From positions 1 to 37,196 of the forward strand of contig CANPXW010000012.1 in NCBI GenBank assembly GCA_947587025.1: 37,196 nucleotides of DNA, written 5' to 3'. The DNA is from an uncultured Oscillospiraceae bacterium. GTDB taxonomy: Bacteria; Bacillota; Clostridia; Oscillospirales; Oscillospiraceae. Of this stretch, positions 1 to 37,196 are shown one piece after another (positions within the stretch are counted from its first letter, which is position 1; each line of letters opens with the position of its first letter). Position numbers and translations under genes: made by a program. The notes under the pieces are model-generated. The model made no database searches. It worked only from the letters and a program-made list of their open reading frames with translations, and was not told the DNA's origin.

Positions 1-376
1 TGATATAGGGGGTCAGGTCGATGAAGGTCTCGTCCTCGCCGTACCGCATCAGGTCATAGTTGGAGAAGCCCACGCCCTGGAAGGCGTCGGGATAATCGCC
101 GCCGGCGATGCGGATGTTGACCTGCTCGGCCAGGGAGTCGCTCATGGTGTCCCAGGTGATGTGGATGCCCACGTTCTCCTGCAGCTGGTTGAGCACCTCG
201 TTGTCCTGATAGCCGGGGCTCATGGCGGACATGCCGCCCATGATGGTGAACTCGGTCTGGGTCTCGGCCTCGCCCTCGGCAGCGTCGCCGCCCTCGCTCT
301 TGGAGCCGCCGCCGCAGGCGGTCAGGCTCAGGACCATCACCAGGGCCAGCAGCAGCGCGGTCAGTTTCTTAGCCAT
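1..376 (-). CDS. Extracellular sugar-binding lipoprotein of an ABC importer (N-terminal part; gene runs off the window)
   Basis: Only the first 125 codons are present, reading leftwards from ATG at 376; a purine-rich AAAGGAAAGG precedes the start. The protein opens with a basic residue pair, a hydrophobic stretch and an LTACGGG lipobox, so Cys21 or so should be lipidated and anchored outside the membrane. A Ser/Gly/Glu-rich linker follows, then a mature domain with phrases such as ITWDTMSDSL and IAGGDYPDAF, typical of family 1 solute-binding proteins that partner LplB/LplC-type permeases. It lies directly downstream of the two permease genes on the same strand, 38 bp from the nearer one, so it is probably the third gene of that operon and captures the imported sugar. 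The substrate cannot be told from this fragment. Binding-protein identity is firm; ligand is unknown. Confidence 0.9.
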   Translation of the reverse strand, partial: MAKKLTALLLALVMVLSLTACGGGSKSEGGDAAEGEAETQTEFTIMGGMSAMSPGYQDNEVLNQLQENVGIHITWDTMSDSLAEQVNIRIAGGDYPDAFQGVGFSNYDLMRYGEDETFIDLTPYI

Positions 377-414
377 AGTATCTTACCTTTCCTTTCTGAA
401 AATGTCCAGTGTTT

Positions 415-1302
415 TTAACCCTTCACGGCGCCGGCCATGAAGCCTTTTTCAAAGTATTTCTGCACGAAGGGGTAGATGATCAGCATGGGAGCCGCCGCCA
501 CGATCATGGAGGAGAACTTCAGCATCTCGGTCAGCTTGTTCAGCTCGGCATAGCCGCCGGAGATGGTGCTCGCCTGACTGGCGCTGGCGGAGCTCTTGAT
601 GAGGATGTTGCGGATGACCAGAGGCATAGGCGCCTGCTCGGCCCGCAGATAGATCAGGGCGGTGAACCAGTCGTTCCAGTAGGCCACCATGGAGAACACC
701 ACCATGACGGCCAGGATGGGCTTGGACAGGGGGATGACGATGCGCACGAAGGTACGCAGCTTGGTGCAGCCGTCTATCTCCGCCGCCTCGATCAGGTCCC
801 GGGGGATGTTGTTCTGGAAGTAGTTGCGCACGATGATCATGTTGCCCACCGCCACGCCGCCGGGCAGGAACAGCGCCCACATGTTGTACAGCAGGCCGGT
901 CTGCTTCACGACCAGGTAGGTGGGGACCAGACCGCCGCCGAAGTACATGGTGATCAGGAAGAAGATGCTGAAGAACTTCCGGCCGGGCAGGTCCTTCTGG
1001 GCCAGGGGGTAGGCGGTGATGTACAGCATCACCACGGAGAAGATGGTGCCGATGACGGTGTACTTGACGGAGTTGAGAAAGCCACGCAGCAGGCTGTCGT
1101 CGGCGAACACGGCGGTGTAGCCCTTGAGGGTGAACTCGCTGGGCAGCAGGAAGGTCTTGCCGGCGTACACGTCATAGGGGTTGGACACGGAGGCCACCAC
1201 CACGTAGTACAGCGGGTAGGCCACCAGCAGCATGATGATGGTGCAGAAGACCACCAGGATGATGTCGCTGGTCTTATCGGAAAGTCCATTCGACTTTTTC
1301 AC
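415..1302 (-). CDS. Carbohydrate ABC transporter permease, LplC/YtcP type
   Basis: This is a roughly 295-residue integral membrane permease. Hydrophobic segments recur through the chain (IILVVFCTIIMLLVAYPLYY near the start, FSIFFLITMYFGGGL in the middle). The cytoplasmic coupling loop carries the EAAEIDGCTKLRTFVRIVIPLSKP motif (EAA motif) that contacts the ATPase. The C-terminus FEKGFMAGAVKG is typical of the LplC/CUT1 group. The frame can extend to GTG at 1311, but that codon overlaps the Shine-Dalgarno sequence AAGGAGG, so GTG at 1302, 8 nt downstream of it, is the better start. It lies 13 bp downstream of the partner permease. No ATPase gene is visible; CUT1 importers of this type commonly share an MsmX-like ATPase encoded elsewhere (family knowledge). 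Confidence 0.93.
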   Translation of the reverse strand: MKKSNGLSDKTSDIILVVFCTIIMLLVAYPLYYVVVASVSNPYDVYAGKTFLLPSEFTLKGYTAVFADDSLLRGFLNSVKYTVIGTIFSVVMLYITAYPLAQKDLPGRKFFSIFFLITMYFGGGLVPTYLVVKQTGLLYNMWALFLPGGVAVGNMIIVRNYFQNNIPRDLIEAAEIDGCTKLRTFVRIVIPLSKPILAVMVVFSMVAYWNDWFTALIYLRAEQAPMPLVIRNILIKSSASASQASTISGGYAELNKLTEMLKFSSMIVAAAPMLIIYPFVQKYFEKGFMAGAVKG

Positions 1303-1315
1303 AGCGTCCACCTCC

Positions 1316-2257
1316 TTAAACGATGCCCACGTCCGAGGTCTTGGACGCGATCTTGTTGACGACGAACAGCAGCACCAGGTTGATGACCGTGTTGAACAGG
1401 CCCACGGCGGTGGAGTAGCTGTACTTGGCGTTTTCGATGCCCTGCTGGTACACGTACACCGCGATGACGTCGCTGGTGGCCTTGTTCAGCTCGGTCTGCA
1501 GCAGCCAGACTTTTTCAAAGCCCACGTTCATCAGCGAGCCCGCGCTCATGATGAGGTTCAGGATGGCCATGGGCATCAGCGCGGGCACGTCCACGTTCAT
1601 GATGCGCTGGAACACGGAAGCGCCGTCCACCTTGGCCGCCTCGTAAAGGCTGGTGTCCACGTTGGACAGGGTGGCCAGATAGATGATGCATCCCCAGCCG
1701 GCGTCCTGCCAGATACCGGAGGCTATGTATATGGTCCGGAAGGCGGAGGACTGGGTGAGGAAGTCCACCTGGGTGCCCATGATCAGGTTGATCAGGCCGC
1801 CGGAGGGGCTCAGGAAGATGCGCAGCATACCGCAGATGACCATCGTGGAGATGAAGTGCGGCGCGTAGAGCACGGTCTGCACCACCCGCTGGTAGCGCTT
1901 GAACCGCAGCTGGTTGATGCACAGGGACAGGATGATGGGGACGGGGAAGCTCCACAGCAGGCTGTACAGGCTCAGCAGGATGGTGTTTCTTATCATCCGG
2001 CCGAAGGTAGGGGCGGCGAAGAACCGCCGGAACCAGTCAAAGCCTACCCACTCGCTGCCCATATAGCCCCGGCTGGCCTTGTAATCACGGAAAGCGATCT
2101 GGATGCCGTACATGGGGATGTACTTGTAGATCGCCGTGATGACCACCGGGATCAGCAGCAGCAGGTACAGCTGCCAGTTGCTCGCCAGGCGCGTCTTGAG
2201 CGGCTTGCCTACGCGAGCGGGTTTTTTACTGATCGCTTCGTTCAATTGGGATCTCAC
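1316..2257 (-). CDS. Carbohydrate ABC transporter permease, LplB type
   Basis: The first gene of the importer operon encodes an inner-membrane permease of about 310 residues. A basic N-terminal stretch is followed by LYLLLLIPVVITAIYKYIPMYG (first membrane segment), the family-typical IAFRDYKASRGYMGSEWVGFDWF and an EAA loop EAAKVDGASVFQRIMNVDVPAL. This matches the LplB group that pairs with LplC-type permeases. The longest frame begins at GTG 2257, which abuts the AAAGGAG ribosome site; TTG at 2245 is an alternative with more usual spacing, so the first four residues are uncertain. Expression should be controlled by the LacI-family protein encoded divergently, because two operators lie between this gene's promoter and its start. 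Confidence 0.92.
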   Translation of the reverse strand: MRSQLNEAISKKPARVGKPLKTRLASNWQLYLLLLIPVVITAIYKYIPMYGIQIAFRDYKASRGYMGSEWVGFDWFRRFFAAPTFGRMIRNTILLSLYSLLWSFPVPIILSLCINQLRFKRYQRVVQTVLYAPHFISTMVICGMLRIFLSPSGGLINLIMGTQVDFLTQSSAFRTIYIASGIWQDAGWGCIIYLATLSNVDTSLYEAAKVDGASVFQRIMNVDVPALMPMAILNLIMSAGSLMNVGFEKVWLLQTELNKATSDVIAVYVYQQGIENAKYSYSTAVGLFNTVINLVLLFVVNKIASKTSDVGIV

Positions 2258-2325
2258 TCCTTTCTAAATATAGCGGGAACGCGTCGATGTCGTACTGTCT
2301 CACCCCTTTATCTGCGATATTGTCG

Positions 2326-2339
2326 TGTAACGTTTCACA
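2326..2339. promoter_or_regulatory. LacI-family operator O1
   Basis: TGTAACGTTTCACA is a one-mismatch version of the TGAAACGTTTCA palindrome. It lies in the 5' untranslated region of the importer operon, about 65 bp downstream of the predicted start site, where bound repressor could act as a roadblock. Confidence 0.65.
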
Positions 2340-2382
2340 AAAGAGACCGAAAAAATCCGCGAAAAGCGCGGATAGCCGGCGT

Positions 2383-2398
2383 TATGAAACGTTTCATA
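2383..2398. promoter_or_regulatory. LacI-family operator O2, perfect 16-bp palindrome
   Basis: TATGAAACGTTTCATA is a perfect inverted repeat with the central CG step typical of LacI/GalR-family sites. It sits a few bases downstream of the predicted start of the importer transcript, a strong position for repression by the divergently encoded regulator. Confidence 0.82.
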
Positions 2399-2412
2399 TA
2401 GAAGATACGCCT

Positions 2413-2442
2413 ATAATATGCCCACTTCTGTCCCTGTGTCAA
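2413..2442 (-). promoter_or_regulatory. Promoter of the sugar ABC importer operon
   Basis: On the minus strand TTGACA (2442-2437) is followed after 18 bp by TATTAT (2418-2413). Transcription would start near 2405, directly before the perfect palindromic operator at 2383-2398. Confidence 0.65.
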
Positions 2443-2552
2443 GACAATTCTTTGTGAGATTTTCCGGTTTTCCCTATTGCCCAAAATCGGCAATTTCTTT
2501 TTGTGCAAACCGCCGTATCCCGGCAAATTTCCCACTTTTTTTGGTTTCCCTC

Positions 2553-2581
2553 TTGAAAAATAACGTTTCACGGGCTATCAT
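2553..2581 (+). promoter_or_regulatory. Promoter of the LacI-family regulator gene
   Basis: TTGAAA (2553-2558), a 17-bp spacer and TATCAT (2576-2581). The spacer contains a LacI-type operator, and a further operator lies just downstream of the expected start site near 2588. Confidence 0.55.
2559..2572. promoter_or_regulatory. LacI-family operator O3 inside the repressor gene's promoter
   Basis: AATAACGTTTCACG keeps the AACGTTTCA core of the perfect operator. It falls in the spacer between the -35 and -10 boxes of the promoter reading towards the repressor gene, which suggests negative autoregulation. Confidence 0.65.
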
Positions 2582-2605
2582 ATGAACAGGACAGTGAATA
2601 TTCCA

Positions 2606-2617
2606 TGAAACATTTCA
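2606..2617. promoter_or_regulatory. LacI-family operator O4
   Basis: TGAAACATTTCA is one base from the perfect TGAAACGTTTCA core and lies between the regulator's predicted transcription start and its ATG. Confidence 0.65.
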
Positions 2618-2636
2618 CAGAACAAGAGGCAACTGT

Positions 2637-3626
2637 ATGAAGCGTGGCACGATGCCAACTATGAAAGACGTGGCAAGAGAGGCGGGCGTGGCCCTGGGGA
2701 CGGTGTCCAAGGTGTTCAACGACATCCCCGTGGGCGAGGATTACCGCCGGCGGGTGCTGGACGCGGCCCGGAAGCTGGGCTACCAGGTCAACAGCTACGC
2801 CCGGGGCCTGAAGGCCGGCAAGACCGGCACGGCGGCCCTGATCCTGCCCAACGCTTACGACCCCTTCTTCGCCGCGCTGGCCGACAGCGTCTGCCAGGCC
2901 CTGGCCCGGCGGAACTACCGGATGCTGATGACGGTCACCGGCTCGGACCCGGACGCGGAGCAGCAGTGCATCCGCATGGTGGAGCAGAACAAGGTGGACG
3001 GCATCATCGGCCTGACCTATAACCCGGCGCTGGAGATACCCGCCGCCATCCCCTTCGTCAGCATCGACCGGTACTTCAACCCGGCGGTGCCCTGCGTGGC
3101 CTCGGACAACTTCGGCGGCGGGCAGCTGGCGGTGGAGAAGCTGGCGGCGCTGGGGTGCCGGCGGCTGGTCTTCTTCCGCATCGGCACGGACGTGCCCGGC
3201 GAGGCGGACAAGCGTATGGGCGGCTTTCAGACCGCCTGCCAGGCCCGGGGCATCGAGCACACGGTGCTGGCCCTGAACGACCGGGACGGCTACGAGCCCT
3301 TCCGGGCCTTTCTCCGGTCCCACATGGACGGGGAGCGCCTTGCCTTCGACGGCATATTCTGCAACACCGACCGGCTGGCCTTTTACGTGCTGGACATGCT
3401 GGCCGGGCTGGGCCTGCGGGTGCCGGAGGACGTGCAGCTGGTGGGCTTCGACGGCGCGCGCCGGTTCGGCAACGACGGCTTTTACTGCTCTACCATCGTC
3501 CAGCCGATAGGGCAGCTGGCGGAGACCAGCGTGAACATCCTGCTGGAGGAGGACAGGTCCAGCCTGCCCAGCCTCATCTGCCTGCCGGTGAGCTACGCCC
3601 CCGGCGGCACCACAAAGGACTGCTGA
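2637..3626 (+). CDS. LacI/GalR-family transcriptional regulator
   Basis: A 329-residue repressor. The N-terminus TMKDVAREAGVALGTVSKVFND is the canonical LacI helix-turn-helix, with VSKVFN in the recognition helix and a YARGLK hinge region near residue 55. The rest is a periplasmic-binding-protein-like effector domain (GTAALILPNAYDPFFAALADSV, DGIIGL, VASDNFGGGQLAVEKL, VQLVGFDG). ATG at 2637 is preceded by AAGAGG at a 7-nt spacing; in-frame ATGs at 2652 and 2661 are less likely. The gene is divergent from the sugar importer, and four palindromic sites resembling LacI-family operators lie between them. It therefore most likely represses both operons until a sugar or sugar phosphate binds. Its stop almost touches the next gene, so the downstream membrane proteins are probably co-transcribed. 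Confidence 0.95.
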   Translation: MKRGTMPTMKDVAREAGVALGTVSKVFNDIPVGEDYRRRVLDAARKLGYQVNSYARGLKAGKTGTAALILPNAYDPFFAALADSVCQALARRNYRMLMTVTGSDPDAEQQCIRMVEQNKVDGIIGLTYNPALEIPAAIPFVSIDRYFNPAVPCVASDNFGGGQLAVEKLAALGCRRLVFFRIGTDVPGEADKRMGGFQTACQARGIEHTVLALNDRDGYEPFRAFLRSHMDGERLAFDGIFCNTDRLAFYVLDMLAGLGLRVPEDVQLVGFDGARRFGNDGFYCSTIVQPIGQLAETSVNILLEEDRSSLPSLICLPVSYAPGGTTKDC

Positions 3627-3628
3627 CT

Positions 3629-4354
3629 GTGGCCAGCGAGTATCTGAAATGGAAATACCGGGACGTGAAGCCCGATGAAAAGCCCGCGCCGCTGACCGGC
3701 CGGGAAAAACGGGCCAACTGGTGGGATTACCACAAGTGGCACGTGGCCATCGCGCTGGTGCTGGCCCTGGCCCTGGGGGACATCCTCTGGCACGCGCTGG
3801 GCATCGGCCAGGTGCAGCCGGACTATCAGATCGCCTATGTGGGCCGGGACATGCTGCCGGAGGACACCGCCGCCGCGCTGGAGCGGGCCCTGGCCGGCCT
3901 GGGGCATGACTGCGACGGAGACGGCCGGACGGTGGTCCGGCTGGAGCAGTACGTGACCGGCGGCGAGGACGGCGCCGACTACGCCAGCGCGTCCGCCGCC
4001 CGGCTGATGGGCGATATGGAGGCGTGCGAGAGCTATTTCTTCCTGCTGGACGACGCGGAAAAGTTCCAGCGGGACTATCAGGTGCTGCGGCTGCTGGACG
4101 GCTCGCTGCCCGACGACCCCGGCCGGACCGGCGGGGCCTTCGCCCTGGCCTGGACGGACTGTCCGGCGCTGACCGGGCTGGAGCTGGGCTCCTATACCCA
4201 TACGGTGCTGGGCGAACAGGTCACCGGGGACAGTCAGGAGCTCCTCTCCGGGCTGTATATCGCCCGGCGGGGTTTCTGGACGGAAAAGACCGCCGCCTTC
4301 CTGCCGGAATGCGACGAGCTGTGGGAAGTTCTCACGGAGGGAGCCATATCATGA
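3629..4354 (+). CDS. Unknown single-pass membrane-anchored protein
   Basis: I do not recognise this family. The best start is GTG at 3629, 9 nt after AAAGGA and 2 nt after the LacI-family stop, giving 241 residues. A hydrophilic, aromatic N-terminus (KWKYRDVKPDEKPAPLTGREKRANWWDYHKWH) leads into one membrane segment (VAIALVLALALGDILWHAL, about residues 38-56). An extracytoplasmic domain of about 185 residues follows, rich in Asp, Glu and Gly. The arrangement suggests a type II membrane protein. Its stop overlaps the next gene's ATG (ATGA), so translation is probably coupled. Co-transcription with a sugar-responsive repressor and a YesL protein hints at a role near carbohydrate uptake, but that is inference only. 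Confidence 0.7.
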   Translation: MASEYLKWKYRDVKPDEKPAPLTGREKRANWWDYHKWHVAIALVLALALGDILWHALGIGQVQPDYQIAYVGRDMLPEDTAAALERALAGLGHDCDGDGRTVVRLEQYVTGGEDGADYASASAARLMGDMEACESYFFLLDDAEKFQRDYQVLRLLDGSLPDDPGRTGGAFALAWTDCPALTGLELGSYTHTVLGEQVTGDSQELLSGLYIARRGFWTEKTAAFLPECDELWEVLTEGAIS

Positions 4355-4974
4355 AAAGGAAGACGACCATCTTACTGCTGGCGGCACTGGTGCTGGTGTT
4401 CGGCGCCCTGGCGGCACTGTATTTCACGGCGGGGAAGGACTACCCGGACCGGGCGGCCGACGGCGCTGCCTGGGACGAGAGCTGGGAGATGCTGGGGCCC
4501 GTGCTGGGCGTGGAGGAGCCGGGAAACGGCTTTGCCCTGGCGGACAACAGCGCCATCCTCACCGCCGACGACATCTTTTACGCCACCTGGACCGCCGGGG
4601 ACAGCGAGAAGTATACCAACGAGGACGGCGACGAGGTGGACGTATACGACGCCCAGCTTTATATGCTGGCGGTGGGCTGTGCCGACCCGGAGAACGCCGC
4701 CCTGGCCGTGCAGGAGTGGACGGACCGGGAGACGGCCTCCTACGATGTGCGCCAGACCGGCACGGAGACCTATAACGGCCAGGAGTACAGCCTGCTCTAT
4801 TACGACTGCGCCTCGGAGAGCAACCCCTACGAGCGGGGCGTGACCGCCTTCACCGTGTACGGCAGCTACGCCGTCAGCGCAGAGCTCAGCTGCCGGGAGC
4901 GTTTTTCCGGCGACGAGGCCGCCATCCTGGCGGACATATTGGGCCGCTGCCACTACAGCGCCGACATCCAGTAA
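4351..4974 (+). CDS. Unknown secreted or membrane-anchored protein
   Basis: A 207-residue protein of unrecognised family, translationally coupled to the previous gene by a 4-nt ATGA overlap. Residues 1-29 form a basic start plus a long hydrophobic segment (TTILLLAALVLVFGALAALYFTAG) without a lipobox cysteine, so it is an uncleaved anchor or a signal peptide. The remaining chain is acidic and predicted extracytoplasmic, with a conserved-looking core (EWTDRETASYDVRQTGTETYNGQEYSLLYYD) followed by YAVSAELSCRERFSGDEAAILADILGRC. It lies between another membrane-anchored unknown and a YesL-family gene in what looks like one operon headed by the LacI-family regulator. No function is assigned. Confidence 0.68.
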   Translation: MKRKTTILLLAALVLVFGALAALYFTAGKDYPDRAADGAAWDESWEMLGPVLGVEEPGNGFALADNSAILTADDIFYATWTAGDSEKYTNEDGDEVDVYDAQLYMLAVGCADPENAALAVQEWTDRETASYDVRQTGTETYNGQEYSLLYYDCASESNPYERGVTAFTVYGSYAVSAELSCRERFSGDEAAILADILGRCHYSADIQ

Positions 4975-4986
4975 GGAGGCTTTGCC

Positions 4987-5736
4987 ATGGGACTTTTCAC
5001 CCCGGACGACCCCAACTATGACGAGAGCGTGCGCCAGACCGGCTTCAACCGCTACAAGCAGCTGCTGAGCCTGCACTGGGCCGACTGGGCCAAGGTGAAC
5101 TTCCTCACCGTGCTGGGGGCGCTGCCCCTGGCCTTCGCCGTCAGCGCGTCCATCGTGGCCTCCAGCGTGGTGGTGCTGCTGCCGGCGTCCGTCGTCGGCG
5201 GGATGATCTTCGGGCCGTTCCTGGCTGGGCTTTACGACGCCGTGTACCGGGGCCTGCGGGACGCCCCCGGCAAGTGGTGGCCGGCGTATAAGAAAAGCTG
5301 GCGGCAGAACTGGAAGGACAGCCTGCTGCCCGGCGCGGTCACCGGCCTGTTCCTGGGGGGGTTCTCCTTTATGAGCGCCCTGTTCTGGTGGGCCCAGGTG
5401 CCGCCCAGCGCCGGCACCGTGGCGCTGTACCTGTTCTCCGGACTGCTGTTCCTGGTCCTGAGCACCCTCTACTGGCCCCAGCTGGTGCTGTTTCGCCAGA
5501 CGCCGGCGGTGCGGCTGCGCAACATCATCCTGTTCACGTCCAAATACCTGTGGCGTGTGCTGGGAACGGCGCTGCTCCAGGCGGCCTACTGGGCCATATA
5601 CGTGCTGTTCGCCCCCTGGACGCTGGTGCTGGTCCCCTTCCTGGGCTTCTGGTATATCACCTTCCTGGCCCAGCTGCTGCTCTACGAGCGTCTGGACCAG
5701 GAGCTGGAGATAGAAAAGCGCATGGAGCAGACGTAA
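4987..5736 (+). CDS. YesL-family (DUF624) membrane protein
   Basis: A 249-residue polytopic membrane protein with a strong AAGGAGG site overlapping the upstream stop. After a soluble start (FTPDDPNYDESVRQTGFNRYKQLLSLHWADWAKVN) come about five or six hydrophobic segments, among them FLTVLGALPLAFAVSASIV, VVVLLPASVVGGMIFGPFLAGLYDAVYRGLRD and LYLFSGLLFLVLSTLYW. The GPxxAGLxxxxRxxRD-like pattern after the second segment is characteristic of the YesL/DUF624 family. These genes often sit beside LplB/LplC-type sugar transporters and their binding proteins, which agrees with the divergent importer here. Their biochemical role is not established; a part in sugar-uptake regulation or assembly is inference. 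The gene ends at a strong terminator. Confidence 0.85.
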   Translation: MGLFTPDDPNYDESVRQTGFNRYKQLLSLHWADWAKVNFLTVLGALPLAFAVSASIVASSVVVLLPASVVGGMIFGPFLAGLYDAVYRGLRDAPGKWWPAYKKSWRQNWKDSLLPGAVTGLFLGGFSFMSALFWWAQVPPSAGTVALYLFSGLLFLVLSTLYWPQLVLFRQTPAVRLRNIILFTSKYLWRVLGTALLQAAYWAIYVLFAPWTLVLVPFLGFWYITFLAQLLLYERLDQELEIEKRMEQT

Positions 5737-5737
5737 A

Positions 5738-5787
5738 ATACAATAAAAGCGCACCGGGACGAAGATCCCGGTGCGCTGTATTTTTTT
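5738..5787 (+). terminator. Rho-independent terminator after the yesL-like gene (probably bidirectional)
   Basis: A perfect 12-bp stem (5748-5759 with 5766-5777) closes a CGAAGA loop and is followed by TGTATTTTTTT. Upstream AATACA extends the pairing and gives a T-rich tail on the minus strand as well, so it can also end the convergent SLH-protein gene. Confidence 0.9.
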
Positions 5788-5792
5788 CGCCG

Positions 5793-7019
5793 TCAGGATG
5801 CCTGGAAGGATATGCAGGCGTACGTGCCGTCGCGGTTGCCAAGGCTGTAATTCTTCGCGGACATGGGCATGGCGCTGTCCAGCATGCCGTCGCCGCCGCC
5901 GGAGGGGTCCACGATGAGGCACTCGCTGTGGCTCTCGTCCGCCCAGCCGATGGCCAGCACGTAGTGGGTGCCGGAGGTGGATGCGTTGTTCACGGAGATG
6001 ATGATGGGGCAGTTGCTGCCCAGAGCGCTGTCGATGGCCGCGCGCAGGCTGTCCAGGGAGGAGCCGCCCCAGACGGGGGAATAGGTCCTGCCGTCGGTGC
6101 CCTGGAAGGAGGTGCCGCCGGGGACGCTGAGGGAGTCGCTGCCGCTGGCTGTCCAGTCAAAGGGGCCGTACTGGTTATATCCCAGGATGAGGTTCGCCGC
6201 CATGGAGAAGCTGGTGGCCAGGCAGCAGGCCCGGTCGCCCTGGCTCAGATGGCTGACCAGCGAGGCGTTGGCCAGCACGCCGCCCGTCGCCGGCGGAGCG
6301 GAGGGCTCCTTCTCCGTGCTGGGAGGCGTGGTCTGTCCGCCCTGCTGGCCGGAGGGAGGCTGGACGCCGCCGCTGGGAGCGGCGTCGAAGCGCTGGATGA
6401 TGGCGGCCGCCTCGGCCCGGGAGGCGCAGCCTCTGGGGTCAAAAGCGCCGGTGTCCCGGCCCTGGACGATGCCGGCCCGGCTCAGGGCGTAGACGCTGTC
6501 CCTGGCCCAGCCGCTGATGCTGCCGTCGTCGGTGAAGCTGACGGAGCTGGAGCCGCCCAGGGATATGCCCATGGCGGAGGCAAAGCGGGCCAGGATGGTG
6601 CACACCTGCTCACGGGTGATGCTCTTGTTGGGGGAGAACACGTCTGAGGAGCCGTCCCCCTCGATGATGCCTCTCTCATAGGCCCAGGCGGCGTAGCCGG
6701 CGTAGTAGCTGCCCGAGGGCACGTCGGAGAAGGCGTGGCCGCCGACCCAGCTGCCGGCGTCCACCCCGGCGTACCGGCCCAGCACCGTGATGAACATGGC
6801 GCGGGTCATCCCCACGTTGGGGGAGAACACGCCGTCGGAGGTGCCCTGGAACAGGCCCCGCCGGGTGACGAAGTCCACCGCGCTGTAATACCAGGCGGAG
6901 CCGGACACGTCCCCGAAGCTGCCGGCGCCGGAAGCCATGGCCGGCGCGGCCATCGTCAGGAACAGACTGACCAGCAGAAGCAGCAGCGCCGCTCTGCGAA
7001 TAAGATACGATACCTGCAT
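5793..7019 (-). CDS. Secreted SLH-domain protein with C39-type cysteine peptidase-like domain
   Basis: A 408-residue secreted protein; ATG at 7019 follows AAGGAGG by 7 nt. Residues 1-30 are a signal peptide ending in APAMAS. Three SLH repeats follow: FGDVSGSAWYYSAVDFVTRR, FSDVPSGSYYAGYAAWAYER and FTDDGSISGWARDSVYALSR, each with its downstream arm. They bind secondary cell-wall polymers. A Pro/Gln/Thr linker of about 30 residues leads to a papain-like C39 domain. Likely catalytic residues are Cys in DRACCLATSFSMAANL, His in GTHYVLAIGW and Asp in LIVDPSGG. The domain may process or bind a peptide at the cell surface, or be a non-proteolytic relative; the substrate is unknown. The gene is convergent with the yesL-like operon and has its own good promoter. 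Confidence 0.9.
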   Translation of the reverse strand: MQVSYLIRRAALLLLLVSLFLTMAAPAMASGAGSFGDVSGSAWYYSAVDFVTRRGLFQGTSDGVFSPNVGMTRAMFITVLGRYAGVDAGSWVGGHAFSDVPSGSYYAGYAAWAYERGIIEGDGSSDVFSPNKSITREQVCTILARFASAMGISLGGSSSVSFTDDGSISGWARDSVYALSRAGIVQGRDTGAFDPRGCASRAEAAAIIQRFDAAPSGGVQPPSGQQGGQTTPPSTEKEPSAPPATGGVLANASLVSHLSQGDRACCLATSFSMAANLILGYNQYGPFDWTASGSDSLSVPGGTSFQGTDGRTYSPVWGGSSLDSLRAAIDSALGSNCPIIISVNNASTSGTHYVLAIGWADESHSECLIVDPSGGGDGMLDSAMPMSAKNYSLGNRDGTYACISFQAS

Positions 7020-7084
7020 CCTTCGGCCTCCTTTTCAAGTGGTCCCGTCAGGGAAGAAAACGCAAGATGTTGTATGACCTTTAT

Positions 7085-7113
7085 AATATAAACAAAAAAT
7101 TACAATTTGTCAA
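7085..7113 (-). promoter_or_regulatory. Promoter of the SLH-C39 gene
   Basis: On the minus strand TTGACA (7113-7108), an exact 17-bp AT-rich spacer and TATATT (7090-7085), ending about 65 bp before the ATG at 7019. Confidence 0.7.
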
Positions 7114-7188
7114 CAAAAAGTGAAAAGATAAGTCTCATCTCTTCCGGCCAGGCCGGTCGCTTTTTCTATTTCCTTTTTTGGCCAGGCG

Positions 7189-7197
7189 TGTTAGAAT
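7189..7197 (+). promoter_or_regulatory. Possible extended -10 promoter of polA
   Basis: TGTTAGAAT reads as an extended -10 element (TGn plus TAGAAT) 31 bp before the polA ATG. No good -35 box is seen at the right distance, so the call is weak. Confidence 0.35.
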
Positions 7198-7227
7198 AAA
7201 CAAAAATGGTATGGAAAGGGACGGCGC

Positions 7228-9789
7228 ATGGGCGAGACGGCATCAAAGTGCATCATGATACTGGACGGCAACTCCATCGTCAACCGGGCGTATTTCGGCA
7301 TCCATATGCTCAACGCCCCGGACGGCACGCCCACCAACGGCGTGTACGGCTTCATCGCCATCCTCCAGCGGCTGCTGGATATGGAGCAGCCGGACGCGGT
7401 GTGCGTGACCTTCGACGTGCACGCGCCCACCTTCCGCCATAAGATGAGCAGCGCCTACAAGGCCACCCGCAAGCCCATGCCGGAGGAGCTGGTGGTGCAG
7501 ATACCGCTGCTGAAGCAGCTGCTGGACGCCATGGGCATCCACCGGTACGAGCTGGCCGGCTGGGAGGCGGACGACCTGATGGGCACCATGGCCGCCCGGT
7601 GCGAGCGGGCCGGCTGGACCTGCCGGCTGGTCACCGGGGACAAGGACAGCTTCCAGCTGATCACCGACGACACCCACGTCATCCATATCAAGACCCGCAT
7701 GGGCAAAACGGAGACCATAGAGTACGACCCGGTCCGGTTCCGGGCCGAATACGGCATGGAGCCGCCCGCCATCGTGGACCTGAAGGCCCTGATGGGGGAC
7801 AGCTCCGACAACATCCCCGGCGTGCCGGGCATCGGTGAGAAGTCCGCGCTGGATCTGCTGCACCGGTTCGGCTCTCTGGACGGGGTATATGAGAATCTGG
7901 CCGACCCGGCCATCAAGCCGGGCCAGCGCAGCAGGCTGGGGGCGGGAGAGGACAGCGCCCGGCTCAGCTATACCCTGGCCACCATCCGGCGGGACGCGCC
8001 CATCGACTTCGACCCGGCGGAGGATATATGGGCCCTGCGGCCCAGCGGCGAGCTGTACGGGCTGTGCCGGCGGCTGGGCTTTGGCCGGTTCATCGAGCGC
8101 TGGGGCCTGCAGGCGGGTCTGGAGGACGCGCCGGCGGAGGCCGAGCCTCTGCCCCAGGTCCGGGGCGACGCCGGGGCGGCCCTGGCGGCGGTGCTGGCGG
8201 CGGACGCGGTGGCGGTGCTGCCCATCGAGGGACTGGACGGGCTGACCGTCTGCGACGGGAAGGCCGTTTACACCGTGACCTGGGCCGCCGGCGGCGAGGA
8301 TTACGACCGCCTGCTGCGGGCGGTGTTCGACGGTGAAAAGAAGAAGATCGGCCACCACGTCAAGGAGCTGATGAACGCCCTGCTGGGCGAGGGGCTGCCC
8401 ACCGGCGGGTTCGTGTTCGACACGGCCCTGGCGGGGTATCTGCTGGACGCGCTGGCGGGGGATTATGCCCCGGCGAAGCTGAGCCAGAAGTACCTGGGCC
8501 GGGACCTGGACGGAGCCCAGGCGGTGTGGGAACTGTACGGCGTGCTGCCGGGGCTGCTGGAAAAGCAGGGCATGGAGAAGCTCTACTATGAGGTGGAGCT
8601 GCCCCTGTGCCCGGTGCTGGCGGAGATGGAGCGCACCGGCTTTCTGGCGGACAGGAAGGCCCTGTACGACTTCGGCCAGGAGCTGACTGCGGGCATCGCG
8701 GACATCCAGCAGCGGATATGGGACCTGGCCGGCTGCCAGTTCAACCCCAATTCCCCCAAGCAGCTGGGGGACATCCTGTTCGACCGGCTGGGCCTGCCCG
8801 GCGGCAAGCGCAACCCCCGGGGCTGGAGCACCAACGCCGACGTGCTGGAGCGGCTGCGGGACAAGCACCCCATCGTGGGCCTGGTGATCGAGTTCCGGGA
8901 GCTGGCCAAGCTGAAGAACACCTACACCGACGGCCTGCAGAAGGCCATCGGTCCCGACGGGCGCATCCACACCACCTTCCAGATGACCGTCACCGACACG
9001 GGGCGGCTGTCCTCCCGGGACCCCAATCTGCAGAACATCCCCGTCCGGCGCAAGCTGGGAGCCGGCATCCGGCGCATGTTCGTGGCCGGGCCGGGCAGCG
9101 TGCTGGTGGACGCGGATTACAGCCAGATCGAGCTGCGGCTGCTGGCCCACATGTCCGGGGACGAGGTCATGCGCCAGGCGTTCCTGTCCGGGGAGGACTT
9201 CCACGCGGTCACCGCCAGCCAGGTATTCGGCCTGCCCCTGGAGGCGGTGACGGCGGAGCTGCGCCGCCGGGCCAAGGCGGTCAACTTCGGCATCGTGTAC
9301 GGCATCTCCGCCTTCTCCCTGGCCCAGGACCTGGGCGTGCCGCAGGCGGAGGCTAAGCTGTACATCGACGCGTACCTGGCCCGGTTCAGCGGCGTGGACC
9401 GGTATATGGAGACCACCATCTCCCAGGCCAAGGAGCGGGGGTATGTGTCCACGCTGTTCGGCCGGCGGCGTGCGCTGCCGGAGCTGCACGCGTCCAACTA
9501 CAATCTGCGCTCCTTCGGCGAGCGGGTGGCCCGGAACATGCCCATCCAGGGCACTGCGGCGGACGTGATAAAGCTGGCCATGATAAGGGTCCACGCCCGG
9601 CTGGCGAAGGAGCTGCCCCAGGCCCGGCTGCTGCTGCAGGTCCACGACGAGCTGATCGTGGAATGCCCCGCCGACCAGGGGGAGCAGGCGGCCGTGATAT
9701 TGAAAGAGGAGATGGAGCGGGCCGTGGATTACACCGTGCCCCTCATCGCCGACGCCCACGTGGGCCACAGCTGGGCGGACGCCCATTAA
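7228..9789 (+). CDS. polA: DNA polymerase I
   Basis: An 853-residue family A DNA polymerase for Okazaki fragment processing and repair. The N-terminal 5' nuclease shows DGNSIVNRAYFGI, AYKATRKPMPEEL, GWEADDLMGTMA, TGDKDSFQLI and LMGDSSDNIPGVPGIG, with the acidic metal ligands intact. The central 3'-5' exonuclease-like domain (about residues 310-480) is degenerate: where a DxE exonuclease motif is expected the sequence reads VLPIEGLDGL. It has probably lost proofreading, as is usual in Firmicute enzymes. Polymerase motifs are complete: A (VDADYSQIELRLLAH), B (RRRAKAVNFGIVYG) and C (QVHDELIVE). ATG at 7228 follows AAAGGGA. The gene is followed by a structured repeat before rimI, so its transcript may end or be processed there. 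Confidence 0.98.
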   Translation: MGETASKCIMILDGNSIVNRAYFGIHMLNAPDGTPTNGVYGFIAILQRLLDMEQPDAVCVTFDVHAPTFRHKMSSAYKATRKPMPEELVVQIPLLKQLLDAMGIHRYELAGWEADDLMGTMAARCERAGWTCRLVTGDKDSFQLITDDTHVIHIKTRMGKTETIEYDPVRFRAEYGMEPPAIVDLKALMGDSSDNIPGVPGIGEKSALDLLHRFGSLDGVYENLADPAIKPGQRSRLGAGEDSARLSYTLATIRRDAPIDFDPAEDIWALRPSGELYGLCRRLGFGRFIERWGLQAGLEDAPAEAEPLPQVRGDAGAALAAVLAADAVAVLPIEGLDGLTVCDGKAVYTVTWAAGGEDYDRLLRAVFDGEKKKIGHHVKELMNALLGEGLPTGGFVFDTALAGYLLDALAGDYAPAKLSQKYLGRDLDGAQAVWELYGVLPGLLEKQGMEKLYYEVELPLCPVLAEMERTGFLADRKALYDFGQELTAGIADIQQRIWDLAGCQFNPNSPKQLGDILFDRLGLPGGKRNPRGWSTNADVLERLRDKHPIVGLVIEFRELAKLKNTYTDGLQKAIGPDGRIHTTFQMTVTDTGRLSSRDPNLQNIPVRRKLGAGIRRMFVAGPGSVLVDADYSQIELRLLAHMSGDEVMRQAFLSGEDFHAVTASQVFGLPLEAVTAELRRRAKAVNFGIVYGISAFSLAQDLGVPQAEAKLYIDAYLARFSGVDRYMETTISQAKERGYVSTLFGRRRALPELHASNYNLRSFGERVARNMPIQGTAADVIKLAMIRVHARLAKELPQARLLLQVHDELIVECPADQGEQAAVILKEEMERAVDYTVPLIADAHVGHSWADAH

Positions 9790-9790
9790 G

Positions 9791-9959
9791 TCGTTTGAAA
9801 GGAGCAAGCTCCTTTCAAACGAGAGAAATGCGGCCTGCTGCAGCGCACTCGCTTGCGCTCGCACGTTTGCAGGCCGAGAAGAGTTTTTTCCGAGGTACAC
9901 GCCCCCGGAAAAAACGATCCGAATCTATTCGCCGCTGCGGCGGCGAACTCTGCGAGGCT
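9791..9959 (+). repeat. Structured intergenic repeat, copy 1 (four hairpins; possible ncRNA or palindromic mobile element)
   Basis: This 169-bp stretch holds four hairpins: A, 9791-9805 with 9808-9822; B, 9831-9838 with 9869-9876, enclosing a variable inner stem (9842-9847 with 9854-9859); C, 9883-9892 with 9906-9915, with loop AGGTACACGCCCC; D, 9928-9935 with 9940-9947, followed by CTCTGCGAGGCT. A second copy at 13192-13371 has the same order and conserved blocks. Several stems differ between copies in both arms so that pairing is kept. The element fills the space between polA and rimI. I do not recognise it as a named RNA family. Confidence 0.88.
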
Positions 9960-9983
9960 GGGGGGTGCGGGGCTTTGGAAACT

Positions 9984-10406
9984 GTGACTATCCGCAATGC
10001 CACAGCTGAAGACATCTCCGCCATCGTCATGCTGGAGTGCGCCTGCTTTCCCGACCCATGGCCGGAGGACTTCATCGCCCGGCGGCTGGAGCGGATACTG
10101 GTGGCGGAGCGGGAGGGCTTTTTCCTGGGCTACGCGGCCTTGGACGCGGTGCTGGACGAGGGGAGCCTGGACAGCATCGCCGTCACGCCGGAGCGCCGCC
10201 GCCAGGGGGCTGCAGACGCGCTGCTCACCGCCGCCGAGACCTGGGGCCGGCAGCGGGGACTGCGCTTCATCACCCTGGAGGTCCGGGCCGGCAACGGGCC
10301 GGCCATCGCCCTGTACCGCAAGCACGGATATGCCCAGGTGGGCTACCGGAAAAACTACTACGAAAGACCCAGAGAGGACGCCATTTTGATGACGCTGGTG
10401 CTGTGA
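9984..10406 (+). CDS. rimI: Ribosomal protein S18 alanine N-acetyltransferase (RimI-like GNAT)
   Basis: A GNAT acetyltransferase of about 140 residues. It shows the acidic start of the fold (AEDISAIVMLECACFPDPW), a core strand LDSIAVTPERRRQGAADALL carrying the acetyl-CoA-binding R/QxxGxA pattern, and the C-terminal NGPAIALYRKHGYAQVGYRKNYY typical of RimI. The start is unclear because the upstream repeat ends right at the gene: GTG at 9984 gives MTIRNATAED, and TTG at 9975 adds three residues; neither has a strong ribosome site. The stop directly abuts the tsaD ATG. In bacteria rimI commonly clusters with tsaB, tsaD and tsaE, which supports the assignment over a generic GNAT. Confidence 0.85.
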   Translation: MTIRNATAEDISAIVMLECACFPDPWPEDFIARRLERILVAEREGFFLGYAALDAVLDEGSLDSIAVTPERRRQGAADALLTAAETWGRQRGLRFITLEVRAGNGPAIALYRKHGYAQVGYRKNYYERPREDAILMTLVL

Positions 10407-11411
10407 ATGAACATTTTAGCTGTTGAATCCTCCTGTGACGAGACCGCCGTGGCGGTGGTGGCCGACGGCCGGCGGGTGCTGGCCGACGAGATATTCTCCC
10501 AGGTGGCCCTGCACGAGATATACGGCGGGGTGGTGCCGGAGATCGCCGCCCGCAGCCACTTAGAGGTGGTGAGCCTGCTGGCCGACCGGGCGCTGAGGAC
10601 CGCCGGCGTGACCCGCGCCGACATCGACGCGGTGGCCTGCACCTACGCCCCCGGCCTCATAGGCGCGGTGCTGGTGGGGGTCAACTTTGCCAAGAGCGCC
10701 GCTCTGGCCCTGGGCGTGCCGCTGATCCCGGTGCACCACATCCGGGGCCACATCGCCGCCAACTACCTGGCCTTCCCGGAACTGGAGCCGCCTTTCCTGT
10801 GCCTGGCCATCTCCGGGGGCAACACCATGCTGGTGGACGTGCGGGGCTATACGGACATGTCCGTGCTGGGCCGGACCCGTGACGACGCGGCGGGGGAGTG
10901 CTTCGACAAGTCCGCCCGTGTGCTGGGCCTGGGCTACCCCGGCGGCAAGCCCATAGACGATCTCAGCAAGCAGGGCGACGATGGGGCTTATGAGCTGCCC
11001 CGGCCGGCGGTGAACGACGGCAACCCCTACGACATGAGCTTCTCCGGCCTGAAAACGGCGGTGGTGAACATCGTCCACCACGCCCAGCAGACCGGCGCTG
11101 CTGTGGACAAGGCCGGTCTTGCCGCCAGCCTGTGCCGGGCGGTGAGCGAGACGCTGGTGATCCGGACCATGGACGCGGCGCAAAAGCTGGGCTATGAGCG
11201 CGTCGCCGCAGCGGGGGGCGTGGCCGCCAACTCCCGGATACGGGCGGATTTCCAGGCCGCCTGCGAAAAGGCGGGAAAGACCCTGTACGTGCCGCCCCTG
11301 CGGCTGTGCGGGGACAACGCCGCCATGATCGGCGCCCAGGGGTATTACGAATACCTGGCCGGCCACACCGCCGGTCCCGACCTGAACGCCTACGCCACCA
11401 TGGAGCTGTGA
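10407..11411 (+). CDS. tsaD: tRNA N6-adenosine threonylcarbamoyltransferase subunit TsaD
   Basis: This 334-residue Kae1/Qri7/YgjD-family protein transfers the threonylcarbamoyl group to A37 of ANN-decoding tRNAs. The N-terminus ILAVESSCDETAVAVV is the ASKHA phosphate-binding motif, and VHHIRGHIAANYL (near residue 110) holds the metal-binding His pair. CLAISGGNTMLV, GRTRDDAAGECFDKSARVLGLGYPGG and VAAAGGVAANSRIR are also diagnostic. The gene begins at the base after the rimI stop and is followed 1 nt later by tsaE, so the cluster is tightly coupled. TsaD works with TsaB and TsaE, both encoded next, and with TsaC, which is not in the window. Confidence 0.97.
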   Translation: MNILAVESSCDETAVAVVADGRRVLADEIFSQVALHEIYGGVVPEIAARSHLEVVSLLADRALRTAGVTRADIDAVACTYAPGLIGAVLVGVNFAKSAALALGVPLIPVHHIRGHIAANYLAFPELEPPFLCLAISGGNTMLVDVRGYTDMSVLGRTRDDAAGECFDKSARVLGLGYPGGKPIDDLSKQGDDGAYELPRPAVNDGNPYDMSFSGLKTAVVNIVHHAQQTGAAVDKAGLAASLCRAVSETLVIRTMDAAQKLGYERVAAAGGVAANSRIRADFQAACEKAGKTLYVPPLRLCGDNAAMIGAQGYYEYLAGHTAGPDLNAYATMEL

Positions 11412-11412
11412 T

Positions 11413-11847
11413 ATGACATACACCACCCATTCAGAGGAAGAGACCGAGGCCCTGGGGGCCGAATTCGCCAAAAAACTGCCGGCGGGGGCCGTGGCGGCGC
11501 TCTACGGGGAGCTGGGCTGCGGCAAGACCGCCTTCGTCCGGGGCATGGCCCGGGGCATGGGCATCGGCTGCCTGGTCAGCAGCCCCACCTTCACCATCGT
11601 CAACGAGTACCTGGGCGGGCCGGGGACCATCCCCCTGTTCCACTTCGACATGTACCGCCTGGGCGGGGCGGAGGAGCTTTACGACATCGGCTGGGAGGAC
11701 TACCTAGGCCGTGGCGGCGTGTGCGCCGTGGAGTGGAGCGAGAACGTGCCCGGAGCCTTCGACGGGGACGAGATCGCCGTCCGCTTTGAAAAGACCGGGG
11801 ACAACGACCGGACCATCACCATCGGGAAACAGGAGGACCTATGCTGA
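11413..11847 (+). CDS. tsaE: tRNA t6A biosynthesis ATPase TsaE
   Basis: A 144-residue P-loop ATPase with Walker A ALYGELGCGKTAFVRGMARGMG, followed by the family-specific VSSPTFTIVNEY and FHFDMYRL segments and the Walker-B-like CAVEWSEN. TsaE resets the TsaB-TsaD complex between catalytic rounds of t6A synthesis. The start lies 1 nt after the tsaD stop, and the end overlaps tsaB by 7 nt, consistent with coupled translation of the complex. Confidence 0.96.
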   Translation: MTYTTHSEEETEALGAEFAKKLPAGAVAALYGELGCGKTAFVRGMARGMGIGCLVSSPTFTIVNEYLGGPGTIPLFHFDMYRLGGAEELYDIGWEDYLGRGGVCAVEWSENVPGAFDGDEIAVRFEKTGDNDRTITIGKQEDLC

Positions 11848-12533
11848 CTCTTGCGCTGGAGAGCTCCGCCAAGGCCGCGTCGGCGGCCGTGTTCGAGGAC
11901 GATAAGATGCTGGCCTTCGCCATCCAGAACGCCGGCCTGACCCACAGCCGCACCCTGCTGCCCATGGCGGAAGAGCTTATAAAGGGCCTGGACCGGACCA
12001 TGGCGGACGTAGGGCTGGTGGCGGTGAGCCGGGGGCCGGGGTCCTTCACGGGCCTGCGGATAGGTCTTGCCGAGGCCAAGGGCCTGTGCTGGGCGCTTCA
12101 AATTCCTGCCGTGGGGGTCTCCACCCTGGAGGCTATGGCCTTCGGCGGGCCGGTGCTGGACGGGCAGATGCTCTGCTGCTGCATGGACGCCCGCCGGGGC
12201 CAGGTCTACAACGCCCTGTTCACCGTGGAGGGGGGCAGGCCCGTGCGCCTGACGCCGGACCGGGCCATATCCGTTGCCGAGCTGGAGAGCGAGCTGGTGG
12301 CCCGTCAGGAGCCGTGGATACTGCTTGGCGACGGGGCCGAGCTGTGCTATAATACTTTGGACCGGACCCAGGTGACGGTGTTCATGGCCCCGGAGCCCCT
12401 GCGGATACAGAACGCCAGGGGCGTGGCCCTGGCGGCCAGAGGGAAGGACCCGGTGTCCGCCCACGAGCTGCTGCCGGTGTATCTGCGCCTGAGCCAGGCC
12501 GAGCGGGAGCGCCTGGCCCGGATGGAAAAGTAA
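11841..12533 (+). CDS. tsaB: tRNA t6A biosynthesis scaffold protein TsaB
   Basis: A 230-residue catalytically inactive TsaD paralogue that dimerises with TsaD. It begins LTLALESSAKAASAAVF and contains the signature VAVSRGPGSFTGLRIGLAEAKGL, as well as MDARRGQVYNALF. It overlaps tsaE by 7 nt, with its ribosome site (AGGAGG) inside tsaE. The gene order rimI-tsaD-tsaE-tsaB differs from the common tsaE-tsaB-rimI-tsaD order, although all four partners remain together. Confidence 0.96.
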   Translation: MLTLALESSAKAASAAVFEDDKMLAFAIQNAGLTHSRTLLPMAEELIKGLDRTMADVGLVAVSRGPGSFTGLRIGLAEAKGLCWALQIPAVGVSTLEAMAFGGPVLDGQMLCCCMDARRGQVYNALFTVEGGRPVRLTPDRAISVAELESELVARQEPWILLGDGAELCYNTLDRTQVTVFMAPEPLRIQNARGVALAARGKDPVSAHELLPVYLRLSQAERERLARMEK

Positions 12534-12560
12534 AAACCTTCTTACAAAGGAGAAACGGAT

Positions 12561-13190
12561 ATGAGCAACATTATGGTCTTCGACCACCCCCTCATCCAGC
12601 ACAAGCTGTCCATCCTCCGGGACGAGAACACCAGCGTCAAGGAGTTCCGGGAGCTGGTCAGCGAGATCGCCAAGCTGATGTGCTACGAGGCCACCCGGGA
12701 CCTGCCTCTGGAGGAGGTCAAGGTCAAGACGCCCGTGGCCGAGGCCACCTGCCGCCGCATCGCCGGCAAGAAGCTGGCCATCGTGCCCATCCTCCGTGCC
12801 GGCCTGGGCATGGTGGACGGCATGGTCGCCATGATGCCCAACGTGAAGGTGGGGCACATCGGCCTGTTCCGGGACCCGGAGACCCTGGCTCCGGTGAAGT
12901 ACTACTTCAAGATGCCCCCCGACATCACCGAGCGTGACGTGATCATCGTGGACCCCATGCTGGCCACCGGCGGCAGCGCCATCGCGGCGGCCCAGTTCCT
13001 CAAGGACGAGGGCGTGAAGAACATCAAGCTGATGTGCATCATCGCCGCCCCCGAGGGCGTGGAGGCCATGCAGAGCACCCACCCGGACGTGGACATCTTC
13101 GCCGCTGCTCTGGACGACCATCTCAACGACCACGGCTATATCGTCCCCGGCCTGGGCGACGCCGGCGATCGGATATTCGGCACGAAATAA
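12561..13190 (+). CDS. upp: Uracil phosphoribosyltransferase
   Basis: A 209-residue salvage enzyme converting uracil and PRPP to UMP in the cytoplasm. The PRPP-binding loop [22 protein letters not shown], the N-terminal [25 protein letters not shown] and the C-terminal [18 protein letters not shown], which contacts uracil, are all present, and the length is exactly that of the family. ATG at 12561 follows AAAGGAG. The gene lies 27 bp downstream of tsaB, so it may be read from the same transcript. A structured repeat begins directly after the stop codon, as it does after polA. Confidence 0.98.
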
Positions 13191-13191
13191 T

Positions 13192-13371
13192 TCGTTTGAA
13201 TGCAAGCATTCAAACGAGAGGGCTGCGGCCCGCTGCAGCGCAAAGCGCCCCCGTCCTACCGGATGGGGGCGTTCACGTTTGCGGGCCGAGAAGAATGATT
13301 TCCGAGGTACACGCCCCCGGAAATCATGATCTCACTTTATTCGCGCCTGCGGGCGCGAACTCTGCGAGGCT
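13192..13371 (+). repeat. Structured intergenic repeat, copy 2
   Basis: The same element as at 9791-9959, in the same orientation. Hairpin A is 13192-13203 with 13206-13217; B is 13226-13233 with 13281-13288, enclosing a longer, different inner stem (around 13245-13272); C is 13295-13304 with 13318-13327, with the identical loop AGGTACACGCCCC; D is 13340-13347 with 13352-13359, followed by the identical CTCTGCGAGGCT. Stem changes relative to copy 1 are compensatory, for example GCCTGC/GCAGGC against GCCCGC/GCGGGC. It begins just after the upp stop. Confidence 0.88.
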
Positions 13372-13409
13372 ATGCAACTAACAGTTGACACATTTCCGGG
13401 TCGGATTGG

Positions 13410-13438
13410 TTGTGAAAATGGGCTGCAACCGGTATAAT
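13410..13438 (+). promoter_or_regulatory. Promoter of the XRE-type membrane protein gene
   Basis: TTGTGA (13410-13415), a 17-bp spacer and a consensus TATAAT (13433-13438), 50 bp before the ATG at 13488. Confidence 0.7.
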
Positions 13439-13487
13439 CAAGACCAAGGTGGACCACCCCTCATATCAAACAAAAGGAGGCGTTTTT

Positions 13488-15248
13488 ATGCCTTTGGCCG
13501 ATAAGATCATCGAGCTGCGGAAAAAGCAGGGCTGGAGCCAGATCGACCTGGCCGACCGGCTGGACGTGTCCCGCCAGAGCGTCAGCAAGTGGGAGATGGC
13601 CCAGGCCGTGCCCGAGCTGGATAAGATCATCAAGATGAGCGAGCTTTTCGCCGTCACCACCGACTATTTATTAAAGGACGAGGCTCCCAGGCCGGACAGT
13701 ACCGGCGGCGCGCTCCCTCCCCCGCCGGAGGAGCCGCCTCAGCCCGCCCCGGAGCCGGAAAAGGATACGCCCCCGGCCAGAAAGCGCCGGAAAAAGCGGC
13801 CCTGGGTGCTGGCGGCCGCCCTGGCGCTGGCGCTGGCGGTAGCCCTGCTGCTATGGGCGGCGGGGGCAGGCCGCCCGGAGCCGGAACAGCTCGTCCAGCC
13901 CCCCTTCCCCTATGCGCCATCCCCCACCCCGGCACCCGACCTGACGGAGCAGACCGTGGTGGAGGAGCCCGCCGGCTCGCCCCAGGAGCAGACGGCGGTG
14001 TCCGACCCGGACGGGCCGGACGCCGGCATGACCGAGTACGCCTACGAGGGCAGCGCGGTGACCGCCGGCGGCATCGACCCGGAAGCGCTGCAGGCCGCTA
14101 TCGCGGAATACGCCCCCTACGGTGTCACCTGCGAGTATGACGAGAGCCATTGCCAGTGGTATCTGGACGGCCAGCCCATCCGGGTGCTGACCGACGTGCT
14201 CTCCTCCAACGGGGAGAGCCTGACCAGCGGGGATTTTCAGGGCGTCATCCGCAATTTTGCCGGGGATGGCGACATCGACGTGCGCACGGTCCGGGACTAT
14301 GCGCACTGCGACGAGCAGGGTCATGGCACGCTGCTGTACTTGGAGAGCTGCGACGCCCGCCTGGACAGCCCCCGCTGGGTGGAGCACCACGCCGCCGAGC
14401 CCCACGAGGAGGAACACCACGAGGAGATACACCACACCGCCGCCGGAGCCTCGGCTCCGGCGGCCCGTCTGGCGGAGGCAGCGGTGCAGACAGACGGAAA
14501 GACCGTCCTGCGCTACACCCTCGCCTATGAAAGCAGCGGCGATACCCTGCCCAGCCAGATGCGCATGCACGCCCTGGACGGGTCCGCGCCCGATACGCTG
14601 ACCTACTATGAGTATGACGACGCCGGGCGCGTGGTCTCACGCCGGTACGAGCTGGAGGGTCAGGACACCTCTGTGGAGTTCTGGACCTATGACGAGGCGG
14701 GCCGTCTGGCCCAGTATGTCGAGACGGTATACATCTTCTCGGACGGGCCGGACGCCTGGGCCACCACCTATGAGTACGACGGCGAAGGCCGGCTGACCGC
14801 AGCCCGGGAGAGCCACAACGGCACGGACGCCTATGTGACCGAGTACGAGTACAGCCCCGCCCCCGAGCTGGGCGGCGGGACGCTGCCGTCGGCCCGGGTC
14901 CGGTACGATATGGCAGACGGCGGTGCGGCCGTAGAGGAGATACGCTGCACCTACCAGAACGACCTGCTGGCCACGGAGGAGCACTTCACCGACGGCGTAC
15001 TGCGGCGGAGCATAGAGTACACCTACCCCATGGGCTACGGCTGCTTCACCGTCCGGGCGGAGGAGCAGACCTACGACGAGAGCGGCCCCACCGGCGACCG
15101 GACCGTCCGCCTCATCCGCCGGGACGGGGCGGGGCAGGATGTGCTCACCTTCACCCTGCCGGGCACGGAGGACCTTGCCTACGACGAGACCGGCTGCCTT
15201 CTCCGCGCCGCCGGCGGAGACAGGGCCATAGAGTTCACATATGAATAG
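13488..15248 (+). CDS. Membrane-anchored XRE-family protein with His/Glu-rich segment and YD-like repeats
   Basis: A 586-residue protein; ATG at 13488 follows AAAGGAGG. Residues 5-62 are a Cro/C1 helix-turn-helix (ADKIIELRKKQGWSQIDLADRLDVSRQSVSKWE). A Pro-rich linker and a basic cluster precede one membrane helix (about residues 105-127). Outside lies a low-complexity acidic/Pro region and a domain of about 200 residues without a clear relative. Next comes a His/Glu-rich run (EHHAAEPHEEEHHEEIHH, near 298-316), then several YxYDxxGR-like units (YYEYDDAGRVVSRRYE, WTYDEAGRLAQYVE, YEYDGEGRLTAARE) as in YD/Rhs repeats. The topology suggests a one-component membrane sensor with a cytoplasmic DNA-binding head; metal binding by the His-rich run is inference. 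It has its own promoter and terminator. Confidence 0.8.
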   Translation: MPLADKIIELRKKQGWSQIDLADRLDVSRQSVSKWEMAQAVPELDKIIKMSELFAVTTDYLLKDEAPRPDSTGGALPPPPEEPPQPAPEPEKDTPPARKRRKKRPWVLAAALALALAVALLLWAAGAGRPEPEQLVQPPFPYAPSPTPAPDLTEQTVVEEPAGSPQEQTAVSDPDGPDAGMTEYAYEGSAVTAGGIDPEALQAAIAEYAPYGVTCEYDESHCQWYLDGQPIRVLTDVLSSNGESLTSGDFQGVIRNFAGDGDIDVRTVRDYAHCDEQGHGTLLYLESCDARLDSPRWVEHHAAEPHEEEHHEEIHHTAAGASAPAARLAEAAVQTDGKTVLRYTLAYESSGDTLPSQMRMHALDGSAPDTLTYYEYDDAGRVVSRRYELEGQDTSVEFWTYDEAGRLAQYVETVYIFSDGPDAWATTYEYDGEGRLTAARESHNGTDAYVTEYEYSPAPELGGGTLPSARVRYDMADGGAAVEEIRCTYQNDLLATEEHFTDGVLRRSIEYTYPMGYGCFTVRAEEQTYDESGPTGDRTVRLIRRDGAGQDVLTFTLPGTEDLAYDETGCLLRAAGGDRAIEFTYE

Positions 15249-15268
15249 CTCTGCGTTGGCATCTGTAT

Positions 15269-15301
15269 AAAAGCAGCCCCTGATTTCTCGGGGCTGCTTT
15301 T
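15269..15301 (+). terminator. Rho-independent terminator after the XRE-type membrane protein gene
   Basis: A perfect 12-bp stem (15269-15280 with 15290-15301) whose distal arm ends in TTTT, separating this gene from the RloAB pair. Confidence 0.85.
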
Positions 15302-15354
15302 CATCATGCCGCTGTGATCTATAAAACTTTATCAAACAGAATGACATAAACCTC

Positions 15355-15383
15355 TTGCAATACCTTTTTGCTCGTGCTATACT
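15355..15383 (+). promoter_or_regulatory. Promoter of the RloAB-like operon
   Basis: TTGCAA (15355-15360), 17 bp, TATACT (15378-15383); the ATG of the first gene is about 100 bp downstream. Confidence 0.65.
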
Positions 15384-15484
15384 TGGTTTCGGGAAAAAAC
15401 TTTCTGAATTTCCCGTTTATAAGTCAAACTAGTCGGAAATACTTACAGTCGTGTCACAGTCTTTGAAAAGCCGAGGAGAATGTC

Positions 15485-16771
15485 ATGCTTCGTCTGTTTT
15501 CTTTTGAGAATTATAAGAGCTTCCGGGGTGAAGCGACCTTCAGCATGCAGGCGGCGGGAATATCGGAGTTTACAGATAGCGTCCTCCCGTCTCCCAATCC
15601 GGACAAATTCCCGGACCTTCTTCCCGTAGCGGCAGTCTATGGGCCCAACGGCGGGGGGAAGTCTACGCTCCTGGAGGCTCTGGTGTGCCTGATCTCCAAG
15701 GTGCTGCTGCCTGTCAGGACCCTGAAGGGCAGTCGGTTTCATCCCTTTTTGTCCTTTGTTGATAGGACCGTGCCCTTTCTGCTGGACAGCCAGTCCCGGG
15801 ATGAGCCCACGCGCTTTGAGATCTACTTCAGGACGGAGGAGGCGGAATTCGAGTATATCCTCGCGCTCCTCAACGAGAAGATTCTGTACGAGTCCCTTTA
15901 CCGCACACGCCTGGATACCAAGCGGATGACCCCTGTCATGATCTTTGAGCGCACTGCCGGAGAGGCCCCGCAGCTCGGCTCTCCATTCCGGCGCGCAAAG
16001 GTCCGCGCGCTGCCGTCAGTCAACGATACGCTCCCGCTCATCGCGTTTGCATACTGTACCTACCACATCCCGGAGATAATCGAGGCAGTAACATGGTTCG
16101 AGAACTGCTTTACCATAAACTATTCCTCCGGAAGAAAGGAGTCGTCCATCTTCACATTCGACAAAGATGACCCCCAGGGAAAGAAAGCGTTTCTGACGCT
16201 GCTGGACAAGCTTGGTATCCCCATCGCCGATTATAAGGAGGAATCCGTAGAGGTAGACGGGAAAGATCATACCCGCATTTATACGCTCCACCAAATCGGA
16301 GACGAGCAGTACCCCCTTCCCATCCAGCAGGAGTCCCAGGGGACGATAAAGCTCTTCAGCTTCCTGCCGGCGGCTATCTGTTCTCTCAATGTGGGCGGAG
16401 TGATGCTGGTGGACGAACTGGACGCCAAGCTCCACCCGCAGCTTCTGCGCGCCATCATACGTCTGTACACTGACCCGAAAACGAACCCAAACCACGCGCA
16501 GCTGATATTTACCTCTCAGGACGTGTCCAGCATGCGCAGCGAGTTTTTGCGCCGGGACGAGATATGGTTTGCCGCACGGGACGAGGAGAGCGCCAGCTCC
16601 CTGTGGTGCCTGTACGATCTGCAGGACGCCCGCGGCGAGCGCGTCAAGACCACGACCGCTTATGACAAGCAGTATTTGGAGGGGCGGTACGGCGCTGACC
16701 CCTATCTGAAGCGAATGATGGATTGGAGGGCCCCCAATGGCACAGTGTCCCAGACGGCCGAAGAAAAGTGA
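15485..16771 (+). CDS. RloA-like AAA/ABC-type ATPase of a putative defence pair
   Basis: A 428-residue ATPase of the AAA_15/AAA_21 (SMC/OLD-like) type. It starts RLFSFENYKSFRGEATFSM, typical of these proteins. Walker A is YGPNGGGKST (residues 52-61), a signature-like SQGTIKLFSFLPAA lies near residue 283, and Walker B is VMLVDELDAKLHPQLLRAII (about 305-324), followed by a conserved FTSQDVSSM switch. It overlaps the next gene, which encodes a RloB-like protein, by 35 nt. That pairing is the RloA-RloB arrangement first named in Campylobacter restriction loci. By analogy with PARIS and OLD-type systems, the ATPase may sense infection and license the TOPRIM partner (inference). The pair is visibly less GC-rich than its neighbours, which suggests horizontal acquisition. 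Confidence 0.88.
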   Translation: MLRLFSFENYKSFRGEATFSMQAAGISEFTDSVLPSPNPDKFPDLLPVAAVYGPNGGGKSTLLEALVCLISKVLLPVRTLKGSRFHPFLSFVDRTVPFLLDSQSRDEPTRFEIYFRTEEAEFEYILALLNEKILYESLYRTRLDTKRMTPVMIFERTAGEAPQLGSPFRRAKVRALPSVNDTLPLIAFAYCTYHIPEIIEAVTWFENCFTINYSSGRKESSIFTFDKDDPQGKKAFLTLLDKLGIPIADYKEESVEVDGKDHTRIYTLHQIGDEQYPLPIQQESQGTIKLFSFLPAAICSLNVGGVMLVDELDAKLHPQLLRAIIRLYTDPKTNPNHAQLIFTSQDVSSMRSEFLRRDEIWFAARDEESASSLWCLYDLQDARGERVKTTTAYDKQYLEGRYGADPYLKRMMDWRAPNGTVSQTAEEK

Positions 16772-17456
16772 CATCGGCAAGCGCGGCGGCTGGTGCGAGA
16801 GAAGGCCGGCGCCCCGTCTCATTCTTCCGGAGCGCCATATGTTCGTCACAGAGGGGACCAAAACAGAACCGCATTATCTGCAGGGCCTGATCGACGAGCT
16901 GGCACAGCTTTTGGGCAGCGGCGTGAAAAAACAGCTCACGATATGCCCGGAGGGCTCCAGTACGCTGTCTCTGCTGGAGCAAGCGGAGCATCATGTTCAA
17001 TGCGCCTCTGACACCTACCAGCACGTATGGGTGCTGTACGATCTGGACGACTTCCCCAGCGACAGCTTTGATAACACGGTGGAGCGCTGCCGCGCCCTGA
17101 CAGAGCGCAACACGGAGCAGGGCTATGGTCCTGCCTATCACGCTATATGGTCCAACCAGTGCTTTGAGCTGTGGCCGCTGCTGCATTTTGAGCTCTTGCA
17201 GTCCGATATTGATCGGACGGCGTATTGGGATAAATTGTCGCAGCAGCTTCAGGAAAGGAAGCTGTGCGATGCGTACAGAAAAAACGATGTCTGCATGTAC
17301 AGTCTCCTGCGGCCCTATCTCAAGACGGCCATCCGAAACGCAAAATGGCTGGAGCGGCAGCACAGGGGCCAACCGCCCTCCGCAGCCGGACCGTGCACGA
17401 TGGTCTATCACCTGTTTGACGACGAGGTGTTCGGGCAGTACATAAAATGCAGATAA
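16737..17456 (+). CDS. RloB-like TOPRIM-related protein, putative effector of the RloAB pair
   Basis: A 239-residue protein whose start lies inside the end of the ATPase gene, with GGAGGG 6 nt upstream. A basic N-terminus is followed by HMFVTEGTKTEPHYLQGL, with a conserved acidic Glu near residue 39. HVWVLYDLDDFPSDSF supplies the DxD pair (D102, D104), as in TOPRIM folds. SNQCFELWPLLHFEL is the hallmark RloB block. The family is thought to be nucleolytic; nuclease or other effector activity is inferred from the TOPRIM-like residues, not shown. Tight coupling to the ATPase argues they act as one complex. Confidence 0.87.
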   Translation: MAQCPRRPKKSDIGKRGGWCERRPAPRLILPERHMFVTEGTKTEPHYLQGLIDELAQLLGSGVKKQLTICPEGSSTLSLLEQAEHHVQCASDTYQHVWVLYDLDDFPSDSFDNTVERCRALTERNTEQGYGPAYHAIWSNQCFELWPLLHFELLQSDIDRTAYWDKLSQQLQERKLCDAYRKNDVCMYSLLRPYLKTAIRNAKWLERQHRGQPPSAAGPCTMVYHLFDDEVFGQYIKCR

Positions 17457-17497
17457 ACGCAGGCCGGGAGCTCTCGCTCCCGGCCCGTGCTATCTGC
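17449..17497. terminator. Hairpin between convergent rloB-like and clpB genes (possible bidirectional terminator)
   Basis: A 10-bp GC stem (17462-17471 with 17476-17485, loop TCTC) sits inside a second 7-bp stem, GCAGATA (17449-17455) with TATCTGC (17491-17497). The T-tracts on both sides are weak, so termination strength is uncertain. Confidence 0.5.
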
Positions 17498-17503
17498 GTC
17501 ATT

Positions 17504-20101
<2,598 letters not shown>

Positions 20102-20131
20102 GGGATCACTTCCTTATATGAGAATCATATC

Positions 20132-20782
20132 TTACAGAATGATATTGCCCTCCCGCAGCCAGCGGATATACTCCGCCTCCACGTCACGGGCGGACAGGCT
20201 GCCGGCCAGCACGCCCTTCATCAGCCGGTCGAACAGCCGCACGTAGGCGCTGATAGCCCCGGCCACGTCGGCGCTGGAGTAGTCCCGGCTGCCGGGCAGG
20301 TCCAGGGTGCGGGTGAACCGGCCGGGGTACAGGGCGTACTCCACCGGCACGGGGTGATAGGCCGCCACCAGCTCGTCCTCCACCTCTTTCCAGAGCTGGA
20401 AGAACCGGCCCATGGCCTCCAGCAGGTCCTGGGACTGGGTGCGGAACACCACGGTCAGCTCCCCCAGAGTCCCCTCCCGGTCCCGGTACAGCTCCACGGA
20501 ATACTTCACCGTGGGCCGGTAGCGGTACTGCAGGCTGGATTTCATGCTCACGCTCATGGCGTTGGGGGCCACGAAGGGCACCAGGTCCTGGTCCGTGCCC
20601 AGTATCTCGCCGATCTGCCGGAAGATGTCCTGCACCCGCCGCTCCGGCGTCACCATGTCGGTGTACTCGGCCAGTATCTGGTTGACCAGCGCCGAGCGGT
20701 TGGTGCCCATCCGGTGGGCCAGGGCGTCCACCGCCCGGACCACGTCGTCCGAGAGCATCAGGCTGTATAGCGTTTTCTTCAT
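20132..20782 (-). CDS. Unknown protein with N-terminal ribbon-helix-helix, upstream of clpB
   Basis: A 216-residue protein starting at ATG 20782 after GAGGTGA. Residues 1-45 (KKTLYSLMLSDDVVRAVDALAHRMGTNRSALVNQILAEYTDMV) have the strand-helix-helix pattern of CopG/Arc-type DNA-binding proteins, with the GTNRSALVNQIL turn typical of the fold. The remaining 170 residues match no family I recognise. They contain a beta-rich segment (SMKSSLQYRYRPTVKYSVELYRD) and a hydrophilic region ending EYIRWLREGNIIL. Its position 30 bp before clpB, with one good promoter in front of both, suggests an operon and possibly a dedicated regulator of clpB. That is inference from position only. Confidence 0.72.
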   Translation of the reverse strand: MKKTLYSLMLSDDVVRAVDALAHRMGTNRSALVNQILAEYTDMVTPERRVQDIFRQIGEILGTDQDLVPFVAPNAMSVSMKSSLQYRYRPTVKYSVELYRDREGTLGELTVVFRTQSQDLLEAMGRFFQLWKEVEDELVAAYHPVPVEYALYPGRFTRTLDLPGSRDYSSADVAGAISAYVRLFDRLMKGVLAGSLSARDVEAEYIRWLREGNIIL

Positions 20783-20802
20783 TCTCTCTCACCTCGCCAA
20801 CA

Positions 20803-20831
20803 ATGTTACACCGACTCATTAATTTTGTCAA
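20803..20831 (-). promoter_or_regulatory. Promoter of the RHH-clpB operon
   Basis: On the minus strand TTGACA (20831-20826), 17 bp, TAACAT (20808-20803). No heat-shock operator of the CIRCE or CtsR type was seen next to it. Confidence 0.68.
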
Positions 20832-20874
20832 GCGATTTATATAAATATTCTGCAAAAATATATTTTCGCCTTAC

Positions 20875-20903
20875 TTGCATTTTTCTGCGCTCCGTGATAA
20901 ACT
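20875..20903 (+). promoter_or_regulatory. Promoter of the ABC-F gene
   Basis: TTGCAT (20875-20880), 17 bp, TAAACT (20898-20903). It fires away from the RHH-clpB promoter and leaves a leader of about 225 nt before the ABC-F start codon. Confidence 0.7.
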
Positions 20904-20935
20904 GATCACATCAAAACAAGATTTGAGGTGAAAAG

Positions 20936-20956
20936 ATGATCTCTGCTTCCTGCTGA
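20936..20956 (+). CDS. Six-residue leader peptide (MISASC) of the ABC-F attenuator
   Basis: GAGGTG stands 6 nt before ATG at 20936; the frame reads Met-Ile-Ser-Ala-Ser-Cys-stop. It lies at the very start of the long structured leader, the position expected for a peptide whose stalled translation reports ribosome-targeting antibiotics. Too short to judge by coding statistics. Confidence 0.55.
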   Translation: MISASC

Positions 20957-21120
20957 CAGCTTGGCATGACGGGGTATGCTTTACCCGGCGGCGAAAGGCC
21001 GCTCTGTTGTCATGCCGGCCTGCGGGAATGCGGAGACGCTCTCATCCGGCTCATGGCACGGCATATCCATGCCCACCTGTTCGGCTGCGGGGTCCCTTCC
21101 CGCAGCCGAATCACTTTTTT
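20957..21120 (+). promoter_or_regulatory. Attenuator leader with terminator upstream of the ABC-F gene
   Basis: GGCATGAC (20963-20970) pairs with GTCATGCC (21009-21016) around two small hairpins (GGGTA..TACCC and GCGGC..GCCGC), giving a three-way junction directly after the leader peptide. A perfect 12-bp stem (21080-21091 with 21099-21110), followed after four bases by TTTTTT, forms an intrinsic terminator just before the ribosome site. CTGCGGG (21020-21026) can pair instead with CCCGCAG (21099-21105), a possible antiterminator. Control of ABC-F resistance genes by such leaders is well known. Confidence 0.7.
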
Positions 21121-21135
21121 AAGGAGGGCATGACT

Positions 21136-22602
21136 ATGTCATTGATCGACGTTTCCGACCTGTCCTTCGCCTACGGCGGAGGCTGCGACTACATCTTCCG
21201 GGACGTGAGCTTTCAGTTGGACACGGATTGGCGGCTGGGCTTCACGGGCCGGAACGGCCGGGGCAAGACTACGTTTTTGAAGCTGCTCATGGGCGAGTAC
21301 GACTACCAGGGGACCATATCCGCGTCTGTGGAGTTTGAGTACTTCCCCTATCCCGTGCCGGACCCGGACGCGGACACGGCCGACGTGCTGGCCGCCGTGT
21401 GTCCCGACGCGGCGGCGTGGCGGCTGCGGCGGGAGCTGGGGCTGCTGGCGGTAGACGAGGGCGTGCTTTACCGCTCCTTCTCCACCCTGTCCAACGGCGA
21501 GCGCACCAAGGCGCTGCTGGCGGCCATGTTCCTGCGGGAAAACGCCTTTCTGCTCATCGACGAGCCCACCAACCATCTGGACATGCGCGGCCGGGCGCTG
21601 GTGAGCCAGTATCTCTCCCGGAAAAAAGGCTATATCCTGGTCAGCCACGACCGGGCGTTTCTGGACGGGTGCGTGGACCACATCCTGTCTATCAACCGGG
21701 CCGGCATCGAAGTGTGCCGGGGCGATTTTTCCACCTGGTGGGAGAACAAGCGGCGTCAGGACGATTTTGAGCTGGCGGAAAACAACAAGCTCAAAAAGGA
21801 GATAAAGCGCCTCAAAGCCACCGCCCGGGAAAAGGCGGACTGGTCGGACCGGGTCGAGGCTACCAAGATCGGCAACGGCCCCTGCGACCGGGGCGCCATC
21901 GGACACAAAGCCGCCCGGATGATGAAGAGGTCCAAGGCCATCGAGACCCGCCGGGAGCGGGCCGTAGAGGAGAAAGCGAAACTGCTGAAGAATATCGAGA
22001 CGGCGGAGGCGCTGAAACTGACCCAGCTTGCCTATCACAGCCCCCGGCTGCTGTATTTGAAGGACGTTTCGGTGGATTACGGGCACGGCCCCATATGTCC
22101 GCCCGTGAGCTTCACGCTCGAGCGGGGCGACCGGGTGGCGCTGCTGGGGCCAAACGGCGCTGGCAAGAGCAGTATTTTGAAGCTCATTTGCGGGGAAAAC
22201 ATCCCCTATACGGGTGTGTTTGAAGCGGGCAGCGGCCTGACCGTCTCCTATGTTCCCCAGGATACGGCAGATCTGGCCGGGAGCCTGCGCGATTACGCGG
22301 AGGGGTACGGCATCGACGTGAGCCTGTTCCTCACCATCCTGCGCAAGCTGGACTTTGACAGGGCCCAGCTGGAAAAGGACATGGCCGATCTTTCCGCCGG
22401 GCAGAAGAAAAAGGTGCTCCTGGCCCGGAGCCTGTGCCAGCAGGCCCATCTGCTGGTGTGGGACGAGCCGCTCAACTATATCGACGTGCTCAGCCGAATG
22501 CAGATCGAGCAGCTTCTCCTGCGCGCCGCGCCCACGCTCCTGTTCGTGGAGCACGACCGGGCCTTCTGCGAAAAGATCGCCACCAAGACCGTGGAGATAT
22601 AA
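21136..22602 (+). CDS. ABC-F ribosomal protection ATPase, Lsa-like
   Basis: A 488-residue soluble protein with two ABC cassettes and no membrane segments. Cassette 1 has Walker A GFTGRNGRGKTTFLKLL, signature LSNGERTKALLA and Walker B AFLLIDEPTNHLD. A charged linker (about residues 205-300) follows, then cassette 2 with LLGPNGAGKSSILKLI, LSAGQKKKVLLARSL and HLLVWDEPLNYID. The start (SLIDVSDLSFAYGGGCDYIFRDVSFQLDTDWRLGFTGRNGRGKTTF) closely resembles the Lsa group, which displaces lincosamides, pleuromutilins and streptogramin A from the ribosome. Resistance spectrum here is inference. ATG 21136 is chosen because AAGGAGG is 8 nt upstream; ATG 21130 is too close. A regulatory leader precedes it. 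Confidence 0.9.
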   Translation: MSLIDVSDLSFAYGGGCDYIFRDVSFQLDTDWRLGFTGRNGRGKTTFLKLLMGEYDYQGTISASVEFEYFPYPVPDPDADTADVLAAVCPDAAAWRLRRELGLLAVDEGVLYRSFSTLSNGERTKALLAAMFLRENAFLLIDEPTNHLDMRGRALVSQYLSRKKGYILVSHDRAFLDGCVDHILSINRAGIEVCRGDFSTWWENKRRQDDFELAENNKLKKEIKRLKATAREKADWSDRVEATKIGNGPCDRGAIGHKAARMMKRSKAIETRRERAVEEKAKLLKNIETAEALKLTQLAYHSPRLLYLKDVSVDYGHGPICPPVSFTLERGDRVALLGPNGAGKSSILKLICGENIPYTGVFEAGSGLTVSYVPQDTADLAGSLRDYAEGYGIDVSLFLTILRKLDFDRAQLEKDMADLSAGQKKKVLLARSLCQQAHLLVWDEPLNYIDVLSRMQIEQLLLRAAPTLLFVEHDRAFCEKIATKTVEI

Positions 22603-22606
22603 AAAG

Positions 22607-22645
22607 TATCCGCTCTGTCCCTCCGGACAGGGCGGATATTTTACT
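22607..22645 (+). terminator. Terminator after the ABC-F gene
   Basis: A 14-bp stem with one wobble (22607-22620 with 22625-22638, loop CTCC) followed by TTTTA; it starts 4 nt after the stop codon and ends against the convergent small gene. Confidence 0.82.
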
Positions 22646-22811
22646 TTTCGCTGGTTTCTTCCTCGCCGGCGGTGGCCACGTAGACGTCCTCCGCGTGGGC
22701 CAGAGCCTGGCGCAGTATCTGCTCCGCCGCCTCCGGTGTATCCAGTACGAAGTCCAGCGCCTTGGACGCCGCGTCGCAGAGGATGTAGTACATTTTCTGA
22801 TAGTCAGCCAT
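22641..22811 (-). CDS. Small acidic protein of unknown function (56 residues)
   Basis: ATG at 22811 follows a strong GAAGGGGGTG site by about 8 nt; the frame ends with TAA at 22643-22641. The protein begins MADYQKMYYILCDAASKAL and continues as an acidic, probably all-helical chain ending in Glu/Lys. Codon use follows the GC-rich pattern of the surrounding real genes. A minus-strand promoter (TTGTCA, 17 bp, TATACT at 22864-22836) lies directly upstream. It resembles small uncharacterised proteins seen in clostridial genomes, but I cannot name a function. Confidence 0.7.
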   Translation of the reverse strand: MADYQKMYYILCDAASKALDFVLDTPEAAEQILRQALAHAEDVYVATAGEEETSEK

Positions 22812-22835
22812 AGCCGCATCACCCCCTTCTGGCAG

Positions 22836-22864
22836 AGTATAGCATATTCAAAGGGGATTGACAA
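22836..22864 (-). promoter_or_regulatory. Promoter of the 56-residue protein gene
   Basis: On the minus strand TTGTCA (22864-22859), 17 bp, TATACT (22841-22836). The -35 box overlaps a TTGACA (22858-22863) on the other strand, so divergent promoters may share it. Confidence 0.5.
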
Positions 22865-22888
22865 TATAGTGAGGTATTATATAGCGAA

Positions 22889-22918
22889 TTACTTATATAG
22901 TATATTCCTGGATATAAT
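22889..22918 (+). promoter_or_regulatory. Possible promoter of the small HTH gene
   Basis: TTACTT (22889-22894), 18 bp, TATAAT (22913-22918), 30 bp before the ATG. The surrounding 60 bp are very AT-rich for this genome and contain several TATATA-type runs, so the exact -10 is uncertain. Confidence 0.4.
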
Positions 22919-22948
22919 CAGTCCATCCTGGGAAGGGGGTATATCAGG

Positions 22949-23194
22949 ATGGACTACGGAACGCTTTCGCTCAATATTGACTGCGTTTTGCGGGAAAGAG
23001 GCATCTCAAAAAACCGTATCTGCAAGGACCTGGACATACCCCGGACCAATTTCAACCGCTACTGCCGCAACAGCTTCCAACGCATAGATGCGCTGCTTCT
23101 GTGTAAGCTGTGCTGGTATCTGGACGTTGCCCCCGGTGATCTGCTGGCGTATAAAAGACCGGAACCGGAACAAAACGGACAGGAAGAGGCTTGA
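22949..23194 (+). CDS. Small Cro/C1-type helix-turn-helix protein
   Basis: An 81-residue protein, start preceded by GGAAGGGGGT. Almost the whole chain is one HTH domain: a first helix (LSLNIDCVLRERGIS), KNRICKDLDIPRTNFNRYCRN as the turn and recognition helix, and RIDALLLCKLCWYLDVAPGDLLAYKR, the usual end of HTH_26/XRE proteins of the YozG type. A short acidic tail follows. It probably binds DNA as a dimer; targets are unknown. Its stop codon lies inside the TTGACA of the next promoter. It sits among very small genes and a putative antisense RNA, which may be its partners or targets (inference). Confidence 0.83.
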   Translation: MDYGTLSLNIDCVLRERGISKNRICKDLDIPRTNFNRYCRNSFQRIDALLLCKLCWYLDVAPGDLLAYKRPEPEQNGQEEA

Positions 23195-23220
23195 CATCGC
23201 GGCCCGGGCCGGTCTATAAT
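23191..23220 (+). promoter_or_regulatory. Strong promoter of a short RNA
   Basis: Consensus TTGACA (23191-23196), 18 bp, consensus TATAAT (23215-23220). A hairpin terminator follows only about 55-90 bp downstream, and no good coding frame lies between. Confidence 0.65.
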
Positions 23221-23226
23221 AGGGAT

Positions 23227-23314
23227 GAAAAAGGGCGCTGCGACATGCGGTCAGCCCGTTGGGTTATAGTTCAGACGAACCGTCACCGTGCCGGGTGGCG
23301 GTTCGTCCTTTTCA
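23227..23314 (+). ncRNA. Candidate short RNA, antisense to the 27-residue peptide gene
   Basis: The predicted transcript runs from the strong promoter to a 14-bp GC hairpin (23274-23287 with 23294-23307) followed by CCTTTT. It overlaps, on the opposite strand, the 3' part of a small peptide gene, as antitoxin RNAs of type I systems do. A 14-codon frame from ATG 23225 exists but would start at or before the expected RNA end. Alternatively it is a leader with no gene left. Confidence 0.45.
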
Positions 23315-23366
23315 CAGTCAGCGTTATCGTGTATCTTCCGATATGTAACGTCAATGTGATAGGCAT
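23283..23366 (-). CDS. Putative 27-residue peptide, possible type I toxin
   Basis: ATG at 23366 is preceded by AAGGGGGTG at a normal spacing and, further up, by a good minus-strand promoter (TTGCCA, 17 bp, TATTCT). The peptide starts with an alternating hydrophobic run (PITLTLHIGRYTITLTV) and ends in a basic tail (KRTNRHPAR). A hairpin (GGCGC TTCG GCGCC) lies in the leader. The frame ends inside the hairpin of the convergent short RNA. Good promoter, ribosome site and antisense RNA together support a real small gene; toxicity is untested inference. Confidence 0.5.
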   Translation of the reverse strand: MPITLTLHIGRYTITLTVKRTNRHPAR

Positions 23367-23442
23367 ATGCCTCACCCCCTTCCGGGGAGTGTGACTGACC
23401 GCCTGCCGCTTTGCAGCGCCCTGGCGCCGAAGCGCCAACAGC

Positions 23443-23471
23443 AGAATAGCACATATTCCCGCCGATGGCAA
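23443..23471 (-). promoter_or_regulatory. Promoter of the 27-residue peptide gene
   Basis: On the minus strand TTGCCA (23471-23466), 17 bp, TATTCT (23448-23443); the leader that follows is about 70 nt and contains a tight GGCGC-TTCG-GCGCC hairpin. Confidence 0.55.
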
Positions 23472-23513
23472 GGATAGGGCCGTGCCGGGCTGCAAAAACT
23501 ATTTACAAAACAC

Positions 23514-23559
23514 TTGACAAACGGGGAAAAGGTGGTATATTAGTATTAAGTCCTAATAT
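23514..23559 (+). promoter_or_regulatory. Promoter and probable self-operator of the Fur/PerR-type gene
   Basis: TTGACA (23514-23519), 16 bp, TATATT (23536-23541). The inverted repeat ATATTAG (23537-23543) / CTAATAT (23553-23559) overlaps the -10 and the start site, an AT-rich palindrome of the kind bound by Fur/PerR proteins. Autorepression released by peroxide or metal loss is the likely logic. Confidence 0.68.
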
Positions 23560-23580
23560 CAAAGAAAGGATGTGCGTTCC

Positions 23581-24015
23581 ATGCCCACCCGGGATACGAG
23601 ACAGCGCCGGCTGGTGCTGGAGGCGGTGCGCTCCCGCACCGACCACCCCAGCGCCGACGACATCTACCTGGCCGTGCGGGAGCGGGACGAGCGAATCAGC
23701 CGGGGTACGGTGTACCGCAACCTGAACGTGCTGGCCGAGGCCGGGGAGATCACCCACGTGAAGGTGCCCAGCGCCGACCGGTACGATCTGCGCCGGGACA
23801 AGCACTACCACCTGTTCTGCGTCGGCTGCGGGGCGGTGACCGACGCGCCCCTGGCCTACCGGCAGCTGCTGGACCGGCAGGTGGAGTCGGACACCGGCTT
23901 TGCGGTGGAGCGCCACCGGATGATATTCGAGGGGCTGTGCCCCGCCTGTCAGGCAAAACAAAAGCGCCCTGGGGCGCCCGAAAACGAAATTTTTGAAGAA
24001 AAGGAGACTGAATGA
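23581..24015 (+). CDS. Fur-family regulator, PerR-like
   Basis: A 144-residue metalloregulator. The winged helix ([52 protein letters not shown]) is followed by a dimerisation domain with [23 protein letters not shown] and CPAC, so the structural zinc site of two CxxC pairs is present and the HYH metal ligands are intact. ATG 23581 is favoured over GTG 23572 because AGAAAGGA sits 10 nt upstream. It is coupled to rubrerythrin, an enzyme of peroxide defence, by a 4-nt overlap; that neighbour makes PerR more likely than Fur or Zur. An AT-rich palindrome overlaps its promoter. Confidence 0.9.
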
Positions 24016-24551
24016 TGACGAAGTACGCTGGGACCCAGACCGAGAAGAACCTGTGGGCCGCCTTTGCCGGCGAGAGCCAGGCCCGCAACAAGTACACCTA
24101 TTTTGCCTCCAAGGCCAAGAAGGAGGGCTTCGAGCAGATCGCGGCCCTGTTCCAGAAGACCGCCGACAACGAGAAGGAGCACGCCAAGCTCTGGTTCAAG
24201 GAGCTGGAGGGCATCGGCGACACCGCCCAGAACCTGGCCGCCGCAGCGGACGGGGAGAACTACGAGTGGACGGACATGTACGAGGGCTTTGCCAAGACCG
24301 CCGACGAGGAGGGCTTCCATGAGCTGGCCGCCCGGTTCCGTCTGGTGGGCGCCATCGAGCGCCACCACGAGGAGCGCTACCGCGCCCTGCTGAAGAACGT
24401 GGAGATGGCTCAGGTGTTCGCCAAGAGCGAGGTGAAGGTGTGGGAGTGCCGCAACTGCGGCCACATCGCCGTGGGCACCAACGCCCCGGAGGTCTGCCCC
24501 ACCTGCAACCACCCCATGGCCTACTTTGAGGTCCACGCAGAAAACTACTAA
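24012..24551 (+). CDS. rbr: Rubrerythrin (peroxide reductase)
   Basis: A 179-residue cytoplasmic non-haem iron protein that reduces hydrogen peroxide in anaerobes. Residues 1-135 form the ferritin-like di-iron domain with [32 protein letters not shown] and [12 protein letters not shown]. The C-terminus is a rubredoxin-like Fe-4Cys domain ([12 protein letters not shown] ... CPTCNHP). Start at ATG 24012 overlaps the regulator's stop; ATG 24015 is equally possible, both served by AAGGAG. Co-transcription with the PerR-like gene implies induction by peroxide. A hairpin terminator follows. Confidence 0.96.
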
Positions 24552-24566
24552 ACAGAAATAAGAAGG

Positions 24567-24604
24567 GCGCGGCCGGATTTTACTCCAGGCCGCGCTCTTT
24601 TTTC
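24567..24604 (+). terminator. Terminator after rubrerythrin
   Basis: GCGCGGCC (24567-24574) pairs with GGCCGCGC (24588-24595), followed by TCTTTTTTTC. The hairpin overlaps the last codons of the convergent helicase-loader gene. Confidence 0.82.
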
Positions 24605-25569
24605 AGTATCCGGATGTCAGAGCCGGCGAAGGTGAGGGTCTGATACTCCCCCTCCAGGCGGCTGGCCAGCTGGGGGCCGTAGCGCCGGGCCACCTGGGCG
24701 GCGGTCAGGTTGGTGGTGATGACGGTGCGCCGCCGGGCGCACAGCCGGCCGTTGATGAGCTCGTACAGGGCGCTGCGGATGGGGTCGGTGAGCGTCTCCG
24801 TGCCCAGATCGTCCAGTATCAGCAGATCGCACCCGGCCATCCGCCGGGCCTGCTCTCTGGCCTCAGCGGCGTCCTGCTCGTCCCGGAAGCTGCGCTCCCG
24901 CTCGAAGGTGCGGGCGGCGTCTGCCGCCGTCTCGTACACCACCGAGAAGCCCTGGCAGGCTACCTCCCTGGCGATGCAGGCGGCCAGAAACGTCTTGCCC
25001 AGGCCGGTGCCGCCCCGGAACAGCAGATCCAGCCGGCTCTTGGAAAAGCCCAGGGCGTAGTCGCAGCAGACGCCGAACACGGTCTCCATCTGGGACCGGG
25101 GGGCGATGCCGGAGGCCGGGTCGGGCCGGTCGTCGTAAAGGCCCAGGTCGAAGGTGCCGAAGCTCTCGCTGCCCAGCTTCATCAGCGCGGACAGCTCCCG
25201 TGTCTGGGCCTTGTCGTAAAGCGCCTTCAGGCAGGAGCACATGCGCCCGTCCACATAGCCCGTGTCCCGGCACTTGGGGCAGCTCCAGGCCCCGTCCAGC
25301 CAGTCCATGGGCCAGCCGTTCTCCACCAGCAGCTCCGCCCGCTTGGCCTGCAGCTCCAGGCTCTGGCGGCGGATGGCGTCCAGGTCCCGGCCGCCGCTGA
25401 CGGCGGAGGCCGCCGTGCGGCCCACCAGCGCGGCCAGCTGGCCGTCCACCTGCCGCAGCTCGGGCACTTTGGCGTAGACCTCCTGCCGCCGCTGGCGGTC
25501 GGTACGGATGGCTTGGCGGCGGATGTCCTCTTTTTCCTCTCTGGCGATGGCCAGCAGCTTTCCGTCCAT
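24580..25569 (-). CDS. DnaC/DnaI-like replicative helicase loader ATPase
   Basis: A 329-residue AAA+ ATPase. A helical N-terminus (about 1-90) is followed by a Cys cluster (CPKCRDTGYVDGRMCSC) that forms the zinc-binding element of DnaI-type loaders. The ATPase has Walker A LLFRGGTGLGKTFLAACIA, Walker B CDLLILDDLGTE and an arginine-rich sensor region (NGRLCARRRTVITTNLTAAQVARRYGPQLASRLEG). It loads the DnaB-type helicase at origins and during restart. It follows the DnaD-domain gene by 12 bp on the same strand, the usual Firmicute pair. ATG 25569 has AAAGGACGG upstream. Confidence 0.92.
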   Translation of the reverse strand: MDGKLLAIAREEKEDIRRQAIRTDRQRRQEVYAKVPELRQVDGQLAALVGRTAASAVSGGRDLDAIRRQSLELQAKRAELLVENGWPMDWLDGAWSCPKCRDTGYVDGRMCSCLKALYDKAQTRELSALMKLGSESFGTFDLGLYDDRPDPASGIAPRSQMETVFGVCCDYALGFSKSRLDLLFRGGTGLGKTFLAACIAREVACQGFSVVYETAADAARTFERERSFRDEQDAAEAREQARRMAGCDLLILDDLGTETLTDPIRSALYELINGRLCARRRTVITTNLTAAQVARRYGPQLASRLEGEYQTLTFAGSDIRILKKERGLE

Positions 25570-25581
25570 CTGTTCCGTCCT

Positions 25582-26517
25582 TTACTGACTGCGGAGCTTC
25601 TCCCGCAGCTTTTTCATCCGTTCCAGCTCCCTGGCGTCGGGGGCGGAGCCGGCGGTCTGCCGCGTCGCGGAGGAGGGCTTTCTGTCCCCCTGCTCTATCT
25701 CGTCCACCGTGTGCAGGCCCTTGCTGTGCCAGGACCGGACGATGGAGTCCATATACCGCCACTTCAGCTGGCCGGTATTGGTGACGGTCCTGTCGGCAGC
25801 CAGGGCCAGCGCCTCGGGACCGAAGCCCATCTCTATCCAGCTGGTCACATACCGCCGCTCCGTGGCGGAGAGCTCCCGGCCCCGGATGCCCATGGCCCGC
25901 TGTACCTCCGCTGCCAGGGTCTTCCGCTCCCGCAGGCGGGCCAGGTATTCCTCCGCCTGCTCGTAGGTCACCAGCTCCTTGTCGAACCAGACGCAGGCCT
26001 CCTTTTCGATGGCCGCGAAGCCCAGATGACGGTCCGCGCCGTAGCGCTCGTCGTGGTCCTCCTTGCAGTGGTGCACCAGCAGCATGATCACGTCCGCCGG
26101 CAGGGCCAGGTCGTCGTATATGCCGAACAGCTTTTTCAGGTCCGTGGAGGTGAGCACCCGGCCCAGTATCCGCTGGGTCTCCTCCACCAGGGCCTGAAAG
26201 CCGGGGTCGGACTGGCTGCGGCGCACCACGTCCGCCGCCTGGTACTCCGGCAGCTCCCGGGCCGCGCCCGCCGGACGCTCCTCCGCCGGGGCCAGCAGGC
26301 CCAGCCGCTCCAGCCGGCCGGCCACGCCCTGTACCGCCCGCTCCGACAGCCGCAGGGTCTGCGCCGCCAGCGCCGTATCCAGCACCCCGCCGTTTTCCAG
26401 GATGTGCAGATACAGCAGCGCGCAGTCCCCGTCCGCCGCGTCCAGCAGCAGCCGGGCGTCCCGCACCGGCACCGCCAGCAGCGCCGGCGTATTCAGTTTG
26501 CGCCTGGTCTCGTCCAT
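25582..26517 (-). CDS. DnaD-domain replication initiation protein
   Basis: A 311-residue protein. The N-terminal winged-helix part (ALLYLHILENGGVLDTALAAQTLRLSERAVQGVAGRLERLGLL) is followed by a DnaD C-terminal-like domain (LTSTDLKKLFGIYDDLALPADVIMLLVHHC and LATVTNTGQLKWRYMDSIVRSWHSKGLHTVDEI type segments); the W-Y-Hx2GL block near residue 260 is the DnaD/DnaB hallmark. It remodels DNA and recruits the helicase loader encoded next. A clear promoter lies 35 bp upstream, on the side facing the hairpin element. Confidence 0.9.
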   Translation of the reverse strand: MDETRRKLNTPALLAVPVRDARLLLDAADGDCALLYLHILENGGVLDTALAAQTLRLSERAVQGVAGRLERLGLLAPAEERPAGAARELPEYQAADVVRRSQSDPGFQALVEETQRILGRVLTSTDLKKLFGIYDDLALPADVIMLLVHHCKEDHDERYGADRHLGFAAIEKEACVWFDKELVTYEQAEEYLARLRERKTLAAEVQRAMGIRGRELSATERRYVTSWIEMGFGPEALALAADRTVTNTGQLKWRYMDSIVRSWHSKGLHTVDEIEQGDRKPSSATRQTAGSAPDARELERMKKLREKLRSQ

Positions 26518-26551
26518 ACGGGCCGTCCTTATCTTTGGTCTTTACTGTGGT

Positions 26552-26580
26552 ATTATAGCATCTTCGGCAGGCAGTTACAA
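26552..26580 (-). promoter_or_regulatory. Promoter of the dnaD-loader operon
   Basis: On the minus strand TTGTAA (26580-26575), 17 bp, TATAAT (26557-26552). The same six bases read TTACAA on the plus strand and serve a divergent promoter. Confidence 0.72.
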
Positions 26581-26603
26581 GTTTTGCTTGTTTATGCTAT
26601 AAT
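26575..26603 (+). promoter_or_regulatory. Divergent promoter reading into the hairpin element and the PHP gene
   Basis: TTACAA (26575-26580), 17 bp, TATAAT (26598-26603). The -10 box is the first six bases of the left terminal repeat of the hairpin element, while the -35 is native sequence. RNA would start near 26610 and carry the hairpins as a leader. Confidence 0.58.
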
Positions 26604-26799
26604 GATCATCTGATGGCGAAACGCCGTAAGGCGTTGCGCCGAGCCGCTTTGCGGCTGGACAAAACAGCTATGCTGTTTTGCCAGATATTCATTGCAATGA
26701 GCATCGCGCAAATGATCCTTGGATCATTTGCTGCCAAACGACCCGTTTGGCAGCGAAAACGATCGGTCCTGATCGTTTTCGCTATGTGATGATCATTAT
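26598..26799 (+). mobile_element. MITE-like element: terminal inverted repeats enclosing seven consecutive hairpins
   Basis: TATAATGATCATC (26598-26610) is repeated inverted as GATGATCATTATA (26787-26799). Between them lie, back to back: 26615-26625/26630-26640; 26642-26647/26651-26656; 26660-26668/26672-26680; the palindrome 26689-26700; 26708-26718/26721-26731; 26731-26740/26744-26753; and 26753-26764/26771-26782. Arms are 6-12 bp and nearly all perfect, with different sequences in each. A TA duplication (TA|TAATG...CATTA|TA) would fit a Tc1/mariner or IS630-type MITE. No transposase is present. Confidence 0.72.
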
Positions 26800-26833
26800 A
26801 ATAGCCGAAAACGAGCGCTGGGAGGCAAACACC

Positions 26834-27679
26834 ATGGAGCGGCTGATCGATCTGCACATACACACCACCGCCTCGGACGGGACATACACGCCCCGTCGGG
26901 CAGTAGAGCTGGCGAAAGCGCTGGACCTGGCGGCCATCGCCGTCACCGACCACGACACCGCCACGGGCCTGCCCCAGGCCCTGGCTGCCGGGGCGGAGCT
27001 GGGGGTGGAGGTGGTCCCCGGCGTGGAGGTGTCCGCCGGGTACCGGGACATCGGAGTGCACATCCTGGGCTACTTCATCGACCCGGCCGCGCCGGTGCTG
27101 GCGGCGGCGCTGGAGTGGTTCCGGCAGGAGCGGGAGCGGCGCAACGAGGCCATCGTACAGGCCATGGCGGCGGACGGCTTCCCCCTTTCCATGGACGCGC
27201 TGCGCGCCGCCTTTCCCGGCGCGGTGCTGGGCCGGCCCCATATGGCCGCGCTGCTGGTGCAGGCCGGCCGCGCCGACTCGGTGCAGGACGCCCTGGACCG
27301 GTGGCTGAACAAGGGCGGGATGTACTACCAGCCCCGGCGGCGGATGCCCCTGGAGCAGGCGGTGGACGCCATCCGGCGGGCCGGGGGCATCGCCTGCGTC
27401 GCCCACCCGTACCAGTACGGCCTTGATGACGCGGAGCGGGAGGCCTTCCTGCACGCGGCCTGCGACGCGGGCTGCGCCGCCATAGAGGCGTACTACTCCG
27501 GCTATTCCCCCGCCCAGACCCGGGCCCTGCTGGCGGCGGCGGACCGTCTGGGCATGGCCGTTACCGGCGGCAGTGATTTTCACGGGGACCGGAAGCCCCA
27601 CATCCGGATGGGCTCGGGGATAGACGGCGGTCTGGCCGTGCCTTACGGCCTGCTGGAAGCCCTGCGGGACCAATTGTGA
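26834..27679 (+). CDS. PHP-domain phosphoesterase (RNase AM / nucleoside bisphosphatase type)
   Basis: A 281-residue metal-dependent phosphoesterase. PHP motifs are intact: DLHIHTTASDGTYTP (motif I), AVTDHDTATG (II), VVPGVEVSA and VHILGYF (III), ACVAHPYQY and GSDFHGDRKPHI (IV). The architecture matches the YciV/TrpH group, which in characterised members removes 5' nucleotides from RNA or hydrolyses 3',5'-nucleoside bisphosphates. ATG 26834 follows GGGAGG. The open frame extends upstream through the hairpin element, but the hydrophobic, palindrome-derived residues there are not family sequence. The gene may be expressed through the structured leader formed by that element. Confidence 0.92.
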   Translation: MERLIDLHIHTTASDGTYTPRRAVELAKALDLAAIAVTDHDTATGLPQALAAGAELGVEVVPGVEVSAGYRDIGVHILGYFIDPAAPVLAAALEWFRQERERRNEAIVQAMAADGFPLSMDALRAAFPGAVLGRPHMAALLVQAGRADSVQDALDRWLNKGGMYYQPRRRMPLEQAVDAIRRAGGIACVAHPYQYGLDDAEREAFLHAACDAGCAAIEAYYSGYSPAQTRALLAAADRLGMAVTGGSDFHGDRKPHIRMGSGIDGGLAVPYGLLEALRDQL

Positions 27680-27717
27680 ACTTTTTTCTACAGCACCCAG
27701 AAATCAGGATTTGCTCT

Positions 27718-27746
27718 TGTTTTACGGCCCGCTTTTGTTTATAATA
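27718..27746 (+). promoter_or_regulatory. Promoter of the U32-maf-mreCD-PBP2 cluster
   Basis: TTGTTT (27718-27723), 17 bp, consensus TATAAT (27741-27746), about 65 bp before the chosen start of the U32 gene. Confidence 0.55.
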
Positions 27747-27812
27747 AAATGGATTATATACATTACATTGGAGCGCCATGACCGGGTGCCGGCCATGGCG
27801 GCGAGGGTCGGC

Positions 27813-29909
27813 ATGCTGGAGCTTCTTGCCCCCGCCGGGAGCATGGACGCGGTGATGGCCGCAGTGCAGAGCGGGGCGGACACAATATACATAGGCGAGG
27901 GCCTGACCGCGCCCGGCAAGGGAGAGCGGGATATGGACAGGGACGCGCTGTCCGAGTGCCTGCGTTACTGCCGTATCCGGGGCTGCCGGGCGGCGGTGAG
28001 CCTTTGCGCGCTGTACACGGACGAGAGCCTGCCCAAGGCGCTGGAGCTGGCGGTATTCGCCGCCCGTGAGGGCGCCAACGCTCTGGTGGTGCGGGACGTG
28101 GGCTTCATAGATCTGCTGCGCCGGGTGCTGCCGGACATGCCCCTGTGGGGGGACGTGCGTCTGGGGGTGGACAGCCTGGCGGGGGCGGCTGCGGCTGCGG
28201 CCATGGGTCTGAGCCGGGTGCTGCTGTCCCCGGAGCTGAGCCTGGAACAGATCGCCGCCATCGCCAAGGGCAGCCCCATCCAGACGGGCGTGGTGGTCCA
28301 CGGGCCCGTGTGCGTGGCCCACAGCGGCCAGTGCTACATGGGCGCGCTGGCCCACGAGCACAAGAGCGACAACGCCATGCTCTGCACCAGGCCCTGCCGG
28401 GGCCGGTTCTCCCTGGGCGGCCGGATGGACGAGACGCCTCTTGCCATGGCCGACCAGTGCCTGGTGGACCACATGGAGGCCCTGGAGACCATCGGCCTGG
28501 CCTGCGCCGTCATCGAGGGCCGGGGCCGGTCGCCGGAGTACGTGGCCTATGCCACCCGCATCTACGCCCGGGCCATCCGGGAGAAGCTGACCCCCTCCGA
28601 GGACGAGCGCGGCTATCTGCAAAACGCCTTCGGGGCCACCGGCCTGTCCGACGGCTACCTGAACGGGGAGCCGGGCCAGGAGATGTTCGCCCAGCCGGCG
28701 CCCGCCGACCGGATAAGCGGCCGGTTTTATTCCGAGATACGCAAAAGCTACCGTGGCAGCGAGCTGCGCCGGGTGCCGGTGAAGCTCTACGCCGTGATGC
28801 GCGCCGGCCAGCCGGCGCTGTTCGCCGCAGAGGACGAGCAGGGCCACCGGGCGGTATACAAGGGCTTTGAGCCGCTGAAGCTGGACAGGCTGGGCGTGTC
28901 CGACGCCCGGGTACGGGAGATCCTGTACCGCACCGGGGGCACCCCCTTCAGCTGCACGGAGGTCAACTGCGCCGTGGAGCCGGGGCTGGATTACCCGGAC
29001 GAGGCGGTGGAGGACGCCCGCAAGGCCCTGCTGAAGCAGATCGGCGCGCAGCGCCGGGAGCGGGCGGAGGTGACCGTGGGCGAGATGCCGCCCAGGCCGG
29101 AGGGCCTGGATACGGCCGGCGCGCCCAAGCTCATCCTGCAGGTGACCCGGCCCGAGCAGCTGACGGCGGAGCTGGCCGCCACGGGACCGGACCTGGTGTA
29201 CGTGCCGGCGGAGCTGCTGGCCGCCGGTTCCGCCGATATATCCCCCTTCCTGGAGCGGGGCGCCGAGATCGCCGCCGCGCTGCCCTGGGTGGTGTCCGAG
29301 GCGGAGCAGCCAGTGCTGCTGGAGCTGCTGGAGGCGCTGAAGGGGCGGGGCGTGACCCAGGCGCTCATCGGCAACCTGGGCCTGCTGCCGGCGGTGCGTC
29401 AGGCGGGGCTGACCATGCGGGGGGACCTGGGCCTGAACGCCGCCAACTCCTGGACGCTGAAGTTCCTCGGCCGGGGAGGCTTTGCCTCCGTCGCCGCGTC
29501 CGGGGAGCTGACTGCACGCCAGGTGGGAGAGCTGGCCAAGAGCGTGCCCACCGAGATGGTGGTCTACGGCCGGCTGCCGGTGATGATCACCCATCACTGC
29601 ATCATACGCAACAGCGCCGGCCGCTGCAGCTGCGTCACGCCCACCAGTATGGGAGACGCCTTCGGCAGCGTCTACCCGGTGGTGAAGGAGTTCGGCTGCC
29701 GGAACCTTGTCTTCGACGCCCGCAAGACCTTCCTGGCCGACCATCCGGAGGTGTACTCCGGAGCGGGGCTGTGGGGGCTGCGGCTGCTGTTCACCACGGA
29801 GAGCCCCCGGGAGTGCGTGAACGTGACCGAGCGGTACAAGGCGAAAAACAACTATCTGCCCACCAACGCCAGCCGGGGCGCCTACCAGAAAGGAGCGCTA
29901 TGGAGCTGA
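27813..29909 (+). CDS. U32-family peptidase-like protein (RlhA/YhbU-type with C-terminal extension)
   Basis: A protein of about 698 residues beginning MLELLAPAGSMDAVMAAVQSGADTIYIGE, the normal U32 start. ATG 27813 has GAGGG 5 nt upstream; ATG 27795 and earlier in-frame starts are possible. The U32 signature is clear: HGPVCVAHSGQCYMGALAHEHKSDNAMLCTRPCRGRF, with several conserved Cys. The C-terminal third contains a second barrel-like segment (LGLNAANSWTLKFLGRGGFASVAASGELT, then PVMITHHCIIRNSAGRC) found in long U32 proteins. Relatives include RlhA, which hydroxylates C2501 of 23S rRNA, so an RNA-modification role is as likely as peptidase activity. It overlaps maf by 10 nt. Confidence 0.9.
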   Translation: MLELLAPAGSMDAVMAAVQSGADTIYIGEGLTAPGKGERDMDRDALSECLRYCRIRGCRAAVSLCALYTDESLPKALELAVFAAREGANALVVRDVGFIDLLRRVLPDMPLWGDVRLGVDSLAGAAAAAAMGLSRVLLSPELSLEQIAAIAKGSPIQTGVVVHGPVCVAHSGQCYMGALAHEHKSDNAMLCTRPCRGRFSLGGRMDETPLAMADQCLVDHMEALETIGLACAVIEGRGRSPEYVAYATRIYARAIREKLTPSEDERGYLQNAFGATGLSDGYLNGEPGQEMFAQPAPADRISGRFYSEIRKSYRGSELRRVPVKLYAVMRAGQPALFAAEDEQGHRAVYKGFEPLKLDRLGVSDARVREILYRTGGTPFSCTEVNCAVEPGLDYPDEAVEDARKALLKQIGAQRRERAEVTVGEMPPRPEGLDTAGAPKLILQVTRPEQLTAELAATGPDLVYVPAELLAAGSADISPFLERGAEIAAALPWVVSEAEQPVLLELLEALKGRGVTQALIGNLGLLPAVRQAGLTMRGDLGLNAANSWTLKFLGRGGFASVAASGELTARQVGELAKSVPTEMVVYGRLPVMITHHCIIRNSAGRCSCVTPTSMGDAFGSVYPVVKEFGCRNLVFDARKTFLADHPEVYSGAGLWGLRLLFTTESPRECVNVTERYKAKNNYLPTNASRGAYQKGALWS

Positions 29910-30475
29910 TACTTGCCTCCGCCTCCCCCCGGAGACGGGAGCTTTTGGGATATTTTGGCCTGCCCTTTGAGGTCATCCCCGCGCCGGGACCGGAGGTGCC
30001 TCCCGACGAGGCGGACGCTGGCCGGACGGTGTGGTTTTTGTCCCTGCAGAAGGCACAGCAGGTGGCCAAAATGCGCCCCAAGGCGCTGGTGATAGGCGCG
30101 GACACGGTGGTGGAGCTCGACGGCCGGATCCTGGGCAAGCCCCATGACGAGGCGGATGCCAAGCGGATGCTGCGGCTGCTCTCCGGCCGGGAGCACCGGG
30201 TGTATACCGGCGTGAGCCTGGTGCGGTCTTCCCGCCCGTATGTCTGCAATACCCGCATGGCCGTGACACGGGTGTTCTTCCGGGAGATGACCGACGCCGA
30301 GATCGACGCCTACGTGGCCACCGGCGAGCCTATGGACAAGGCCGGCGCTTACGGCTACCAGGGCCGGGCGGGGATATACGTGGAGCGCATCGAGGGAGAC
30401 TTTTTCAACGTGGTGGGCCTGCCCCTGTGCCTTTTGGGGAACATGCTTTCAGAAGCGGGAGTCAAGCTGCATTGA
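29900..30475 (+). CDS. maf: Maf-family nucleoside triphosphate pyrophosphatase
   Basis: A 191-residue house-cleaning enzyme that hydrolyses non-canonical or excess nucleoside triphosphates. Diagnostic segments are ILASASPRRRELLGYFGLPFEV, VIGADTVVELDGRILGKPHDEADAKRMLRLLSGREHRVYTGV and AGAYGYQGRAGIYVERIEGDFFNVVGLPL, including the active-site GADT and the KP loop. ATG 29900 follows AAAGGAG and overlaps the U32 gene's end. maf just before mreC is a widespread arrangement. Confidence 0.96.
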   Translation: MELILASASPRRRELLGYFGLPFEVIPAPGPEVPPDEADAGRTVWFLSLQKAQQVAKMRPKALVIGADTVVELDGRILGKPHDEADAKRMLRLLSGREHRVYTGVSLVRSSRPYVCNTRMAVTRVFFREMTDAEIDAYVATGEPMDKAGAYGYQGRAGIYVERIEGDFFNVVGLPLCLLGNMLSEAGVKLH

Positions 30476-31320
30476 AGGATTACATCAAAAAATACGGCCT
30501 GCGCGTAGGCGCGGCCGTCATCGCCGTGGTGCTGGTGGTGGTGCTGGCCACCACGCTGCTGAACGGCCGGGCGGGGCTTTTCGCCAACTTCTCCGGCGCG
30601 GTATCCAGCCCCGTGGCCCAGGCCGCCTCCTCCGCCATCGAGTGGATAGAGGGCATCTACGGCTATATCTACAAATACGACCAGCTGGTGGCGGAGAACA
30701 ACTCCCTCCGGGCCCAGCTGGCCCAGGCCCAGCAGGCGGCCATCAACGCCGCTGAGAACGAGGAGGAGAACCAGCGCCTGCGGGGGCTGCTGGAGTTCAA
30801 GGAGAAGCACACCGACTACGTTCTCGAGTCCGCCAAGATCACCGAGTGGTCCGGCTCCAACTGGGAGAGCACCTTCCGCATCTCCAAGGGCGAGAACAAC
30901 GCTACCAATCCCATCGACGTGGGCGACTGCGTGATAACGGAGTACGGCGCGCTGGTGGGCCAGATCATCGAGGTGGGCGACAGCTGGTGCACGGTGCGCA
31001 CGCTGGTGGACTCCGCCATCGACGTGGGCGCGCTGGTGGGCGAGGCCGGCGCGGTGGGCATGTGCGTGGGCGACTTCGCCCTGATGCAGCAGGACCAGCT
31101 GCGCCTGACCTACCTTTCCGAGAACGCCCAGCTGGTGGAGGGCGAGGCGGTGCTCACCTCCGGCAGAGGTTCCATCCCCCAGGGGCTCATCATCGGCTAC
31201 ATCAACGCCGTGCTCAGCGAGGGCAACGGCCAGTCCATGTACGGCGTGGTGGAGCCGGCCTGCGACCTGGGCAGTCTGAGCCAGGTCTTCATCATCACCG
31301 ACTTCGTCACCCAGGAGTGA
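30472..31320 (+). CDS. mreC: Rod shape-determining protein MreC
   Basis: A protein of about 282 residues, best started at TTG 30472, 10 nt after GGGAG and overlapping the maf stop; the frame also extends to GTG 30427. A cytoplasmic start (KDYIKKYGLRV) precedes one membrane helix (GAAVIAVVLVVVLATTLL), then a coiled coil (YDQLVAENNSLRAQLAQAQQAAINAAENEEENQRLRGLLEF), then the paired beta-barrel domain (SNWESTFRISKGENNATNPIDVGDCVITEYGALVGQIIEVG and YLSENAQLVEGEAVLTSG). MreC links MreB to the elongation synthases. Confidence 0.94.
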   Translation: MKDYIKKYGLRVGAAVIAVVLVVVLATTLLNGRAGLFANFSGAVSSPVAQAASSAIEWIEGIYGYIYKYDQLVAENNSLRAQLAQAQQAAINAAENEEENQRLRGLLEFKEKHTDYVLESAKITEWSGSNWESTFRISKGENNATNPIDVGDCVITEYGALVGQIIEVGDSWCTVRTLVDSAIDVGALVGEAGAVGMCVGDFALMQQDQLRLTYLSENAQLVEGEAVLTSGRGSIPQGLIIGYINAVLSEGNGQSMYGVVEPACDLGSLSQVFIITDFVTQE

Positions 31321-31326
31321 TATGCC

Positions 31327-31878
31327 ATGCTGCTTGACCTTATCGACCTGAGCAAGCTGCGCCGGGCCATCGTGTACGGCGTGCTGCTGGCGGTGGTGTT
31401 CATCCTGCAGAACCTCATCCTGTCCCAGGCGGCGCTGTTCGGCGTCAAGCCCCTGCTGGTGCCGGCGGTGGTGGCGGGCGTGGGCCTGTTCGAGGGCGGC
31501 GTCTGGGGCGGCTTCGTGGGCCTGGCCGCCGGATACTTCGCGGACATGGGCACCCAGAACGTGGTGATGTTCACCGTGCTGATGCCCGCCGTGGGCTTCT
31601 TCGCCGGCGTGCTGGGCAAGTACATGTTCCACCGGGGCTTCATGTCCTATGTGGCGCTGGCGCTGCTGGCCCTGGCCGTGACGGCCTTCTGCCAGATGTT
31701 CCGGTTCCTGTTTCTGGTCAGCGAGGACACGAGGGCGTTTCTGAGCGTCTATCTGCCCGGCCGGGAGAGCTGGCCGGTGCTGCGCATGGGCCTGCTCCAG
31801 ACGCTGATCGGCCTGGTCTGGTCCCTGCCCCTGTATTTCCCCTGCAAGCTCATCGCCGCCCGCCCCATGGGCCGGTGA
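31327..31878 (+). CDS. mreD: Rod shape-determining protein MreD
   Basis: A 183-residue membrane protein with about five hydrophobic segments (AIVYGVLLAVVFILQNLIL, LLVPAVVAGVGLFEGGVWGGFVGLAAGYFADM, VVMFTVLMPAVGFFAGVLGKYM and so on). The GxxxGxxAGYFADM pattern is characteristic of MreD. AGGAG at the mreC stop serves its ATG. It acts with MreC, PBP2 and RodA in lateral wall synthesis. Confidence 0.93.
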   Translation: MLLDLIDLSKLRRAIVYGVLLAVVFILQNLILSQAALFGVKPLLVPAVVAGVGLFEGGVWGGFVGLAAGYFADMGTQNVVMFTVLMPAVGFFAGVLGKYMFHRGFMSYVALALLALAVTAFCQMFRFLFLVSEDTRAFLSVYLPGRESWPVLRMGLLQTLIGLVWSLPLYFPCKLIAARPMGR

Positions 31879-31890
31879 CGCATCCACCCT

Positions 31891-31923
31891 ATAACGCGCC
31901 TGCGGGCGCGGCTTACGCGAGGC
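31891..31923 (+). repeat. Fragment of the structured repeat (hairpin D and tail)
   Basis: CGCGCCTGCGGGCGCG (31895-31910) is identical to the hairpin D core of copy 2 (13342-13357), and GCGAGGC follows after the same 6-nt gap. The rest of the element is missing. It ends 10 bp before the PBP2 start codon, as copy 1 ends close to the rimI start. Confidence 0.55.
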
Positions 31924-31933
31924 ACGTGTTTCT

Positions 31934-34024
31934 ATGAGAAAGCTGATAAGCACCGGACGGCTGGCCGTTTTGGGCATTTTCGTCTTCGCTGTGCTGAGCA
32001 TCTTCTTTGTCAAACTCTATCAACTGCAGATCGTGGACGGCAACCGATACTATGAGGAGTCCATCAACTCCATCCACTCCGAGGAGGACGTGGTGGCGGC
32101 GCGGGGCAACATCATGGACCGGTACGGCCGGCTGCTGGTATCCAACCGCAACTGCAACAACCTGCTCATCGACGTGAACAAGCTGTTCTACTCCGGCCTG
32201 GACGACAACGAGATCAACGCCCGCATCCTGCAGATGTGCCAGATCATCGACGCCAACGGCGACAGCTACAACGACGAGCTGCCCATCTCCCAGGACCCGC
32301 CCTGGGAATTCGAGGAGATGAGCATCTGGCAGTCCACGCTGATGAACGGCTGGCTGGAGCAGAACGATCTGCCCCTGGACGCCTCCGCCGTGGAGGTGAT
32401 GGCCATGATGCGCACCCGCTACGGCATCGACGGCAACTACAGCGCCCAGGACATGCGCATCATCGCTGCCATACGCTACGCGGTGAACGTGCGCTATATC
32501 GTGCCCACCGCCGACTATATCTTCGCCCAGGACGTGTCCATCAACACCATCACGTCCCTGATGGAGGCGGACCTGGACGGCTTCGACGTGCAGGTCAGCT
32601 ACATGCGGGAGTACAACACCTCCTACGCGCCCCACATCCTGGGCTACACCGGCGCCATGAGCGACACCCAGTATAAGAAATACAGCGAGCTGGGCTACCC
32701 CATGAACGCCATCGTGGGCCAGGCCGGCGCGGAGGCCGCATTCGAGGAGCTGCTCCACGGCACGGACGGCAAGATGGAGGTCACCAGCACCAGCGAGGGC
32801 ATCATCACTGGCACCAGCTACTCCAAAATGCCCCAGCCGGGCAACAACATCTACCTGACCCTGGACATCGAGATGCAGGGCGTGGCGGAGGCGGCGCTGG
32901 CAAACTACATCGAGGATGCCAACATCCAGACCGCAGACCGCAACGCCATGTATCTGCTCCAGGGCCAGCGGGACAAGATCAAGGAGCTGATCACCGGCGG
33001 CGCCATCGTGGCAGTGGACGTCAACTCCGGCGAGCCGCTGTGCATCGCCAGCTACCCCTCCTTCAACCTGGAGACCTTCTGGGACGACTATGCCACCCTC
33101 ATCGAGGACGAGGCCAACCCCCTGATGAACCGGGCCCTGCAGGGCATGTACTCCCCCGGCTCCACCTTCAAGCCCTGCGTGGCCATCACCGCCCTGGCGG
33201 AGCATCTGGTCAGCGCCACGGAGGAGATCACCTGCACCGGCCTTTACGACAAATACGCCGACGCGGGCTTCGTGGCCCGCTGCTCCGGCATCCACGGTCC
33301 CGTCACGGTGGACAAGGCCATCACCTACAGCTGCAACTACTACTTCTTCACCATGGGCGACCGGGCGGAGATCGACCGCATCGACAAGTACGCCGCCCTG
33401 CTGGGCCTGGGCGAGAGCACCGGCATAGAGCTTTACGAGGAGAAGGGCCACGTGGCCTCCAAGGCCTACAAGGCGGAGCTGTGGGCCGGCACCCGCGACG
33501 CCAACTGGTACTCCGCCGACAACCTGCTGGCCGCCATAGGCCAGTCTGTGCACGGCCTGACGCCTCTGCAGCTGGCCCGGTACGCCGCCAGCCTTGCCAA
33601 CGGCGGCAAGACCTACAGCTGCTCCATCCTCAAGTCTGCCTCCAGCTACGACTACTCCGAGAGCGTGTATGAGCGCGAGCCGGAGGTCATGAGCGAGGTC
33701 AAGCTGGAGCAGTACATGTGGGACCTGATACACTCCGGGATGCGGGGCGTGGTCACGGAAGGTACCGCCCAGCCGCAGTTCCGGGATTTCCCCTACGAGG
33801 TGGCCGCCAAGACCGGTACCACCGAGACCAACTCCAGCACCGCCGACGCCTTCTTCATCTGCTACGCCCCCTATGAGGACCCGGAGATCGCCATCGCCGT
33901 GGCGGTGGAGAACGGCTCCTTCGGCGCCAACACATCCCTGCTGGCCCAGGACGTGCTGCGCTACTTCTTCGAGTTCCGCCAGGCCACCCAGGCCAACGAG
34001 CGGGAGCTGACGTACCTGCAGTAA
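31934..34024 (+). CDS. mrdA: Penicillin-binding protein 2, class B transpeptidase of the elongasome
   Basis: A 696-residue peptidoglycan transpeptidase. A short cytoplasmic tail and membrane helix (LAVLGIFVFAVLSIFFVKLYQLQ) are followed by the PBP dimerisation domain (ARGNIMDRYGRLLVSN near residue 57). The transpeptidase domain has its active-site motifs in order: SxxK as STFK (S410), SxN as SCN (S466) and KTG (K626). Clustering with mreC and mreD marks it as the rod-shape PBP2 rather than a division PBP3. The upstream 55 bp contain a remnant of the structured repeat, and no strong ribosome site is evident before ATG 31934. Confidence 0.95.
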   Translation: MRKLISTGRLAVLGIFVFAVLSIFFVKLYQLQIVDGNRYYEESINSIHSEEDVVAARGNIMDRYGRLLVSNRNCNNLLIDVNKLFYSGLDDNEINARILQMCQIIDANGDSYNDELPISQDPPWEFEEMSIWQSTLMNGWLEQNDLPLDASAVEVMAMMRTRYGIDGNYSAQDMRIIAAIRYAVNVRYIVPTADYIFAQDVSINTITSLMEADLDGFDVQVSYMREYNTSYAPHILGYTGAMSDTQYKKYSELGYPMNAIVGQAGAEAAFEELLHGTDGKMEVTSTSEGIITGTSYSKMPQPGNNIYLTLDIEMQGVAEAALANYIEDANIQTADRNAMYLLQGQRDKIKELITGGAIVAVDVNSGEPLCIASYPSFNLETFWDDYATLIEDEANPLMNRALQGMYSPGSTFKPCVAITALAEHLVSATEEITCTGLYDKYADAGFVARCSGIHGPVTVDKAITYSCNYYFFTMGDRAEIDRIDKYAALLGLGESTGIELYEEKGHVASKAYKAELWAGTRDANWYSADNLLAAIGQSVHGLTPLQLARYAASLANGGKTYSCSILKSASSYDYSESVYEREPEVMSEVKLEQYMWDLIHSGMRGVVTEGTAQPQFRDFPYEVAAKTGTTETNSSTADAFFICYAPYEDPEIAIAVAVENGSFGANTSLLAQDVLRYFFEFRQATQANERELTYLQ

Positions 34025-34088
34025 AGACAAACACTCGCCAAACATCATGCCTTCGGACATGTTGAATCTATAGATCGGAGACATCTCT

Positions 34089-34493
34089 ATGAACATCGCA
34101 CTTATGGCACATGACGGCAAAAAAGAGCTGATGGTGCAGTTCTGCATCGCCTACTGCGGCATCCTGGCCGAGCACAACATCGTGGCCACCAATGCCACGG
34201 GCAAGCTGGTCAGCGAGGCCACGGGCCTGCCCATCCACCTGTACATGGGCTCGGCTCAGGGCGGCATCCAGCAGATCGGCGCCCGCATCGCCTACAACGA
34301 GATCGACTTGGTGCTTTACTTCGCTGACCCCTACCACCCGGAGCTGTTCGGCCCGGTGAATGAGATCGCCCTGCTGTGCGCCAACCACAACATCCCCTTC
34401 GCCTCCAACATGGCCACGGCGGAGATCCTGGTCCAGGGCCTGCGCCGGGGCGACTTTGCATGGCGTGACATCGTCAATCCCAAAAAGAACTGA
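34089..34493 (+). CDS. Methylglyoxal-synthase-like protein lacking key catalytic residues
   Basis: A 134-residue MGS-fold protein that follows the methylglyoxal synthase pattern along its whole length (MNIALMAHDGKKELMVQF, ATNATGKLVSEATGL, YNEIDLVLYFADP, HNIPFASNMATAEILV). The catalytic loop, GPxGGDQQ in E. coli MgsA with the general base Asp71, reads GSAQGGIQQ here, so the Asp is Ile60. The second acidic site (E. coli Asp101, in DPDVKALL) reads GPVNEIALL, without Asp, and His98 is also not conserved; only the Asp91 equivalent (Asp80) remains. It may have lost the dihydroxyacetone-phosphate reaction and kept a binding or regulatory role. CGGAG lies 8 nt before the ATG. Confidence 0.85.
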   Translation: MNIALMAHDGKKELMVQFCIAYCGILAEHNIVATNATGKLVSEATGLPIHLYMGSAQGGIQQIGARIAYNEIDLVLYFADPYHPELFGPVNEIALLCANHNIPFASNMATAEILVQGLRRGDFAWRDIVNPKKN

Positions 34494-34506
34494 GCGGGGA
34501 ACATTC

Positions 34507-35844
34507 ATGGAGAAGATCAAACCCCGGACCCTGTCCGGGTTTATGGAGCTGCTTCCGGGGCCCCAGGCCCAAATGGACGCGGTGATGCGCGTGCTGCGCG
34601 AAACTTACGAGCTGTACGGCTTCACGGCCCTGGACACCCCGGCCGTGGAGTCGGCTCAGGTGCTGCTGGCCAAGGGCGGCGGCGAGACGGAAAAGCAGAT
34701 CTACCGCTTTTCCAAGGGAGACACCGACCTGGCCCTGCGCTTTGATCTGACGGTCCCCCTGGCCAAGTATGTGGCCATGAACTACGGCCAGCTGGCCTTC
34801 CCCTTCCGCCGGTATCAGATCGGCAAGGTCTATCGGGGGGAGCGGGCCCAGCGGGGCCGCTTCCGGGAATTCTACCAGGCGGACATCGACGTGATCGGCG
34901 ACGGCGCGCTGGACATCGCCAACGACGCGGAGATGCCCGCCGTCATCTGCGAGGCCCTGCGCCGGCTGGGCATCGAGCGGTTCTGCATCCGCATGAACGA
35001 CCGGAAAATTTTAAACGGCCTGTTCGCGCTGCTGGGCGTGGGAGAGCAGGCCGCCGCTGTGCTGGGCGCGGTGGACAAGCTGGAGAAGATCGGCCGGGAG
35101 AAGGTGGCCGCCATCCTGACGGAGCTGGGCATGGGTCCGGACAAGGCGGACCAGCTTCTGGACATCCTCACCAGCGCCGACCCCATGGCCACCCTGGACG
35201 CCCTGGCCGGGAAAAATGAGACCCTGGACGCCGGCCTTGCCGAGCTGCGCGCCGTCACGGCGCTGCTGCCGGGGCTGGGCGTGCCGGACCATGCCTGGCG
35301 GGTGGACCTGACCATCGCCCGGGGGCTGGACTATTACACCGGCATGGTGTACGAGACCCAGCTGCTGGACTATCCGGAGGTGGGCTCTATCTGCTCCGGC
35401 GGCCGGTACGACGACCTGGCCGGGTATTATACCAGCCAAAAGCTGCCCGGCGTGGGCCTGTCCATCGGCGTGACGAGGCTGTTCTACATCCTCCAGGAGC
35501 AGGGGCTGCTCAACGAGGAGCTGCCCACCGCCCCCTGTGACGCGCTCATCATCCCCCTGGGGGAGGACATGGACTGGGCCGTGCGCTGCGCCGCCGCACT
35601 GCGGGCCGAGGGCGTGCGCACCCAGGTGTACGCCGAGCGGAAGAAGGTCAAGGCCAAGTTCGCCTACGCGGACAAGCTGGCCGTGCCCTACGCCGCAGTG
35701 GTGGGCGGCGACGAGGCCGCCTCCGGCACCGTGGGTCTGAAAGACCTGCGCACCGGCCAGCAGGTGACCGTCACTCCCGCCGAGGCAGCCGCCATCATTT
35801 TGAAGAGCAAAGCCAGGCTCGTGAAGCCTGTGAAAGGAAGTTAA
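34507..35844 (+). CDS. hisS: Histidyl-tRNA synthetase
   Basis: A 445-residue class II synthetase charging tRNA-His. Motif 1 region PRTLSGFMELLPGPQAQMDAVMRVLRETYELYGF, motif 2 YQIGKVYRGERAQRGRFREFYQADIDVIG, the HisRS-specific ARGLDYYTGMVYE block and motif 3 GLSIGVTRLFYIL are all present. A C-terminal anticodon-binding domain (DALIIPLGEDMDWAVRCAAALRAEGVRTQVYAERKKVKAKFAYADKL) separates it from HisZ, which lacks that domain. ATG 34507 lies 13 bp after the previous stop with only GGGGA upstream. It is followed 6 bp later by aspS, the usual hisS-aspS pair. Confidence 0.95.
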   Translation: MEKIKPRTLSGFMELLPGPQAQMDAVMRVLRETYELYGFTALDTPAVESAQVLLAKGGGETEKQIYRFSKGDTDLALRFDLTVPLAKYVAMNYGQLAFPFRRYQIGKVYRGERAQRGRFREFYQADIDVIGDGALDIANDAEMPAVICEALRRLGIERFCIRMNDRKILNGLFALLGVGEQAAAVLGAVDKLEKIGREKVAAILTELGMGPDKADQLLDILTSADPMATLDALAGKNETLDAGLAELRAVTALLPGLGVPDHAWRVDLTIARGLDYYTGMVYETQLLDYPEVGSICSGGRYDDLAGYYTSQKLPGVGLSIGVTRLFYILQEQGLLNEELPTAPCDALIIPLGEDMDWAVRCAAALRAEGVRTQVYAERKKVKAKFAYADKLAVPYAAVVGGDEAASGTVGLKDLRTGQQVTVTPAEAAAIILKSKARLVKPVKGS

Positions 35845-35850
35845 CAAGCT

Positions 35851-37196
35851 ATGACACAGATGCGCACCCATACATGCGGCCAGCTCCGGATGGAGCACGT
35901 GGGCCAAAAGGCCACCATCGTCGGCTGGCTGGAGAACGTCCGGGAGGTGGGCTCCGCCCTGGCCTTCGCGGTGATACGGGACTTTTACGGCGTCACCCAG
36001 GTGGTGGCCGAGACCGAGGATATGGTCAGGACCTTCCGGGCCATCACCAAGGAGAGCACCGTCTCCGTCACCGGCACGGTCCGGGAGCGGGACAGCAAAA
36101 ATCCTAAAATCCCCACCGGGGACGTGGAGATCGTGCCCGAGAAGGTGGAGGTGCTGGGCCGCTGCCACTATAACGAGCTGCCCTTTGAGATCAACCGCAG
36201 CCGGGAGGCGGACGAGACCATCCGGCTCAAGCACCGGTATCTGGACCTGCGCAACCCGGCGGTGAAAAAGAACATCATCCTGCGCTGCAACGTGGTGGCA
36301 GCGCTGCGAAACGCCATGATCGCCCACGATTTTCTGGAGATCACCACCCCCATCCTCACCGCCTCCAGCCCGGAGGGCGCCCGTGACTACCTGGTGCCGG
36401 CCAGAAAGCACCCCGGCAAGTTCTACGCCCTGCCCCAGGCCCCCCAGCAGTTCAAGCAGCTGCTGATGACCTCCGGCTTCGACAGGTACTTCCAGATCGC
36501 CCCCTGCTTCCGGGACGAGGACGCCCGGGGCGACCGCTCCCCCGGCGAGTTCTACCAGCTGGATATGGAGATGGCCTTCGCCACCCAGGAGGACGTTTTC
36601 GCCGTGATAGAGGACGTGTTCCCGCCCATCTTCGCCAAGTACGGCACCTACGACGTGGCCTCCAAGCCCCCCTTCCGGCGGATAAGCTACAACGACGCGC
36701 TGGACACCTACGGCACCGACAAGCCGGATCTGCGCATCGACCTGACCGTGAAGGATATGACCGCCCTGGCCAAGTCCACCGAGGGCTTCCAGCCCTTCCA
36801 GGACGCGGCCATGGTGAAGATCGTGCCCTGCACCGGCTCGGAGCTGACCCGCAAGCACATCGAAAAGCTCTGCGACGACGTGGCGGTGCAGGCCGGCCAG
36901 AAGCCCTACTGGGTGCGCATGGACGACACGGGCGCGCTGGTGGGCGGCGTGGCCAAGTTCCTCGTAGGCCACGAGGAGGCTCTGAAGGAGCTGGGCATGG
37001 CCCCCGGCAGCCTGGCCCTGATCGCCGCCGGCACTCCCGACGCCGCCCGCAAGACTGCGGGCGTGGCCCTGAAGATGCTGGGCGCGGCCGTGCCCGGCCA
37101 CATGGACGAGAAGCGCTATGAGTTCTGCTGGATCGTGGACTTCCCCATGTTCGAGATCGGCGAGGAGTCCGGCCAGCTGGAGTTCTGCCACAACCC
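35851..37196 (+). CDS. aspS: Aspartyl-tRNA synthetase (3' end beyond the window)
   Basis: The first 448 codons of a bacterial-type class II AspRS. The N-terminal OB-fold anticodon domain (HTCGQLRMEHVGQKATIVGWLENVREVGSALAFAVIRDFYGVTQVV) is followed by the catalytic core, with RLKHRYLDLRNPAVKKNI, FLEITTPILTASSPEGARDYLVP, LPQAPQQFKQLLMTSGFDRYFQIAPCFRDEDARGDRSPGEFYQLDMEM (motif 2) and the bacterial GAD-type insertion region. AAAGGAAG is placed 10 nt before ATG 35851. The end is cut by the window, so motif 3 is not seen. Confidence 0.96.
   Translation, partial: MTQMRTHTCGQLRMEHVGQKATIVGWLENVREVGSALAFAVIRDFYGVTQVVAETEDMVRTFRAITKESTVSVTGTVRERDSKNPKIPTGDVEIVPEKVEVLGRCHYNELPFEINRSREADETIRLKHRYLDLRNPAVKKNIILRCNVVAALRNAMIAHDFLEITTPILTASSPEGARDYLVPARKHPGKFYALPQAPQQFKQLLMTSGFDRYFQIAPCFRDEDARGDRSPGEFYQLDMEMAFATQEDVFAVIEDVFPPIFAKYGTYDVASKPPFRRISYNDALDTYGTDKPDLRIDLTVKDMTALAKSTEGFQPFQDAAMVKIVPCTGSELTRKHIEKLCDDVAVQAGQKPYWVRMDDTGALVGGVAKFLVGHEEALKELGMAPGSLALIAAGTPDAARKTAGVALKMLGAAVPGHMDEKRYEFCWIVDFPMFEIGEESGQLEFCHN

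Follow-up and report, generated by a model that had tools for sequence, protein, structure and literature searches.

An undescribed dispersed palindromic element of Oscillospirales, found mostly at gene 3′ ends and probably working like REP/BIME repeats

Introduction

ERIC, BOX, bcr1 and RUP are miniature palindromic elements, non-autonomous, intergenic and variable in presence or absence; the ends of IS200/IS605 elements carry subterminal hairpins, without target duplication, and Rfam families such as HEARO are structured repeats dispersed in bacteria. In published reports, REPs are described as short units of 20–40 bp, tagged GTAG or CGTC, that often adjoin the 3′ ends of open reading frames and can give the flanking frame its stop codon (PMC3733652), and as usually numbering more than 100 copies (PMC2817692). 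Ribosome stalling has been reported for REPs at most 15 nt from a stop, although only 446 of 4,072 Escherichia coli REPs in the same study lie that close to one (PMC12306157). Hairpins maintained by template switching, as reported for RNA genes, have perfect stems and change on both arms simultaneously, without G·U steps (PMC8794818).

Here we analyse an element first seen in a stretch of 37,196 nucleotides from an uncultured Oscillospiraceae bacterium (the window), which is best placed as a larger, mosaic, new variant of REP/BIME-type repeats. Like these, it consists of dispersed palindromes, often beside the 3′ ends of open reading frames, and is able to supply a frame's stop codon.

Results

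Two copies in the window

The window contains two copies, each preceded by an open reading frame on the same strand:

7228..9789, + strand: open reading frame, gene upstream of copy 1
9791..9959, + strand: element copy 1 (direct reading and covariance-model match, E 6.0e-51)
9791..9822, + strand: copy 1 palindrome A, arms TCGTTTGAAAGGAGC / GCTCCTTTCAAACGA
9831..9876, + strand: copy 1 hairpin B, inner arm variable, GCAGCGCA / ACGTTTGC conserved
9883..9915, + strand: copy 1 hairpin C, loop AGGTACACGCCCC at 9893-9905
9928..9947, + strand: copy 1 hairpin D, TTCGCCGC TGCG GCGGCGAA
9948..9959, + strand: copy 1 right end E, conserved, CTCTGCGAGGCT
12561..13190, + strand: open reading frame, gene upstream of copy 2
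13192..13371, + strand: element copy 2 (direct reading and covariance-model match, E 1.1e-51)
13192..13217, + strand: copy 2 palindrome A, arms TCGTTTGAATGC / GCATTCAAACGA
13226..13288, + strand: copy 2 hairpin B, inner arm long and variable
13295..13327, + strand: copy 2 hairpin C, loop at 13305-13317
13340..13359, + strand: copy 2 hairpin D (direct reading)
13360..13371, + strand: copy 2 right end E (direct reading)

A single base separates copy 1 from the stop codon at 9787-9789 (frame 7228-9789, +) and copy 2 from that at 13188-13190 (frame 12561-13190, +). The first frame is presumably DNA polymerase I (polA) and the second presumably uracil phosphoribosyltransferase (upp), names given in a preliminary description of the window. 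In 31 other genomes of the genus, the main match to the last 199 codons of the polA frame is at 73–84%, and the upp frame is matched in 33 of 35. Direct reading bore out what the preliminary description had said of both copies: the stems, the 13-nt loop and the right end are as given, stems A, B, C and D change on paired sides between the copies and, with the frames checked, each copy begins right behind a stop codon. Both copies fold better than 200 of 200 shuffles (z −6.1 for copy 1, −8.2 for copy 2).

A family dispersed through the order

The unit is 160–190 nt long, and its four to five distinct palindromes always follow in the same order. A search for the core of hairpin C, allowing up to two mismatches, finds 10 places in the window's genome, as against none for a control pattern, and a covariance model built from nine of these (L008, cut by a contig end, was excluded) gives 28 matches there. 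Fifteen are strong (E 4.6e-18 or better); the other 13 are weaker (E 8.8e-7 to 0.06), several being opposite-strand echoes of the palindromes. Matches are present in 34 of 35 genomes of the genus (1–33 each, echoes included), in 165 of 300 sampled genomes of the family, covering 73 of 106 genera, and in 45 of 394 genomes of the order, to which the strong ones are confined among the genomes sampled. Among plasmid and phage sequences all matches are partial, at 12 places in a single Vescimonas record and in two faecal phage fragments. The preliminary description would have been refuted had only its two copies existed; instead they belong to a family dispersed in the window's genome, the genus, the family and the order.

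At the gathering threshold, Rfam has no match in the window or in seven loci, sub-threshold matches appearing only when the threshold was relaxed, which sets the element outside known Rfam families, HEARO-type ones included. Our literature search found no title or abstract opening that describes it.

Placement at gene ends

Among 94 copies with a recognisable TCG/TCA left arm, a CTCTG-type right end and 200 bases upstream, drawn from loci fetched mostly for matching the element and with other-ended copies dropped before counting, a long frame (an open frame of at least 60 codons, or 40 if cut by the locus end, rather than an annotated gene) stops within −8 to +9 nt of the left end in 81 copies and 49 of 58 site clusters, compared with 4–6 of 88 copies and 3–4 of 55 clusters at shifted control positions. 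The element thus lies beside a flanking frame's 3′ end, as REP/BIME repeats do. Most genus-type copies are flush with the gene's 3′ end, the stop being kept or else supplied by the first palindrome; it falls within palindrome A in 13 of the 94, for example at site S4. The annotated isolate Vescimonas fastidiosa has one copy that starts two bases past the stop of era and another whose right end lies one base from that of nusA. Against this pattern, of five Vescimonas matches in 49 kb, two strong ones lie off stops (37 nt past a CDS and between divergent genes), one is reverse-oriented and the weakest overlaps the end of rimP.

The GAGG right end was considered as a ribosome-binding site and rejected, the excess of start codons +2 to +12 behind it being slight (10 of 57, against 9, 7, 6, 5 and 4 of 57 further off) and the cases anecdotal (S4, S9, S13).

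Variation at orthologous sites

Across the genus, the polA and upp sites are filled, variant, remnant or empty, with the full element in 4 of 30 polA loci and 2 of 30 upp loci. The site comparison drew on three closely related genome pairs. At S4, G032 alone is filled among five genomes (L296 versus L376, L464, L465 and L466); at S12, G011 alone among four (L307 versus L381, L462 and L463), and in its unfilled relatives stop and start overlap as TGATG. S8 holds the element in G011 and G023 (L301, L317) and a terminator-like hairpin in G032, G019, G021 and G015 (L378, L390, L473, L474), the element at S19 occupies the position of a close relative's terminator-like hairpin, and palindrome A gives way to a host terminator at S22 (L324) and in L127. 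Remnants persist in L216, L217, L228, L270, L379, L384 and L393. Copies at S2 and S10 retain a downstream terminator, and those at S4, S12 and S13 sit in tight operon junctions.

Sites at which some species carry the element while close relatives have an empty site or a truncated form indicate a mobile palindromic element. Of the preliminary reading, an undescribed dispersed non-coding RNA or palindromic mobile element, the parts that stand are undescribed, dispersed, palindromic and mobile; that the covarying stems prove a selected RNA is not supported.

Stem pairing and the structured-RNA reading

An alignment of 71 distinct matches, one of them an opposite-strand echo (L037:1655-1746), has standard pairing in 97.3% of its pair cells and two-sided changes in 39 of its 49 pairs; no shuffle of 500 came up to this, a result that is no probability because the copies are related. 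It was such covariation, with conserved loops, that the preliminary description took as the mark of a selected RNA (or single-stranded DNA) structure. On the RNA account the element would be a 3′-UTR structure that folds in the mRNA, controls the upstream gene's stability, termination or translation and has spread by duplication, which agrees with its fixed, co-oriented position behind the stop codon, its strong folds and two-sided changes, its conserved loops and conserved G·T pair, and its taking a terminator hairpin's place at S8. A selected RNA would, however, be expected to tolerate G·U, and the 2973 main-stem cells contain 2913 Watson–Crick pairs, 14 G·T and 22 A·C, so that G·U is as scarce as A·C. 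At orthologous sites, 109 pairs are altered on both sides versus 21 on one (22 comparisons in 11 site groups, which leave out the inner helix of hairpin B, involve some species that are not sisters and are not independent). Near-equal G·T and A·C together with mostly two-arm changes fit arm-to-arm copying of DNA palindromes and whole-hairpin exchange, and the presence of the full element in so few polA and upp loci argues against a site-specific need. As far as sequence can tell, the selected-RNA reading appears weaker than it first did, and we judge it unlikely.

The inner helix of B keeps a G·T wobble in 59 of the 71 aligned matches; this wobble and the conserved loops would also suit an RNA or a protein-bound single strand. 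The hairpins occur as few alleles that combine almost freely, those of C and D being weakly linked, with allele calls that are crude and a linkage test limited to the six commonest alleles of these two.

Search for a mover

The preliminary description also proposed movement by an IS200/IS605-type transposase. Such an enzyme (Y1, HUH) would move the element in cis or in trans as a single-stranded DNA, as RAYTs move REPs. The conserved asymmetric features of the hairpins (the B wobble and the C loop) would suit such a mover, as would the flanks: none of 53 genus-type copies has a flank repeat scoring at least 12, and so these lack the short target duplication of a classical MITE, and the left flank ends in AG in 46 of 96 copies (left tetramers TAAG 18, TGAG 7, ATAG 6, GTAG 3). 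In 9 of 47 copies of other types a flank repeat is present, arising from repeated terminator-like hairpins. Inspection by eye showed no terminal inverted repeat between TCGTTTGAA and GAGGCT.

The distribution of the enzymes speaks against this proposal. Y1_Tnp occurs in 12 of 35 genus genomes, including copy-rich G018 and G029, and was not found in the window's genome (G000), G020, G028 or G034, all incomplete; RVT_1 likewise occurs in 12 of 35, the window's genome among them. Copy-rich G020, G028 and G034 yielded no sign of either Y1 transposase or reverse transcriptase, although G020 is 97% complete and has 22 right-end matches. Both enzymes are present in G029, so that their occurrence does not track copy number and neither was retained as a partner. 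Fourteen Y1 loci scanned with three short motifs gave one lone 8-base match (L341) and no element, hence no Y1-carrying autonomous copy with shared ends among them. The transposase claim is not sustained by these genomes, and we hold movement of this kind to be quite improbable.

An autonomous version was sought through the right end and likewise rejected. In the window's genome each of the 14 right-end matches lies at a covariance-model copy (a reversed control pattern gave 2 matches), and of 30 loci from four genomes the 12 whose C core escaped the regular expression are variant or truncated forms.

Discussion

The evidence best fits a modular element of Oscillospirales built of DNA palindromes, mobile and non-autonomous, which probably works like REP/BIME repeats. 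It differs from REPs in its unit of 160–190 nt, with four to five palindromes in fixed order and a conserved 13-nt loop, in having a GTAG foot in 3 of 96 copies only, and in that no RAYT (Y1 transposase) was found in the incomplete genomes G000, G020, G028 and G034. Its 15 strong matches in the window's genome and 1–33 matches per genus genome, echoes included, beside the more than 100 copies usual for REPs, neither place it with them nor set it apart. It shares with ERIC, BOX, bcr1 and RUP a non-autonomous, intergenic nature and variable presence, but its genus-type copies lack flank duplication and by eye it has no terminal inverted repeat. Hairpins without target duplication recall IS200/IS605 ends, although no Y1 transposase was found with the element. 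Its stems resemble template-switching hairpins, a process that we infer here from the pattern alone, the published case concerning RNA genes.

Copies would spread as hairpin-forming single strands through a putative enzyme acting in trans; insertions harming genes would be removed by selection, so that those at gene ends remain, and template switching or gene conversion would keep the arms of each palindrome alike, producing the covariation. Transcripts of the upstream gene would carry the element as their 3′ UTR or as a spacer, and a hairpin 0–3 nt past the stop may, by analogy with REPs at most 15 nt from a stop, slow terminating ribosomes and shield or end the message.

A further idea, which we regard as a long shot, ties insertion to the message or to the termination of translation: the mobile element would enter at the mRNA's stop codon, for example by a strand being joined to a 3′ end made at the terminating ribosome and then copied back. 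This would account for copies landing flush with stops and in the gene's orientation, for the stop within the first palindrome and for the loss of terminators. That the element is a transcription-terminator cassette, replacing terminators and acting as a two-sided one, is very unlikely indeed. In its favour, S8 and S19 carry the element in place of a terminator-like hairpin present in a close relative, a host terminator replaces palindrome A at S22 (L324) and L127, and 9 of 47 other-type copies are flanked by near-copies of one hairpin, yet the S2 and S10 copies keep a downstream terminator and termination in the tight junctions at S4, S12 and S13 would silence the next gene.

The repeat family is unlisted and, with matches in 165 of the 300 genomes sampled from the family, abundant in a major group of gut bacteria. 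It also carries a caution for RNA discovery, since near-perfect covariation can arise from DNA palindromes copying arm onto arm, an origin that the ratio of G·U to A·C reveals. Stop-coupled insertion, if true, would be a new targeting mode. In housekeeping genes, polA among them, the element occupies the 3′ region, and it may therefore influence how these genes are expressed and how gene ends are annotated.

A dispersed palindromic block at gene ends

Reading the sequence directly, we find two A-B-C-D-E blocks of palindromes in the window, in each of which a stop codon and one further base precede the start of the element (copy 1, 9791-9959, + strand, behind polA; copy 2, 13192-13371, + strand, behind upp). 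The compensatory stem differences between them noted in the preliminary description are borne out by the sequence, and the copies fold with z-scores of -6.1 and -8.2, with 0 of 200 shuffles folding as well.

Parts of the element, from left to right
A, perfect palindrome, left end of the element
B, hairpin with a variable inner arm
C, hairpin with loop AGGTACACGCCCC
D, hairpin following C
E, short right end, CTCTGCGAGGCT

The core of hairpin C (pattern search, up to two mismatches) occurs 10 times in the window's own genome, against 0 for the control, and a covariance model built from nine of these places yields 15 matches there at E 4.6e-18 or better and 13 weak ones. The model matches 34 of 35 genus genomes (E 0.01), 165 of 300 genomes in the family, covering 73 of 106 genera (E 1e-4), 45 of 394 order genomes (E 1e-4) and 5 of 391 class genomes (E 1e-6), two of the last lying outside the order with weak matches (1.8e-7, 3.0e-7). 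At least 116 named stretches match; among the matches listed, every record is of uncultured or MAG origin and carries one of the titles Oscillospiraceae, Ruminococcaceae, Clostridiales, Clostridia, Oscillibacter, Candidatus Pelethomonas and uncultured bacterium. Rfam gave no match to the element at gathering score in the window or in seven loci, with sub-threshold hits at a relaxed setting only. Phages may carry the element from host to host, as three viral_contigs matches (L208, L209, L210) lie among long frames that resemble phage structural genes by eye.

Placement relative to stop codons

For 94 copies whose ends could be recognised and which have 200 bases or more of upstream sequence, the end of an open frame was taken as the gene end. 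This end falls between -8 and +9 of the element's left end in 81 of the 94, most often at -1 (33 copies), whereas control positions shifted 30-150 bases upstream coincide with a frame end in 4-6 of 88. With one copy per cluster of similar upstream genes, the figures are 49 of 58 against 3-4 of 55. The stop codon lies inside palindrome A in 13 of the 94 copies; in five it falls beyond the -8 to +9 range, and eight have none within 60 bases. At orthologous site S11, the gene's own stop lies within the 5' arm of A; one species has CGT TAA and the other CGG TGA, and the 3' arm changes accordingly in each.

In a 49-kb stretch of the annotated isolate Vescimonas fastidiosa MM35, the model finds five matches, and because their placement is mixed, the stop-flush rule is looser outside the genus.

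Model matches in Vescimonas fastidiosa MM35
Starts two bases behind era, same strand
Reverse orientation, nusA stop one base away from its right end
37 nt behind a small gene
Between divergent genes
Weak, overlapping the end of rimP

Terminators and neighbouring repeats

Of the 47 copies whose left arm is not of the genus type, nine are bracketed by near-copies of one hairpin; permuted pairs give 0.3%, and genus-type copies 0 of 53. Near-copies of one terminator-like hairpin occupy both flanks at L070, L066, L155, L129, L141, L174, L184 and L202, as if the whole hairpin had been duplicated upon insertion. A host terminator stands in place of A at S22 (L324, behind a tuf-like gene, named by eye) and at L127.

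Another palindromic repeat, roughly 95-110 nt long (GGGCCCCCACGAAGC or similar), lies within hairpins C or D, or beside a remnant of the element, at L219, L226 (after polA), L443 (G000:C57, own genome) and L389; repeats therefore nest in the element. In relatives, at L218, L229, L233, L242, L245, L375, L377, L391, L469, L479 and L480, gene junctions that lack the element are occupied by a third repeat, also dispersed (GCCTCCCTCTGACGAGGGAGGTGGC / CTCCCTTGTGCAAAGGGAG or a similar sequence). In G020, right-end units recur three times in tandem at a spacing of 42 bases (G020:C32:2149-2246).

Presence and absence at orthologous sites

The polA gene is present in 32 of 35 genus genomes. Among the 30 loci fetched, a full C core lies within 330 nt behind the gene in four (L211, L219, L223, L231), a variant element in L213 and L215, a disrupted one in L226 and remnants in L216, L217 and L228; by eye, the element was not seen in the remaining fetched loci. 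At upp (33 of 35 genomes, 30 loci fetched), L241 and L253 are filled and L270 retains part of A. Three close genome pairs were compared, with 92-94% identity across the aligned polA region. The element is found in G032 only among five genomes seen at S4, and in G011 only among four at S12, where the relatives' stop and start codons overlap. At S8 it is present in G011 and G023, with a terminator-like hairpin instead in G032, G019, G021 and G015. Truncated forms (D-E alone, A alone, A-B-C) occur at several sites. Whole-region exchange between species may underlie site differences, and is likely at S8.

RNA or DNA palindrome

A transcript under selection would be expected to tolerate G.U and not its mirror, A.C. 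Across stems A, outer B, C, D and E in a 71-row alignment, we count 2913 Watson-Crick, 14 G.T, 22 A.C and 24 other cells; the exceptions are the inner helix of B, where G.T itself is conserved in 59 of 71 rows, and the two inner C pairs, with 33 of 142 cells non-pairing. Over 22 comparisons in 11 groups of orthologous sites, both bases were replaced in 109 pairs to give a different Watson-Crick pair, and one base only in 21; 7 pairs changed on both sides without forming one, and 828 were unchanged. Several changes occur in blocks, and the alleles of C and D are weakly linked (mutual information 0.38 vs 0.24 permuted, p 0.02, 70 copies). Template switching is described in PMC8794818 as yielding simultaneous paired changes, in contrast to G-U steps; template switching, selection for perfect DNA hairpins and exchange of hairpins among copies would look alike.

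Mechanism and known relatives

We consider the element to be probably a REP-like mobile DNA element; it is spread across genomes, present or absent by site, flush with stops, identical between its arms and mixed in its alleles. For REPs, PMC3733652 describes positions no more than 20 bp from the 3' ends of ORFs, and stop codons that the repeat supplies. Single-strand hairpins may serve as intermediates, and a mobilising enzyme would act in trans. The Y1 transposase domain (Y1_Tnp) was found in 12 of the 35 genus genomes, as was the reverse transcriptase domain RVT_1. Neither domain was detected in G020, G028 or G034, where the model matches number 25, 27 and 32; RVT_1 does have a match in the window's own genome, and both domains occur in G029 (33 model matches). 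The likeness to REP/BIME lies in the mode of working, but the element differs in two REP/BIME features, the short tagged unit and the RAYT (Y1 transposase) partner, and we therefore class it not as a REP but as a novel variant among dispersed palindromic repeats. REPs within 15 nt of a stop codon stall ribosomes, according to PMC12306157. Selection may act on the element at gene ends, where it would be transcribed within the 3' UTR and may brake terminating ribosomes.
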